Below are positions 1-64,000 of a DNA stretch of 64,000 bases, in pieces (position 1 is the stretch's first letter; each line of letters starts with the position of its first letter). The stretch spans positions 1 to 64,000 of the forward strand of contig NZ_JANHOK010000004.1 of NCBI RefSeq assembly GCF_026929975.1, in the 5' to 3' direction. Under the pieces are notes generated by a model that did no database searches, had not been told where the DNA came from, and saw only the letters and a list, made by a program, of their open reading frames with translations. The stretch comes from Bartonella sp. F02. GTDB lineage: Bacteria; Pseudomonadota; Alphaproteobacteria; Rhizobiales; Rhizobiaceae. A program made the translations under genes and the position numbers.

Positions 1-68
1 TGAGCTCTCCATTTTCTTGTCCAAAAAAGAATAAAGGACTACGTTAAAATCAATACGTAATCAGAAAA

Positions 69-2153
69 TTACGCGTATTTCTTTTGAATCTCCTGAGCCA
101 CAGCTGAAGGAACAGGCTCATAATGATCAAATTGCATTGTATATTGAGCACGCCCCTGACTCATAGAACGAAGCGTATTCACATAACCAAACATATTTGC
201 CAAGGGAACCATTGCATTCACCACTGTAGCAATACCACGTGCTTCAGTACCCGAAATTTGTCCTCGACGAGAATTCAAATCGCCAATCACATCCCCAACA
301 TAATCTTCAGGCGTTACAACTTCTACCTTCATAATCGGCTCAAGAAGCTGTGCACCAGCCTTTTTCGCTCCTTCTCGAAACGCTGCACGCGCAGCAATCT
401 CAAAGGCCAAAACAGAAGAATCCACATCATGATAACCACCATCAATCAAAGTGGCTTTTATACCAAGCATAGGAAAGCCTGCAAGAGGTCCTGATTGCAT
501 AACACTTTCGATACCCTTCTGAACTCCAGGAATATACTCCTTAGGAACAGCCCCTCCAACAATCTTTGATTCAAAAATAAACTCATCACCTTCATGAGGT
601 TCAAAAACAATTTTCACTCGAGCAAACTGCCCAGCACCACCAGATTGTTTCTTATGGGTATAATCAATTTCAGAATTTTTTGTGATAGTCTCACGATAAG
701 CAACTTGAGGTTGACCAATATTGGCCTCAACCTTAAATTCACGCCGCATACGATCAACAATAATATCAAGATGAAGCTCACCCATTCCAGCAATAATAAC
801 CTGACCAGATTCTTCATCCGATTTAACACGAAATGAAGGGTCTTCTGCAGCCAAACGATTAAGAGCAACACCCATTTTTTCCTGATCAGCTTTCGTTTTT
901 GGCTCAATAGCAATTTCAATAACAGGATCAGGAAATTCCATTCGTTCTAAAACAACAGGCTTTAAAGGATCACAAAGAGTATCACCCGTTGTTGTCTCCT
1001 TAAGACCTGCTAAAGCCACAATATCACCTGCAAACGCTTCCTCAATATCTTCACGAGAATTCGAATGCATTTGCAACATACGCCCCACACGCTCTCTTTT
1101 TTTCTTTACACTATTTTCAAGAGAAACACCCTTTTGAAGCTTTCCAGAATAAACACGACAAAAAGTCAATGATCCCACAAATGAATCATTCATAATCTTA
1201 AAGGCAAGCATGGAAAGAGGAGCATCATCTGAAGATTCACGCGTTATCTCAGCCTCAGTCTTAACATCAACCCCCCTAATAGCAGGAATATCAACAGGAG
1301 AAGGAAGATAAAAAACTACAGCATCCAAAAGCGGTTGAATTCCTTTATTTTTAAAAGCTGTACCACAAAAAACAGGATGAAACTGAACCCCTATTGTTCC
1401 TTTTCGAATGAGAGATATAAGCTGCTCATTTGTTGGCATAACACCTTCCAAATAAGCTTCTGTTGCAGCCTCATCAACCTCAACTGCCATCTCAATTAAT
1501 TTTTCGCGATATTCTTCTGCTTTCTCTTTCAGATCAGATGGAATTTCCCCTTCTACAGCTGCAGAACCAATAGAACCATCCCATCTCAAGGCCTTCATTT
1601 TTATAAGATCAACAACACCTTCGAAATCATTTTCAGAACCAATTGGTAACTGCAAAACAAGAGCTTTAGCACCCAATCGTGACCCAACCATTTCTACACT
1701 ACGATAGAAATCAGCTCCAATCTTATCCATTTTATTAACAAAAACCATACGCGGTACGTGATATTTTTCAGCCTGGCGCCAAACAGTTTCTGTTTGTGGC
1801 TCCACCCCAGCATTTGCATCAAGTAGCGCTATCGCACCATCAAGAACACGCAAAGAACGCTCAACCTCAATTGTAAAATCAACGTGACCAGGCGTATCAA
1901 TAATATTAAAACGACGCTTCTTACCATCACTACCTACCCAAAAAGTCGTCGTCGCAGCTGATGTAATCGTAATACCACGCTCTTGCTCTTGTTCCATCCA
2001 ATCCATTGTAGAAGCACCATCGTGTGTTTCTCCAACCTTATGGTTTTTACCCGTATAAAACAAAATACGTTCTGTCATCGTAGTCTTACCGGCATCAATA
2101 TGCGCCATAATACCAAAATTACGATAATCTTCGATTTTATATTCACGAGCCAT
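69..2153 (-). CDS. fusA: Elongation factor G
   Basis: Translocation GTPase that moves tRNAs and mRNA through the ribosome after peptide transfer and helps recycle ribosomes with RRF. The 694-residue product has the family's usual length. Visible GTPase motifs are AHIDAGKTT (about residues 17-25), DTPGHVDF and NKMD, followed by domain II and the C-terminal domains ending in the conserved region around [14 protein letters not shown]. It is the last gene of rpsL-rpsG-fusA, 26 bases after rpsG. No tuf start is visible in the 68 bases left in the window. A short perfect hairpin (56-61 with 68-73) overlaps the stop codon but lacks a T-tract. Identification is certain. Confidence 0.99.
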
Positions 2154-2179
2154 TTTATTTGCCTTAAACTTCTAACACA

Positions 2180-2662
<483 letters not shown>

Positions 2663-2667
2663 TCAAT

Positions 2668-3039
2668 TTATTTTGGACGTTTTGCGCCATATTTTGAACG
2701 GCGCTGTTTACGATTCTTAACACCTTGTGTATCAAGCAAACCACGGATAATATGATAACGAACCCCCGGCAAATCTTTTACACGACCACCACGAATCATT
2801 ACAACAGAGTGCTCCTGAAGATTATGCCCTTCACCAGGAATATAACCAATCACTTCAAACCCATTTGTTAAACGCACCTTAGCAACTTTACGAAGAGCAG
2901 AGTTTGGCTTCTTCGGCGTTGTTGTATACACACGCGTACAAACACCGCGCCTTTGCGGACTCGCTTGAAGAGCAGGAACCTTATTACGCTTAACCGGCGT
3001 TACACGCGGCTTGCGAATTAATTGGTTTACTGTAGGCAT
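2668..3039 (-). CDS. rpsL: 30S ribosomal protein S12
   Basis: Decoding-centre protein controlling translational accuracy. The start was placed at the ATG that gives [12 protein letters not shown] (123 residues, family length), with a strong upstream AGGAAGG site; an in-frame extension of nine codons further upstream is ignored. The PKKPNS loop and GGRVKDLPG loop carry lysines at the positions called K43 and K88 in E. coli, which is the streptomycin-sensitive wild-type state. First gene of the str operon. The gene upstream is divergent xthA, so rpoBC is not directly adjacent as it is in some relatives. Confidence 0.99.
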
Positions 3040-3514
3040 ACAACCTTCCTCTCTAATAATCTGCATTCACTTCGCTCATTTAGAGCTCTTTTGATTTCCG
3101 TTTATATACAAAAAACAGAAAAACACTTAATCTAATACACAAAGCAGGTAAAACTGTAAAACAGCCTACCCTAAAAAGCAGAGGAGGCAAAAGCCTCTTG
3201 CAACAGCGCTCGCTTTTATTTTTTAACGAACTCCATTTGAAATAATCTTATCTGAAAGAAAATCCCACTTAGTTCTGATTTCCTAATAGCGAGAACACAT
3301 ACATTCGTCAAGTACTAAACAACAGAAAGTTTACAAATACTAAAAATTAAGATGATATTATAATCTTCGATCTTCAATTTAAAGGAAAAATGAAGATAAA
3401 AACTATGAGTAATAATTTTACAGTCTCAAACAATTTGATGTAGTAGCTTGAAATATTATAAACAACTCAATATAGCCGCTTGCTAATTATGTGTATAAAG
3501 TTTAGAATTTAGCT
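3040..3514. other. Intergenic region between rpsL and xthA
   Basis: 475 bases between divergent genes that must hold the promoters of the str operon and of xthA. It contains a short hairpin (GAGGC, loop AAAA, GCCTC at 3184-3197) that would lie in the rpsL leader if transcription starts upstream of it. No reading frame of note was seen. Confidence 0.6.
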
Positions 3515-4297
3515 ATGAAAATAGTAACATGGAATATTGCTGGAATAAAAGCGCGACATGAAACATTATGTAAATGGCTACAACAAAATAAACCTGATAT
3601 AGTTTGTTTACAAGAAACCAAAAGTCTTGATGATAAGTTTCCGCGCGATACAATTGAAAGCTTAGGATACCATATAGAAATACATGGTCAAAAAAGTTTT
3701 AATGGAGTAGCAATTCTCTCTAAAAAAACACCTGATGAGGTTATCCGCCAGTTACCAGGAAACGATAATGACGAACAAGCGCGCTATATTGAAGCCGTTT
3801 ATTCAACAAATAAAGGGGTTATACGTGTCGCTTCTCTTTATCTTCCCAATGGTAACCCCATTGATAGTGAAAAATATCTCTATAAAATGGAATGGATGGA
3901 CAGACTATACACACATGCCAAATCATTACTTGCATATGAAGAACCTTTAATTCTAGCTGGTGATTATAATGTAATTCCTGCTCCAATAGATGCAAGAAAA
4001 CCTCAAGAGTGGACAGAAGATGCATTATTCCTTCCACAAACAAAAAAAGCATTTCGGCGTATTATTCATTTGGGTTTTTATGATGCTGTACGAAGTGTTA
4101 CAGATAATTCTTCATTTAGTTTTTGGGATTTTCAAGCTGGTGCATGGTTCAAAAATAATGGGATTCGTATTGATCATTTTTTATTATCACCAGAAGCTGT
4201 TGATCAACTTATTTCCTCTTACAGTCAAACAGAAGTAAGAGGCTATCAAAAGCCATCAGATCATACCCCTGTTTGGGTAGAGCTTAACTTTAGTTAA
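3515..4297 (+). CDS. xthA: Exodeoxyribonuclease III
   Basis: Class II AP endonuclease and 3'-5' exonuclease/phosphatase of base-excision repair. The 260-residue product has the EEP fold motifs: MKIVTWNIAGIKAR at the N-terminus, the metal-binding glutamate in LQETK (about residue 37), the catalytic AGDYNV motif in the middle and the SDHTPVW histidine motif at the C-terminus. It stands alone, divergent from rpsL, and ends about 130 bases before gltI. There is a relaxed ribosome site before the ATG. Confidence in the family is high; the separation from exoA-type relatives is by overall similarity only. Confidence 0.95.
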   Translation: MKIVTWNIAGIKARHETLCKWLQQNKPDIVCLQETKSLDDKFPRDTIESLGYHIEIHGQKSFNGVAILSKKTPDEVIRQLPGNDNDEQARYIEAVYSTNKGVIRVASLYLPNGNPIDSEKYLYKMEWMDRLYTHAKSLLAYEEPLILAGDYNVIPAPIDARKPQEWTEDALFLPQTKKAFRRIIHLGFYDAVRSVTDNSSFSFWDFQAGAWFKNNGIRIDHFLLSPEAVDQLISSYSQTEVRGYQKPSDHTPVWVELNFS

Positions 4298-4425
4298 ATT
4301 GTAATATAACATTAGGATAAAGAAAAAAAACATCTCATTTAAAATCACAAATATACTACATTATACATAACAATACATTCTAAATATATTTACACAAAAT
4401 AAAATTATAAAGCATGGAGAAAGTA

Positions 4426-5331
4426 ATGAAAAAATTACTGCTGGCGTTTGTTGCAGCAAACATCATTGAACTCGTGAGTGCAGCACAAGCTAATAATGAT
4501 ACACTTGAAAAAATTAAACAAACAGGTGAAATCACTATAGGGGTTCGAGAAGCCTCAGGTCTAGCCTATGCACTTGGAAATGGCAAATATACAGGTTTCC
4601 ATACAGAAATGGCAGAAAATATTATTAATGACATTTCAAAAAAAATCGGCAAACCAATCAAAATTCACTATCTTCCTATCACATCACAAAATCGAATTCC
4701 TTTATTACAAAACCACACTTATGATTTTGAATGTGGTTCCACAACAAATGATTCTGCTCGCGCAAAAGAAGCAGCATTTGCTTATACAACTTATGTTGAA
4801 GAAGTTCGTATGGCTGTAAAGAAAAACTCTAATATTAATTCTCTTGATGATTTAAATGGAAAAACAATTGCAACCACTACTGGCACAACATCTGTTCAAC
4901 TTATTCGAAAAAACAAACGTGCCAAAAATATTGACTTTAAAGTTGTAAAAGGAAAAGATCACGGCGATAGTTTTTTACTACTAGAATCAGGCCGTGCTGA
5001 CGCATTTATTATGGATGCCTCAATACTTGCTGGACATATTGCTAAATCGAAAAATCCGTCGGATTATGTGATTCTCGATACTATATTCTCAGTAGAGCCT
5101 ATTGCTTGTATGCTCCGCTTAAATGATAAAAATTTTGAACAAGAAATCAATAATAGCATTGTACGCCAAATCAAAGATGGCACGCTCAACAACCTTTACC
5201 ACAAATGGTTTATGGAACCAATTCCTCCTACATATACCGTTGTCAACCTCCCCTTATCTCAAATAACCCAATACGCTTGGGAACACCCAAACAATAAATC
5301 TCGAGAAGATTATGTTGAAAATAATCTCTAA
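4426..5331 (+). CDS. gltI: Glutamate/aspartate ABC transporter, periplasmic binding protein
   Basis: Solute receptor that delivers acidic amino acids to GltJK-L. The start was chosen at the second ATG because GGAGAAAG precedes it by a few bases; an ATG four codons upstream overlaps that site. Residues 1 to about 23 form a signal peptide ending near SAAQA. The segments PITSQNRIPLLQN and DFECGSTTND closely match the E. coli GltI signature around its ligand pocket, as does the KDHGDSF segment. First gene of gltI-gltJ-gltK-gltL. A hairpin just behind it probably lowers transcription into the permease genes, a common arrangement that keeps the receptor in excess. Preference for glutamate over aspartate is inferred. 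Confidence 0.92.
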   Translation: MKKLLLAFVAANIIELVSAAQANNDTLEKIKQTGEITIGVREASGLAYALGNGKYTGFHTEMAENIINDISKKIGKPIKIHYLPITSQNRIPLLQNHTYDFECGSTTNDSARAKEAAFAYTTYVEEVRMAVKKNSNINSLDDLNGKTIATTTGTTSVQLIRKNKRAKNIDFKVVKGKDHGDSFLLLESGRADAFIMDASILAGHIAKSKNPSDYVILDTIFSVEPIACMLRLNDKNFEQEINNSIVRQIKDGTLNNLYHKWFMEPIPPTYTVVNLPLSQITQYAWEHPNNKSREDYVENNL

Positions 5332-5347
5332 AATTACAAAAATATAT

Positions 5348-5385
5348 CCGCACTCTTTGAAAATTTGAGTGCGGTTGTCTTTTGG
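5348..5385 (+). terminator. Intercistronic hairpin between gltI and gltJ
   Basis: Perfect 8-bp stem CCGCACTC/GAGTGCGG with an 11-base loop, followed by the interrupted T-run TTGTCTTTTGGTTT. It lies 17 bases after the gltI stop and about 100 bases before gltJ, so it is likely a leaky terminator or an mRNA-stabilising hairpin. Confidence 0.7.
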
Positions 5386-5476
5386 TTTATTTTCCAATAA
5401 ACTAAACATTAATATACATAAATAACTCATTTATTGACTTGCAAAAAACTAACAGATTTTAGGAAATATCGATTTA

Positions 5477-6229
5477 ATGGACTTTTCTTTCCTTTGTGCA
5501 GATGATATCACTCAGACACTGGTTTCTGGATGTTTTGGAACTCCTGGTGTAAGCCATACTTATTTAGACACACTCATAGAAAGTTTAAAAAATACAGTTA
5601 TATTGTCGATCTTCTCGTTAATATTAGCGGTATTTGTTGGGATTGTTATAGGAACAGTGCGTACACTGCCAAACACATCAATATTGAATTGCATACTTCG
5701 CGCTATTGGCCGTATTTGGGTAGAAGTTATGCGCAATATTCCTCTACTCGTACAAGTATTTTTGTGGTATTTTGTTATTCCTAAGATTTATCCTCCAGCG
5801 ATGAATTTTTCTTCTATTTTCTTAATGATTTGCGCCTTAGGATTTTTTACATCTGCACGCGTTGCAGAACAAATTCGATCGGGAATTGAGGCTATTCCTT
5901 CTGGACAGCGCTACGCAGCTATGGCAATGGGATTTACAACCTATCAAAGTTATCGCTATATTATATTGCCGCGCGCTATTCGAACAATTATTCCACCACT
6001 TACTTCAGAAGCAATGGGAATTGTAAAGAATTCATCTGTAGCATTTGCTATTTCTATTAATGAATTAATTCAATTTCAATACCAAACAATCGAAGAAATA
6101 AGCCATGTCTACGAAAACTATATTCTTATTACAGTTCTTTATGTTGTTATAGCTTTATTCATATTTGTCATTATGACAATGATTGAAAAAATGCTTCAAA
6201 TTCCAAATTTTCAAACAGAGGAACATTGA
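5477..6229 (+). CDS. gltJ: Glutamate/aspartate ABC transporter permease GltJ
   Basis: Inner-membrane permease subunit of the HisMQ family, 250 residues with several hydrophobic membrane segments. The EAA loop that contacts the ATPase is visible as the region EAIPSGQRYAAMAMGFT, and RNIPLLVQVFLWYFVIP is typical of GltJ. It lies about 145 bases after gltI, beyond a hairpin, and three bases before gltK, so J and K are translationally close. It should form a heterodimer with GltK. Confidence 0.92.
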   Translation: MDFSFLCADDITQTLVSGCFGTPGVSHTYLDTLIESLKNTVILSIFSLILAVFVGIVIGTVRTLPNTSILNCILRAIGRIWVEVMRNIPLLVQVFLWYFVIPKIYPPAMNFSSIFLMICALGFFTSARVAEQIRSGIEAIPSGQRYAAMAMGFTTYQSYRYIILPRAIRTIIPPLTSEAMGIVKNSSVAFAISINELIQFQYQTIEEISHVYENYILITVLYVVIALFIFVIMTMIEKMLQIPNFQTEEH

Positions 6230-6232
6230 AAT

Positions 6233-6949
6233 ATGGTAGATTTCATGAGCTCTCATTATTGGTCTTCTTTTTTTGATTATTTTTTGGAATTTGATTTTTC
6301 ATTTTTTACTTTTGATGTCTTTCAGACTTATATTCTACCAGGTTTAATTTTTAGTATTTTTCTAACAGTTTTTGCAACAGTATTTGGCTTTATCTTTGGC
6401 GTATTGTTAGCAATGATGAGACTTTCGTCTATAAAACTGCTCTCTTTCTTTGCAATAATTTATATAACAGCTATGCGTTCAATACCACTTATTATGGTGA
6501 TATTATGGTTTTTTGTGCTTCTCCCTTTCTTAACGGGGACATCAATTGGTGCAAATAAATCAGCGCTCATTACTTTTACTGCATTTGAAGCTGCTTATTT
6601 TGCTGAAATCATGCGTGCTGGTATGTGTTCAGTCTCACAAGGACAAAAATATGCAGGACAAGCTCTCGGAATGACATATTGGCAAAATATGTATATCGTC
6701 ATTCTTCCTCAAGCTATCAGAGATATGCTGCCTGTTTTTTTAACGCAAATCATCATTCTTTTTCAAGATACAACCCTCATTTATGCAATTAGTGGGAATA
6801 GTCTTCTTAATGGTTTTGATCTTGTCGCAAATAATTTTGGTGTAAAAGAAGAATCTTATATCTTAGCAGCGGCTTTCTATTTTGTTATTTGCTTCACGTT
6901 ATCGCAAATGGTTTTATACTTACAGAAAAAAATATCTATTATTCGCTAA
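6233..6949 (+). CDS. gltK: Glutamate/aspartate ABC transporter permease GltK
   Basis: Second permease subunit, 238 residues. It shows the RSIPLIMVILWFF segment and the EAA loop around AGMCSVSQGQKYAGQALG, both characteristic of GltK. It begins three bases after gltJ stops. The first residues (MVDFMSSHYW) allow a second start at the ATG four codons further on. Its stop lies inside a run of near-identical TTCGCTAA repeats that continues to gltL. Confidence 0.92.
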   Translation: MVDFMSSHYWSSFFDYFLEFDFSFFTFDVFQTYILPGLIFSIFLTVFATVFGFIFGVLLAMMRLSSIKLLSFFAIIYITAMRSIPLIMVILWFFVLLPFLTGTSIGANKSALITFTAFEAAYFAEIMRAGMCSVSQGQKYAGQALGMTYWQNMYIVILPQAIRDMLPVFLTQIIILFQDTTLIYAISGNSLLNGFDLVANNFGVKEESYILAAAFYFVICFTLSQMVLYLQKKISIIR

Positions 6950-6994
6950 TATTTGCTAAAAAATTATTCGCTAAAAAATGTCCACTATCTGCTA
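6941..6994 (+). repeat. Four near-copies of ATTYGCTAA at the gltK/gltL junction
   Basis: The sequence ATTCGCTAA, ATTTGCTAA, ATTCGCTAA, ATCTGCTAA recurs with A-rich spacers between the end of gltK and the gltL ribosome site. The first copy contains the gltK stop codon. This looks like local slippage or duplication; no function is claimed. Confidence 0.75.
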
Positions 6995-7006
6995 ACAGGA
7001 AAAAAA

Positions 7007-7753
7007 ATGTCTACCCATATGATCGAAATAAAGAATGTTTCCAACTGGTATGGCGAAATTAATATTCTTAAAAATTGTACAACAAATATTAATAAAGGAG
7101 AAGTCGTTGTCGTTTGTGGACCGTCAGGATCAGGTAAATCAACTCTTATAAAAACTATTAACGCTTTAGTCCCTTTTCAAAAAGGTGAAATTTGGATTGA
7201 TGGAGTACCAGTTCATTCGAAACAAACAAATTTATCTAAATTGCGTAGCCATGTAGGAATGGTGTTTCAACATTTCGAACTTTTTCCACATCTATCTGTT
7301 ACGGAGAATTTAACAATTGCGCAAAGAAAAGTTCTGAAGCGTACTAAAAAAGAAGCTCTTGAACGTGGTTTATCATACCTTGAACGTGTCGGACTTATTG
7401 AACATAAAGATAAATATCCTGGTCAACTTTCTGGAGGTCAACAACAGCGTGTCGCTATTGCTCGTGCCTTAACTATGGATCCATTGGTTATGCTTTTCGA
7501 TGAACCTACTTCAGCTTTAGATCCAGAAATGGTCGGAGAAGTCTTAGATGTTATGATTAGTTTAGCAGAAGAAGGTATGACCATGATTTGTGTAACGCAC
7601 GAAATGGGTTTTGCTCAAAAAGTATCTCAGCGTGTAATTTTTATGGATCAAGGAAGAATTCTTGAAGATTGTTCGTCCGAAGATTTCTTTTCTGATCCAC
7701 AAAAAAGAACACCACGCGCTCAAGAATTTTTATCAAAAATTCTTAGTCACTAA
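7007..7753 (+). CDS. gltL: Glutamate/aspartate ABC transporter ATP-binding protein
   Basis: ATPase that powers GltIJK uptake. The start was set at the ATG giving [11 protein letters not shown] because AACAGGA precedes it; an in-frame TTG at 6953 would add 18 codons of repetitive sequence with no ribosome site. Visible motifs are Walker [10 protein letters not shown] (about residues 38-46), signature [15 protein letters not shown] (about 137-151), Walker [13 protein letters not shown] and the switch histidine in ICVTHEMG. The 248-residue length is normal for polar amino-acid importers. Last gene of the operon. Confidence 0.94.
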
Positions 7754-8095
7754 TTTATTATATTTAAATTTGATATATTTTAGTGTAAATTTAAATACAA
7801 AAAGGAGAGTTTTTACTTTAAAATATTTAAAAACTATAATCTTTTCTAAATGCCTAAAAGATTATCATGTTATCGCATGATCCTTTAAAATCATTATCAA
7901 AAACAATATTACTTTTTATAGACGCTTATATCATTTTTTTACAGTTATAATAAACGTTTTGTAGCGCAAAGCGTTTCTCTATGTAAAAAACATGCGATCT
8001 CTCAACAAAAAATTTTTATAATATTGATATTTGAATGAAAATAGCCCAAAATTTTAAATTGGACTTTAATCTTCATAAAAAACTAAAAATCATAA
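7754..8095. other. Intergenic region between convergent gltL and valS
   Basis: 342 AT-rich bases. They hold two hairpins: ATCATG...CATGAT near 7866-7883, and a longer one at 7952-7976 (AAACGTTTTG with CAAAGCGTTT, one mismatch). Either may terminate glt or valS transcripts, but neither has a clean T-tract. No gene was recognised. Confidence 0.5.
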
Positions 8096-10819
8096 TCAAC
8101 TGAGACGCTCTAAAGCAACAGATATTTTTTTCTTTGCAATCTGTAATTCTGCTATTCTTTTACGCTCAATTTCAACAACTTCAGGTTTCGCATTTGCTAC
8201 AAATTTTGGATTATTCAACTTAATTGATATTTTTTCCATATCTTGTTCAACTTTGTTGATATCTTTTATTAAACGAGCACGCTCTACATCTAAATTAATC
8301 AATTGTCCTAACGGCAAACAAAAAGTTGCTTCCCCCACAATGATTTGCGCCGATATATCTGGAATTTTATCAGCAAAGTCTACCGTTTCGATCCGTGCCA
8401 GCCGTTTTAAAAGAGCTTCATAACGTTGTACACGTCCTTGTACTATCTTGCCTTCACTGATAATAACAAGTGGTGCTAATGCAGCTGCTGGAATATTCAT
8501 TTCAGAACGAACAGAACGGATCTCACTAACTACATCAATAAGCCAATTAATATCGGCAGCAGCTTCCTCATCTACAAATGTTGCTTGCGGCCATTGCGTT
8601 AATGCCAACATATCTTCACGCCCTACATCTTGCATTGCTGTAAGAGACCATAATTCTTCAGTCATATAAGGCATAAAAGGATGGAGCAGTTTGTAAACTT
8701 CATCAAGAACCCAAGCAGTACATGCCTGAGCCTCCTTTTTAGCATATTCATCTGATCCTTGAAAAATAGGCTTGAGAAATTCAAGATACCAATCACATAA
8801 GGTATGCCAAATAAAATGATATAATGCGCTAGCAGATTCATTAAATTTATAATTTTCTATACCCGCAGTCACTGCCGTAACAGTTTTAGAGAGTTCTGTT
8901 AAAATCCAACGATTAAGTGCAAGCTTTACTTCTTCTGGTTCAAAAGCCAAATCATGGCAAGCGCCATTCATTTTTGCAAACCGTGCAGCATTCCACAATT
9001 TTGTAGCAAAATTGCGATAACCTGCAATGCGAGAAACATCAAGTTTTACATCGCGTCCCTGCGCTGCCATAATAGCCAAAGTGAAACGCAATGCATCCGC
9101 GCTATATTGATCAATTAATTTCAATGGATCAATAATATTTCCTTTTGACTTTGACATCTTTGCGCCTTTTTGATCCCGCACCAGAGCATGGACATAGACT
9201 GTTGGAAAAGGAACTTCACCCATAAAGTGAATCCCCATCATCATCATACGCGCAATCCAGAAAAAAATAATATCAAACCCTGTAACCGACAGAGATGTCG
9301 GATAAAAAGTTGCTAACTCAGGCGTTTTATGAGGCCATCCTAATGTAGAAAACGGCCAAAGAGATGATGAAAACCAAGTGTCTAATACATCTTGATCCCT
9401 CGTTAACTCAACTTCTCGACCATAATAAGATAACGCTGCAGCGAAAGCTTCTTCTTCACTTTTTTCAACAAAAATCATTCCATCAGGACCATACCAAGCT
9501 GGAATCTGATGCCCCCACCATAATTGACGAGAAATACACCAAGGTTGAATATTCTCCATCCAATTGAAATAGGTTTTCTCCCAATTAGTCGGAATAAAGC
9601 GCGTTTTTCCTTGACGAACAGCCTCTATCGCTGGTTTTGCTAATTCTTCAGCATTAACATACCACTGATCCGTTAATAACGGCTCGATTGGAACTCCACT
9701 CCGGTCACCGTGAGGAACAGTATGTGGATGATCATCAATAGCAACAAGATATCCCTCTTTTTCCATCAAAGAAACAATCCGATTTCGTGCAACAAAACGA
9801 TCGGATTGATCTAAATCCTCCACCAATGCATTTAACTCATCAGATAAAGATAAACCATCAAAAAATGCTTCATTTTTACGCAAAAAAATCTCAGCCTTTT
9901 GTGTAAAAATATTGATTAAGCGTAGATTATTTCGCTTTCCTACTTCAAAATCATTAAAATCGTGTGCTGGCGTAATTTTCACAGCACCACTCCCTTCTTC
10001 AGGGTTGGCATGAGAATCCGCAACAATTGGTAATTTGCGTCCAATGAGTGGCAAAATAGCATTCTGACCTATAAGATTTTTATAACGATGATCTTCAGGA
10101 TTAACAGCAATTCCTGTATCACCAAGCATTGTTTCAGGTCGCGTCGTCGCGATTGTTATAAAAGTTGTAGAATCCTCGGGGTTAAAAATTTTACCTTCAA
10201 GCGGATATCTAAAATGCCACAAAGAACCTTGAATCTCTTTTGATTCCACTTCAAGATCTGAAATAGCGGTTAATAATTTTGGATCCCAATTGACTAAACG
10301 CTTATCTTTATAGATTAATCCTTGCTTATAAAGAGTAACAAAAACCTCACAAACAGCCTGAGATAAACCTTCATCCATTGTAAAACGTTCACGCGACCAA
10401 TCACATGAAATGCCAAGACGTTTTAATTGATTAGCAATAATTCCACCTGCTTCATCACGCCATTTCCACACACGCTCAACAAATTTTTCTCTGCCCATTT
10501 CTTGACGTGTTGGCTCTTGATTTTCTGCAAGTTTTCGCTCAACAACCATTTGTGTTGCAATCCCTGCATGATCCATACCAGGCTGCCACAAAACATTTTT
10601 GCCACGCATTCTCTGAAAGCGCACTACAATATCTTGAATTGTTGTATTTAATGCATGCCCCATATGCAACGAACCAGTAACATTTGGTGGTGGAAGCATA
10701 ATACAGAAAGCTTCTTTATTTAATTTTGAGTCTAAGTTGGCTTTAAAAACGCCACGACTTTCCCATTTTTTTGCAATCCGTGCTTCTACAGAAGCGGAAT
10801 CATAGTTTTTTTCTAACAT
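8096..10819 (-). CDS. valS: Valyl-tRNA synthetase
   Basis: Class Ia synthetase that charges tRNA-Val and edits mischarged threonine. The 907-residue protein shows the HIGH-type motif in PPPNVTGSLHMGHALN (about residues 43-58) and the KMSKS motif in GAKMSKSKGN (about 550-560). An editing domain lies between them, and the C-terminus is a coiled coil rich in Lys, Glu and Ile, as expected for ValS. It follows the popZ-like gene upstream on the same strand by about 190 bases. Confidence 0.98.
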   Translation of the reverse strand: MLEKNYDSASVEARIAKKWESRGVFKANLDSKLNKEAFCIMLPPPNVTGSLHMGHALNTTIQDIVVRFQRMRGKNVLWQPGMDHAGIATQMVVERKLAENQEPTRQEMGREKFVERVWKWRDEAGGIIANQLKRLGISCDWSRERFTMDEGLSQAVCEVFVTLYKQGLIYKDKRLVNWDPKLLTAISDLEVESKEIQGSLWHFRYPLEGKIFNPEDSTTFITIATTRPETMLGDTGIAVNPEDHRYKNLIGQNAILPLIGRKLPIVADSHANPEEGSGAVKITPAHDFNDFEVGKRNNLRLINIFTQKAEIFLRKNEAFFDGLSLSDELNALVEDLDQSDRFVARNRIVSLMEKEGYLVAIDDHPHTVPHGDRSGVPIEPLLTDQWYVNAEELAKPAIEAVRQGKTRFIPTNWEKTYFNWMENIQPWCISRQLWWGHQIPAWYGPDGMIFVEKSEEEAFAAALSYYGREVELTRDQDVLDTWFSSSLWPFSTLGWPHKTPELATFYPTSLSVTGFDIIFFWIARMMMMGIHFMGEVPFPTVYVHALVRDQKGAKMSKSKGNIIDPLKLIDQYSADALRFTLAIMAAQGRDVKLDVSRIAGYRNFATKLWNAARFAKMNGACHDLAFEPEEVKLALNRWILTELSKTVTAVTAGIENYKFNESASALYHFIWHTLCDWYLEFLKPIFQGSDEYAKKEAQACTAWVLDEVYKLLHPFMPYMTEELWSLTAMQDVGREDMLALTQWPQATFVDEEAAADINWLIDVVSEIRSVRSEMNIPAAALAPLVIISEGKIVQGRVQRYEALLKRLARIETVDFADKIPDISAQIIVGEATFCLPLGQLINLDVERARLIKDINKVEQDMEKISIKLNNPKFVANAKPEVVEIERKRIAELQIAKKKISVALERLS

Positions 10820-11011
10820 CCTTATTACGCACCCATAATGCCGCTAGAAAATGCGACTTACAATAATTCCAATATAACTACATTCTTTCTTTGTGAATGC
10901 TATCTATCTCATAATAACAACGGAAAAGCAAAAAAATGTGCAAAGTTCAATATAAACTTTCCACAGCAAGATAAAATACAAAATTACAAGAAACGATAAA
11001 TAACCAAATAC

Positions 11012-11578
11012 TTAAGATATTTTTTTAATCGCTTTGACAATTTCCTCGCGTAATATTCTCTCAAGAAAAATAGGCAATTGACACTGTAACCATTCTGCTA
11101 TCGCTGGACGTAATACATCCTCGGCAATTTTTTCTGCAGCAGAAATACAATATGCCGACAACTCTAAAGAATCATGAGTTATATTCTCTTGTCGCGATGT
11201 AAATGTTCTTTCACCAGTTTTTTCTGTTTCATGCAAAGAAAATTGTTCTGTAGGAGACAATTTCATATTTTGTCTATCCATTTTAACTGTATTATTTTCT
11301 GTCTCTACATTAGTGTTCACTCGTTTGAGAGATAAGTCCTGATGTTCTGAAGAAAGACCGATACGATCAGCTAAAGCTTTCATCGCATCATCAACTGATA
11401 AAGTCGCTCCATCAGTGTCTTCTGACAGCTCTGTTGAAGAATTTTCTGAAGTATTGACAACAACACCTTCATTTGAAAAACGATCCGTTTGAACAACGTT
11501 CTCTTCGATTATTTCACGGATAGATGTCAAAATTTCATCCATACTTGGCTCGCGCAATGCGTTTGAACTCTGTACCAT
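11012..11578 (-). CDS. PopZ-like polar organising protein (DUF2497)
   Basis: 188 residues. The N-terminus contains the conserved helix SMDEILTSIREIIEE, the centre is acidic, polar and low in complexity, and the C-terminus is a helical block from about residue 145 (AAEKIAEDVLRPAIAEWLQ onwards, ending EEIVKAIKKIS). This two-ended layout matches the alphaproteobacterial PopZ/DUF2497 family, whose founding member self-assembles at cell poles and tethers ParB-parS. The position between tolC-like and valS genes is also seen for this family in Rhizobiales (from memory). The polar role here is inferred from the family. Confidence 0.85.
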   Translation of the reverse strand: MVQSSNALREPSMDEILTSIREIIEENVVQTDRFSNEGVVVNTSENSSTELSEDTDGATLSVDDAMKALADRIGLSSEHQDLSLKRVNTNVETENNTVKMDRQNMKLSPTEQFSLHETEKTGERTFTSRQENITHDSLELSAYCISAAEKIAEDVLRPAIAEWLQCQLPIFLERILREEIVKAIKKIS

Positions 11579-11820
11579 ACTTTAAAACCTCTCAAAGACG
11601 CAACAACAAACAGAATCACCATTCCAGTGTAACCAGAAGAATCACGCTATAACATATATCCTCATTCTGAATATGGCATCACACATAATTTTCTTACCTT
11701 TGATAAATAAAATGACATGCACATTTTTCAACACAACCAACTATAGATTTGTTTATTCTTTCAAAAAACACTTCTTTTTCAGAAAAATAATTTGCCATGA
11801 TCGTAGAAAATTCTATTTAA

Positions 11821-13098
11821 TCACTTTTTTAAACCTAAATCATTTGCCGTTAATTTACCAATAGCAGATTGAACGCTATAACTTGCGATAATAGCATTAC
11901 GCTCTGCAATCGTTAATGCAATTTGCGCATTAATCAACTGAGTTTGAGAGTTCAAAACATCCAATGTTGTAGCCTGTCCTACACGATTTTCTTGAACACG
12001 ACCTCTAAGAGCAATTTCAGCAGCATGAACGCTTTCACGATAAGCAATAACAGATGCTTGCGCACCTTCTAATTGAAACCAAGCAGAGGTCAATACCTGC
12101 TTGACATGATTATACGCCATATCAAGTTGGATACGAGCTTGTAACAACTGCTCTCTTGACTGGCGAATTTGTGCAGTAGTGCGTCCGCCTTCAAAAATCG
12201 GAATACTTAATGAAAGTCCCATAGAATGAGAAGACCCATCAATTCCAGAACCATTATAAGTTCGATTGTAAGACGTCGTTGCAGAAAAATCAATCTTAGG
12301 AAGAAGTGCTCCTTCCTTCGCTTTTACATTATAAGAACTTGCATCAATTAAATATCGTGCGTACAAAATTGCCGGATGCGTCGCAAGACTAATCTGATAA
12401 GCAGCATCAAAATTTCTTGGGAGATTTTGTGCAACAAATGGAGGTTCCAATTTTTTAGGATCAGAGCCAATGATTTGCCGATAAATAGCTTCTGCTGACT
12501 TTACATCAGCACGCGCAAGACTAAGTTCAGAAACAGCTAAAGCACGTGCAGCTTGTGCTTGAGCAAAATCAACACGAGCCCCTTCTCCTACATCAAGTTT
12601 TGCTTTCTCAGAACGAACTTGCTCTTCAAGAGTATTTAAATTTTCTTTACGAAGCTTAGCAATACGACGTGCTTGATATACATTAGCATACGCTGTGACA
12701 ACATCTAAAAACATATCTTGTTCAGAATTACGAAGATATTCACGCTGTGCCTGCAACTTAACTTGAGCAGAAAAAAATGTATTTTGCGTAGTAAAACCAT
12801 CAAACAATCTTTGATTGAGTCTTACCCCTATAGATCCAGAAGTGCTATAAGAGCCGGTAATCGCTTTACTTCGACCATAATTCCCAATGCCCTCAATATG
12901 CGGCAACAAACCAGAACGCGCAATAGCTACATCTTCATGCGCAATTCGAATAGCAGCACGGTCGCTATTTAATTTAGCGTTATACATGTAAGCTTGAGAA
13001 AAAGCATCCATTAATGTCTCAGAATAAGCTGATTCTACTACAAAAACACCTAATGTTAGAAATAAACATGCCTGAAATTTCTTGTTTAATTTAAACAC
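11821..13098 (-). CDS. tolC: TolC-family outer-membrane efflux/secretion channel
   Basis: Outer-membrane trimeric channel for tripartite efflux pumps or type I secretion. The chosen GTG start has GGGA nine bases upstream and gives a classical signal peptide ending near ESAYS; an ATG at 13140 adds 14 codons without a ribosome site and is the alternative. The mature protein starts TLMDAFSQAYMYN, typical of TolC repeats, and has the second repeat around the ISLATHPAIL segment and the helical NRVGQATTLDVLNSQTQL motif. Length is about 425 residues. No inner-membrane pump genes are adjacent, so its partners must be encoded elsewhere. Confidence 0.9.
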   Translation of the reverse strand: MFKLNKKFQACLFLTLGVFVVESAYSETLMDAFSQAYMYNAKLNSDRAAIRIAHEDVAIARSGLLPHIEGIGNYGRSKAITGSYSTSGSIGVRLNQRLFDGFTTQNTFFSAQVKLQAQREYLRNSEQDMFLDVVTAYANVYQARRIAKLRKENLNTLEEQVRSEKAKLDVGEGARVDFAQAQAARALAVSELSLARADVKSAEAIYRQIIGSDPKKLEPPFVAQNLPRNFDAAYQISLATHPAILYARYLIDASSYNVKAKEGALLPKIDFSATTSYNRTYNGSGIDGSSHSMGLSLSIPIFEGGRTTAQIRQSREQLLQARIQLDMAYNHVKQVLTSAWFQLEGAQASVIAYRESVHAAEIALRGRVQENRVGQATTLDVLNSQTQLINAQIALTIAERNAIIASYSVQSAIGKLTANDLGLKK

Positions 13099-13154
13099 AA
13101 TAATAAATCCCAAATTAATCACACAATCGTTTGTGACCATAGATATAAAAAATA

Positions 13155-13829
13155 TTAAAATACAAAATCAGCTGTTTTTAAAAAACCTGGAAGACATTTG
13201 ACAGAAAGGTTAAAAGCGCGACGACCTGAAACAATTCCATCTTTTTTCACATAAATTCGCGCAACACCAGCATTGCCATGCCCTTCAACAACCACAAGAC
13301 GCCCTCCCTCTTTTACTTGATCAAAAAGATCATCAGGAATAAAATCAACAGCACCTTCAACAAAAATCACATCATAAGGCCCTTCAGCAGCATATCCTCG
13401 TTCTAAAGACCCATGAACAACGACAACATTATCACATTGATTAGCTTCTAAAAGTTTTCTTGCTTGTTCTGAAAGAGCTTTATTGCTCTCTAACGCAACC
13501 ACAAACCCAGAAAGCTTTGAAAGCAAAGCAGCACAATACCCGCTATTAGCTCCGATATCTAAAACAACATCTGATGGCTGTACTGCTGCAAGCTGCAGTA
13601 ATTTTGCTAGAGAAGCAGGCCTCATCAAATAACATGCGGGCACATTTTCTTTTTGCGGAGAAATGAGAACATCAGCATCAAGATAACTCAAATCTTTAAC
13701 ATCTTCTGGCACAAAATCTTCACGTGGCATTGTTAAAAATGCTTCTAGAACCGATAAATTCGTTACATCGACTGTACGAATTTGATTGTCAACCATTTTG
13801 CGCCGAAGATCTGCAAAATCTACAATCAT
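13155..13829 (-). CDS. pcm: Protein-L-isoaspartate O-methyltransferase family protein
   Basis: SAM-dependent methyltransferase of the PCMT fold, 224 residues. Motif I reads VLDIGANSGYCAALL (about residues 74-88). Canonical repair enzymes usually have GTGSGY at this point, so the change to GANSGY leaves the true substrate uncertain. The N-terminus RRKMVDNQIRTVDV and the PREDFVP segment are typical of the rhizobial branch. It lies 57 bases upstream of the tolC-like start on the same strand, with an AGGAG site before its ATG, and may be cotranscribed with it. Confidence 0.85.
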   Translation of the reverse strand: MIVDFADLRRKMVDNQIRTVDVTNLSVLEAFLTMPREDFVPEDVKDLSYLDADVLISPQKENVPACYLMRPASLAKLLQLAAVQPSDVVLDIGANSGYCAALLSKLSGFVVALESNKALSEQARKLLEANQCDNVVVVHGSLERGYAAEGPYDVIFVEGAVDFIPDDLFDQVKEGGRLVVVEGHGNAGVARIYVKKDGIVSGRRAFNLSVKCLPGFLKTADFVF

Positions 13830-14039
13830 AACTAACGTCTTCTCCTACATACAACAAAACTACAATTAAAGTAGCAATAGTCAAAACCTGAATATCTTAT
13901 ATTCTGGGTGTTACAAAAAAGCATGCTACAGTCAATAATAAGATTTAAATTGCTCTCATTTTCATGTGCAAATATTTTTCGTCAAAAAGAAAAATTATTC
14001 AAGAGCATTATTCTCAAAAAGCATTTTGGTAAATTTAAC

Positions 14040-14113
14040 TGGAGGCCTCGCCCGGAATCGAACCGGGATACAAGGATTTGCAGTCCTCTGCGTAACCATT
14101 CCGCCACGAGGCC
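14040..14113 (-). tRNA. tRNA-Cys (GCA)
   Basis: Cloverleaf on the minus strand with acceptor GGCCTCG/CGAGGCC, anticodon GCA in the loop CTGCAAA, T-arm CCGGGTTCGATTCCGG-type, discriminator U and an encoded CCA (14040-14042). 74 bases. Confidence 0.97.
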
Positions 14114-14300
14114 TCATAAATCAACATAAAAATGTCAATAAGGGAAGGCAATGCATCCGTCAAGACATAGAAATCTATTATAATCTTTTTTCTTCTATTT
14201 ATAAAATTTCCACCATTTTTTTTAAAAAAAAAATTTTTACTCTTTGCAAATCGATGTTGCTTTGCTATAGCCTTTGCTTGTTAGACAATTGAGATACTGT

Positions 14301-14375
14301 TCCTCGGTAGCTCAGTGGTAGAGCAACCGGCTGTTAACCGGTTGGTCGCTGGTTCGAATCCGGCCCGGGGAGCCA
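14301..14375 (+). tRNA. tRNA-Asn (GTT)
   Basis: Cloverleaf beginning TCCTCGGTAGCTCAGTGG, acceptor paired with CCGGGGA, anticodon stem CCGGC/GCCGG-type around CTGTTAA (anticodon GTT), T-arm GGTTCGAATCC, discriminator G and encoded CCA. 75 bases. Confidence 0.97.
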
Positions 14376-15023
14376 CTTTACAACTACGTGCAGTCATACA
14401 CTGAAAGATATTGGCACAGAGAGATATTGGTGCTGTTAAATTAACTAAATCCAAGTTTGCGTTTAGAAGTTTGCCAGAAATTTAGGTGTGTTTTTTCAGT
14501 TTATCTCTAACAAATTCAATAATCACTATTTAAAAATAGCGTCTAAGAAACTGCATTGTTATTTTAGAAAATGAATGATTGTTAGAAAATAAAAAATGTG
14601 AACTCTTAGCATCTTATCTGATAAATTGTTCCCACTCTATTTTTAATTTATAGATAACAGGAATAAGCTTTATTAAAAATGAGACCATCTCTTTTATAGA
14701 GTTCGTTTCTTTGTAAATCGATTGATTCCTTTTCATAAAGTCTATCAACGAACAATTTCTTATATGGTTTAAGACTCAAAAAAACACCATAAAAAGCTTG
14801 TCTCGTTTTGTGGTGTATTTTTGTATCAATTTGAATAAATATTAACGTGTAATTATAACCTATTAGAATCTCATACATTCAAAATTTGCTAAGCGTAATT
14901 TGCTTAACGCTACCATAAATCGTCATTTAGATTTCTTTTTTAATCTAAATTAACAAAAGCCAAAAACCTAAAAATATGTTCCTTACTTTCTTGGCCAAAT
15001 TATTTATTCAAGATATTGATTTT
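14376..15023. other. Gene-poor region after tRNA-Asn
   Basis: About 650 AT-rich bases between tRNA-Asn and the DEAD-box gene. The only coding-like signal is the 76-codon frame listed at 14648-14878. A small direct repeat AGATATTGG occurs twice near 14406-14430. Nothing else was recognised. Confidence 0.6.
14648..14878 (-). pseudogene. Small hypothetical frame, possible gene remnant
   Basis: 76 codons with no recognised domain or clear ribosome site. The segment LSLKPYKKLFVDRLYEKES near residues 34-52 is notable because LSLKPYKKFV is encoded again at 19115-19129, where the frame ends at once in a stop. The two copies share nucleotide similarity over roughly 60 bases. It may be a short real protein, or a fragment of a dispersed, decaying gene family. 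Function unknown. Confidence 0.3.
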
Positions 15024-16379
15024 TTATATCTTTCTAACACGAAATAACTTTCTATCTTTTGTAGTTTTTGTTTCTTTTTTAGATTTTCCACTTTTAGATG
15101 CAGATTGTCTGTTATCTACACGCATAGCTGTATCCGCACGAAAAGAGGATATTTTTTTACGTTGAGCTTTTTTAAAATAACGTTTCTTTATGTTTATTTC
15201 AGGTTTTAATAAAATTGGTTTTTCTGGAAATTCTCCAAACTGCGGCGGAATTTCTTCACGGATTAATTTAATCCGTATTAAACGTTCTACAGCACGCAAA
15301 CGTGCTCCCTCTATATCCTTGTCAAAAAGTGTAATTGCATCACCAGAAGCACCGTTACGTCCAGTACGACCAATACGATGAACATAACTTTCTGCTTCAT
15401 CTGGTAAATCATAATTAATAACGTGACTAATTCCTGGAACATCAATACCACGTGCAGCAATATCCGTTGCAACAAGAACTCTTACAGCCCCTTCACGAAA
15501 AGCCTTTAATGCACGTTGTCGAGCGTTTTGTGATTTATTTCCATGAATTGTTGCGACAGAATACCCTGTTTTCTCCAAATAATGAGAAACTGCATCAGCG
15601 CCATGTTTCGTTCGCGTAAAAACAATAACTGAAGTCAAAGCTGGATTTGTTAGAAGTTTACTCAAAGCGTTCTTTTTTTCACGCGTAGGAATACAATACA
15701 GTTTCTGCACAATTTCCGTAGCTGTTGTTCCTTGAGGAACAATTTCTATTTTTACAGGATCATTAAGTAAACTATTGGCAAGTGCAATAATTTCTTTTGG
15801 CATTGTTGCAGAAAAAAGAGCCGTTTTTCGCTTTTCATGCAAGAGCTTTGCAATTTTCTGCACATCATTAATAAATCCCATATCTAACATACGATCTGCC
15901 TCATCTAAAATCAAAAAATGAGACTGAGAAAGATCAATATACTTTTCACGAACAAGATCCATCAAGCGCCCCGGCGTCGCAATTAAAATATCCACACCAG
16001 CTTTCATACGCTTAATTTGTGTAAAACGCGATACTCCACCTAAAATCAAACACGTAGATAGGTGTGCACCTTTTGTAACAAGACGAATTGTCTCTTCAAT
16101 CTGCACAGCAAGCTCACGCGTAGGAACCAAAATCAAAGCGCGTGCAGTTTTAGGAAAACGTTTATCCCCTAAATTCAAAATCTGGCTAACAACAGGTAAT
16201 CCAAATGCTAACGTTTTCCCAGAACCAGTTTGTGCAATTCCTAAAATATCTCGTCCTTCCAACATCATTGGAATTGTCTTCTCTTGAATAGGTTTTGGTT
16301 TGACAATACCTGTTGCTATGAGGTTTTTAGTGATAACAGAAGGCAAGCCTAATGCTGTAAAGGAATTGACTTTATCCAT
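15024..16379 (-). CDS. rhlE: DEAD-box ATP-dependent RNA helicase (RhlE-like)
   Basis: RNA helicase of the DEAD family, 451 residues, likely acting in ribosome assembly or RNA turnover. Motifs in order: Q-motif region with KPKPIQEKTIP, motif I AQTGSGKT (about residues 54-61), PTRELA, motif II DEAD (in LILDEADRMLD), motif III SAT, ARGIDVP and motif VI HRIGRTGR (about 337-344). The C-terminal 80 residues are a basic Lys/Arg/Ser-rich tail of the type that binds RNA. It stands alone between gaps. The choice of RhlE over other DEAD subfamilies is by general similarity. Confidence 0.88.
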   Translation of the reverse strand: MDKVNSFTALGLPSVITKNLIATGIVKPKPIQEKTIPMMLEGRDILGIAQTGSGKTLAFGLPVVSQILNLGDKRFPKTARALILVPTRELAVQIEETIRLVTKGAHLSTCLILGGVSRFTQIKRMKAGVDILIATPGRLMDLVREKYIDLSQSHFLILDEADRMLDMGFINDVQKIAKLLHEKRKTALFSATMPKEIIALANSLLNDPVKIEIVPQGTTATEIVQKLYCIPTREKKNALSKLLTNPALTSVIVFTRTKHGADAVSHYLEKTGYSVATIHGNKSQNARQRALKAFREGAVRVLVATDIAARGIDVPGISHVINYDLPDEAESYVHRIGRTGRNGASGDAITLFDKDIEGARLRAVERLIRIKLIREEIPPQFGEFPEKPILLKPEINIKKRYFKKAQRKKISSFRADTAMRVDNRQSASKSGKSKKETKTTKDRKLFRVRKI

Positions 16380-16682
16380 ATGAAAAACAAAACTTTCTTC
16401 AGCTTAATAGATTATACAAATGTAAAAAGCTGATTACATTATTCAAAAACTTGCGCAATAGAGTTCTTGATACTTAATATCTATGAATCAACGCTCAGAA
16501 TAAATATAAGCGATTTGCGCAACTCATGAATGTTGTGAAAAAATACAATGAAAACGTCTAAACCAACTTTAATAAAAAGCTAATCAAAGAGCTTAAAGAT
16601 GTTCTTACTTATTTTATTCGTAAGCGGATAAAAACAAAAAAAAGACATTCCTGCAAGAGATATTTATTATAAAAAACCATTT
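16380..16682. other. Intergenic region upstream of the DEAD-box gene
   Basis: 303 AT-rich bases that must include the helicase promoter. No gene, RNA or clear hairpin was recognised. Confidence 0.5.
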
Positions 16683-17216
16683 TTATTTCTCTATTATTTT
16701 TTCTTGTGGCAAATTTATTCCACTTAAAGCAGGATAAATCTCAAGAAAAACTGAATTTTCTATAGTTTTTCGTCCTCCATAAATTAAATACCACTGAGCA
16801 TTATCAACAATTGCCAATGTATTATACTGAATAATACGATTCTTCGTTTCAAATACCGTTGGAATCAAAGCGTATAAAGCGCCTTTATCTGTTTTCCGAT
16901 ATGCTATTTTCTTTTCATCTAAATGATAAGAACCAGCAGAAATATTTTCGAATTGAGTATACAGTTTTTTAAGAAAACTCGTGCGCAAATTAGCTTCTGT
17001 TGTATCTAATCGACGTGCCATTTCCTTATAAAGACGATCTGGCATTTTAGTAGCAATTATAGCAACATCACCCTTTTTGATAGCAATATTGATATCATTT
17101 ACTAAACTTGAAAGCTCGGTTTTTTGTATAACGGTTGCTTCATCAGCGCGACTTTGTCCACTTATTCCTAAAAATAAGAATATGCTCACTAAAAAGTAAA
17201 AAATAGATTTCACCAT
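16683..17216 (-). CDS. Exported hypothetical protein
   Basis: 177 residues of unknown function. Residues 1 to about 24 (MVKSIFYFLVSIFLFLGISG and a cleavage region near SRADE) look like a Sec signal peptide, so the mature protein should be periplasmic. The rest is a mixed alpha/beta sequence with no motif I know; it contains DNAQWYLIYGG near the end, a phrase typical of small NTF2-like or DUF4019-like folds, but this is only a resemblance. It starts 33 bases after ilvA ends, on the same strand, and may be read through from it. Confidence 0.7.
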   Translation of the reverse strand: MVKSIFYFLVSIFLFLGISGQSRADEATVIQKTELSSLVNDINIAIKKGDVAIIATKMPDRLYKEMARRLDTTEANLRTSFLKKLYTQFENISAGSYHLDEKKIAYRKTDKGALYALIPTVFETKNRIIQYNTLAIVDNAQWYLIYGGRKTIENSVFLEIYPALSGINLPQEKIIEK

Positions 17217-17249
17217 TATATCTCTTCTTTCAGTAAAAAGCTTAAATTC

Positions 17250-18515
17250 TCAAACAACAAAATCAAATAATGTTTGATCATTGGTAATATCACGATAAGG
17301 CCAGTCCAGCATTTTAAATTTTTCTTCTAACACGCAAAAATTATCATGTTTTGTTGTTTCAATTGCAATCAATACAGATCCAAAACTTCTAGATGATTTT
17401 TTTAAATATTCAAAACGTACAATGTCATCATCCGGAGATAATTGCTTAAGAAAATTACGCAACGCTCCAGGTTGTTGAGGAAAACTAAAAATGAAATATT
17501 TTTTTAACCCCTGACATCGCAAAGAACGCTCTTTGATATCTGGCAAACGTTCAAAATCAAAATTTCCACCTGAAACAATTAAAACAATTTTTTTTCCTTT
17601 CAATCTTTGATGAGACATACTTTTAAGAGCATCAATGGATAAGGCACCAGCTGGCTCTAAAACTATACCTTCAAGATTAAGCATTTCAATCATTGTAGAA
17701 CACAATCTATTTTCAGGAACCGTAATAACAGAATCTGGCGAAAATTCCTTCAACATTGTATAATTTAACGCACCAATCTCTGCTACAGCTGCACCATCAA
17801 CAAACGTATCAATACAATCAAGCTTAATACGTCTTTTACTATTCAAAGAAGCAAGAAAGCTTGCTGCCCCTTGCGGTTCAGCAAAAAGTAATTCTGTTTT
17901 CCAATGATGTTCTTGTAAAAAATTGCTGACACCACTGGCCAAACCACCTCCACCAACAGGAACAATAATTAAATCGGGTTCATTGTCTCCATTAAGTCTT
18001 TTCCACTGTAAAGTAATCTCATACAAAACTGTCGCCTGCCCTGTAATCACATGAATATCATCAAAAGGTGGCGCCATAACCCCTCCCTCGTTAGCAACAA
18101 AAGATTGCGCAGCCGCATAGCATTCATCAAACGTGTTACCAATTAAACGAATTTCAACAAACTCCTCACCAAAAATACGCGTTTTATCAATTTTCTGCTG
18201 AGGTGTTGTTATGGGCATAAAAACAACTCCTTTGCGCTTAAAATGGCGACAAGCAAATGCGACTCCTTGAGCATGATTACCTGCTGATGCACAAACAAAT
18301 ACTGTATCTTTCGATATTTTATCAAATAGTTCTGATACAAAATTAAATGCACCACGAATTTTATAGGATCGTATAGGTGTTAGATCTTCACGTTTCAAAT
18401 AAATTTCTGCATCATATTTCTGACTAAGAAAATCATTTCGTTGAAGAGGAGTTTCAGCAAAAACATTATGAAAAACCTTCATAACTTTGGCTACATCTTG
18501 AACAAAATTACCCAT
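17250..18515 (-). CDS. ilvA: Threonine dehydratase (threonine ammonia-lyase)
   Basis: PLP enzyme converting threonine to 2-oxobutyrate, the entry step to isoleucine. 421 residues. The PLP lysine lies in RSYKIRGAF (about residues 49-57); the phosphate-binding glycine loop is VPVGGGGLASG (about 186-196). A C-terminal ACT-like regulatory domain begins near residue 335 (YFIFSFPQQPGALRNFLKQL). No other ilv gene is adjacent: ilvC lies 16 kb and ilvB 20 kb away. If downstream isoleucine steps are incomplete, the enzyme may serve threonine catabolism instead. Confidence 0.93.
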   Translation of the reverse strand: MGNFVQDVAKVMKVFHNVFAETPLQRNDFLSQKYDAEIYLKREDLTPIRSYKIRGAFNFVSELFDKISKDTVFVCASAGNHAQGVAFACRHFKRKGVVFMPITTPQQKIDKTRIFGEEFVEIRLIGNTFDECYAAAQSFVANEGGVMAPPFDDIHVITGQATVLYEITLQWKRLNGDNEPDLIIVPVGGGGLASGVSNFLQEHHWKTELLFAEPQGAASFLASLNSKRRIKLDCIDTFVDGAAVAEIGALNYTMLKEFSPDSVITVPENRLCSTMIEMLNLEGIVLEPAGALSIDALKSMSHQRLKGKKIVLIVSGGNFDFERLPDIKERSLRCQGLKKYFIFSFPQQPGALRNFLKQLSPDDDIVRFEYLKKSSRSFGSVLIAIETTKHDNFCVLEEKFKMLDWPYRDITNDQTLFDFVV

Positions 18516-18668
18516 AGCATCTATATTTTCTATTTTATTAATCTTCTAAAATTTCTTCTATCTTTAAAAACAATAATTGTCAGTCAATTTTTAAAAAATA
18601 AAAGAAGTTTTCCTTCATTATTAATTCTTGATTCAAGAAAAGATATAGCTTATGAAGAGGCAATCATT

Positions 18669-18756
18669 GCGGACGTGATGAAATCGGTAAACATAGCAGA
18701 CTTAAAATCTGCCGGCCCTAAAGGCCTTGCGGGTTCAAGTCCCGCCGTCCGCACCA
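18669..18756 (+). tRNA. tRNA-Leu (TAA)
   Basis: Class II tRNA with acceptor GCGGACG/CGTCCGC, anticodon stem GCAGA/TCTGC around CTTAAAA (anticodon TAA), a long variable arm (GGCCCTAAAGGCC), T-arm GGGTTCAAGTCCC, discriminator A and encoded CCA. 88 bases. Confidence 0.97.
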
Positions 18757-19084
18757 TTTTTTCCTTAATGGTTAAAATCTCTTTTTAAGATATTGAGATT
18801 CAAGTTTTTTCTTAATTTTGTAGTAAGACTCAGTGATTTTCTAAATAATCCATCAATCGTTGGTGGGTCTCAAACACAAATACGATTATAAATATAACAT
18901 GCAATCCAGAGAAATGAGAAAAAGTTTAAACATGTATAGGTTGTCTAAGTTTAACTTTTATATTCAATAAGTTCACAAATTCATAAAACTTCAATAATTA
19001 AAAAGCTTAAAACTTTGAAATATATATAAATATTATAAAAACACTTTTCCTATTTTAAAAATAAAAATTACGTTTTTTATAAAA

Positions 19085-19132
19085 TGGAAGGTCTTCAGCT
19101 TTCACTAAAACCATATAAGAAGTTCGTGTGAT
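19085..19132 (+). pseudogene. Decayed fragment related to the 14648-14878 frame
   Basis: A 15-codon frame ending LSLKPYKKFV then TGA. The same residues with one extra leucine (LSLKPYKKLFV) occur in the frame at 14648-14878 on the other strand. The shared nucleotide core is ACCATATAAGAA with similar flanks. Both copies lie about 300 bases downstream of a tRNA gene. It is best read as a remnant. Confidence 0.35.
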
Positions 19133-19314
19133 TCTACTTCATCTATTTAAACGAGTATGCTGATTTTACCTAAATCATAACAATCCACTAAAATAGTGCT
19201 TCTTTAAAAAAGACAATATTTCAAATAGTTACACAAGATTAAGAATAAAAAATTATCAATGTATTCAAAAAATAATTTTTAAATGCAAGCATATCAACGG
19301 TAAGATAAATGAAA

Positions 19315-19350
19315 CTTCACACTGTACATTAGCTTCACACTGTACATTAG
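19315..19350. repeat. Perfect 18-bp tandem duplication
   Basis: The unit CTTCACACTGTACATTAG is present twice head to tail (19315-19332, 19333-19350). This is recent local duplication in non-coding DNA about 180 bases downstream of the Hbp-like terminator. Confidence 0.95.
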
Positions 19351-19527
19351 ATTGTATTATTTATTTGAACAATTTTGCATCAAAACAACAAACATTATTA
19401 CAAAAATTCTTAAAAAAATTAATATATAAAATATATTAAAAGATTTTTTTAAAGTTATAACTGAAATAAAAAACATCACTTGGATATTTATTTCACCGAA
19501 CATTAATTTTGAGTAAAAATTTACAAC

Positions 19528-19560
19528 AAGAAAAAGCTCTATCTAAAAAATGATAGAGCC
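19528..19560 (-). terminator. Rho-independent terminator of the Hbp-like gene
   Basis: On the minus strand an 8-bp stem GCTCTATC/GATAGAGC with an A/T-rich loop is followed by TTTTTC. It lies 23 bases after the stop of the porin-like gene. Confidence 0.85.
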
Positions 19561-19582
19561 TTAATAACTGTTAATTGAAAAA

Positions 19583-20419
19583 TTAAAATTTATAAGCTAC
19601 TCCCACGCGAAAATCATTCGTCTTATAAGCAACTTCAACTTTATCATCAGAGAATTTTTTCTTCCCAAAATCTGAGTAACGATATTCCGCCCGCAAAACT
19701 ACATTGTCAGTCATCGCAAAATCTGCGCCAGCACCAACAGTATAACCAACCATAACTTTTTTATCATTTGATGAATCTGTATTACTTATTAGAGGTCCTT
19801 CCTTTTCATTAACCGAAGTTGAAATTATATGCCGAAGCTGCGTATACGCAACTCCACCTGCAAAATAAGGCATAACACGGTCAGTAGCAAACCCTATACG
19901 CAACCGAGTAGCTCCAACCCATTTTTGTTTTAAGGTATGTTTTACAGTTTGTGTATAATACTGTACCTCTTTTTTAGAGAAATCTCCTGCTGTAAGTAAA
20001 GGCTCTGGACCGTGAAATTCACTACAATCATTAATCTTTGTATCTTTACTTCCAGACCACATAAAATCCGTATCAACACCCACAATAAAGCCATCAGCTA
20101 AATCAATATTAGAACCTGCATACCCACCTTTCAAAAAACCTGAAAGTTTAGGATGTAAAATTTCTTTTGAATCATTTTTTTCATATTTTTTTTTACTATT
20201 TTTTTTATTACTCTCAAAATTATTGATGGTGCTTTTACCTGACGAACCTCCAATCTGAGCACCAACATAAAATCCCGTCCAAGAGAACGAAGCAGGTGCT
20301 GCAGCGACTGGAATAGGTTCACGGTGAACCACACTATGAACGACACCATCTGAAGCATGCGCTACAGAAACAAATATAAAAGAAAAAATAGCCCCTAACG
20401 GAAAATATTTTGTATTCAT
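19583..20419 (-). CDS. Hemin-binding/Omp25-like outer-membrane beta-barrel protein
   Basis: 278-residue outer-membrane protein of the Omp25/Omp31 family, called Hbp in Bartonella, where members bind heme and respond to iron and heme supply (established for B. quintana and B. henselae). Residues 1-22 are a signal peptide ending at AHA. The mature start has FSWTGFYVGAQIGG, the typical first strand, and the protein ends FRVGVAYKF with a terminal phenylalanine required for barrel insertion. A very Lys/Asn/Ser/Glu-rich stretch (about residues 67-87) is likely an exposed loop. It has a strong GGGGAGG site and its own terminator. Which Hbp paralogue it is cannot be told. Confidence 0.87.
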   Translation of the reverse strand: MNTKYFPLGAIFSFIFVSVAHASDGVVHSVVHREPIPVAAAPASFSWTGFYVGAQIGGSSGKSTINNFESNKKNSKKKYEKNDSKEILHPKLSGFLKGGYAGSNIDLADGFIVGVDTDFMWSGSKDTKINDCSEFHGPEPLLTAGDFSKKEVQYYTQTVKHTLKQKWVGATRLRIGFATDRVMPYFAGGVAYTQLRHIISTSVNEKEGPLISNTDSSNDKKVMVGYTVGAGADFAMTDNVVLRAEYRYSDFGKKKFSDDKVEVAYKTNDFRVGVAYKF

Positions 20420-21088
20420 AAATTACCTCCCCATTTGATATTTATGATACTATAATATTTCTATAATTGCATATCTAAATTAAAAAATCTGTAACAAAAA
20501 CAACACAGTCAATAAAATAATGTTTCAAATAAGAAAAAACTAAACTTCATCCAACACTTTAACATTTCTTGCAGTAAATATATAAAGAGATTGGGAACAG
20601 TAAGCATTATCTTTTTCAAAGATTAATTTTCATTCATAGCGTACCATTAACTCTGATGATCATTTTCGCGGTTTGTGCTCATTTCAATGCCTAGATCTTT
20701 CATGAAATATTTGGAACATAAACAAACCAAAATTCTTATTTTTTTCAATTTGATAACATTTAACAATTTTTACTTTTTTAATAATAAATTTAATAAAAAT
20801 TCTCACCACTAATAAATGAAGCATATTCTGCAATAACGGCATAAAATATTTTTGAACTATTGAGTTAAATAATATAAATTTTGTATATAATGAAAAATCT
20901 GTTGCAGTTTTTAAACCTAAAGCGGCATTTATTATAGATACCACATAGTGATGATATTATTCATCTTTTTCTTCATTCTTAGAGAAATTACCTACACTAT
21001 GTGATAGCTAAACTTATGAGCAATTAATTTTGGTTCAGACACTAATAATTATGCTTTTTTAATCGTGTAATGAAAATCTCAAATGACT
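20420..21088. other. Intergenic region upstream of the Hbp-like gene
   Basis: About 670 AT-rich bases that must hold the promoter and any iron/heme-responsive operator of the porin gene. A 9-bp inverted repeat CACATAGTG (20942-20950) / CACTATGTG (20995-21003) lies at its far end. An 86-codon frame at 20684-20944 has the composition of random AT-rich DNA and is not called. No gene was recognised. Confidence 0.5.
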
Positions 21089-21361
21089 TCATTTGAAAAA
21101 TGCTCTTCCTTCATTGATTTCTATAGTATCTTCTGATTTTATTACAAAGCGATCTTTATTAGGAAAAGTAATAAAACAACCCTTTATACAAACAGTGATT
21201 GTCTGATTAGCGTTTAATGAAATATTCGAAAGCGTGCTTCCTTCTGCAATAACAAGAGACTGTATTTTTGAATCGTTATTTTTTATTGTTGCTGCAAAAA
21301 CTTTTGTTATACAAATATTTAGCAGCGTAAATACAATCAAAATATAAAGATATTTTATCAT
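21089..21361 (-). CDS. Small exported hypothetical protein
   Basis: 90 residues. A signal peptide covers about the first 23 (ending TKVFA). The mature part is a small beta-rich domain containing SLVIAEGSTLSNISLNANQ and an isolated pair of cysteines (TVCIKGCF). Its ATG overlaps the TGA of the mechanosensitive channel gene (ATGA), so the two are translationally coupled. I do not recognise the family, although similar small periplasmic proteins are seen in other Rhizobiales. A role with the channel is suggested only by the coupling. Confidence 0.72.
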   Translation of the reverse strand: MIKYLYILIVFTLLNICITKVFAATIKNNDSKIQSLVIAEGSTLSNISLNANQTITVCIKGCFITFPNKDRFVIKSEDTIEINEGRAFFK

Positions 21362-23730
21362 TCCAAAATTCCTTCTTTCACAAAACGCTCATAAAGCATA
21401 AAACGAAGCACATTAGTGATCTCAGACGTAGAAGTAATATTGGGCACGTAAATAGATAAAGTAAATGAAAAATGCTTGCTATCAAATGCTGTGAAGTTCA
21501 CTTGTGGTGCAGGATTTTTTAAAACTCCTTCAGGAACAGAAGCGATCTGCAATAAAATTTCAACAACACGTTCTGGAGATATACTCGTTGAAACAGTCAA
21601 AGGAATATCTACTCGCCCCATTTTATTACGACGTGTCCAATTGCTCACATTATTATTAATAAGATTTGAATTAGGGATAACAATTGTCTTACGCTGAAAT
21701 GTCTCAAGCTCTGTAGCCCGTACACTGATACGTTTCACAATACCACTAACTGACCCAGATTCTATATAATCACCCAATTTAAACGGCCGCCCAATCAAAA
21801 TAATAAGTCCAGATACAAAATTCTGAACAATATTCTGTAAGCCAAAACCTATACCAAGAGAAAGGCCTCCTGCAATAAGTGCAAAACCTTTAAGATCAAA
21901 ACCCGCTATTGATATTCCTATCAAAGATGATACAGCAATGCCTCCATAATTGATAACTGTTTTGATAGAGTTTCGCACACCAGAATCGAATCCTCCATTG
22001 ACCATCACCGAGCTATCTAGCCAACGAACAAAAAAACGGATAAAAAACAGTGCTATAAAAAAAACAATTATTCCAATAATAATGGAGATCAAAGAAATAG
22101 ACATCTGTCCAATTTGAAAACCTGTCATCAATTGCCAAAGTGCAACCATCACATCAGAATACGAAAACCCAAATTGCGTAATAATTGGCATTGCACATAA
22201 TGTAATAACAACAAAATTGAGAAGGATACCACACACAATTCCTAATTGATTCATGGTTTTTTCTTCTAAATGAAACCATCTCATTAGAACACGACCAATA
22301 CTCGTTTTCATAAATACACCTTCAGATGCAATAGCACGAGCACTTTGTATCCCTAAATACATCAAAACCAAAAACGCACCACTCACTATAATCAGCTGCA
22401 TAATAAAACGCGCTAAACCAACATAGCCTAAGAAATCCGTTCCAAGCAGCAATAGCCCAAACCCAATAAGGGGAATACGTATATAAAATGGCCAAGGGAA
22501 CGATTTTTCTATTTCATTTTGAAAATGCGCACGCCTAAATCGTAAAGGCATAAATGAAATGATTAATAAAAGAATTCCTACAAGGAAAACAGCAATAAAA
22601 CTTTTTGCAATGGTTAGAGTAAGAGACGCTAAAACAGCTTGATAAACACTATCAAAAATAGCATCAAATGCTAGAATACTTGCTAACAACGTTAAAAAAA
22701 TTATGAGCTGATAAGCTGTCAAGGGCGCAATATTAACAAGACGCATATGCGTCCTCTTAGGTGATAAAAGTACAACCAATATACGGCTTACTAAAAATAC
22801 AAAAACGATTTGACGTCCAATTGTATAAAATACCTCTGAAAGTTTCTCTAACTTTAAATCAAAATTGCTCAACAAAAAAAACGTGAAATAAACACAAAAA
22901 ACACAAACAAGAGCAGGGAACAAAATTGAAATAAATGCGACCAACAAGCGTTGCAAATAAGGAACTTCATCATCATTTTTTACAATACGGATATACACAT
23001 GTTGAATAGCTTTGTGTGAAAAATAAGAGAGACCTAAAGCAGAAAAAAGTGGAATAAAAAAAGCAAGAAATAATTGCAATGGTTTGAAATAACTTACAAT
23101 TTTCCACCAAGAGTCAAATAATGAAACAAAATCTATTGAAGCTTCTTTAATTTTCTCGATAATATTTTTTATCATTGGAATTGAAAGTTCCAATCTATGT
23201 GTAAGTGTACGTGTAAAAAGTTCTCTAGACTGGGAAATAGCTCGCTCTACCATTTTATTGGTAGCTAAGAATATTTCTTCAAATTGACGTACGATATGAT
23301 TAATCTTAACTTTTTGTTCTAACAGATTATCACGTTCTTGATTCTTGCTTTCTAAATCTTCTTTATTATTGCTTATCCCATCCAATTGGTTAAGCAGTAT
23401 ATTGATCTCATTAAGAGGATCTCTCAAAACAAATGCTGATTCTAAAGCGCGTTTATTAATATTCTGCGCTTGCAAACGTCGTTCTATTAAAATGCGTTCA
23501 TCTTCTGTTTCTTGTTCAAAATTTTGTTGTAAAGCTTTGACATCATTTTTAAGCTTTTCAATAATTAATTGCTGTTGCTGAATAATGTCTACGATTGAAT
23601 GTGCAGTTTCTGATTGCTCAACCACCGCGGGCTCTGATGCAAGAACTATCCCTGCAAAAGAACTGAAAACATTGCCAACTATACAACTCAAGAAAAAAAT
23701 CTGTATTGTTTTTTTTAAAAATGAATTCAT
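21358..23730 (-). CDS. Large MscS-family mechanosensitive ion channel (MscK/YbdG-like)
   Basis: Inner-membrane channel that opens under membrane tension to release osmolytes. The ATG at 23730 was chosen over an in-frame TTG ten codons upstream because AAGTAAAG precedes it. About 790 residues: a signal-like N-terminus, a periplasmic region with heptad-rich coiled coil (roughly residues 45-170), many membrane helices, then the MscS pore helix and core with GGLSLGIGFGLQNIVQNFVSG and GRPFKLGDYIESG near the C-terminus. Length and layout match MscK-type proteins rather than small MscS. It overlaps the small exported gene downstream by four bases. Confidence 0.9.
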   Translation of the reverse strand: MNSFLKKTIQIFFLSCIVGNVFSSFAGIVLASEPAVVEQSETAHSIVDIIQQQQLIIEKLKNDVKALQQNFEQETEDERILIERRLQAQNINKRALESAFVLRDPLNEINILLNQLDGISNNKEDLESKNQERDNLLEQKVKINHIVRQFEEIFLATNKMVERAISQSRELFTRTLTHRLELSIPMIKNIIEKIKEASIDFVSLFDSWWKIVSYFKPLQLFLAFFIPLFSALGLSYFSHKAIQHVYIRIVKNDDEVPYLQRLLVAFISILFPALVCVFCVYFTFFLLSNFDLKLEKLSEVFYTIGRQIVFVFLVSRILVVLLSPKRTHMRLVNIAPLTAYQLIIFLTLLASILAFDAIFDSVYQAVLASLTLTIAKSFIAVFLVGILLLIISFMPLRFRRAHFQNEIEKSFPWPFYIRIPLIGFGLLLLGTDFLGYVGLARFIMQLIIVSGAFLVLMYLGIQSARAIASEGVFMKTSIGRVLMRWFHLEEKTMNQLGIVCGILLNFVVITLCAMPIITQFGFSYSDVMVALWQLMTGFQIGQMSISLISIIIGIIVFFIALFFIRFFVRWLDSSVMVNGGFDSGVRNSIKTVINYGGIAVSSLIGISIAGFDLKGFALIAGGLSLGIGFGLQNIVQNFVSGLIILIGRPFKLGDYIESGSVSGIVKRISVRATELETFQRKTIVIPNSNLINNNVSNWTRRNKMGRVDIPLTVSTSISPERVVEILLQIASVPEGVLKNPAPQVNFTAFDSKHFSFTLSIYVPNITSTSEITNVLRFMLYERFVKEGILE

Positions 23731-24358
23731 AGCTTTACTTAAAAGAAAATGAGTGCTCAAAATATCTTGTTTTAAATATGGCGGAAGAAAAATGTTTCCA
23801 ACTTTTTATAGAATTTAACTATAAAAGCTTTTTCTCATCTCATAATACTGATAAAGAAAAGAATGAAGTAATTTAAAGATTCATAAATTTAAAGAAAGTG
23901 CACCAATATGTTTTTTTTGCATTTACATTGCAAAAAAGAAAGTTTTCTTTCTTTGACGACTTGGCTTTTTTTATCTAGTTTTAGCATGTGGTTAACGAAT
24001 GAATTAAGTGTGTGTACTCACTTAATTGATCAACAACATGCTATAAACACACTTAACATCAATACGCTTCATTCCAAAAATAAATATAATGGATTAAATA
24101 TTGCAACGTTTGCAAACAAACAATTTATAACACTTCATAAAACTTTGATCCCACTTTTTACCATTTTTGAAAATATATTCCTATTAAATGTATTTTCAAA
24201 TCTCACTATAATTACCGATAAACAATCTCATCAGTTTCATACACAATATTTTTCATATCAACGCGCTCCTCCTTTTACTTGATCTGAAAAAGTATTGTTC
24301 TATTTTATTTTTGCTCTCGACCAAAACAACCGTTAAATAATTATCACCGGAATTTATT
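23731..24358. other. Region between the MscS-family gene and secDF
   Basis: About 630 bases between divergent genes. Besides promoter DNA it holds one 124-codon frame on the plus strand, listed separately with low confidence. Confidence 0.5.
23908..24282 (+). CDS. Possible exported hypothetical protein
   Basis: 124 codons with no recognisable domain. The N-terminus is basic then hydrophobic (FLSLTTWLFLSSFSMWL), like a signal sequence; the rest is rich in Asn, His, Thr and Phe and ends YQRAPPFT. The ribosome site is weak. It ends about 75 bases before secDF on the same strand. Frame length is longer than most chance frames in this AT-rich DNA, but composition is not clearly coding. It may be lineage-specific or a decayed gene. 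Confidence 0.35.
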   Translation: MFFLHLHCKKESFLSLTTWLFLSSFSMWLTNELSVCTHLIDQQHAINTLNINTLHSKNKYNGLNIATFANKQFITLHKTLIPLFTIFENIFLLNVFSNLTIITDKQSHQFHTQYFSYQRAPPFT

Positions 24359-26902
24359 ATGCGTACACCTGTCTGGTTAACTATTTTTTATTGTCTTATT
24401 CTTTTAGGTAGCGTTTACATTGCCTTACCAAACCTATTCTCACAAGAACAAATCGAAAATTCAAAATTCCTACCAAATACTCACGTAACGCTTGGACTAG
24501 ATCTTCAAGGAGGATCTTCTCTTTTGTTAGAAGTAGATACTAAAACATTAAAACGCGATCAATTACACACAATTTTAGATGAAGTGCGTAAAAAACTACG
24601 TGAAAATAAAATCAAACCATCAAACATCCGCACTATCGAAGATAGTGTGATGATCATTCTTTCCGATCCCACACAAAATAAACAAGCCATTACTGCTTTA
24701 GAAACATTGATTACACCAATACAAAGTAGTTTTGGTACAATATCTAATGATCTTAGTATCAGCGTTCAAGATGAAGTTATCCACGTTACATTGACGGAAG
24801 CAAATATTAAAAATCGTATCAACTACGCTGTAGAACAAAGCTTAGAAATTATTCGTCGACGAATTGACCAAATTGGTGTGAGTGAGCCTGCTATTCAAAA
24901 AATAGGAACTGATCGTATTATGGTTCAGTTACCTGGATTACAAGATCCAAAGCAGTTACGTGATCTTTTAGGAACGACAGCAAAAATGTCTTTTCATCTT
25001 GTTCCCTTCAATGTTGATATCAATAATCCTCCTCCAGGTATTTCAGTTCTTCCAGGATATAACAATGAAAAACAACTCTATGCTATCTATGATCAAATTG
25101 CTTTAGATGGAAACGTTCTTAATGATGCACGAGCAGGATTTGATCCGCAAATACCAGGACGTTCTATTATTTCATTTACAATGAATTCTATTGGATCAAA
25201 AATATTCGCAGAAATAACCCGTAAAAATATCAATCATCCTTTTGCAATTGTTCTTGATAACAAAGTCTTAACAGCTCCTATTATTAATGGTGTTATTCCT
25301 AACGGACAAGGTCAAATAACCGGAGACTTTACTCCCAAAGAAGCATCAACGCTTGCGGCATTACTTCGAGCTGGATCCCTCCCCGCACCTTTAACTGTTA
25401 TTGAAGAAAGAACTGTAGGACCAAACCTTGGTGCAGATGCTATTAAAATGGGGCTCTATACGGGTATTATAGGCTTTGCTCTTGTTGCAATGTTCATTCT
25501 TCTTCTCTATGGGGTTTGGGGTATTATTGCCAATATAGCACTAGCTCTTCATACTATTTTGACCTTTGCTGCACTGAGTCTTCTCGGAGCGACACTCACA
25601 CTACCTGGAATTGCCGGTATTATTTTAGGTATTGGTATTGCTGTTGATGCTAATATTTTAATTAATGAACGAATCCGTGAAGAAAGCCGAAAAGGCGTTA
25701 GTGCTTTTGCTGCTTTAGATCGAGGCTTTCAACAAGCGTTTGCAACAATTGTTGATGCTAATGTTACTGCTATCATCGCGACTATTTTACTTTTTTGGTT
25801 TGGCACTGGTCCTGTTCGCGGTTTTGCTGTCACAATGTCACTCGGCATCATTATTTCTATGTTTACCAATATCACCATAGTACGCATCATGATGATTTGG
25901 GTTGTCCGTAAATGGAAAATAAAAACTCTTAATATTCAATCTTTGTTCAGCGTTATTTCTCAAAATACAACTTTTCATTTTATGAACGCTCGTTTTATTG
26001 GTATTGGCGTTTCAATTATCTTATCTCTTGCATCAATTTTTCTATTTTTTAAACCTGGTTTAAATTATGGAATTGATTTTGTCGGTGGAAGTCAAATAAG
26101 TATTACAACAAAAAAAACTGAAAATTTAGCAACTTTACGTTCAAAACTTTCCACTTTGGATATTGGTGAAATTACACTACAAAATATTGACAATGAAAAT
26201 ACAATTCTCATTCGTATACAACAACAAAGTGGTGGTGAAATACAACAAACTATTGCTATCGATAAAGTTAAAGTGGCTGTACAAAGTATTTACGAAGATG
26301 TCGTCTTCGATCAAATAGAAGTTGTTGGCCCTAAAATTTCAGGTGAACTTGCTACAGCAGGTTTCATTGCCGTTATTTTAGCAGCTATCTCTATGTCACT
26401 TTACATTTGGTGGCGATTTGAATGGTTTTTTGCCGTTGGAGCAATTGTTACACTCATTCTTGATACGACAAAAATGGTTGGTCTTTTTGCTTTATTTCAG
26501 TTTGACTTCAATTTAACGGCCATTGCAGCACTGTTAACCATTGTTGGTTATTCCATCAATGATAAAGTTGTTGTTTATGATCGAATGCGTGAAAATATGC
26601 GTCTTTATAAAAAGATGCCACTGCGCGAATTGATTGATTTATCAATTAATCAGGTTCTTGTACGCTGTCTTTTTACATCGACTACAACAGTGTTAGCAAT
26701 GTTGCCCATGGCACTATGGGGCGGAAGTGCTGTTCATAATTTCGCACTTCCTATGGTGATTGGAATTATTATCGCGACATCATCTTCGATTTTCATTGCA
26801 GCTCCTATTTTATTATTATTAGGAGATTGGTGGAATAAGCGGAATGATGCAAATGTAAAAACTGTAAAACCGCACAAAAGTACGGCTAAAACAAAAATAT
26901 AA
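24359..26902 (+). CDS. secDF: Fused protein translocase subunit SecDF
   Basis: Proton-driven accessory subunit of the Sec translocon that pulls substrates across the inner membrane. SecD and SecF, separate in E. coli, are joined in one 847-residue chain. The SecD half has GLDLQGGSSLLLEV (about residues 42-55), a periplasmic domain and membrane block with IAVDANILINERIREE. The SecF half starts near residue 540 and shows YGIDFVGGSQI and VGYSINDKVVVYDRMRENMR. Fusion is known in Rhizobiales and Bacillus. The gene has its own terminator-like hairpin behind it. Confidence 0.97.
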   Translation: MRTPVWLTIFYCLILLGSVYIALPNLFSQEQIENSKFLPNTHVTLGLDLQGGSSLLLEVDTKTLKRDQLHTILDEVRKKLRENKIKPSNIRTIEDSVMIILSDPTQNKQAITALETLITPIQSSFGTISNDLSISVQDEVIHVTLTEANIKNRINYAVEQSLEIIRRRIDQIGVSEPAIQKIGTDRIMVQLPGLQDPKQLRDLLGTTAKMSFHLVPFNVDINNPPPGISVLPGYNNEKQLYAIYDQIALDGNVLNDARAGFDPQIPGRSIISFTMNSIGSKIFAEITRKNINHPFAIVLDNKVLTAPIINGVIPNGQGQITGDFTPKEASTLAALLRAGSLPAPLTVIEERTVGPNLGADAIKMGLYTGIIGFALVAMFILLLYGVWGIIANIALALHTILTFAALSLLGATLTLPGIAGIILGIGIAVDANILINERIREESRKGVSAFAALDRGFQQAFATIVDANVTAIIATILLFWFGTGPVRGFAVTMSLGIIISMFTNITIVRIMMIWVVRKWKIKTLNIQSLFSVISQNTTFHFMNARFIGIGVSIILSLASIFLFFKPGLNYGIDFVGGSQISITTKKTENLATLRSKLSTLDIGEITLQNIDNENTILIRIQQQSGGEIQQTIAIDKVKVAVQSIYEDVVFDQIEVVGPKISGELATAGFIAVILAAISMSLYIWWRFEWFFAVGAIVTLILDTTKMVGLFALFQFDFNLTAIAALLTIVGYSINDKVVVYDRMRENMRLYKKMPLRELIDLSINQVLVRCLFTSTTTVLAMLPMALWGGSAVHNFALPMVIGIIIATSSSIFIAAPILLLLGDWWNKRNDANVKTVKPHKSTAKTKI

Positions 26903-26905
26903 TTT

Positions 26906-26948
26906 GAAAAGTAGCAGATCAATTCACAAGATGTGCTACTTTTCTCAC
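26906..26948 (+). terminator. Hairpin terminator after secDF
   Basis: Perfect 11-bp stem GAAAAGTAGCA (26906-26916) / TGCTACTTTTC (26934-26944), four bases after the secDF stop. The T-run is part of the stem, so termination may be moderate. Confidence 0.7.
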
Positions 26949-27001
26949 TGATAAAAACGAAAATTATTTTAAATCATCTATTACAAAAACTATAAACAAC
27001 T

Positions 27002-28735
27002 ATGCTTCATGATACACCACTTATTACAACGATTGTTGCAGGCTTATGTCTAGCGTTTGTTTTTGGAATGATTGCTAATCGTCTCAGAATTCCACCTTTG
27101 GTGGGATATCTTTTAGCAGGAGTTATTGTAGGACCGAATACAGGTGGATTTAGAGTTGATTCTGTCCTTATTAAACAACTTGCTGAAATTGGTGTTATTT
27201 TGCTGATGTTTGGTGTAGGTTTGCATTTTTCATTAAAAGATCTTTTATCAGTTAAAACGATTGCTATTCCTGCAGCTATTGCACAAATGGTCTTTGCTAC
27301 TTCTATGGGGCTATTTCTTGGTTGGATCATGCAATGGAATTTTAGTACGAGTTTAATATTTGGTTTAGCCTTATCAACAGCAAGTACAGTAATTCTATTA
27401 CGTACTCTACAAGAACAACGACTGATTGAAACAGAAATAGGACGCATTGCTATCGGCTGGCTTATCATTGAAGACTTAGCCATGATCCTTATACTTGTTC
27501 TCATGCCTGCATTGGCTAGTATCTTAAATAATACAACAAATACATCGACAGATCATTTTATTCGATGGTTGAGTTTCAATATTTGGGATATAATTGGCTT
27601 TACCATTTTTAAAGTCATCGTATTTATTACTCTCATGCTCATCATTGGACGACGTATTATTCCATGGTTACTCGAAATTAGTGCTCAATCGGGATCTCGC
27701 GAATTATTTCGTCTTAGTGTCTTTGCTACTGCACTAGGAGTAGCGTTTGGAGCTGCTCATTTATTTGGAGTTTCACTGTCTCTTGGCGCTTTTTTTGCAG
27801 GTATGGTTATGAGTGAATCAGAATTAAGTCATCGTGCAGCCGAAGAATCTCTTCCCTTACGAGATGCGTTTTCTGTCCTCTTTTTTGTTTCTGTAGGAAT
27901 GCTATTTGATCCAATAAAAATTATAACTGACTTTTCTCCTCTTCTAGCAACCCTATCCATTATTATACTTGGAAAATCTGTTATTGCTTTTTTTATTATT
28001 AAAGCTTTTCGTTATTCTAACGGAACAGCTTTTACTATTTCAGCAAGTCTTGCACAAATCGGGGAATTTTCCTTTATCTTAGCGGGATTAGGTTCAAATT
28101 TTAGACTCTTAAATGATGATGCGCGCGATTTAATACTTGGAGGTGCTATTCTTTCTATATTACTTAACCCTCTTGTTTTTCTCATTATTGATAGAATTAA
28201 AAAACGTCTAGAAAATTATTCAGAAAACACACAAAATACAAAAACAATTACTCACATTGATTCTATAAATCTTGACGATAAACTTTTATCTGTTACATCA
28301 AAAATTGATCACGTTGTTATTATTGGTTTTAGTCGTATTGGTAAACGTATTGCTCTCTCTTTAATGAGAGAAAACATTTCCGTCTTAGTTGTAGAAGAAT
28401 CAAGACGTCTCGCTGATACCGCGATTGCAAGCGGAATTGAAACAGTTTGTGGCAATATTATTAAAGAAGAAATTATTAATGCTGCAAATATTAAAAATGC
28501 TTGCAAAATTATTATTGCAACCCAGAGTCCTATTGAAGTAGGACAATACATAGCAAATATACGAAACATTAGAAAAGATATTCAGATAATAACCTACGCC
28601 TTATCTGATTCAGAAATATCCTATCTTATTGATTTAGGTGCAAATATTGTAGTAATTGAAGATGAAGAAATTGCTAAAGGTATTATTGAGCATATAACAG
28701 GACAACGATCTGAAACTAATAATCATAAATTATAG
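27002..28735 (+). CDS. CPA2-family K+/H+ (cation:proton) antiporter with RCK/TrkA-N domain, YbaL/KefB-like
   Basis: 577-residue inner-membrane antiporter. About twelve hydrophobic segments fill residues 5-390, including GYLLAGVIVGPNTGG and the core GLALSTASTVILL region of the monovalent cation:proton antiporter-2 family. A cytoplasmic Rossmann domain starts near residue 435 with VVIIGFSRIGKRIALSL, the nucleotide-binding GxxxxG loop of TrkA-N/RCK. The layout matches YbaL and KefB/C; no glutathione-linked KefF/G partner gene is adjacent. The next gene starts 16 bases later and is probably cotranscribed. Confidence 0.9.
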   Translation: MLHDTPLITTIVAGLCLAFVFGMIANRLRIPPLVGYLLAGVIVGPNTGGFRVDSVLIKQLAEIGVILLMFGVGLHFSLKDLLSVKTIAIPAAIAQMVFATSMGLFLGWIMQWNFSTSLIFGLALSTASTVILLRTLQEQRLIETEIGRIAIGWLIIEDLAMILILVLMPALASILNNTTNTSTDHFIRWLSFNIWDIIGFTIFKVIVFITLMLIIGRRIIPWLLEISAQSGSRELFRLSVFATALGVAFGAAHLFGVSLSLGAFFAGMVMSESELSHRAAEESLPLRDAFSVLFFVSVGMLFDPIKIITDFSPLLATLSIIILGKSVIAFFIIKAFRYSNGTAFTISASLAQIGEFSFILAGLGSNFRLLNDDARDLILGGAILSILLNPLVFLIIDRIKKRLENYSENTQNTKTITHIDSINLDDKLLSVTSKIDHVVIIGFSRIGKRIALSLMRENISVLVVEESRRLADTAIASGIETVCGNIIKEEIINAANIKNACKIIIATQSPIEVGQYIANIRNIRKDIQIITYALSDSEISYLIDLGANIVVIEDEEIAKGIIEHITGQRSETNNHKL

Positions 28736-28750
28736 GGACAGAAAATACAA

Positions 28751-29737
28751 ATGAGCAAAATAAGTGGATATAAGAGTATAAAATTCAAAAATTTTATATG
28801 GCCGTTAATTGGTATCATAGCGATGATTATATCAATACGTGTTCTCTATATAAAATTGTCTGCTATTTCTTTTAATGATGTCCTGAATCGTTTAAATGAC
28901 TTAAATATATATAATTGGTTATTCGCTTGTTTTTGTTCACTGATTGCTTACGCTTCTCTTGCGGGATATGATCGAATTGCTTTGCAGCATCTTGGGCGCA
29001 AAATTTCTTGGATATTTATTACCATATGTTCATTTACTACTTATGCGCTTTCGCATAATATTGGCGCTTCTGTTTTTTCTGGTGCTGTAGTGCGCTATCG
29101 CGCTTATAAAGTAAAAGGATTAAGTGGGTCAGAAATCGCTATATTAGTAGGTTTTTGCTCTTTTACTTTTGCGATTGGTATTGTTTTACTTTCTGGTATT
29201 GTTCTCATTGCACAACCCCAAATTATTACTCTTGTTTATTCTGATCTTCCCATATGGTTGGGAAGAATAATTGGTGTAGTTTTACTTACTTGCATAGCTC
29301 TTTACATTTTTGGAAGTTGGCTTCAATTAAAACCGATATCTATAGGGAAAAAATTTAAACTCTCTTATCCGAAATTGAAAATTGTAATCCAACAACTTAT
29401 AATTAGCCCATTAGAGATTTTAGGTGCAGCGGGAATTATATACGCAGTACTTCCTCATGGTAATGACATCTATTTTATTTCTGTGCTTGGCGTTTTTCTT
29501 GCATCTTTTAGCATAACTCTTCTTTCAAACGCTCCTGCAGGAGGTGTAGGAGTTCTTGAAGCTTTATTCATAACAGGGATGCCTACTATAGATCCAGCTG
29601 ACGTTATTGCCGCACTTATTGTATTTAGAATGCTTTATTTGATCATCCCATTTATCCTATCATTATTTTTTGTAGCAATTTTCGAAATTCAACAATACAG
29701 AAAAGGACAAAACAAAAATCATGTGAATCAAAAATAG
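28751..29737 (+). CDS. YbhN/UPF0104-like integral membrane protein (LPG-synthase flippase-type)
   Basis: 328 residues with about eight membrane helices and no soluble catalytic domain. The segment TYALSHNIGASVFSGAVVRYRAY and the later SNAPAGGVGVLEALF are signatures of the UPF0104/COG0392 family, which is related to the membrane half of lysylphosphatidylglycerol synthase. The family is thought to move lipids or to accompany them, but the E. coli YbhN role is not settled. It lies 16 bases after the antiporter gene. No MprF-like transferase domain is present. Confidence 0.82.
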   Translation: MSKISGYKSIKFKNFIWPLIGIIAMIISIRVLYIKLSAISFNDVLNRLNDLNIYNWLFACFCSLIAYASLAGYDRIALQHLGRKISWIFITICSFTTYALSHNIGASVFSGAVVRYRAYKVKGLSGSEIAILVGFCSFTFAIGIVLLSGIVLIAQPQIITLVYSDLPIWLGRIIGVVLLTCIALYIFGSWLQLKPISIGKKFKLSYPKLKIVIQQLIISPLEILGAAGIIYAVLPHGNDIYFISVLGVFLASFSITLLSNAPAGGVGVLEALFITGMPTIDPADVIAALIVFRMLYLIIPFILSLFFVAIFEIQQYRKGQNKNHVNQK

Positions 29738-29837
29738 CATGACTTCATTATTGCTTATACAAAGAAAAATAATAATCACTGTGATCTATATAATGACACG
29801 ATAAATATAATTTTCTTAATTTTATTTATATTGAATA

Positions 29838-31391
29838 TTATTTTTTTTCATATGAAATCAGTATTTTCGATATATTCCTGCGATCCATTTCGATAACTTT
29901 AAAAAACAAACCTTCAGCCTCAAAGCTTTCACCTTCATTCGGTAAATGACCAAAATGCCATAGCATAAACCCTGCAAGTGTAGTATAACGATCTGCCTCA
30001 TCCACCAAATCGCGCTCGAGATAACCACTTAAACGACGAATATCAGCATATCCTTCTACAAGAAGACTTCCATCTTCAAACTTTTCTGCCACAACAGGTT
30101 CTTCATCACCATCAGAGAAATCGCCTGCTATCGCTTCAAGAATATCGGTTGGTGTTGCAATACCTTCAAAAGAGCCGTGCTCATCAACAATAATAGCAAG
30201 CTGGATCGAAGAATGCCGTAACTGCTCCATTAATCGTAAAACACTTGTATTTTCATGAACCACAAGAGGTTCGCGCATAACCTTTTTCCAATTGATCTTT
30301 TTTCCTTCTGCTAAATTTAAAAGAAGATCTTTTGTTAAAGCAACACCAACAAATTCCTCTACTTTTTCATACGCAAGAATTAAACGACTATGCTTAACCC
30401 GTTGCAGTTCCTCACGCATTTCATTTTCATCACCATTGATATCTAACCATTCAATCTCATTTCGCGGCGACATAATAGAACGCACAGGGCGATCAGCTAA
30501 ATCAAGAACACCACGAATCATCTCTTTTTCTTCTGGACGAAAAATCTCTGAAGCTGCTGCTTGTTCTGCAATGACATCTACAGTTTCACCGAGATTTCCA
30601 TCTTTTTTCCCACCTCCTAAAAGTCTTAAAACAGCATCAGCAGTCCGTCCGCGGAGATCATTGGTTGTAATTCTTTTTTCACGATTATGCCGTCCAATTT
30701 GATTAAAGGCTTCAATAAGAACTGAAAAACCTATTGCCGCATATAGATAACCTTTTGGAATGTGGAAACCAAATCCTTCAACGACAAGAGAAAAACCAAT
30801 CATCATTAAAAAACCAAGACAAAGAATTACAATAGTGGGATGGCGGTAAATAAATTGCATAAGGATACCAGATCCCCACATCATCACTCCCATAGCGATA
30901 ATAACAGCTATATACATCACAATAGCCTGATCTTTAGTGATCATACCTGTCGCAGTGATAATACTATCAAGAGAAAAGACTGCATCAAGCACAACAATTT
31001 GAATAATAACTTGCCAAAAAACAGCATAGATACCCTCTGTTTTTTTCTCATTCGTTGTCCCTTCAAGTCTCTCATGTAACTCCAAAGTTCCTTTTGCTAA
31101 CAAAAAAGCACCACCACTTATTAAGATAAGATTGTGCCAGCTAAATACAAAAGATGCGACGGAAAAAATAATCTTATCAAGATTCATGATCCAGCCAATA
31201 ACAGTCAGTAAGAAAAGCCGCATAACCAATGCTAAACTTAAACCTATTAATCGTGCACGATCACGTAAATGTAACGGCAATTTTTCTGCTAAAATTGCAA
31301 TAAAAACAAGATTATCTATTCCCAAAACAATTTCAAGAAAAATCAATGTTACCAAACCAAACCACGCGTAAGGATCAGCAATCCATTCCAT
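29838..31391 (-). CDS. TerC-family membrane protein with CBS and CorC/HlyC domains
   Basis: 517 residues. The N-terminal half is a seven-helix TerC domain (metal ion transport or metalation; [17 protein letters not shown] near residue 16 with the acidic pair typical of TerC, repeated near [15 protein letters not shown]). From about residue 300 come two CBS domains ([14 protein letters not shown] and the [20 protein letters not shown] segment), then a CorC/HlyC C-terminal domain to the end. The same architecture occurs in E. coli YoaE and YegH. It stands alone; substrate not known, manganese is a plausible guess from TerC relatives. Confidence 0.9.
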
Positions 31392-31872
31392 TATTATAAC
31401 CCACCTTTACAAAGAATATCTTGAAAAACTCAACTGCACATTGCTGATGAAACAAAAATTCATAAGTTTCTATTCACACAATTGGTCAACAACACTCAGC
31501 ACAAATAGCGCTTTAAAACAAATACCCGAATAATACCGCTTAAACTCGTATGAATATTGATAAAATTTATAAAGGAAAATAGCGATTGACACCGCTTAAA
31601 GCGAAAAGAAGATTCTTCTAAATTGTTCCCGGGCATTACGCTCGATGATCCTCCGACTATAGTTCTGTATAATAATCAAAACATTCATTTATAGATCTCT
31701 TCATAATGGGTCTAATTTTGTATAAGATCAAGAGGCGATAATATTTTAACTTGAAACATTTATTCTATTGAACAATAGAATTCAATGTACTTCATACAAA
31801 AAACAACAAAATAATCTAGACATCTCACTTCAATAACGTTATAGAACCAATCGCTCTTTTTAGACAAAACAC
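31392..31872. other. Intergenic region between the TerC-type gene and tRNA-Lys
   Basis: About 480 bases. It includes a 13-base palindrome AGAAGATTCTTCT (31607-31619) and, next to it, a locally GC-richer patch (31625-31665) unlike the surrounding AT-rich DNA. No gene was recognised. Confidence 0.5.
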
Positions 31873-31948
<76 letters not shown>

Positions 31949-32877
31949 TTAAAATTGGATTGCTAGTATAAATTTTCCAAATCTAAAATGCTATCAAAAT
32001 TATTTTTTATTGGCATGATTAATAAAATTCTTTAGCTTTACAATGATAAACATCTCCCTTGAATATCAAAATCTAACTTTAAAAGTCTTTTTTGATTTCC
32101 ACATGTTCTAACTTATCAAATATTGATTTTTTTTTGAAAAAACGACACATTTCACTACAGTATTTCACCACTGCAAATTTCTCTTCAACATCACTGTATG
32201 TCGTTTTGATATCACTACTGTTCTATAATTTTGCATACCTACTGTATTTTAAAAGTGTATTATAGAAAAACTTTTCAGATTTATTTTTATCATAAATTAA
32301 AATTGCAAACCATATTGTCACATCAATAATTAGTTTTATCCATTCATTTAAAATTTATGGATTATTTATTTGACAGAAATTCATGTATATAGCGATATTA
32401 CTGATCATCAAATCAATATTTAAAACTAATAAACTAGTATCTCTTTGAATTTAATTAGTAAAAAATTCTCTTTATATACACTTTATTATCCGATACATAT
32501 ATAAAGAATAATTTTAAAATTTATATAACATTATCAGCAATATTAAGAATCAAAATAAAGTAGAAAAATTAACACTGTGTCATTTTTGACTTAAAACATG
32601 GTAAAAAAATGCAAAAAATTTTCCATTTTTTAAGTCTATTATGCTGAAATCCGTAGTTTTTCTATAAACCTATGACAATACTGATATTTTTTGTCATATC
32701 ATTTCAAAAAAAACATCTCAATTTTTCTTTTTTACAAGCTATCTTCCATAGTTAATAACGTTTTTTTCCTTTACAACTCATGTGTATAATGTTTCCCTGG
32801 TTAGGTTTTTTTATAAAAAATGTCTTTTTTAGTATAATTTTAATTTGAATATTAATGATAAAGGGAACCCCTAAAAA
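31949..32877. other. Long non-coding region between tRNA-Lys and cycA
   Basis: About 930 very AT-rich bases, the longest gene-free stretch in the window. Between 32150 and 32260 the motif CACTAC(A/T)GT or a close variant recurs about four times (near 32153, 32190, 32212 and 32238). The end holds the cycA ribosome site AAAGGGAACCCC. No gene or RNA was recognised. Confidence 0.6.
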
Positions 32878-34278
32878 ATGGATGAAAAACAAAATTTAGG
32901 TAAAAATCGTAAAAGAAAGTTGCAACGCGGCCTGAATAATCGCCACGTCCAACTCATCGCCATTGGTGGTGCAATTGGAACAGGTCTCTTCATGGGATCA
33001 GGAAAAACAATTAGTGCTGCAGGTCCTTCAATTTTATTAGTTTACGCTATTATTGGTTTTGTTCTCTATTTTGTAATGCGCGCTATGGGAGAACTGCTAC
33101 TTTCCAATATCCAATATCGATCCTTTATTGATTTCTCAACAGATCTTTTAGGACCAAGCGCCGGATTTTTTATCGGCTGGAGTTATTGGTTGTGTTGGAT
33201 TGTAACGGGAGCTGCAGACATTATTGCGATTATTAATTATACACAATTTTGGTGGCCCGCAATTAATCCATGGATACCTGTTTTTGCCTGCATGTTTGTC
33301 TTTTTAACATTTAACCTTGTTGCAGTGAAATTATTTGGAGAACTTGAATTTTGGTTCAGCCTTATCAAAGTTATCACAATTTTGGTGCTAATCTGTGTTG
33401 GATTTTATATGATTTTTACTGGATTCATTTCTCCAAATGGCACCGTTGCTTCTGTAAATAACGTATGGAATGATGGAAATATCTTTCCTCGTGGAGTTAT
33501 GGGATTTTTTGCTGGATTTCAAATTGCCATTTTTTCTTTTGTTGGAATTGAACTTACTGGAACAACCGCAGCTGAAATTCAAGATCCTGGGAAAGTTTTA
33601 CCAAAAGCAATCAACTCTATCCCTTTTCGCATTGTGTTCTTCTATATCTTCTCCCTTTTTGTCATTATGTCAGTTACACCTTGGAATCAAGTCGTTCCAG
33701 ATAAAAGCCCATTTGTACAAATGTTTCGACTTGCTGGTATTCCAATAGCTGCTGGTTTAATCAATTTTGTTGTTCTTACAGCAGCTGCATCTTCTGCTAA
33801 TAGTGGCATTTTCTCTACCAGTCGCATGGTTTATGGTCTTGCAACTAAAAAAGGAGCACCTAAATTTTTAGGAAAGCTTTCCAAGAATAACGTCCCATCT
33901 AACGCATTATTCTTTTCGTGTTCATGCGTTTTATTAAGCTATATAATTCTATTGTCATTTCCAAGCGTTATAGGTGCCTTTACAATCGTTACGACCATTT
34001 CTGCAATTTTATTTATGTTTGTATGGTCAGTGATTATCGTTAGTTATATTATTTATCGCCGTAATCGCCCTGAACAACATGAGACATCTATCTATAAAAT
34101 GCCAGGTGGTGTTTTCATGTGCTGGATTATGTTAGCTTTCTTTGCTTTCATTATATATTTATTAACGCTAGAACCTGATACTTTTATTGCTTTAAAATAC
34201 GCTCCATTATGGTTTATATTCTTAGGAGTAATGTATTTTCTCTCTAAAAAACAAAATATTTCTAGTGATAAAACATAA
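32878..34278 (+). CDS. cycA: D-serine/D-alanine/glycine transporter
   Basis: Proton symporter of the amino acid-polyamine-organocation superfamily, 466 residues with about twelve membrane segments. The N-terminal QLIAIGGAIGTGLFMGSGKT and the following block (MRAMGELLLSN, FFAGFQIAIFSFVGIEL, SANSGIFSTSRM) match E. coli CycA almost residue for residue, so the substrate assignment is stronger than for most APC proteins. In E. coli it also admits D-cycloserine. It is monocistronic, with its own terminator. Confidence 0.9.
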   Translation: MDEKQNLGKNRKRKLQRGLNNRHVQLIAIGGAIGTGLFMGSGKTISAAGPSILLVYAIIGFVLYFVMRAMGELLLSNIQYRSFIDFSTDLLGPSAGFFIGWSYWLCWIVTGAADIIAIINYTQFWWPAINPWIPVFACMFVFLTFNLVAVKLFGELEFWFSLIKVITILVLICVGFYMIFTGFISPNGTVASVNNVWNDGNIFPRGVMGFFAGFQIAIFSFVGIELTGTTAAEIQDPGKVLPKAINSIPFRIVFFYIFSLFVIMSVTPWNQVVPDKSPFVQMFRLAGIPIAAGLINFVVLTAAASSANSGIFSTSRMVYGLATKKGAPKFLGKLSKNNVPSNALFFSCSCVLLSYIILLSFPSVIGAFTIVTTISAILFMFVWSVIIVSYIIYRRNRPEQHETSIYKMPGGVFMCWIMLAFFAFIIYLLTLEPDTFIALKYAPLWFIFLGVMYFLSKKQNISSDKT

Positions 34279-34300
34279 ACTGTTGCATATGAAGAATATG

Positions 34301-34332
34301 AAAAAGGGGTAATTGAAATTACCCCTTTTTTT
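34301..34332 (+). terminator. Terminator after cycA, probably bidirectional
   Basis: AAAAAGGGGTAA, short loop, TTACCCCTTTTTTT: a 12-bp stem with flanking A and T runs. It lies between the convergent cycA and ilvC genes and can serve both. Confidence 0.92.
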
Positions 34333-34360
34333 ATACATAAAATTCTCTGTAATATAAAAT

Positions 34361-36023
<1,663 letters not shown>

Positions 36024-36755
36024 TTATTTCAATAACCGGATAAAACGTTGAACAGTCTCGTACATACCATACTCTAGTGCATCAGCAATCAGGCCATGAC
36101 CAATAGAAACTTCATCCAACCAAGGGATCCGTTTAATCAGTGCAGGAAGATTAACTGTTGTCAAATCATGTCCTGCATTAATTCCTAACTGAAATTTTTG
36201 AGCGCTTGTGGCTGCTAGAACAAGTTTCTGCAGTTCCTGTTCTTGCTTTTTTCTGTCCTTAAATGCAGCAGCATAAGGTCCAGTATAAAATTCTACACGA
36301 TCAGCACCAATTTCTTTAGCAATCTCAAGACCATCTAAAACAGGATTAGCGAATAACGAAACACGAATTTTTTTTTCTTTTAAACGCCAAATGATAGGAG
36401 CTAAAAACTCTGCATTATCAGAAAAATTCCAACCATGATCAGAAGTTGATTGATCAGGATCATCCGGCACAAGAGTAATCTGATCAGCATATTTTTCTGC
36501 AAAATTTAAAAATGTTTCACTGGGATAACCTTCAATATTAAACTCAGCAGAAGGAAAATTATTAATTAAAGAACGTATATCTGGCAAATCAGAAAAACGA
36601 ATGTGTCTTTCATCTGGTCTTGGGTGAACCGTCAAACCTTTTGCACCCGCTTCAAGTGCTATTCGTCCAATATTTTTTACATTTGGCCACGGTAGATTCC
36701 GTCGATTACGTAAAACAGCAACAGCATTAAGATTAACTGAAAGCTTTATAGCCAT
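36024..36755 (-). CDS. pdxJ: Pyridoxine 5'-phosphate synthase
   Basis: Final ring-closing enzyme of the DXP-dependent vitamin B6 pathway: joins 1-deoxyxylulose-5-phosphate and 3-amino-2-oxopropyl phosphate. The ATG giving [19 protein letters not shown] was chosen (243 residues, family length); three in-frame starts lie further upstream. Conserved segments include [13 protein letters not shown] (about residues 39-51), the FNIEGYPS region with the catalytic glutamate, VSLFANP and the C-terminal [11 protein letters not shown]. It starts 78 bases after the RecD-like gene ends on the same strand. Confidence 0.95.
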
Positions 36756-36832
36756 CCCCATTTCCATTTCATAAATATTTAAAAATAAAAAAATATATAA
36801 TCTCAGCGCAAATTCAAACAACAATCATCATT

Positions 36833-37954
36833 TTATCGAACAATCGTTAGACGTTCTGCTGCACGTGTAATTCCCGTATAAAGCCAACGTATATACATAT
36901 CACGAAATGCAAAACCCTCATCAAATAAAACAACATTATCCCATTGAGATCCTTGAGCTTTATGAACTGTTAATGCATACCCATAATCAAAATCATCATA
37001 TCGTTTTTTTAATTGCCATGAAATAGGATTATCAGGATTCTCAAAGACTGCTTTTAAAAGCTTAATTTTAGTGACACCGCGCTCACTTTCCTCTGGTTTA
37101 ACAAGAAGATTGATACCTGGCTTAACAGTTTCCTTCTGTGCAGTTAAAACTTTCCATAAAGAACCATTTAATAAACTTTTTATAGGATCATTTCGCAAAC
37201 ATACAAGCTTATCTCCAGCTTGTGGATAATCTGTTGTAAATCCCTTCAACTCACGCAAACGTCGATTATAAAGATGACGCGTTCGATTAATTCCGACTAA
37301 AATCTGATCTGCATCAAGAACAAACTGTTGATTAATTTCTTTTCGCTTAATAACACGAGCTAATCCATAATCTCCGTAAGCAATATCACGTCCTTCACGC
37401 ACATCCATAGCCAAACGAATAATTGGATTATCCCGTGCTTGTCGATGAATTTCTGATAAAAGAAAATCAGGAGCACTTTCAGAAAAAAAACCACCTCCTG
37501 ATACGGGAGGTAATTGTCCTGGGTCGCCAAGAACAAGAATAGGCGTCCCAAAGCTCATCAAATCACGTCCTAATTGCTCATCTACCATTGAACATTCATC
37601 AATAATGACAAGTTTAGCTTGTGAAACTGAACTTTGTCTATTCAACACAAACGTTGGTGCAATAGATGTTTTTCCCGTTAATTCATCAGAAACTTCTTCC
37701 TCTCCACGAGGACAATAAATCAAAGAATGAATAGTGCGAGCATTACTCGCACCTTTGGAGCGCAAGACTTGTGCTGCTTTCCCTGTAAATGCAGCAAATT
37801 GAACTGAACCATCAACTGTTTCTGCAAAATAACGGGCAAGTGTCGTTTTTCCTGTTCCAGCATAGCCAAAAAGACGAAAAATAGGAGAGTGCCCCTTTTT
37901 TAACCATGTAGCTACAGCCTTTAATGCATTATCCTGTTCTGGAGAAAATTGCAT
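36833..37954 (-). CDS. RecD-like superfamily 1 DNA helicase / AAA ATPase
   Basis: 373 residues. Walker A GYAGTGKTT (about residues 28-36), FTGKAAQVLRSKG (motif Ia), Walker B VIIDECSMVD (about 114-123), GDPGQLPPVSG (motif III) and a C-terminal VHKAQGSQWDNV with YTGITRAAERL (motifs V and VI) define a compact SF1B helicase of the RecD/Pif1 type. It lacks the N-terminal domain of full RecD and no recB or recC is adjacent, so it is probably a free-standing helicase. Role in repair or replication inferred from the fold. Confidence 0.88.
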   Translation of the reverse strand: MQFSPEQDNALKAVATWLKKGHSPIFRLFGYAGTGKTTLARYFAETVDGSVQFAAFTGKAAQVLRSKGASNARTIHSLIYCPRGEEEVSDELTGKTSIAPTFVLNRQSSVSQAKLVIIDECSMVDEQLGRDLMSFGTPILVLGDPGQLPPVSGGGFFSESAPDFLLSEIHRQARDNPIIRLAMDVREGRDIAYGDYGLARVIKRKEINQQFVLDADQILVGINRTRHLYNRRLRELKGFTTDYPQAGDKLVCLRNDPIKSLLNGSLWKVLTAQKETVKPGINLLVKPEESERGVTKIKLLKAVFENPDNPISWQLKKRYDDFDYGYALTVHKAQGSQWDNVVLFDEGFAFRDMYIRWLYTGITRAAERLTIVR

Positions 37955-38280
37955 AATTCACCAAAATAAAAATCGTGCAAAAAAACAAAAATTATTACGA
38001 AAAATACCCTGCATCTCTTCACGCCATTTCTAAAAATTACGGCTCATAAACTATTATTCTCTGTTTAATATATTTCACAAAAACCGATTAAGGAGTAAAA
38101 AATATTCACTGTATGAACAATTTTGATTTTTTTCATAATTTCAAACAAAAAGATCAATTATCCGATTTTAAAAAGAATTTATTGTTTTCCGTAAATTTAT
38201 ATCCTCTCAAATACCTATCAATTTATCACGTAAACATAACTCTTATCAGCTAAATCCTCTTTATTGGAACTCTCAAATTC
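37955..38280. other. Intergenic region between ilvB and the helicase gene
   Basis: 326 AT-rich bases directly downstream of ilvB, where ilvN is found in many bacteria. No IlvN-like frame or remnant was recognised on inspection. Confidence 0.55.
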
Positions 38281-40077
38281 TTATACAAGCAATTGTCCTT
38301 CATCAGAAATAGCATTCGCAATAGCTTCATCGTTAGCTTCATCAGAAAGCAACATATCATTATGTGCACACCCAGATGGGATCATTGGAAAACAATTCAC
38401 TAAATTATCAATACAACAATCAAATAAAACTGGTTTATCACATTCAATCATCTGTTGAATTTTATCATCAAGTTCGTCTGGCCTTGAACAACGAATACCA
38501 ACTGCCCCATATGCTTCTGCTAATTTAACAAAGTCAGGTATCGATTCAGTATAAGAATGAGAAAGACGATTGCCATGGAGTAATTGCTGCCATTGACGTA
38601 CCATCCCCATATAATGATTATTCAAAATAAAAATTTTTACAGGTGTCTTATATTGCATGACAGTTGCAAGCTCTTGAATATTCATCTGAATTGAAGCATC
38701 ACCAGAAATACATATAACTAACGCATTAGGATGAGCGATCTGAACTCCAAGAGCAGAAGGTAAACCATAGCCCATTGTTCCAAGACCACCAGATGTCATC
38801 CAACGTTTTGGTTCATTAAAATGGCAATATTGTGCAGCCCACATCTGATGTTGTCCAACATCCGTTGTAATATAGGTATTCATATTTTTGCTCAATGTAT
38901 GCAAACGTTCAAGCGCATATTGTGGCATAATAGTCTCTTTTTTCTTGATATATGCTAACGAATTACGTGCTCTCCAACGATTAATTTGCATCCACCATTC
39001 ATCACAATTTTTTTTATCAAATGCCAGCTGCATAGCACGTAAACCTTGTACCATATTTTCTAAAATATGAGCCACATCTCCAATAATGGGAACATCTGCT
39101 TTTACGATCTTATTGATAGAAGAAGGATCAATATCAATATGAATAATACGTGCGTGAGGGGCAAATGCATCAAGTCTTCCAGTAACACGATCATCAAACC
39201 GTGTACCAACAGCCAACATAACATCACAATCATGCATGGTCATATTTGCCTCATATGTCCCATGCATTCCAAGCATTCCAAGCCAATTTTTACCAGAGGC
39301 AGGATAAGCACCAAGTCCCATTAATGTTGAAGTAATCGGAAAATTTCCTAATTGAACGAGCTCTCGTAAAAATTGTACCGCTTTAGAACCTGATGAAATG
39401 ACACCGCCACCAGAATAAATAACAGGTTTTTTTGCTTCTGCTAAAAGAGAAACAGCATAATCAATATTTTTCGTATCAACCTTCAATTGTGGTTGAGAAC
39501 TGGAGATCATCGTGGAAGGCGCTCTATAAACACCTGAAATAAATTGAATATCTTTAGGAATATCAATTAAAACTGGCCCTGGACGTCCGGATTGAGCAAT
39601 ATGAAATGCTTCATGAATAACCTGTGCAAGATCATTAACATCTTTAACAAGCCAATTTTGTTTAGTACAAGATTTCGTAAGATTAATAGTATCTGCCTCT
39701 TGGAAAGCATTTGTTCCCATCACACTTGTAGGCACTTGACCAGAAAAACAAACAATAGGGATAGAATCCATAAAAGCATCTTGCAGAGGTGTAACTGCAT
39801 TGGTTGCTCCAGGGCCAGAAGTTACAAGCATCACGCCAACTTTTCCAGTACTCCGAGCATAACCCTCAGCGGCATGACCTGCTGCTTGCTCATGACGAAC
39901 CAAAATATGTTGAAATGAATCTTGTTGATAAATAGCATCAAAAATAGGGAGCACAGCTCCTCCAGGATAACCAAAAATATGTTTAACTTCCTGATCAATA
40001 AGAGCTTGAACAACCATCTCAGCTCCTGACATTACTTGTCCGTCCATCTTTTCTTTTATTTTTGAATGTTTCTCCAT
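38281..40077 (-). CDS. ilvB: Acetolactate synthase, large (catalytic) subunit
   Basis: ThDP- and FAD-dependent enzyme that makes acetolactate or acetohydroxybutyrate, the first common step to branched-chain amino acids. 598 residues. The N-terminal GYPGGAVLPIFDAIY and the catalytic glutamate in RHEQAAGHAAEGYAR are visible, as is the ThDP-binding GDASIQMNIQELATV with its N-terminal GD motif (about residues 450-465). No small regulatory subunit gene follows. A hairpin with T-run and a mini-frame with three Ile codons precede it. Confidence 0.95.
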   Translation of the reverse strand: MEKHSKIKEKMDGQVMSGAEMVVQALIDQEVKHIFGYPGGAVLPIFDAIYQQDSFQHILVRHEQAAGHAAEGYARSTGKVGVMLVTSGPGATNAVTPLQDAFMDSIPIVCFSGQVPTSVMGTNAFQEADTINLTKSCTKQNWLVKDVNDLAQVIHEAFHIAQSGRPGPVLIDIPKDIQFISGVYRAPSTMISSSQPQLKVDTKNIDYAVSLLAEAKKPVIYSGGGVISSGSKAVQFLRELVQLGNFPITSTLMGLGAYPASGKNWLGMLGMHGTYEANMTMHDCDVMLAVGTRFDDRVTGRLDAFAPHARIIHIDIDPSSINKIVKADVPIIGDVAHILENMVQGLRAMQLAFDKKNCDEWWMQINRWRARNSLAYIKKKETIMPQYALERLHTLSKNMNTYITTDVGQHQMWAAQYCHFNEPKRWMTSGGLGTMGYGLPSALGVQIAHPNALVICISGDASIQMNIQELATVMQYKTPVKIFILNNHYMGMVRQWQQLLHGNRLSHSYTESIPDFVKLAEAYGAVGIRCSRPDELDDKIQQMIECDKPVLFDCCIDNLVNCFPMIPSGCAHNDMLLSDEANDEAIANAISDEGQLLV

Positions 40078-40102
40078 TTTTTCTACTCGCCTACTTTATC
40101 GC

Positions 40103-40134
40103 AAAATAAAAAAGGCTTCTAAAAAAGAAGCCTA
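40103..40134 (-). terminator. Strong hairpin and T-run between miaA and ilvB
   Basis: On the minus strand AGGCTTCT, loop TTTT, AGAAGCCT followed by TTTTTATTTT. It lies 26 bases before the ilvB ATG and about 160 bases after the miaA stop. It can end miaA transcripts or, if a promoter lies in the gap (a TTGACG at about 40239 is a candidate), act as an attenuator of ilvB. Confidence 0.88.
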
Positions 40135-40173
40135 CAGCACATGAGTACAAAATCGTATGATTATACTCCCCAC
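40132..40173 (-). promoter_or_regulatory. Mini-frame with Ile-Ile-Ile and Val-Leu before the ilvB hairpin
   Basis: A 13-codon frame GTG GGG AGT ATA ATC ATA ... GTG CTG TAG. Its stop codon touches the base of the ilvB hairpin at 40114-40133, the geometry of a leader peptide. There is no convincing ribosome site, and the same bases can be read as a TATAAT-type -10 box, so this may be chance. Confidence 0.25.
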
Positions 40174-40291
40174 CGCACGACAATATTATAAAAAACTGTT
40201 ATTGCAGAGGAGCGATAATATTATCTCTTTCTTTCGTCAATCAAAAATTATCTTTTGATAACTCTTTACCATAACACTCTCTTCAATTCTT

Positions 40292-41167
40292 TCATGAAGA
40301 GATGTGTTTCCATTCTCCATCAAATTGATTCCGAAACCATGTCATTTGTCTTTTTGCATATCTTCTCGTTTGCATTTTTGCAGATTCAATAGCATCTTCA
40401 AAGCTTTTGTGTTTATCGATATAAGCAAAAAGTTCAGAGAGACCAATCGCTTTCATCGCCGGCAATAAAGGAGAAAGCATAAGATTTTTTATAGTTATAA
40501 CTTCTTCTAAAACTCCTTTTTCAATCATATAATCAAACCGTTTATTAATGCGTTCATAAAGCAATTGACGGGGCGGAATGAGAAGAAATTTTTCTAAATT
40601 ATCTTGCAAAATTACAGGTGTTGTTTTTTGTTTTTGCCACCAACTAAGCATTTTTCCTGTCGTTTCATAAACTTCTAAGGCACGAATAATCCGTTGACCA
40701 TCTTGAGAAGAAATTTTTTCTGCAATAGCACTATCAACTTGCAATAAGCGATGATAAAGGCTCTCAGCTCCATCTTCATCAAGTCGTTTTCGCCATTTTT
40801 GTCGAATACCATCTGGAATATGAGGGATATCAGAAATTCCACCTAAAAGCGCGCGAAAATAAAGCCCTGTACCACCAACAAAAATCAGCGTTTTTGATTT
40901 AAGTTCATTTAAAATCTTACCAACATCACACAACCATTGTCCCACAGAGTAGTGACAAGCAGGGCTCACATAACCATAAAGATAATGGGGAACAATCATG
41001 GTCTCAGCTTTCGTTGGCCGTGCAGTTAAAATATTCAACGTATCATAAATTTGCATTGAATCAGTGTTAATAATGACAGCATTTCTTTCTTGAGCCATTT
41101 TTAATGCAAGTTCAGATTTCCCGCTTGCCGTCGGACCAGCTATCAATATAACTGTTCTTTGCATCAT
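40292..41167 (-). CDS. miaA: tRNA dimethylallyltransferase
   Basis: Adds the dimethylallyl group to A37 of tRNAs reading UNN codons, giving i6A. The start was set at the first ATG of MMQRTVILIAGPTASGKSE, with AAGGGA upstream; ten earlier codons of the frame are excluded. Walker A GPTASGKSELALK lies near residues 10-22, the tRNA-binding GGTGLYFRALLGG near 102-114, and the C-terminal block has QTRRYAKRQMTWFRNQ. About 291 residues. It precedes ilvB on the same strand, separated by the strong hairpin. Confidence 0.95.
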   Translation of the reverse strand: MMQRTVILIAGPTASGKSELALKMAQERNAVIINTDSMQIYDTLNILTARPTKAETMIVPHYLYGYVSPACHYSVGQWLCDVGKILNELKSKTLIFVGGTGLYFRALLGGISDIPHIPDGIRQKWRKRLDEDGAESLYHRLLQVDSAIAEKISSQDGQRIIRALEVYETTGKMLSWWQKQKTTPVILQDNLEKFLLIPPRQLLYERINKRFDYMIEKGVLEEVITIKNLMLSPLLPAMKAIGLSELFAYIDKHKSFEDAIESAKMQTRRYAKRQMTWFRNQFDGEWKHISS

Positions 41168-41476
41168 AAATAAACGTCCCTTATGCTTATCAATCAATCA
41201 GTTATACAATATGCGAACTTGATTTAAAAATTTCAGGAGATTTTTATGGTATCATAAACAAAGTTCTTTAAACTGTGAAAATGAAATGAAAAATATCTAA
41301 TTCTGATATTATTTTATACCATATCAATGATATTCAAAACTATTACAATGTCGTTATAAGTTCTCAAGAGTTTTCCAAACTTCTCTACACTCACAACACC
41401 TGAAAATAAAATTAATCCCATAGCTAACGGTTGCGTGATCAAAAATAAAAAGAGCACAAATAACTAAAAATCTAAA
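41168..41476. other. Intergenic region between degP and miaA
   Basis: 309 AT-rich bases that include the miaA promoter. No gene, RNA or strong hairpin was recognised. Confidence 0.45.
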
Positions 41477-42970
41477 TCAATCCATCTGAAGTGTTACAAA
41501 TCGCAACTCTCCATCTGGACGAGAAACAACCAATAAAGCGTTTTTGCGTCCTGCTTCACGTAATTTATGTAACCGTTTTTTAACATCATCAATTGTCGTG
41601 ACTGCACTTTGATTAATATCAACAATCACTTCACCAACGCGAATACGCTTTTTATCTGCCACACTATTTCGCGCAACAGATGTTACAACCATTCCTTTTA
41701 GCTTATCAGGAATTGAATAACGTTGACGCAAATGAGGAGTAAGCTCTAATAATGTCATTCCCATAAATTTCACTGCTTCATTTTCTGAAACAGCATCATT
41801 TTCCTCATTATCACCAATCTTTTCTATCTGGTTTCCATCTAAATCTGTTTCAATCAAACGACCTGGTTTAACTTTAACTGTTTTTTCTTTTCCATCACGC
41901 AAAATAGCAACATTAACCACTTGTCCTATTGGACTTTCTGCCACTAACCTCGGCAAATCACGCGCGTTTTTTATTTTTGTATTCCCAAAACGAAGAATAA
42001 TATCGCCAACACGTAACTGACGATTGTCAACTTCTGCATGCTCTATCTTTCCCGCAACTAACGCTCCAACGACCTCACTTAATTTCATTTTTTTTGCAAT
42101 ATCAGTTGTAACCGGTTGAATACGGAGAGCTAACCATCCTCGCCTCACTTCCCCAAAATCACGCAACTGATTAATAATAGAAATAGCCATATCTGATGGT
42201 ATGGCAAAGCCAATACCTATTGATCCACCAGAAGGCGAAACAATCGCCGTATTAATTCCAATGACCTCACCATTTCTATCAAAGAGAGGTCCTCCAGAAT
42301 TACCACGATTAATCGCTGCGTCTGTTTGAATAAAATTATCATAAGGACCAGCATTGAGATCACGATTACGTGCAGAAATAATCCCAACTGTTACACTTCC
42401 ACCAAAACCGAAAGGATTACCAATAGCCATAACCCAATCACCAATACGCGTTTTTTCTGAATCACCAAAGCGCACAGCGGTTAATTTTTTTCTTTCTGGA
42501 GAGACCTGAAGTAAAGCTAAATCTGTTTTACTATCTTTTCCAAGAAGTTTTGCCTTTAATTTTGTTCCATCAGAAAAATTGACTTCAATATCATCAGCAT
42601 CAGCAATAACATGATAATTTGTAACAATAAGCCCTTTTTGTGCATCAATTACAAACCCCGATCCCAAAGAATGCACTTTTTGAAACTGACTATCATTTTG
42701 ATCATCTCCTGATGAAAAAAAATCATTAAAATATTCTTGTAATAAAGAATCCTTTGGAATAGAAGGCGTGGTTGTATTCTCATCCTGCTCAACTCCTTCA
42801 ACCGTTTGTGCAATAGAAATATTGACAACTGTCTCTAAAAGCGCAGCAGCTAAGTCAGGAACAGACAACCGCGTGTTTTTTTGCAAATCAACATTGGACC
42901 AACTTATTGAGCCTGATAAAAACAAAATCACACAAACTGCAGCTATTGTAAAAAAGCGATTCAGCAACAT
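41477..42970 (-). CDS. degP: Periplasmic serine protease DegP/HtrA family
   Basis: Envelope quality-control protease and chaperone. The ATG giving MLLNRFFTIAAVC was chosen because GGTGGG lies just upstream and a signal peptide follows; in-frame alternatives are an ATG 7 codons and a TTG 23 codons further out. The catalytic triad is visible as His in TNYHVIADADD, Asp in KTDLALLQV and Ser in GNSGGPL. Two PDZ domains follow, the second ending near the C-terminus (VTSVARNSVADKKRIRVGEVI). About 497 residues. It lies about 190 bases after hflC on the same strand, a grouping common in alphaproteobacteria. Confidence 0.94.
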   Translation of the reverse strand: MLLNRFFTIAAVCVILFLSGSISWSNVDLQKNTRLSVPDLAAALLETVVNISIAQTVEGVEQDENTTTPSIPKDSLLQEYFNDFFSSGDDQNDSQFQKVHSLGSGFVIDAQKGLIVTNYHVIADADDIEVNFSDGTKLKAKLLGKDSKTDLALLQVSPERKKLTAVRFGDSEKTRIGDWVMAIGNPFGFGGSVTVGIISARNRDLNAGPYDNFIQTDAAINRGNSGGPLFDRNGEVIGINTAIVSPSGGSIGIGFAIPSDMAISIINQLRDFGEVRRGWLALRIQPVTTDIAKKMKLSEVVGALVAGKIEHAEVDNRQLRVGDIILRFGNTKIKNARDLPRLVAESPIGQVVNVAILRDGKEKTVKVKPGRLIETDLDGNQIEKIGDNEENDAVSENEAVKFMGMTLLELTPHLRQRYSIPDKLKGMVVTSVARNSVADKKRIRVGEVIVDINQSAVTTIDDVKKRLHKLREAGRKNALLVVSRPDGELRFVTLQMD

Positions 42971-43162
42971 ATTTTGACCCACCAGACACATTCGTTTCAC
43001 GCTGCTAACAGCATTTTTAAAATTATTTAGGTAAAACAAGCACGTTTATCGCAATATTATATTACTTTTACTACAAAAGAAAGTAACCATAGATCAAGTC
43101 TTTAACAAAACTAAAATCTATGGCTATAATCTATGTTCTATTTATTCTACAGAACAAAAACC

Positions 43163-44086
43163 TTACTTACTGGGATAAACTGGCTGTGCAGACTCTTTAT
43201 TTCTCTGCGACAGATTATTGGTATACAATGGACTACGAAAATACAAAAAGAAATCCTCTTTTGGTGAAATCACCATTGGCGTGTGTTCCAAATTTTTATA
43301 TTGCTCCATCGCCAACCAGAAATCATAAAATGACGGATTATCTTTTCGTACATTTAATAAAATACGAATACTTTCAGCCTGACCTTCTCCTCGAGTAACT
43401 TCAGCATCACGTTTTGCAGCCGCTACTATTTCTTCATATTCACGATTAGCTTCTGCTACAATACGGTCTCGCTCTTGCTGACCACGGGCACGAATATTTT
43501 CCGCAACTGCCTCACGCTCAGCTGCCATCTGCCGATAAACATCTTCTGAAACAGCATCTGTTAAATCAGTTTTGCGAATACGCACATCAACAATGGTAAT
43601 CCCCAATGAACCTGCATCTACAGAAAATTGCCGCTGCACTTCAGCCATCATTGCTCCACGCTCATCGGATAAAGCTGCTTTAAATTCTCGTTTACCATAA
43701 ACAGCACGCAAAGCATCAATAAAACGCGGGGCAAGATTTTCACGTGCAGCCGTCTGTGGTCGACCTGATGCAATTCGCTGTAAAAAAAGTTTAGGATCAG
43801 TAATACGATAAATAAAAAATGCGTCAACTTCATAATACGCACCACCTTGAACCTGCACAGACTGAGTAGGCAAATCATACCGCAGCAACCGATTATCAAT
43901 AATAACTGTCTGATCAACAAAAGGTATTTTAAAATAAATACCAGAAGCAGGTTCAACTCTAACAATTTGTCCAAAACGCTTAATTGCTATTTGCTGACGA
44001 GGATAAACAATAAAAATAGACATCCATAAAGCAGCAAAAACGAATGCGATAACACCAAATATAAATAAGAAACGATATTGCTGCAT
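43163..44086 (-). CDS. hflC: HflC, SPFH-domain modulator of FtsH
   Basis: Membrane-anchored periplasmic partner of HflK; together they form a cage around the FtsH protease. The ATG giving MQQYRFLFIFGV was chosen because GGAGGAT precedes it. 307 residues: one N-terminal membrane helix, then the SPFH (band-7) domain with QQIAIKRFGQIV and a C-terminal coiled coil rich in Arg, Ala and Glu (MAAEREAVAENIRARGQQE). It starts one base after the hflK stop, implying tight coupling. Confidence 0.95.
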   Translation of the reverse strand: MQQYRFLFIFGVIAFVFAALWMSIFIVYPRQQIAIKRFGQIVRVEPASGIYFKIPFVDQTVIIDNRLLRYDLPTQSVQVQGGAYYEVDAFFIYRITDPKLFLQRIASGRPQTAARENLAPRFIDALRAVYGKREFKAALSDERGAMMAEVQRQFSVDAGSLGITIVDVRIRKTDLTDAVSEDVYRQMAAEREAVAENIRARGQQERDRIVAEANREYEEIVAAAKRDAEVTRGEGQAESIRILLNVRKDNPSFYDFWLAMEQYKNLEHTPMVISPKEDFFLYFRSPLYTNNLSQRNKESAQPVYPSK

Positions 44087-44087
44087 A

Positions 44088-45227
44088 TTAATATCCTCCA
44101 GAAACATTAGAATCCAATAAAAATTGAGACTTCTCTGGTCTTGTCGTTGTTTTTTCCGGTGCACTCCTCAACAATTCATTGAGTGGCAAATAAGGTACTC
44201 CTGGAGAGACTGTTTGATCAAAAACTAACTTATTAGGCGAAGATAAAATACGCCCCATAGTTTCCATATAGAAGCGATAACGAGTAGCGACTGGTGAAAC
44301 AGCAGCTTCACGCGCTATAGCTTGAAAACGCTCAGCACGTCCTCTTGCTTCTTCAATCATTCGCGCTTTTTCGCCTTTTGCAATTTCTCGTGTGCGCGAA
44401 GCTTCACCATTCGCTAAACCAATTTTATGAAAGCGTACACGGTTACCTTCTTCAATCATCCGCCCACGTTCTTGTTCTGCCTGTTGAACAGAGTTAAACG
44501 CCGCAGCAACTTTAGTAGGAGGCGCAGCTTCACTAATTGAGACACGATTTATCTCAACTCCAAGTTGATATTTATCTGCTGTCAACTGAATAATTTTTTT
44601 GACATCATCAGCAACTTCTTCTTTCTTATCCCGCAAAACATCATCAACAGGCCGTGAACCGATCACCTCACGCATTGCACTTTCAGCAACTTGACGCACT
44701 GTTCCTTCTTGATCATTCACATTAAACAAGAATTGGCCAGGATTCGAAATTCGATAATACACAGAAAAATTGACATTCACAATATTCTGATCACTCGATA
44801 ACATCAAACCTTCACTTTGCTGTGTTTGACCAGATTGACCACCAATTGCAATCACTTTCTCTGTTAAAGGTACTTTCATATAAGTTTCAATTGGCCAAAA
44901 ATGAAAATGCAGACCATCACTAACAATTCCTTCTTTAGGAACACCAAAACGCAATTCCACAGCTTGTTCATTTTGCTGGATAATGTAGATGGATTGATAA
45001 AACCAAAAGAGCACTGCCAACAAAAATACTATGATAAAAACACTACCTTCACCAAATTGCTTCAGCTGGTCTTGTCCTTTACGCAAAATATCATCAATAT
45101 TAGGCCCATTACCACCACTATTCCCACCAGAACCAAAAGGACTCTTAGGTGATGTTTTTTGATCACCATTGTGTTTATTCCTATCGCCACCCCATGGGCC
45201 ACTGCCATTTTGATTTGTCCAGGGCAT
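44088..45227 (-). CDS. hflK: HflK, SPFH-domain modulator of FtsH
   Basis: Partner of HflC. The ATG giving MPWTNQNGSGPWGG was chosen, with GAGG five bases upstream; an in-frame GTG two codons earlier overlaps that site. 379 residues: a Gly/Asn/Pro-rich cytoplasmic head (about residues 1-55) typical of HflK, one membrane helix near 60-78, the SPFH domain (NEQAVELRFG onwards) and a coiled-coil C-terminal part. First gene of hflK-hflC. Confidence 0.96.
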   Translation of the reverse strand: MPWTNQNGSGPWGGDRNKHNGDQKTSPKSPFGSGGNSGGNGPNIDDILRKGQDQLKQFGEGSVFIIVFLLAVLFWFYQSIYIIQQNEQAVELRFGVPKEGIVSDGLHFHFWPIETYMKVPLTEKVIAIGGQSGQTQQSEGLMLSSDQNIVNVNFSVYYRISNPGQFLFNVNDQEGTVRQVAESAMREVIGSRPVDDVLRDKKEEVADDVKKIIQLTADKYQLGVEINRVSISEAAPPTKVAAAFNSVQQAEQERGRMIEEGNRVRFHKIGLANGEASRTREIAKGEKARMIEEARGRAERFQAIAREAAVSPVATRYRFYMETMGRILSSPNKLVFDQTVSPGVPYLPLNELLRSAPEKTTTRPEKSQFLLDSNVSGGY

Positions 45228-45374
45228 TATCACCTCTTTTATATATTTAGCGTCTTTATATATTTAGTGTCACCAACTGAAATACACCAACTATTTATAA
45301 TAATCTAATCTTACAGAGTATTTCTTTATTGATTAACGATAAAGTTGATAAATCTCTTAACACATTTCAACCAT

Positions 45375-45884
45375 TTATTGTCGTTCATAAATAACAAAAC
45401 GTGTTGGATGGCTATCTTTCTCCCCTGCTGGAATAGACTGAACCTCAACAATAGTCCACTCTTTCTTATCAAAAACAGGAAAAAAACGATCACCCTCAAT
45501 AAAAGCTAATATTTCTGTCAGAAATATTTTATCAGCAATAGCTAATCCTTGTTGAAAAATTTCCCCACCACCAATAATAAAAATTGCATCTGCACCATCT
45601 CGAACAACTACCTTTTCTGCAAGAGAACAGGCCTCAGATAAAGAATGAACGATAACAGCACCCTCCGCTTTAAATGTCCGATCACGTGTAATCACTATAT
45701 TCGTACGTCCTGGTAGAGGACGTCCAAGAGAATCCCATGTTTTTCTTCCCATAATAATAGGTTTACCTAAAGTCAAAGCTTTAAAACGTTGTAAATCTGT
45801 CGACAAGTGCCACGGCATTGCACCTTCACGACCAATAACCCCATTTTGTGAAACAGCTGCAATTAAATAAACTGGAACAGTCAT
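45375..45884 (-). CDS. folA: Dihydrofolate reductase
   Basis: NADPH-dependent reduction of dihydrofolate to tetrahydrofolate; target of trimethoprim. 169 residues. Recognisable features are the substrate loop in [19 protein letters not shown] (about residues 17-35), the [17 protein letters not shown] segment and [10 protein letters not shown] (about 105-114). Its ATG overlaps the TGA of thyA (ATGA), so the two are coupled: thymidylate synthase makes the dihydrofolate that this enzyme recycles. Confidence 0.97.
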
Positions 45885-46675
45885 ACGGCCACCGGAGCTT
45901 TAATATGTGGCAAAGCTTTGTAATTAAGCAATTCAAAATCCTCAAACTTAAAAGCAAAAAGATCGGTTACTTCTGGATTTATATGCATGACTGGCAAAAC
46001 ACCCGGCACACGGGATAATTGCTGCTTTGCTTGCTCAAAATGATTAGAATAAAGATGAGCGTCACCAAGAGTATGAACAAAATCTCCTATTTCTAAACCA
46101 GTTACCTGAGCAATCATCATTGTTAAAAGCGCATAAGAAGCAATATTGAATGGAAGACCCAAAAAAATATCTGCAGAACGTTGATAAAGTTGACAAGACA
46201 ACTTACCATCAGCAACATAAAATTGGAATAAACAATGACACGGCGGTAAAGCCATATCTTCTATGAGCGCAGGATTCCAAGCTGATACAATCAAACGGCG
46301 AGAATCAGGATTTGTACTAATCAAAGTCAAAAGATTGCTGATCTGATCAACATGTTTTCCCTCTGATGCAGGCCAAGAACGCCACTGATATCCGTAGACA
46401 GGACCAAGATCTCCTTTTTCATCAGCCCATTCATCCCAAATAGAGACTCCCCTTTCCTTTAACCAAGAAATATTTGTGTCTCCCTTAAGAAACCATAGAA
46501 GTTCATAAATAATTGAGCGTAAATGCAGTTTTTTTGTTGTTAACAGAGGAAATCCCTCTCGTAAATCAAACCGCATCTGATACCCAAAAACTGATCGCGT
46601 CCCAACACCCGTTCGATCCGAACGATCAACACCATTGTTTAAGACATGAGACAAAAGATCAAGATATGCTTTCAT
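45881..46675 (-). CDS. thyA: Thymidylate synthase
   Basis: Methylates dUMP to dTMP with methylene-tetrahydrofolate. 264 residues, the normal length of the ThyA class. The catalytic cysteine lies in [11 protein letters not shown] (about residues 144-154), followed by the phosphate-binding [18 protein letters not shown]. The C-terminus ends in APVAV, close to the usual family ending. First gene of thyA-folA. Confidence 0.98.
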
Positions 46676-46775
46676 AAAAGTATTATGACCGATTCTACCT
46701 AACGCAGAAAATAGAAATTTTAAAAATAATCTAAATAACCTTTCGAAACATATTTTACGTAAAATTATTATTATA

Positions 46776-46806
46776 CCAATTGAATTTTAATAACTCAAAT
46801 TGTAAA
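46776..46806 (+). promoter_or_regulatory. Upstream motif of the first kgtP-like gene
   Basis: CAATTGAATTTTAATAACTC followed by AAATTGTAAA. It is closely matched upstream of both other kgtP-like genes (48455-48483 and 50123-50150). The common core is an imperfect inverted repeat ATTGAA - about 10 bases - TTCAA(A)T. It lies about 85 bases before the start codon. A shared operator or promoter element is inferred. Confidence 0.6.
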
Positions 46807-46891
46807 TAGCTTTAAAAATTATTAAAGAAACAAATTAGACATACTTAAACATAATGCAACATAATAGAAAACTATATAAGGGATAACTCTA

Positions 46892-48199
46892 ATGGAGAAT
46901 GAAACACAAATAGTGCAAAGCGATACAAGAAAACGCGTTTTTTCTATCATATCTAGCGCATCAGGAAATCTTGTAGAATGGTATGACTTTTATGTCTATT
47001 CTTTTACATCGATTTACTTTGCTTCACAGTTTTTCCCATCAAATGGTGATGTTATTGCTCAACTTTTAAAGGCTGCAGGTGTTTTTTTTATTGGTTTTCT
47101 TATGCGCCCCATTGGTGGATGGCTCTTCGGTTTCATTGCTGATCGTTATGGTCGCAAACGCTCAATGCTTATTTCCGTTTTTATGATGTGCAGTGGTTCA
47201 TTTTTAATTGCCATACTTCCTACCTATGAAACGATTGGAGTTACTGCAGCGTTTCTTTTGCTTTTACTCAGAATGCTTCAAGGACTTTCCGTTGGCGGCG
47301 AATATGGAACGACTGCAACTTATATGAGTGAAATTGCTTTAAAGAATCACCGAGGCTTTTTTAGCTCTTTCCAATATACGACATTAATTGGTGGTCAACT
47401 TTTAGCAAGTCTTGTTATTTTCATTCTTGCACTTTATCTCACAGAAGATCAGCTCAAATCTTGGGGATGGCGCATTCCTTTTGCGATTGGAGGATTAGCA
47501 GCAATTGTAGCGATTTATCTCCGTCGGTCTCTTCATGAAACAACAACCAAAGAAGCACGTTCCAAAGCACAAGCTGGAAGCATTGCAGAACTTTTACGCA
47601 ATCACCGAAAAGCTTTTTTTCTTGTCATCGGTTTCACAGCTGGAGGATCGCTTACATTTTACACATATACAACTTATATGCAGAAATATCTGATAACAAC
47701 CGCTGGCTTTGATAAACATACAGCTACGACTATAATGACGGCAGCGCTTTTTGTATTTATGTTAATCCAGCCAGCATTTGGTGCTTTGGCAGATAAAATT
47801 GGAACCAGAAACTCACTCCTTATTTGGAGTTCTCTAGCAATCTTCTCTACGATTCCTGGGCTTAAAATAATTGGCAGTACTGATAATATGTGGGTTGCTT
47901 TATCCGTTATTGTTGGAATGCTTTGCGTTATAAGTTTTTACACATCTATATCTGGTATAGTGAAAGCAGAAATGTTCCCCGCTTCAATAAGAGCAATAGG
48001 AGTTGGATTATCTTATGCTATTGCCAATGCTCTCTTTGGTGGTTCTGCTGAATCTGTAGCTCTTGGATTAAAAGAAATGGGATATGAATCTACCTTTTAT
48101 GTTTACATCACTTGCATGATGATTATTGCATTCATTGCAGTTCTCATGATGCCAGATGCTCGAAAAACAGGATATCTCCAAAAAGATGAGATTGATTAA
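46892..48199 (+). CDS. kgtP: KgtP-like 2-oxoglutarate:H+ symporter, copy 1
   Basis: Major facilitator of the metabolite:H+ symporter (MHS) family, 435 residues, about twelve membrane helices. It follows E. coli KgtP closely: [18 protein letters not shown] (about residues 18-35), [62 protein letters not shown] and [19 protein letters not shown]. It has a GGGATAA site and its own terminator. Probable role is uptake of 2-oxoglutarate and related acids, inferred from the match. First of three tandem copies. Confidence 0.87.
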
Positions 48200-48214
48200 A
48201 TTTTATTCATTAAA

Positions 48215-48243
48215 CAAAAAAGCCCAAAAATTGGGCTTTTTTG
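48215..48243 (+). terminator. Terminator of kgtP-like copy 1
   Basis: AAAAAAGCCCAA, AAA loop, TTGGGCTTTTTT: intrinsic terminator 17 bases after the stop. Confidence 0.93.
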
Positions 48244-48523
48244 TAAGAAGTCAAGTGTAACGCTTTATGCATGCGTATCTAATATATTCTAACCGCTGTA
48301 TTTTTTTATCACTAGAGCTGACGACTCCATTAAATGATATTATTGCAGCTTTATCAAAACTACATCACATAAAATATCTTCGTTATACTCGTATTTATAA
48401 AACGTAGTTTGAATATTTTTTCTCCAATACCTTCACAGAAAATCATCAATTTATAATTGAATTTTGATGATTCAAATTATAAAGCTAAAAAATAAACATT
48501 ATACAGGGGGGGATCTTATTTCA
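48244..48523. other. Spacer between kgtP-like copies 1 and 2
   Basis: About 280 bases carrying the leader and motif of copy 2. No gene was seen. Confidence 0.5.
48451..48483 (+). promoter_or_regulatory. Upstream motif of the second kgtP-like gene
   Basis: AATTGAATTTTGATGATTCA followed by AATTATAAAG, with perfect TTGAA/TTCAA arms. It matches the motifs before copies 1 and 3 and ends about 40 bases before the start codon. The preceding CACAGAAAAT (48434-48443) is also found before copy 3. Confidence 0.6.
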
Positions 48524-49831
48524 ATGAATAATGAAAAAGTCTCAGTATCACACGATACAAAAAAACGTATTTTTTCTATTATGTCCAGCGCATCTGGAAA
48601 TCTTGTAGAATGGTATGATTTTTATATTTATGCTTTCACGTCCGTTTATTTTGCATCCCAATTTTTTCCTGCAGATGAAGATGTTGTTATTCAGCTTATA
48701 AAAGCAACAGGAATCTTTTTTGCTGGTGTTCTTGTACGCCCAATCGGTGGTTGGTTTTTTGGGTACATTTCTGATCGCTACGGCCGTAAACAATCGATGC
48801 TTATTTCTGTTTTCATGATGTGTGCTGGTTCATTCTTAATTGCTATACTCCCCACCTATGAAACCATCGGTGAATCTGCAGCTATTCTTTTACTTTTACT
48901 CCGCATGCTTCAAGGACTCTCAGTTGGTGGTGAATACGGAACGACAGCAACCTATATGAGTGAAATTGCTTTAAAAAATCACCGAGGTTTCTTTGGTTCT
49001 TTTCAATATACCACATTAATTTTTGGCCAACTTTTAGCGAGTCTCGTTGTATTTATTTTGACGCTCTATCTGACAGAATATCAATTAAGAGAATGGGGAT
49101 GGCGCATTCCTTTTGCTATTGGAGGATTTGCCGCAATTGTAGCAATTTATCTCCGCCGCTCACTTCATGAAACGACAACAAAAGAAAGTCGTTCTCATAA
49201 AACAGCTGGAAGTATTGTAGAACTTTTCCGGAATCATAAAAAAGCTTTTGTCCTCGTTATGTGCTTTACAGCCGGAGGTTCGCTTTCATTCTATACATAT
49301 ACAACTTATATGCAAAAATATCTGATAACAACAACTGGGTTCGATAAGCAGACAGCAACAACGATAATGACTGTCGCACTCTTTATCTTTATGTTAGCTC
49401 AACCTATTTTTGGTGCTCTAGCTGATAAAATTGGACCAAGGATTTCACTTCTTATTTGGAGTATATCGTGCATTCTGTTTATGGTTCCTGGGCTTAAAAT
49501 AATTGCTCATACTAATAGTACATGGGTTGCTTTATTCATTATTATTGGAGCTTTATGCATTATGAGTTTTTATACATCCATCGCAGGCATCATAAAAGCA
49601 GCACTCTTTCCCTCTTCAATACGAACTATGGGCGTTGGGTTAGCCTATGCTGTTGCCAATGCACTTTTTGGAGGATCCACTGAATATATAGCACTGAAAT
49701 TTAAAAGCCTTGGATATTCAACCGCCTTTTATTATTACTTAATTATCATGATGATAATTGCATTTATTGCGATTATCTTGATGCCAAATATTCGAGATGG
49801 AGGATATCTTAAAGACGATGAAATCCATTAA
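48524..49831 (+). CDS. kgtP: KgtP-like 2-oxoglutarate:H+ symporter, copy 2
   Basis: 435 residues, same family and length as copies 1 and 3. The ATG giving MNNEKVSVSHDTKK was chosen: it aligns with the other two copies and follows GGGGGGG; twenty codons of open frame upstream are excluded. It keeps the KgtP signature [14 protein letters not shown] but differs from copies 1 and 3 near residues 50-85 (ADEDVVIQLIKATGIFFAGVLV in place of [14 protein letters not shown]-type sequence). Own leader motif and terminator. Confidence 0.86.
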   Translation: MNNEKVSVSHDTKKRIFSIMSSASGNLVEWYDFYIYAFTSVYFASQFFPADEDVVIQLIKATGIFFAGVLVRPIGGWFFGYISDRYGRKQSMLISVFMMCAGSFLIAILPTYETIGESAAILLLLLRMLQGLSVGGEYGTTATYMSEIALKNHRGFFGSFQYTTLIFGQLLASLVVFILTLYLTEYQLREWGWRIPFAIGGFAAIVAIYLRRSLHETTTKESRSHKTAGSIVELFRNHKKAFVLVMCFTAGGSLSFYTYTTYMQKYLITTTGFDKQTATTIMTVALFIFMLAQPIFGALADKIGPRISLLIWSISCILFMVPGLKIIAHTNSTWVALFIIIGALCIMSFYTSIAGIIKAALFPSSIRTMGVGLAYAVANALFGGSTEYIALKFKSLGYSTAFYYYLIIMMIIAFIAIILMPNIRDGGYLKDDEIH

Positions 49832-49845
49832 ATTTTGATGTAAAA

Positions 49846-49875
49846 TAAAAAAGCCCAGTTTCTGGGCTTTTTTTG
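49846..49875 (+). terminator. Terminator of kgtP-like copy 2
   Basis: AAAAAAGCCCAG, TT loop, CTGGGCTTTTTTT: intrinsic terminator 15 bases after the stop. Confidence 0.93.
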
Positions 49876-50195
49876 TCATCATTAGATCAACAGTTTTACT
49901 TTAAAATTTATCTCAATTGGATAAAATATACTCAATTCTTTGACAGTAAAAAAATAATACAGCAACTTTTTCATTATAAAACAAGAAAACAATATCTGAA
50001 CTGCTTTGTTACAAACTTATGAAAAGCTAAATCATATAAACTAACTGAAGAATATCTTCTTTCATAAAAAGATAATTCAACGCATCTTCCAAAACAACTT
50101 CCACAGAAAATTGTTACCATATGATTGAACTTTAATAATTTCAATTATAGAGGTTAGAAGGAAACAATTATTGTTAAGGGAGGGGATATTACTTT
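49876..50195. other. Spacer between kgtP-like copies 2 and 3
   Basis: About 320 bases carrying the leader of copy 3, including the CACAGAAAAT element and the inverted-repeat motif. No gene was seen. Confidence 0.5.
50120..50150 (+). promoter_or_regulatory. Upstream motif of the third kgtP-like gene
   Basis: ATTGAACTTTAATAATTTCA then ATTATAG, with perfect 6-bp arms ATTGAA/TTCAAT spaced by ten bases. Same element as before copies 1 and 2, about 45 bases before the start codon. Confidence 0.6.
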
Positions 50196-51503
50196 ATGAA
50201 CAATAAAATAGATTCAGTATCAAACGATACAAGAAAACGTATCTTATCTATTATATCCAGTGCATCTGGAAACCTCGTAGAATGGTACGATTTTTACATT
50301 TATTCCTTTACATCAATTTATTTTGCATCACAGTTTTTTCCATCAAATGGTGATGTTATTGCTCAACTTTTAAAAGCTGCAGGTGTTTTTTTTATTGGTT
50401 TTCTTATGCGTCCCATTGGTGGATGGCTTTTTGGTTTCATTGCGGATCGTTATGGTCGTAAGCGTTCAATGCTCATTTCTATTTTTATGATGTGTGGTGG
50501 TTCACTTTTAATTGCTGTCCTTCCCACTTATGAAACACTTGGAGTAACTGCAGCAGTTCTTTTGCTTTTACTTCGAATGCTTCAAGGACTTTCAGCTGGT
50601 GGAGAATATGCTACAGTAGCGACTTATATGAGTGAAATTGCTCTCAAAAATCGCCGAGGGTTCTTTGGCGCTTTCCAATCAACCACACTTATTGCGGGAC
50701 AACTTCTGGCGACTCTTGTTGTATTTATTTTGACGCTCTATCTGACAGAAGATCAATTAAGAGAATGGGGATGGCGTATTCCTTTTGCTCTTGGTGGAAT
50801 AGCAGCAATTGTTGCTGTCTTTCTGCGTCGCTCACTCCATGAGACAGCTACTAACGAGAGTCGTTTATCTAAAAAATCTGGTAGCCTTGCAGAAGTTCTA
50901 CGCACTCATCGGAAGAACTTTTTTCTGGTTATCTTCTTTGCAGCTGGAGGATCTCTCACATTTTATGCTTGTACAACTTATATGCAGAAATATCTGATTA
51001 CAACAAGTGGATTTGACAAACATACAGCTACAACAATAATGACCATTGCACTCTTTGTTTTTATGTTGCTTCAGCCTTTATTTGGTATTTTAGCAGATAA
51101 AATTGGACTAAAAACATCACTCCTTTCTTGGAGTATATTATCTTGTATTTTCATACTTCCCGGTTTTAAAATCATTGGAAATACAAACAATATGTGGATT
51201 GCCTTATCAATCATTATTGGAATGCTCTGTATTATGAGCTTTTATACATCTGTCAATGGTGTTGTAAAAGCAGCCTTGTTTCCTTCTTCAATCCGTGCGA
51301 TGGGCGTTGGAGTATCTCATGCTATTGCTAATGCCCTCTTTGGCGGTTCAGCTGAATCTGTAGCCTTGGGATTAAAAGATATAGGACATGAATCTTTTTT
51401 CTATTTTTACATCATTGGTATGGTGATCATTGCATTTATTTCACTGCTCTTGATACCCAATATCCGAGATGGTGGATATCTTCAAAAAGATAATATCCGT
51501 TAA
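50196..51503 (+). CDS. KgtP-like MHS-family symporter, copy 3 (diverged)
   Basis: 435 residues with the same architecture. Its first third is almost identical to copy 1, including at DNA level; the region around residues 175-195 matches copy 2 instead. It departs from both at positions otherwise conserved with E. coli KgtP: AGGEYATVATYMSE for [19 protein letters not shown] for FQYTT, FYACTTYMQK for [10 protein letters not shown], and VSHAIANA for LSYAIANA. Changed substrate preference is plausible but unproven. GGGAGGGG site; own terminator. Confidence 0.83.
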   Translation: MNNKIDSVSNDTRKRILSIISSASGNLVEWYDFYIYSFTSIYFASQFFPSNGDVIAQLLKAAGVFFIGFLMRPIGGWLFGFIADRYGRKRSMLISIFMMCGGSLLIAVLPTYETLGVTAAVLLLLLRMLQGLSAGGEYATVATYMSEIALKNRRGFFGAFQSTTLIAGQLLATLVVFILTLYLTEDQLREWGWRIPFALGGIAAIVAVFLRRSLHETATNESRLSKKSGSLAEVLRTHRKNFFLVIFFAAGGSLTFYACTTYMQKYLITTSGFDKHTATTIMTIALFVFMLLQPLFGILADKIGLKTSLLSWSILSCIFILPGFKIIGNTNNMWIALSIIIGMLCIMSFYTSVNGVVKAALFPSSIRAMGVGVSHAIANALFGGSAESVALGLKDIGHESFFYFYIIGMVIIAFISLLLIPNIRDGGYLQKDNIR

Positions 51504-51520
51504 TTTTTTTACTTCTAGAC

Positions 51521-51550
51521 GAAAAAACCCAATTTTATTGGGTTTTTTTA
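51521..51550 (+). terminator. Terminator of kgtP-like copy 3, possibly bidirectional
   Basis: GAAAAAACCCAAT, TT loop, ATTGGGTTTTTTTA, between convergent copy 3 and the DUF2853 gene. Confidence 0.9.
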
Positions 51551-51570
51551 GTTATCATGCAATCAATTAT

Positions 51571-51876
51571 CTAAATTTTATCAAGCGCACCAAGTTGTTT
51601 AGCAACTAAATAATAAAAAGTTACACGACTTTTTCTATGTTCTCCTGACAGCATTTCAGCAACGTTTGACACTGCTTCTTTCGCACTTTTTGCATCAACA
51701 TCTAAAGTATCCTGAACCCAGTTTTCAACGCGCTCTAACTCTTTTGGATCTGATGTAGCAACAAGTGATGCATCTTGATTTCTCATCACCAAAGCTAAAC
51801 GCTTTTTTAGTCGTTCGATTGCATCCTTATCAGGATTTGAATCGTGTAATTTAATATTTTCTAAATCATTTTTCAT
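51571..51876 (-). CDS. DUF2853 family protein
   Basis: Small cytoplasmic protein of unknown function, about 101 residues from the ATG giving MKNDLENIKLHD, which follows GGAG; the open frame extends 14 codons further upstream. The block LVMRNQDASLVATSDPKELERV (described in parts) and the C-terminal KSRVTFYYLVAKQLGALDKI match the all-helical DUF2853 family of Proteobacteria and Bacteroidetes. It shares a terminator region with kgtP copy 3 and is divergent from the tmRNA gene. Confidence 0.85.
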   Translation of the reverse strand: MKNDLENIKLHDSNPDKDAIERLKKRLALVMRNQDASLVATSDPKELERVENWVQDTLDVDAKSAKEAVSNVAEMLSGEHRKSRVTFYYLVAKQLGALDKI

Positions 51877-51989
51877 TTTGCATATCTCCGAAAATTTATA
51901 GTCATGCCCTTCAACCACATCCTATAATCTATAAATGATGAGAAGATTTAAATGTTCCCTCTTCCCCAAAGACTTTTATTCGTCTATAT

Positions 51990-52320
51990 TATAGAGGCTG
52001 GCTTGCCAGATATGGTAATAAATGGACAATGAAATAAACCCATTGGACCCGGGGGCGGTACCCGGCGCCTCCACCAAAATATAAATTTATGATTATATTT
52101 TAGTGGGGGCGAAATAGGATCGACAAGGGCGTAAAGATTGCTCTTTTACTCGGCATTGTACCACCGTTATCGGGCTAAATGAGTAGTTGCAAATGACAAC
52201 TATGCGGAAGCACGTCTCGCTGCTTAAAGTGGTGCGAAGGCTTCAAATTAAGTCTTAAACCGTCGCAGGTTTAAGCGGGGTTCGGAGGCACCTGGCAACA
52301 GAAGCCTTCACTATTTATGC
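51990..52320 (+). ncRNA. ssrA: Two-piece (circularly permuted) tmRNA
   Basis: Trans-translation RNA that rescues stalled ribosomes. The gene is permuted, as in other alphaproteobacteria: the acceptor piece comes first and ends CGCCTCC-A-CCA (52067-52077), with a T-arm CCGGG/CCCGG; a 27-base AT-rich spacer follows; the coding piece then starts GGGGGCG at 52105, which pairs with CGCCTCC. The tag frame, from the resume codon GCA at 52189 to TAA at 52227, encodes ANDNYAEARLAA. A helix GAAGGCTTC (52236-52244) / GAAGCCTTC (52301-52309) closes the pseudoknot region. Outer ends are estimated. Confidence 0.94.
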
Positions 52321-52483
52321 GGTGCTTATTATTGATCTATTCGAAATTTATCATAAAATTCACGTTTTTCTTTATTAATTAAGTGCATAGTAAGCAAATA
52401 TTACTAGATTTAAGAAATATTTCATTGCACTATACTATCAGCACTATTAATCGCTGTATAAAATTTAAAAGGAATAAACTTCG

Positions 52484-53029
52484 ATGGTTCAAGATCAAAT
52501 CCGTTACGACATTCTCGTTCAGGATGCGCTCCGTGGAGTTATCCGCAAAGTTTTGTCAGAAGTTTCCAAAGCAGGTCTTCCAGGGAATCACCATTTTTTT
52601 ATTACTTTTTTAACCCACGCGGCAGGAGTGAAGATTTCTACGCGACTTAAAAATCTTTATCCAGATCAAATGACAATTGTATTGCAACATCAATTTAGAG
52701 ATTTAAACGTATCAGACACTGCTTTTGAAGTAACGCTTTCTTTCAAAGAAATAACAGAAAAACTCGTGATTCCTTTTTCTTCTATCCAAGTTTTTTATGA
52801 CCCCGTAGCAGCATTTGAAGCAGCGTTTGATCTCCCTTCTAATCTCACTTCTGAAAACAATGAAAAGTCAGAAAACGCTTCAGACTCATCGAGCGCTCTA
52901 TCAGAACAACAAAAAACAGAAAATACATTTACAAAAGAACAAGATATTAACATAAATGAAGAACATTCAAATAGTGATGCTAAGCAAAGCGCTGATGTTG
53001 TCTCTTTAGATTCTTTTCGAAAAAAATAA
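52484..53029 (+). CDS. sspB: SspB, ClpXP adaptor for ssrA-tagged proteins (alphaproteobacterial type)
   Basis: Delivers tmRNA-tagged proteins to ClpXP. 181 residues. The folded domain spans about residues 1-120 (IRYDILVQDALRGVIRKVL, GNHHFFITFLTHAAGV, QFRDLNV), then an acidic, Ser/Glu-rich linker, and a short C-terminal tail (DVVSLDSFRKK) of the kind that docks on the ClpX zinc-binding domain. It lies about 160 bases after ssrA, whose tag it should recognise; the pairing supports both calls. A GG-containing site precedes the ATG. Confidence 0.92.
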   Translation: MVQDQIRYDILVQDALRGVIRKVLSEVSKAGLPGNHHFFITFLTHAAGVKISTRLKNLYPDQMTIVLQHQFRDLNVSDTAFEVTLSFKEITEKLVIPFSSIQVFYDPVAAFEAAFDLPSNLTSENNEKSENASDSSSALSEQQKTENTFTKEQDININEEHSNSDAKQSADVVSLDSFRKK

Positions 53030-53045
53030 ATGAATTGTGTCTGTA

Positions 53046-53225
53046 ATGAAGTTAATCAATCTTCGCCAATTTCGAAAACGTAAAAAACGTGCAGAACAAA
53101 CCATCCATGCAGAAGAAAACCGCCATCGTTTTGGACGAACTAAAGCTGAAAAAAGATTTGGTAAAAGAGAAGCTCTAAAATCTGAAAATTTTCTTGATAA
53201 AAATCGTTTATCGAACACTGAATGA
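53046..53225 (+). CDS. DUF4169 family small basic protein
   Basis: About 59 residues from the ATG giving MKLINLRQFRKRKKRAEQ; a GTG three codons earlier is an alternative start. The NLRQFRKRKKR block, ENRHRFGRTKAEK and the conserved LDKNRL ending match DUF4169, a small rhizobial protein of unknown function. Rich in Lys and Arg and probably a charged helix. It follows sspB by 16 bases and is probably cotranscribed; the same neighbourhood is common in Rhizobiales. Confidence 0.82.
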   Translation: MKLINLRQFRKRKKRAEQTIHAEENRHRFGRTKAEKRFGKREALKSENFLDKNRLSNTE

Positions 53226-53314
53226 AAATGCGAATAAACAATCGCCGCTTTTTCTATCATAAATTTAACTATATATTAAAATGAAAATTCTTTTTAAAAT
53301 TTCATTGTTTTAAG

Positions 53315-54250
53315 TTATTTTCTCATCAAAATATTCATACTATCCAAGGGATTTTTACCTTGAATAATTTTTTGAACTTCTATGGCTATAGGAGTATGAA
53401 TGCTTTCTCTTTGAGCAATTTGAGTAATAGCCCTAGAGGTTTTTATTCCTTCAGCAACTTCTCCAAGGTCGCTTAAAATATCTTCTAAAGATTTATTTTG
53501 CGCTAATCCTAATCCAACACGATAATTTCTCGATAAAAAAGAATTAGCCGTTAAAAATAAATCACCCGCACCAGAAAGTCCCAAAAAGGTTTGCATTTTT
53601 GCGCCAAAATACGCTCCAAAATGACACATTTCTACCAATCCACGTGATAAAAGAGAAGCTTTAGCATTTTGGCCTAATTTTAATCCATCACATATCCCCC
53701 CTGCTATAGCGATAACATTTTTATATGCGCCTGCAACTTCTCCGCCAATTATATCATTTTCAATATAAGGTTTGATAAAAGAAGGCATTATACTTGCAAA
53801 TTCTTGAGCAAGAATTGAATTCTCCGAATGAATAACTAAAGCACATGGAAGTCCTAAAATAACTTCTTTAGCAAAACTTGGACCTGCCAAAAAACAAAAG
53901 TTTTCCGTAGAGATGAAATTTTTAACGATTTGACTAACGAATATTTCTGTCTCTTCTTCAATTCCTTTACTTGCAATGAGTATTTTAGAATTTGGACTTA
54001 AACGCGCGTGAACGAACCATTCTCTTAAAGCCTGTGCACTAATAGCAATGACAAAAAGGTCAGAAACTAAACTTTCTTCCAAAGAACATTGTGCAATAAT
54101 TGGATAAGAATTTTGATTGAGAATTTCATTTAAAGGCAATAACGCAGAAGCAATATTGCGTCTCGAAACAATTCTAACTTCATTCTTTTGCGCAAAAGCA
54201 AATGCAAGAGCTTTGCCCCAAGCTCCTCCGCCAAAAACAGTAACTTTCAT
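53315..54250 (-). CDS. gpsA: NAD(P)-dependent glycerol-3-phosphate dehydrogenase
   Basis: Makes sn-glycerol-3-phosphate for phospholipid synthesis. 311 residues, slightly shorter than the usual 330. The N-terminal dinucleotide loop [12 protein letters not shown] (about residues 4-15), the [10 protein letters not shown] segment (about 118-127), the catalytic lysine in [12 protein letters not shown], and the helical [13 protein letters not shown] block are all present. It converges on the DUF4169 gene and has no operon partners here. Confidence 0.94.
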
Positions 54251-54675
54251 CTAATTCCTTAACTCTTTAGACATCTATTATCCACGTGTTATCACATTTT
54301 CTCTTTTCAAATAAAAAGAGAGTATCACAATATTATTCTAGAGCACTATTTATATACAATATTATAAAACAACAAAACTATTAACAAATCAGTTGTATAG
54401 AAATCCTCCTCAATGATACACTTGAGAGCTTATCAGCTCAAAGAAATTAGGCTTAATAGAGAAAAATCATAAGAGTGAAACCAATTTATTAATCTCTCTT
54501 AATCTAAGATCTACACTGCACGCAAAACATGTGTCCAATACCTCTTATATCCGAAAGTCAGTTTTAATTTTATTTTTTCTGTAAATTTTCTGTTTTTTAA
54601 AGAAATCTTATTGGATTTTTTCTGAGAAAAATTTTTTAGGTCTAGCGTCTAAGTAAAAAAAAGATTACAAAAAAT
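54251..54675. other. Intergenic region between gpsA and the UvrD-type helicase
   Basis: 425 AT-rich bases between divergent genes, holding both promoters. A small stem-loop TTGAG..GCT-TATC-AGC..TCAA lies near 54421-54442. No gene was recognised. Confidence 0.45.
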
Positions 54676-57108
54676 ATGATGAATAATTTTTCCGATCATA
54701 TCCCATTAGAAAACGAAGTAGATCCTTGTAAACCTGCTGATAATTCTGGAATAGCAGCTCGTGCTATAGCTGCAAGAGAAAAAGCATATACATCTCATTA
54801 TTTAAAAAAACTAAATCCTGAGCAACAACAAGCTGTTATGAACACAGAAGGATCTGTTCTCGTTCTCGCAGGTGCTGGAACAGGGAAAACACGTGTCCTT
54901 ACAACGCGGATTGCTCATATTTTACATCTTGGACTTGCTTCTCCTCAACAAATACTGGCTGTCACTTTTACCAATAAAGCAGCACGTGAAATGAAAACGC
55001 GCATTGGTGAACTCATTGGTGAAACTGTTACAGGAATGCCTTGGCTTGGAACATTTCATTCTATCGGTGTAAAAATTTTACGTCGCCACGCAGAACTTAT
55101 CAATTTAAAAAGCAACTTTACTATTCTTGATAATGACGATGTTATTCGTCTTTTGAAACAGATTATTCAAGATGAAAATTTAGATGAAAAATGTTGGCCA
55201 GCACGTAATCTAGCAATGATGATTAACGCATGGAAAAATCAGGGACTTTTACCCAATCATATTCCAGAAAGTGAAGCCTACTCTTTTGGAAATGGTATGG
55301 GACGTGAACTTTATCACAACTATCAGCAACGGTTAAAAAGTCTTAACGCTTGCGACTTTGGCGATCTTTTGCTTCATTCTATTCACATACTCCAAAATAA
55401 TCCAGATATTCTTCACGAATATCATGCTCGGTTTCGTTATATTCTTGTTGATGAATATCAAGATACAAACACCGCTCAATATCTTTGGCTGCGCCTTTTA
55501 GCTCAACATCCTAAAGGACAGCAAGTTAATCTTTGTTGTGTTGGTGATGATGACCAATCGATTTATGGATGGCGTGGTGCTAAAATTGATAATATATTAC
55601 GTTTTGAAAAAGACTTTTCTCCTGCAACAATTATTCGTTTAGAACGTAATTACCGCTCTACTTCACATATTCTTAAAACCGCTTCTCATCTTATTTCCTA
55701 TAACCAAGAAAGACTTGGAAAAACTCTTTTTTCTGACCAAATAAATACGGATGAAAATAAAGTAAAAATCCACTCAGCATGGGATTCAGAAGAAGAAGCA
55801 CGTGCAATCGGTGAAGAAATTGAACAAGCGCATCAAACTGGGCATCCATTAAATCAAATGGCGATATTGGTGCGAGCTTCTTTTCAAATGCGTGAATTTG
55901 AAGATCGTTTTGTAACGCTGGGTCTCAACTACCGTGTTATTGGTGGTCCACGTTTTTATGAACGAATGGAAATACGGGATGCTATGGCTTATCTACGTGT
56001 GGTTGTTCAACCATCTGATGATTTGGCCTTTGAGCGCATTATCAACACTCCAAAACGCGGTTTAGGAGATGCAACACTCCGCTATCTTTACAATAGCGCT
56101 CGCGCACGTTCTACTTCTCTGTTTTCTGCTGCGACTGAAATAATGGAAACAGATGAATTAAAACCTAAAGCCAGAAATGCTTTGAAAAATATTATTGAAA
56201 AATTTCTTTGTTGGCAAAATATGCTCCAACATACACCCCATATAGAACTTACTGAAACAATCCTTGAGGATTCTGGATATCTAGCAATGTGGCAAGAAGA
56301 TCGTTCACCAGAAGCACCAACGCGGTTAGAAAACCTCAAAGAAATGATCCGTTCTATGGAGCAATTTGACAGCATTCACAATTTTTTAGAACATGTTTCA
56401 CTCGTTATGGATACTGATAGCAATGAAAATATGGATGCAATTAATATTATGACTCTCCATTCAGCCAAAGGGCTTGAATTTGAGACCGTTTTTCTTCCAG
56501 GTTGGGAAGAAGGACTCTTTCCTCATCAACGCTCTCTCGATGAAGGTGGTCGTTCAGGACTAGAAGAAGAAAGACGGCTTGCTTATGTTGGATTAACGCG
56601 AGCAAAAAAAGATCTGCATATATGGTTTGTCTCCAATCGGCGCATCCATGGGCTTTGGCAATCTACAATTCCTTCTCGTTTTCTTGATGAATTACCAGAA
56701 GAACATATAGAAATAGCCGAAACTGTAACATCCTATGGTAATTATAATCAATCACGCTTGAAATATCAGAACTCTTTTCAGAATGAATATGTAACGCCAG
56801 GGTGGCAGCGTGCGCAAAAAAAGAAAATCAAAACAACACAAAATTGGGATTCTCAATCAACATCTCATATCAAACAAATTAATTATGGTGATATTGATTC
56901 AAGTTCTAAAACCACTCAATCTGGTAAAGGAAAAGCCATCTCTCCGTCAGAAGCTGGCACATCTTCTATTTTTGCCATCAATGAGCGCATTTTTCATATA
57001 AAATTTGGTTATGGTTCTATTGTAGCAATAGATGGAAACAAATTAACCATTTCATTTGATAAAGCTGGAGAAAAACGCGTTCTCGATAATTTCGTCACAA
57101 AAGCCTAA
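54676..57108 (+). CDS. uvrD: UvrD/PcrA-type ATP-dependent DNA helicase
   Basis: Superfamily 1A 3'-5' helicase used in nucleotide-excision and mismatch repair. 810 residues. Motifs: Q-motif LNPEQQQAVMNT, motif I LAGAGTGKT (about residues 65-73), motif Ia AVTFTNKAAREMK, motif II VDEYQDTN (about 259-266), GDDDQSIYGWRGA (motif III), NYRST (IV), TLHSAKGLEFE (V) and AYVGLTRAKKDL (VI). The C-terminal 60 residues form the small Tudor-like domain seen in PcrA (HIKFGYGSIVAIDGNKL). Stands alone. UvrD and PcrA names cannot be separated from sequence alone. Confidence 0.95.
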   Translation: MMNNFSDHIPLENEVDPCKPADNSGIAARAIAAREKAYTSHYLKKLNPEQQQAVMNTEGSVLVLAGAGTGKTRVLTTRIAHILHLGLASPQQILAVTFTNKAAREMKTRIGELIGETVTGMPWLGTFHSIGVKILRRHAELINLKSNFTILDNDDVIRLLKQIIQDENLDEKCWPARNLAMMINAWKNQGLLPNHIPESEAYSFGNGMGRELYHNYQQRLKSLNACDFGDLLLHSIHILQNNPDILHEYHARFRYILVDEYQDTNTAQYLWLRLLAQHPKGQQVNLCCVGDDDQSIYGWRGAKIDNILRFEKDFSPATIIRLERNYRSTSHILKTASHLISYNQERLGKTLFSDQINTDENKVKIHSAWDSEEEARAIGEEIEQAHQTGHPLNQMAILVRASFQMREFEDRFVTLGLNYRVIGGPRFYERMEIRDAMAYLRVVVQPSDDLAFERIINTPKRGLGDATLRYLYNSARARSTSLFSAATEIMETDELKPKARNALKNIIEKFLCWQNMLQHTPHIELTETILEDSGYLAMWQEDRSPEAPTRLENLKEMIRSMEQFDSIHNFLEHVSLVMDTDSNENMDAINIMTLHSAKGLEFETVFLPGWEEGLFPHQRSLDEGGRSGLEEERRLAYVGLTRAKKDLHIWFVSNRRIHGLWQSTIPSRFLDELPEEHIEIAETVTSYGNYNQSRLKYQNSFQNEYVTPGWQRAQKKKIKTTQNWDSQSTSHIKQINYGDIDSSSKTTQSGKGKAISPSEAGTSSIFAINERIFHIKFGYGSIVAIDGNKLTISFDKAGEKRVLDNFVTKA

Positions 57109-57168
57109 TCACGGCTACAATTAATGATATCTCTCAATAAAAACTTTTCTCATTGTCTCTTATAAATC

Positions 57169-57798
57169 TTATGCCCATTTATCGATAAAAGCCTCAATGG
57201 ATAGATTTTGCATATCAGGTAAGGCTTTATAAATTTCATTCAGTGGCCAATCCCACCAATTCATCTTCAAAAGTACCTGTATTACATTTTCAGGAAAACG
57301 CATCCGCAACTTCCTTGCAGGTACACCAGCAACAATTGCATAAGGAATAACATCTTTTGTTATAACAGCATTAGCACCAATAACAGCGCCGTGTCCAACA
57401 GTCACGCCAGGCATAATAACCGCTCCATGCCCAATCCATACATCATGCCCAATCAAAACACGTTTTTCAGAACGTTTTTTGCGAAAAGAACTATCCAATG
57501 CCATATAACGAAAATATTCATTAGGACGATACGTTATTTTATGTGTTGAAAGCCTTTCCATTGGATGCGCTAATGCATTAATACGAACATGAGACGCTAT
57601 CGAACAAAAACGACCAATATCACTATAAATAGCCTCACTATTGCGCTCAAAATAAGAAAAATCACCAACAGTGACATCGCGCAAAATAACTCTCTCACTA
57701 ATTTCCACATAGCGACCCAATTTACAGCCATGCAATCGTGCTGTAGTGTTAATATGTGGCTCGCTATCATGAAATCGAAGATCTTTTTGAATATCCAT
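57169..57798 (-). CDS. Hexapeptide-repeat acyltransferase (phosphonate-metabolism/CatB-like)
   Basis: 209 residues with left-handed beta-helix hexapeptide repeats: an early set (CKLGRYVEISERVILRDV) and a late set (IGHDVWIGHGAVIMPGVTVG, then GAVIGANAVITKDV) that carries the catalytic histidine of xenobiotic acetyltransferases (in the DVWIGHGA segment). The C-terminus has VAGVPARKLRMRF. The overall form, with an insertion of about 30 residues between the repeat sets, resembles transferases found in phosphonate clusters and CatB-type chloramphenicol acetyltransferases. No phn genes are near, so substrate is unknown. Confidence 0.8.
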   Translation of the reverse strand: MDIQKDLRFHDSEPHINTTARLHGCKLGRYVEISERVILRDVTVGDFSYFERNSEAIYSDIGRFCSIASHVRINALAHPMERLSTHKITYRPNEYFRYMALDSSFRKKRSEKRVLIGHDVWIGHGAVIMPGVTVGHGAVIGANAVITKDVIPYAIVAGVPARKLRMRFPENVIQVLLKMNWWDWPLNEIYKALPDMQNLSIEAFIDKWA

Positions 57799-58019
57799 TT
57801 ACATTTTACCAATTTTTTTTACATAAATAACTGAAAAAAATAGCTCAACCAAACAAAAAAAATAATGATAAAATGCTCTTTTGCGATATCAAATTATTTT
57901 ATGAGATAGAACTCTTTATCACACTTGTAATGCAAACATATGTTTTCAGTGCTAAAACAAGGATTGCAAAGCTGAAATGACAAAGTTATAGTCTTTTGAT
58001 TATTGAAGGAAGTAAAACT

Positions 58020-58595
58020 ATGAAAACTATCATACGCATCTTAGGGTTGACGATTGTCTTTATTTCAGGTGTTTTTGTTTATGATGCCTTAATGAATAAA
58101 CCTTTAGGTGATAACTTTACGCTCACTTCCTCTAACGGAGAAATCGTTACAGAAGCTGATATTCGAAGCAAACCTTCAGCGCTTTTTTTCGGTTATACTA
58201 TGTGTCCTGATATCTGCCCTACGACGCTTGCTGATTTGAGTCAGTGGCTTACGGAACTTGGATCAGATGCTGATAAATTAGGAATATGGTTTGTTACTGT
58301 TGATCCTGAACGAGACACACCAGAAGTGCTTCGCGAATACCTCAGTAATTTTAATGATAAAATTATTGGAATAACCGGTGATCCTGAAAAAGTTCGTAAC
58401 ATGATCGACTCTTTCAATATTGTTGCTGAAAAAGTACCTGGTGACAACGGAAACTACACTTTTAATCACACAGCAGCAATCCTTTTACTTAAAAAAGGTG
58501 GAAAGTTATTCGGGACAATTCCTTATAATGTTGAAGAAAATGAAGTAAAAGATGAAATCGCCATTGAACGCTTAAAAAAGCTTGCTTCAAAATAA
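58020..58595 (+). CDS. SCO1/SenC-type copper protein, cytochrome oxidase assembly
   Basis: Thioredoxin-fold copper chaperone that inserts Cu into the CuA site of cytochrome c oxidase. The ATG giving MKTIIRILGLTIV was chosen because GAAGGAAG precedes it; eight earlier codons are excluded. 191 residues: an N-terminal membrane anchor (about 4-24), the copper motif CPDICP (two Cys four residues apart, near residue 62) and the distal His in NYTFNHTAA. The other half is typical SCO. No cox genes are adjacent; prmA follows 30 bases later. Confidence 0.9.
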   Translation: MKTIIRILGLTIVFISGVFVYDALMNKPLGDNFTLTSSNGEIVTEADIRSKPSALFFGYTMCPDICPTTLADLSQWLTELGSDADKLGIWFVTVDPERDTPEVLREYLSNFNDKIIGITGDPEKVRNMIDSFNIVAEKVPGDNGNYTFNHTAAILLLKKGGKLFGTIPYNVEENEVKDEIAIERLKKLASK

Positions 58596-58624
58596 ATTCA
58601 AAAACGCGTAGTGAAAAAAACAAT

Positions 58625-59494
58625 ATGTCACAGCAAATTCGTTTATATTGTACAGCTTCCAAAAATGAAGCAGAGCAGTTTTATACTCTTCTGGAAAGAG
58701 CCTTTGATGAAGAAGGATATCCTCTTGCACTAACAGAAATCGATGAAAAAAATGCTGTCTATGAGCTTTCATTGTATATTGATCAAAATAATCAAGAAAG
58801 TATTTGCAAACGTTTTGCTCATATTCTTTCTCTTAGTTCAGATAAAATTAAAATGGAAGTTCTGCCCGATATCGATTGGGTTCAACAAAGTCTTGAAGGA
58901 CTAAAACCTATCCATGCTGGTCCATTTTTTCTTCACGGAAGCCACAGTCGAGAAGATATTCCACCTCATATGTTGTCTATCGAAATTGAAGCAAGTCAAG
59001 CTTTTGGAACAGGTCATCATGGAACAACATCCGGTTGTTTAGAAATGATTACCAAAGTGATGCACAACGAAAATCCTAAAAATGCTCTCGATCTTGGAAC
59101 AGGAAGCGGTGTCTTAGCTATTGGTATTGCCATGCTCAAACCTATAACTATTCTTGCATCTGATATTGATCCAATTGCTGTTCAAGTCGCACAACACAAT
59201 ATTACACTCAATGGAGTAGAAAAATATGTTACAGCTATCACCGCTCCAGGTCTCCATCATGAAAAAATCGCCTCACATGCGCCTTTTGACCTTATCGTCG
59301 CGAATATCCTTGCTAATCCTTTGATTGAACTTGCTCCAGAAATAACACAGATAATGCAAAAAAATGGATCAATCATCTTATCTGGGATTCTTGAAGAACA
59401 GCATGATAATGTTTTAAACGTCTATATAAAACATGGCCTAAAACATATTGAAACATATCACCGCCAAGGGTGGGTTACTTTACATTTAAAATAA
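58625..59494 (+). CDS. prmA: Ribosomal protein L11 methyltransferase
   Basis: Trimethylates several amino groups of ribosomal protein L11. 289 residues. The linker and SAM domain carry AFGTGHHGTTSGCLE (about residues 128-142) and the SAM loop ALDLGTGSGVLAIGIA (about 158-173); the catalytic VANILANPL (an NxLxxxL motif) lies near residue 225. The N-terminal L11-binding domain is present. It lies 30 bases after the SCO1-like gene and 16 bases before the aminopeptidase gene, so these three may share a transcript. Confidence 0.93.
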   Translation: MSQQIRLYCTASKNEAEQFYTLLERAFDEEGYPLALTEIDEKNAVYELSLYIDQNNQESICKRFAHILSLSSDKIKMEVLPDIDWVQQSLEGLKPIHAGPFFLHGSHSREDIPPHMLSIEIEASQAFGTGHHGTTSGCLEMITKVMHNENPKNALDLGTGSGVLAIGIAMLKPITILASDIDPIAVQVAQHNITLNGVEKYVTAITAPGLHHEKIASHAPFDLIVANILANPLIELAPEITQIMQKNGSIILSGILEEQHDNVLNVYIKHGLKHIETYHRQGWVTLHLK

Positions 59495-59509
59495 ACGAAA
59501 AATGCTATT

Positions 59510-61336
59510 ATGTACCAATCTTTTGAAGCTATAAGCAATCCTTTTCACTCAGCAGACCGCATTTCAGCTCTTCGTCAAAAACTAGATCATTTTGGATTAG
59601 ATGGATTTCTCATTCCACGAACAGATGAACATCAAGGAGAATATGTTCCTCCACACGCTCAGCGTCTTAGCTGGCTAACAGGTTTTACTGGATCAAATGG
59701 AACAGCATTAATTTTAAAAAACAGAGCCATCATATTCACAGATGGTCGGTACACACTCCAAGTCCGTCAACAAACCGATCCTAATATTTTTGATTATGAA
59801 GATCTAACAACTTGCTCACCATCACAATGGCTTGAACAAAATGGTCAACAGCTTTCTATTGGTTTTGACCCATGGCTTCACACTATTGCAGCAACAGCAG
59901 CCCTAAGACAAGCTGTAGAGATAAATTCAGGCGGACAACTTATAGCAGTCGAGCATAATCTCATTGATATGATCTGGGATGATCAACCGCCATTACCACA
60001 AACGGCTCTATCAATTCAATCTCTCAAATATGCAGGCTACCGTCCTGATGAAAAATTAGCAGTAATTTGCAAAAATATACAAAAATCCGATGCAAGCGCT
60101 TTTATTTTCACAGACTTATCTTCTATTGCATGGCTATTCAATATACGAGGCAATGATGTTTCTAACACACCTTTTTCTCTTTGCTTTGCCATTGTCCCTG
60201 TTAAAGGAATGCCTTCCTTATTTATTAATAGCAAAAAAATTGGCGCAGAACAAAGACAATATCTAGAAAAATATACAGAATTATATGAACCAGAAAAATT
60301 TATTCCAACAATAAAAACTTATATTCAAACAGGTATAGTTTTTGCTTTAGATCCATTGCTCACATGCGAAAAACTGCACACTGTTATTAAAGAAGAAAAG
60401 AGTTCTTTTATTCCACTAACCGATCCTGCAGCTTTACCACGAGCCACTAAAAATAACACAGAATTAAACGGTGCACGCAAAGCACATTTGCGTGATGGTG
60501 TAGCGCTAACTCGCTTTTTTTCTTGGTTAGATAGACAAACACCAGGAACAATTGATGAAATTTCTGCCGCTCAAAAACTAGAAGAATTCCGTATAATAAC
60601 AGCAAACGAAATGGGAGAAAAACTCGAAGATTTATCTTTTGATACAATCTCTGGAGCGGGTGCTAATGGAGCAATTATTCATTATCGTGTTACGACAGAA
60701 ACAAACAGAAATCTTAATGCCGGTGAGCTTTATCTCGTTGATTCAGGAGGGCAATATCGAGATGGCACGACAGATGTCACACGTACCGTGGCCATTGGTC
60801 ATATTGGAACAGAAGAAAAGCGTTGTTTCACGCTTGTCTTAAAAGGTATGATCGCTCTCTCTACCGCCTATTTTCCAAAAGGAACACGAGGGCAAGACAT
60901 TGATGTTTTAGCGCGTATTGAATTATGGAAAGCTGGTTTTGATTATGCACATGGAACCGGTCATGGAGTGGGTTCTTATCTCTCTGTTCATGAAGGACCA
61001 CAAAATATTTCGCGTTACGGAAGCCAAGAACTTCTTCCTGGAATGATTGTTTCTAATGAACCAGGATATTACCGCAAAGGAGCTTTTGGCATTCGCATTG
61101 AAAATTTAATGATTGTAAAACCAGCACAAAAAATTATAGCTGGTGATATAGATATGCTTTCATTTGAAACATTGACAAATTGTCCTATTGACCGAAAACT
61201 CATTTTACCAGAACTTTTAACCTCACAAGAACGACAGTGGCTTAATGATTACCATGCGCATGTTTATCAGATGAATGCGCCTTACTTAAATAAAGAAGAT
61301 ACAGACTGGCTAAAAGAAGCAACAACCCCTCTTTAA
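59510..61336 (+). CDS. Aminopeptidase P (Xaa-Pro aminopeptidase), M24B family
   Basis: Dinuclear metallopeptidase that removes N-terminal residues before proline. 608 residues, the long three-domain form like eukaryotic XPNPEP1. N-terminal domains contain GFLIPRTDEHQGEYVPP and LTGFTGSNGTAL; the pita-bread catalytic domain starts near residue 315. Metal ligands are visible as Asp in LVDSGGQYRDGTTDVTRT (two Asp), His in GTGHGVGSYL, Glu in NEPGYY and Glu in GIRIENL. It follows prmA by 15 bases. Confidence 0.94.
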   Translation: MYQSFEAISNPFHSADRISALRQKLDHFGLDGFLIPRTDEHQGEYVPPHAQRLSWLTGFTGSNGTALILKNRAIIFTDGRYTLQVRQQTDPNIFDYEDLTTCSPSQWLEQNGQQLSIGFDPWLHTIAATAALRQAVEINSGGQLIAVEHNLIDMIWDDQPPLPQTALSIQSLKYAGYRPDEKLAVICKNIQKSDASAFIFTDLSSIAWLFNIRGNDVSNTPFSLCFAIVPVKGMPSLFINSKKIGAEQRQYLEKYTELYEPEKFIPTIKTYIQTGIVFALDPLLTCEKLHTVIKEEKSSFIPLTDPAALPRATKNNTELNGARKAHLRDGVALTRFFSWLDRQTPGTIDEISAAQKLEEFRIITANEMGEKLEDLSFDTISGAGANGAIIHYRVTTETNRNLNAGELYLVDSGGQYRDGTTDVTRTVAIGHIGTEEKRCFTLVLKGMIALSTAYFPKGTRGQDIDVLARIELWKAGFDYAHGTGHGVGSYLSVHEGPQNISRYGSQELLPGMIVSNEPGYYRKGAFGIRIENLMIVKPAQKIIAGDIDMLSFETLTNCPIDRKLILPELLTSQERQWLNDYHAHVYQMNAPYLNKEDTDWLKEATTPL

Positions 61337-61483
61337 TACGATAAAAACCTTTTTCTTATAGTTTTTCTTTAAACCTTTCTCTAAGTTTTCTGTAAGAGGT
61401 TTTGAGTGAAAAAATAACGTCTATAATGGATAGCATGCAACCGTTACATCAGTATATTTTGTGACGTCTCAAAAAAATAAAAC

Positions 61484-63658
<2,175 letters not shown>

Positions 63659-63734
63659 CTATAATCATATAAATCTGCTCTCTTTGGCACAAAAAAGAAG
63701 CCAAATGAGCACCATTTTTGTATCATTTAATTCG

Positions 63735-64000
63735 TTACATTTTCGCTAAAAGCTTTTTGGCTGCTGCACGGGCTTCTTCAGTAATTTCTTCTCCAGCCAA
63801 CATGCGTGCAATTTCTTCTATGCGTTCGTGTTCCTCAATTTTATGAACAGCTGTAATAAACTGTCCTTTGTCAACACTTTCAATTTTTGAAATCAAAAAA
63901 TGAGTATGCGCTTTCGAAGCAACCTGAGGCGCATGGGTAACAGCAAATACTTGCACATTTTTTGATAAATGAAGCAGACGTTGCCCAATAGCAGCCGCAA
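63735..64000 (-). CDS. recN: DNA repair protein RecN, C-terminal part (cut by the window edge)
   Basis: SMC-like ATPase used in double-strand break repair. Only the last 88 codons lie in the window; the frame runs off the right edge with ...AAAIGQRLLHLSKNVQ, then VFAVTHAPQVASKA, the H-loop histidine region of the RecN C-terminal ATPase half, and ends with a helical tail IEEIARMLAGEEITEEARAA. It precedes ligA on the same strand by 97 bases. Confidence 0.93.
   Translation of the reverse strand, partial: AAAIGQRLLHLSKNVQVFAVTHAPQVASKAHTHFLISKIESVDKGQFITAVHKIEEHERIEEIARMLAGEEITEEARAAAKKLLAKM

Follow-up and report, generated by a model that had tools for sequence, protein, structure and literature searches.

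Have the three kgtP copies that stand in tandem in Bartonella sp. F02 diverged independently, or have they continued to exchange sequence with one another? An initial annotation of the 64,000-nucleotide stretch of DNA that contains them (hereafter, the window; positions 1 to 64,000 of contig NZ_JANHOK010000004.1, assembly GCF_026929975.1) proposed that the third copy is a mosaic produced by recombination among the paralogues. We compared the three genes with each other, with a no-recombination null model, and with the kgtP genes of other Bartonella genomes. The mosaic is best explained by gene conversion over short tracts within a tandem array of old date, to which we assign a probability of roughly 0.9.

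Three intact kgtP-like genes stand head to tail

The open reading frames of the window include three intact kgtP-like genes arranged head to tail on the plus strand, each encoding 435 amino acids: copy 1 (46892-48199), the slow, ancestral-like member of the array; copy 2 (48524-49831); and copy 3 (50196-51503), the mosaic. These are the three 435-residue MHS transporters originally described. For copy 2, the ORF tool begins a longer frame at a TTG at 48464, and the ATG at 48524 gives the 435-residue product. Pairwise identity among the copies is 76.2 to 77.6% for DNA and 72.0 to 77.1% for protein. The array is flanked on one side by thyA and on the other by a gene for a 115-amino-acid protein, both on the minus strand, and a tmRNA (51982-52318) lies beyond the latter. 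The host genome is a draft assembly of 1.44 Mb in 19 contigs.

KgtP is the alpha-ketoglutarate permease of the MHS (metabolite:proton symport) family. The three copies resemble it in passing the cutoff of the NF007710 model (NCBIfam, PRK10406; cutoff, 550 bits), with scores of 615.3, 576.7, and 558.9 bits for copies 1, 2, and 3, respectively; they are unlike it in that all miss the TIGR00883 (2A0106) cutoff of 443.45 (429.8, 416.4, and 409.2), and at 256 positions conserved in first or single copies of the gene, copies 2 and 3 depart from the conserved residue 19 and 23 times (copy 1, 5 times). The predicted structure of copy 3 is all helical (pLDDT 85.4, pTM 0.84), and the best 50 Foldseek matches to this model are all transporters or transporter-like proteins (e.g., SV2A, XylE, and GLUT3), in keeping with the MFS fold. 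While a phmmer search of solved structures with copy 1 returned nothing at 1e-10, a profile search recovered 31 distant sequences, among them phosphate, xylose, and glucose transporters and SV2. The dN between copies is 0.15 to 0.17 versus a dS of 0.86 to 0.88 (both NG86), which suggests purifying selection on all three. Copy 1 probably keeps the ancestral transport role, with alpha-ketoglutarate as its likely substrate by family name, and copies 2 and 3 appear to be specialized to some degree. Because of their changes at conserved positions, the substrates of copies 2 and 3 may differ.

Each gene is preceded by a palindromic element on the plus strand, which we read as a putative promoter or operator: 46780-46798 for copy 1 (18/19 matches to the pattern), 48457-48475 for copy 2 (17/19), and 50125-50143 for copy 3 (16/19). 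The pattern was derived from these same sequences, and these matches are therefore not independent; across the genus, 28 of the 131 upstream regions, among them these three, reach a score of at least 16, versus 1 of 655 shuffles. The initial annotation gave each copy its own terminator, and indeed a stem followed by a T-run stands after each gene on the plus strand, at 48214-48244 (−18.5 kcal/mol, z = −6.99), 49847-49873 (−15.9 kcal/mol, z = −5.37, folded over 49838-49882), and 51518-51553 (−14.4 kcal/mol, z = −4.50). All three terminator-like hairpins fold better than all 200 shuffles. A mechanical terminator scan lists one of these three places, and that one on the minus strand.

Copy 3 carries two short tracts nearly identical to its neighbors

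Against a background identity of 75 to 77% between copies, two stretches of copy 3 stand out. In the first, tract A, a core at 50340-50410 is identical to copy 1 (47036-47106, the likely donor) at 70 of 71 bases, while copies 1 and 2 mismatch at 21 of those 71. Over the wider segment for which near identity to copy 1 had been proposed (50337-50465, counterpart 47033-47161 in copy 1), copies 1 and 3 agree at 120 of 129 bases, copies 2 and 3 at 94, and copies 1 and 2 at 92. Copy 2 also differs here in protein, as had been noted, with S50A, F69V, M71V, L78F, and A83S in or beside the tract. In the second, tract B, positions 50718-50789 of copy 3 match 49046-49117 of copy 2 at 70 of 72 bases, and copies 1 and 3 share 54 of 72. 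The proposed likeness to copy 2 thus holds, with the copy 2 coordinates off by about 2 bases. All four intervals lie on the plus strand. The longest exact matches are 35 bp (copies 1 and 3) and 33 bp (copies 2 and 3).

Several further candidates are not claimed as tracts. Copies 2 and 3 are 85.6% identical at alignment columns 1 to 90, yet the next gene for copy 3 reaches 84.4%; copies 1 and 3 are 86.7% identical at columns 1111 to 1200, where copy 1 is nearer a gene of another genome (88.9%). These two copy 3-biased stretches, the 5′ 90 bases and columns 1111 to 1200, do not clearly go beyond conservation. Likeness between copies 1 and 2 at columns 361 to 510 and 571 to 660 was set aside, since an excess of that size between these copies arose in 34 of 500 simulations of the null model described below.

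The tracts exceed what divergence without recombination produces

Permutation of alignment columns within the triplet gave p values of 0.0029 (copies 1 and 3) and 0.0024 (copies 2 and 3) for the longest runs. In windows of 20 variable sites, none of 5,000 shuffles reached the observed value for copies 1 and 3, and likewise none for copies 2 and 3; the latter signal is weaker in larger windows (p = 0.014 at 30 sites and p = 0.040 at 40 sites). Permuting only the 154 codons with the same amino acid in all three copies gave no significant result (best p = 0.55 for copies 1 and 3 and p = 0.063 for copies 2 and 3), a test of low power because codons at which the copy 2 protein differs, about one-third of tract A, drop out. 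Among codons for the same amino acid in the pair compared (Met and Trp excluded), copies 1 and 3 use the same codon at 32 of 41 in tract A versus 194 of 316 overall, and copies 2 and 3 at 18 of 20 in tract B versus 177 of 295 overall.

As a no-recombination null, we simulated 500 alignments with AliSim on the unconstrained 35-row tree, with gamma-distributed rates and no site-specific or codon constraint. The observed excess was reached by the same pair in none of the 500 runs for copies 1 and 3 and in one for copies 2 and 3. When any pair was allowed to reach it, the value for copies 1 and 3 was attained in 4 of 500 runs and that for copies 2 and 3 in 1 of 500.

Within the tracts, paralogues are closer than any gene of another genome

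We assembled 131 open-frame kgtP genes from 61 genomes, comprising the F02 genome and 60 of 70 congeneric genomes; broken copies are not part of this set, nor are two single copies that lie on a separate contig, one in G049 and one in G069. The ten remaining genomes were left out, one (G031) in pieces and nine (G044 to G046, G056 to G060, and G062) with distant or broken matches among the matches listed. In both tracts the same-genome paralogue ranks first of 130 genes, 7 to 11 points above any gene of another genome. In tract A, the best partner of copy 1 is copy 3 (98.6%), and the next gene reaches 87.3% for copy 1 and 88.7% for copy 3; in tract B (columns 516 to 588), the best partner of copy 2 is copy 3 (94.5%), and the next gene reaches 84.9% for copy 2 and 87.7% for copy 3. 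Outside the tracts, the best match of each of the three copies among the 130 genes compared belongs to another genome, which is not the pattern of concerted evolution.

Trees of alignment segments (35 rows) show the change of topology that the initial annotation had offered as a check, with copies 1 and 3 and then copies 2 and 3 as nearest relatives. At columns 121 to 270, copies 1 and 3 form a clade (support 99/96), and the AU test does not reject the other pairings, including copies 2 and 3 (p = 0.152 each). At columns 487 to 600, copies 2 and 3 form a clade (99/97.5); here the pairing of copies 1 and 3 is rejected (p-AU = 0.0057), and that of copies 1 and 2 is not (p = 0.071). Copies 2 and 3 also group at columns 1 to 99 (97/82), with no alternative rejected, and the trees of columns 271 to 486, 601 to 1080, and 1081 to 1210 favor no pairing decisively. 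One consistent tree with uniform conservation, the outcome that would have spoken against a patchwork, is not what these data give: the nearest relative switches, and in the tracts a paralogue surpasses the orthologues.

Copy 1 is the probable donor of tract A

The mean identity of copy 3 to 55 first or single copies of other genomes is 79.7% in tract A versus 74.7% elsewhere. The corresponding values are 79.0 and 78.6% for copy 1 and 66.7 and 75.7% for copy 2. Inside tract A, copy 3 has no departures from the conserved positions; copy 2 carries the five substitutions given above in or beside the tract. The rise in identity and the conserved residues point to copy 1 as the donor, and the transfer of tract A was most likely from copy 1 to copy 3. 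In tract B, copies 2 and 3 have A180T and A190E in common, both against the conserved residue.

Exchange within arrays recurs occasionally in the genus

We scanned 106 same-genome paralogue pairs from 37 multicopy genomes in sliding 72-bp windows, calling a tract where identity was at least 90% and exceeded by at least 0.05 that to every gene of genomes whose rpoBC identity is at most 95%. Between-genome pairs were limited to those with whole-gene identity below 0.85, a filter that was not used for same-genome pairs. Tracts were found in 7 of 106 same-genome pairs versus 4 of 7,332 between-genome pairs; the former come from 6 of the 37 multicopy genomes (G006, G000 twice, G026, G018, G001, and G034), and the pair from G026 (0.907) would drop out under the 0.85 filter, leaving 6. 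At other thresholds for the excess, the same-genome and between-genome counts were 10 and 35 (0.02), 4 and 0 (0.08), and 1 and 0 (0.10). Exchange within arrays is therefore real but occasional, with most arrays lacking a tract at the main threshold.

The array is old, and its triplication may be independent

A recent triplication is disfavored. The dS between copies is high (about 0.86 to 0.88 by NG86 and 1.7 to 1.9 by YN00 for the two computable pairs), and both masked protein (p-AU = 0.009) and masked codon positions 1 and 2 (p-AU = 0.047) reject a clade of the three F02 copies. All nucleotides (0.20) and masked nucleotides (0.23) do not reject it, and neither did another run (0.26 and 0.09).

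In a tree of rpoB and rpoC from 60 genomes (rpoC is missing from G042), F02 is sister to the one-copy genome G047 (support 98), and the two stand beside a clade of 41 genomes that we take to be lineage 4 (support of the union, 89). At the places fetched, those 41 genomes carry three intact copies in 26 cases, two in 6, one in 6, and four in 3. G049 and G069 each have one further copy on another contig. Outside lineage 4 (n = 20, with G014 absent from the rpoBC tree), 18 genomes have one copy, G006 has two, and F02 has three. The array adjoins thyA in 56 of 61 fetched stretches, the exceptions being G003, G004, G014, G061, and G049, the last at a contig end.

In the gene tree, the lineage 4 second copies make up one old clade and the third copies another, and copies 2 and 3 of F02 belong to neither; the lineage 4 first copies form two classes that are at odds with the rpoBC tree. 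We constrained copy 2 to join the lineage 4 second copies, copy 3 to join the third copies, or both (AU test, 35 rows). All nucleotides reject these shared origins (p = 0.005 to 0.014), masked nucleotides are marginal (0.04 to 0.20), and masked codon positions 1 and 2 (0.19 to 0.35) and masked protein (0.23 to 0.54) do not reject them. A 51-row run with somewhat different constraints gave p values of 0.03 to 0.12 on the full alignment and 0.09 to 0.17 on the masked one. Of 23 residues that mark the lineage 4 third copies, copy 3 holds 7, copy 2 holds 1, and copy 1 holds none, and the diverged first copy of G006 holds 5; the 7 residues in copy 3 would favor either orthology or convergence.

The outcome of the AU tests thus depends on the type of data, all-nucleotide trees rejecting a shared origin and masked protein and codon-position trees not doing so. 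We lean toward a triplication independent of that in lineage 4, chiefly because the upstream DNAs of copies 2 and 3 are each other's best match (score of 103, versus 94 and 77 for their best outside partners). This likeness favors independence unless the spacers were also exchanged. A broader reading, to which we give somewhat less than even odds, is that the kgtP locus beside thyA underwent at least three parallel amplifications (in the lineage 4 ancestor, the F02 lineage, and G006), with copy 3 converging on the lineage 4 third copy while repeated gene conversion returned part of it to the ancestral sequence. Counter to this, the G006 first copy has its 5 of 23 residues without being a third copy, and masked protein and codon positions do not reject an origin shared with lineage 4.

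DISCUSSION

The paralogue excess, the simulated null, and the segment trees together support the original proposal that recombination among paralogues made copy 3 a mosaic. We envisage three KgtP-like MHS genes in an old tandem array, every one of them flanked by a promoter-like element and a terminator-like hairpin of its own. Homologous recombination would have copied stretches of about 70 to 130 bp from one paralogue to another. Tract A would have passed from copy 1 to copy 3, so that in copy 3 the second helix and the loop behind it have the conserved residues, and tract B would have been exchanged between copies 2 and 3, together with the nonconserved A180T and A190E. The exchange was presumably nonreciprocal (gene conversion), RecA dependent, and confined to a single chromosome, with no incoming DNA of the same species involved.

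That the tracts arose without exchange, as conserved stretches of protein under codon constraint or as runs due to chance, is very improbable. Tract A does code for a conserved region and the permutation of silent codons was not significant, but copy 2 mismatches copy 1 at 21 of 71 bases there, the best genes of other genomes reach only 87 to 89%, and the simulations, under a model with gamma rates and without site-specific or codon constraint, reproduced the excess for copies 1 and 3 in none of 500 runs and that for copies 2 and 3 in one. Less improbable, yet still unlikely, is a source in another cell of the same or a nearby species, delivered by a gene transfer agent or other transfer and recombined into the wrong paralogue; its odds overlap with those of the favored explanation, since incoming copy 1 DNA of the same species would give an identical sequence, indistinguishable from conversion within the chromosome. 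Exchange between species could also produce the two classes of lineage 4 first copies. However, the 128 genes compared from other genomes include no closer tract, and the excess is seen far more often within genomes than between them. An assembly chimera, which repeated genes in a 19-contig draft might invite, is scarcely credible: the usual assembly words are longer than 35 bp, and the longest exact matches are only 35 and 33 bp; single-base differences are present within the tracts, each of the three reading frames is open, and some other Bartonella genomes have similar tracts.

Short-tract conversion at this locus is a clear case, though an ordinary one, of a type of event that is already known. 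It shares with ectopic (interlocus) conversion of tandem paralogues the short near-identical blocks and the switch of nearest relative within one gene; the likeness is partial, with only two short tracts firm. With the copies otherwise diverging (75 to 77% identity), the exchange is patchy and does not amount to homogenization. In the same genus, the available part of a report on experimental evolution of Bartonella describes a 44-bp gene conversion that changed three bases to those of a homologous sequence at another chromosomal site (PMC11466379); that event was seen during the experiment, whereas the kgtP case is deduced from divergence. Long-lasting concerted evolution in prokaryotes, as set out in the portion available of another study (PMC6053082), involves recurrent gene conversion that leaves paralogues nearer each other than their orthologues; recurrent conversion between paralogues is common to both cases, but the kgtP copies are nearer each other in the tracts only. 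A literature search with most subscription papers outside its reach found no publication on the Bartonella kgtP array.

Despite a divergence of about 25%, the transporter paralogues of this small Bartonella genome have thus recombined in short tracts, and comparable tracts are present at the same locus in some other Bartonella species. Single trees of kgtP copies can therefore mislead. The array offers a natural test of repeated amplification and specialization of a nutrient transporter.

The kgtP array of G030, a compared Bartonella genome, contains two intact copies on opposite strands (kgtP-locus stretch L132), an arrangement which indicates that this array is partly inverted. In another genome, G006, the DNA between the kgtP copies includes fragments of thyA (stretch L117, 3626-3854 and 5659-6054), so the amplification unit probably took in part of thyA. 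The two intact copies of this genome are sisters in the kgtP gene tree (support of 100), which suggests that amplification in G006 was a separate event at the same locus.

Each of the three tandem kgtP copies in the window is preceded by a palindromic promoter-like element (46780-46798, 48457-48475, and 50125-50143), the start of which lies 67 to 112 bases upstream of the kgtP start codon. Such an element also precedes a number of kgtP copies elsewhere in the genus.

Columns 130-303 of the kgtP alignment, a conserved region, contain the best within-genome 72-bp windows of five genomes (G000, G018, G036, G067, and G068); in G067 and G068, these windows have no excess of identity above the genes of other genomes. 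This region is possibly a hot spot of exchange between kgtP copies, and its higher identity may contribute to this clustering of windows.

The first kgtP copies of lineage 4, a clade of 41 genomes, form two classes in the gene tree, a split at odds with the rpoB-rpoC tree. One genome, G065, encodes four kgtP copies (stretch L148), and its copies 1 and 2 represent one class each. The two classes could reflect either an old fourth copy followed by differential loss or exchange between species.
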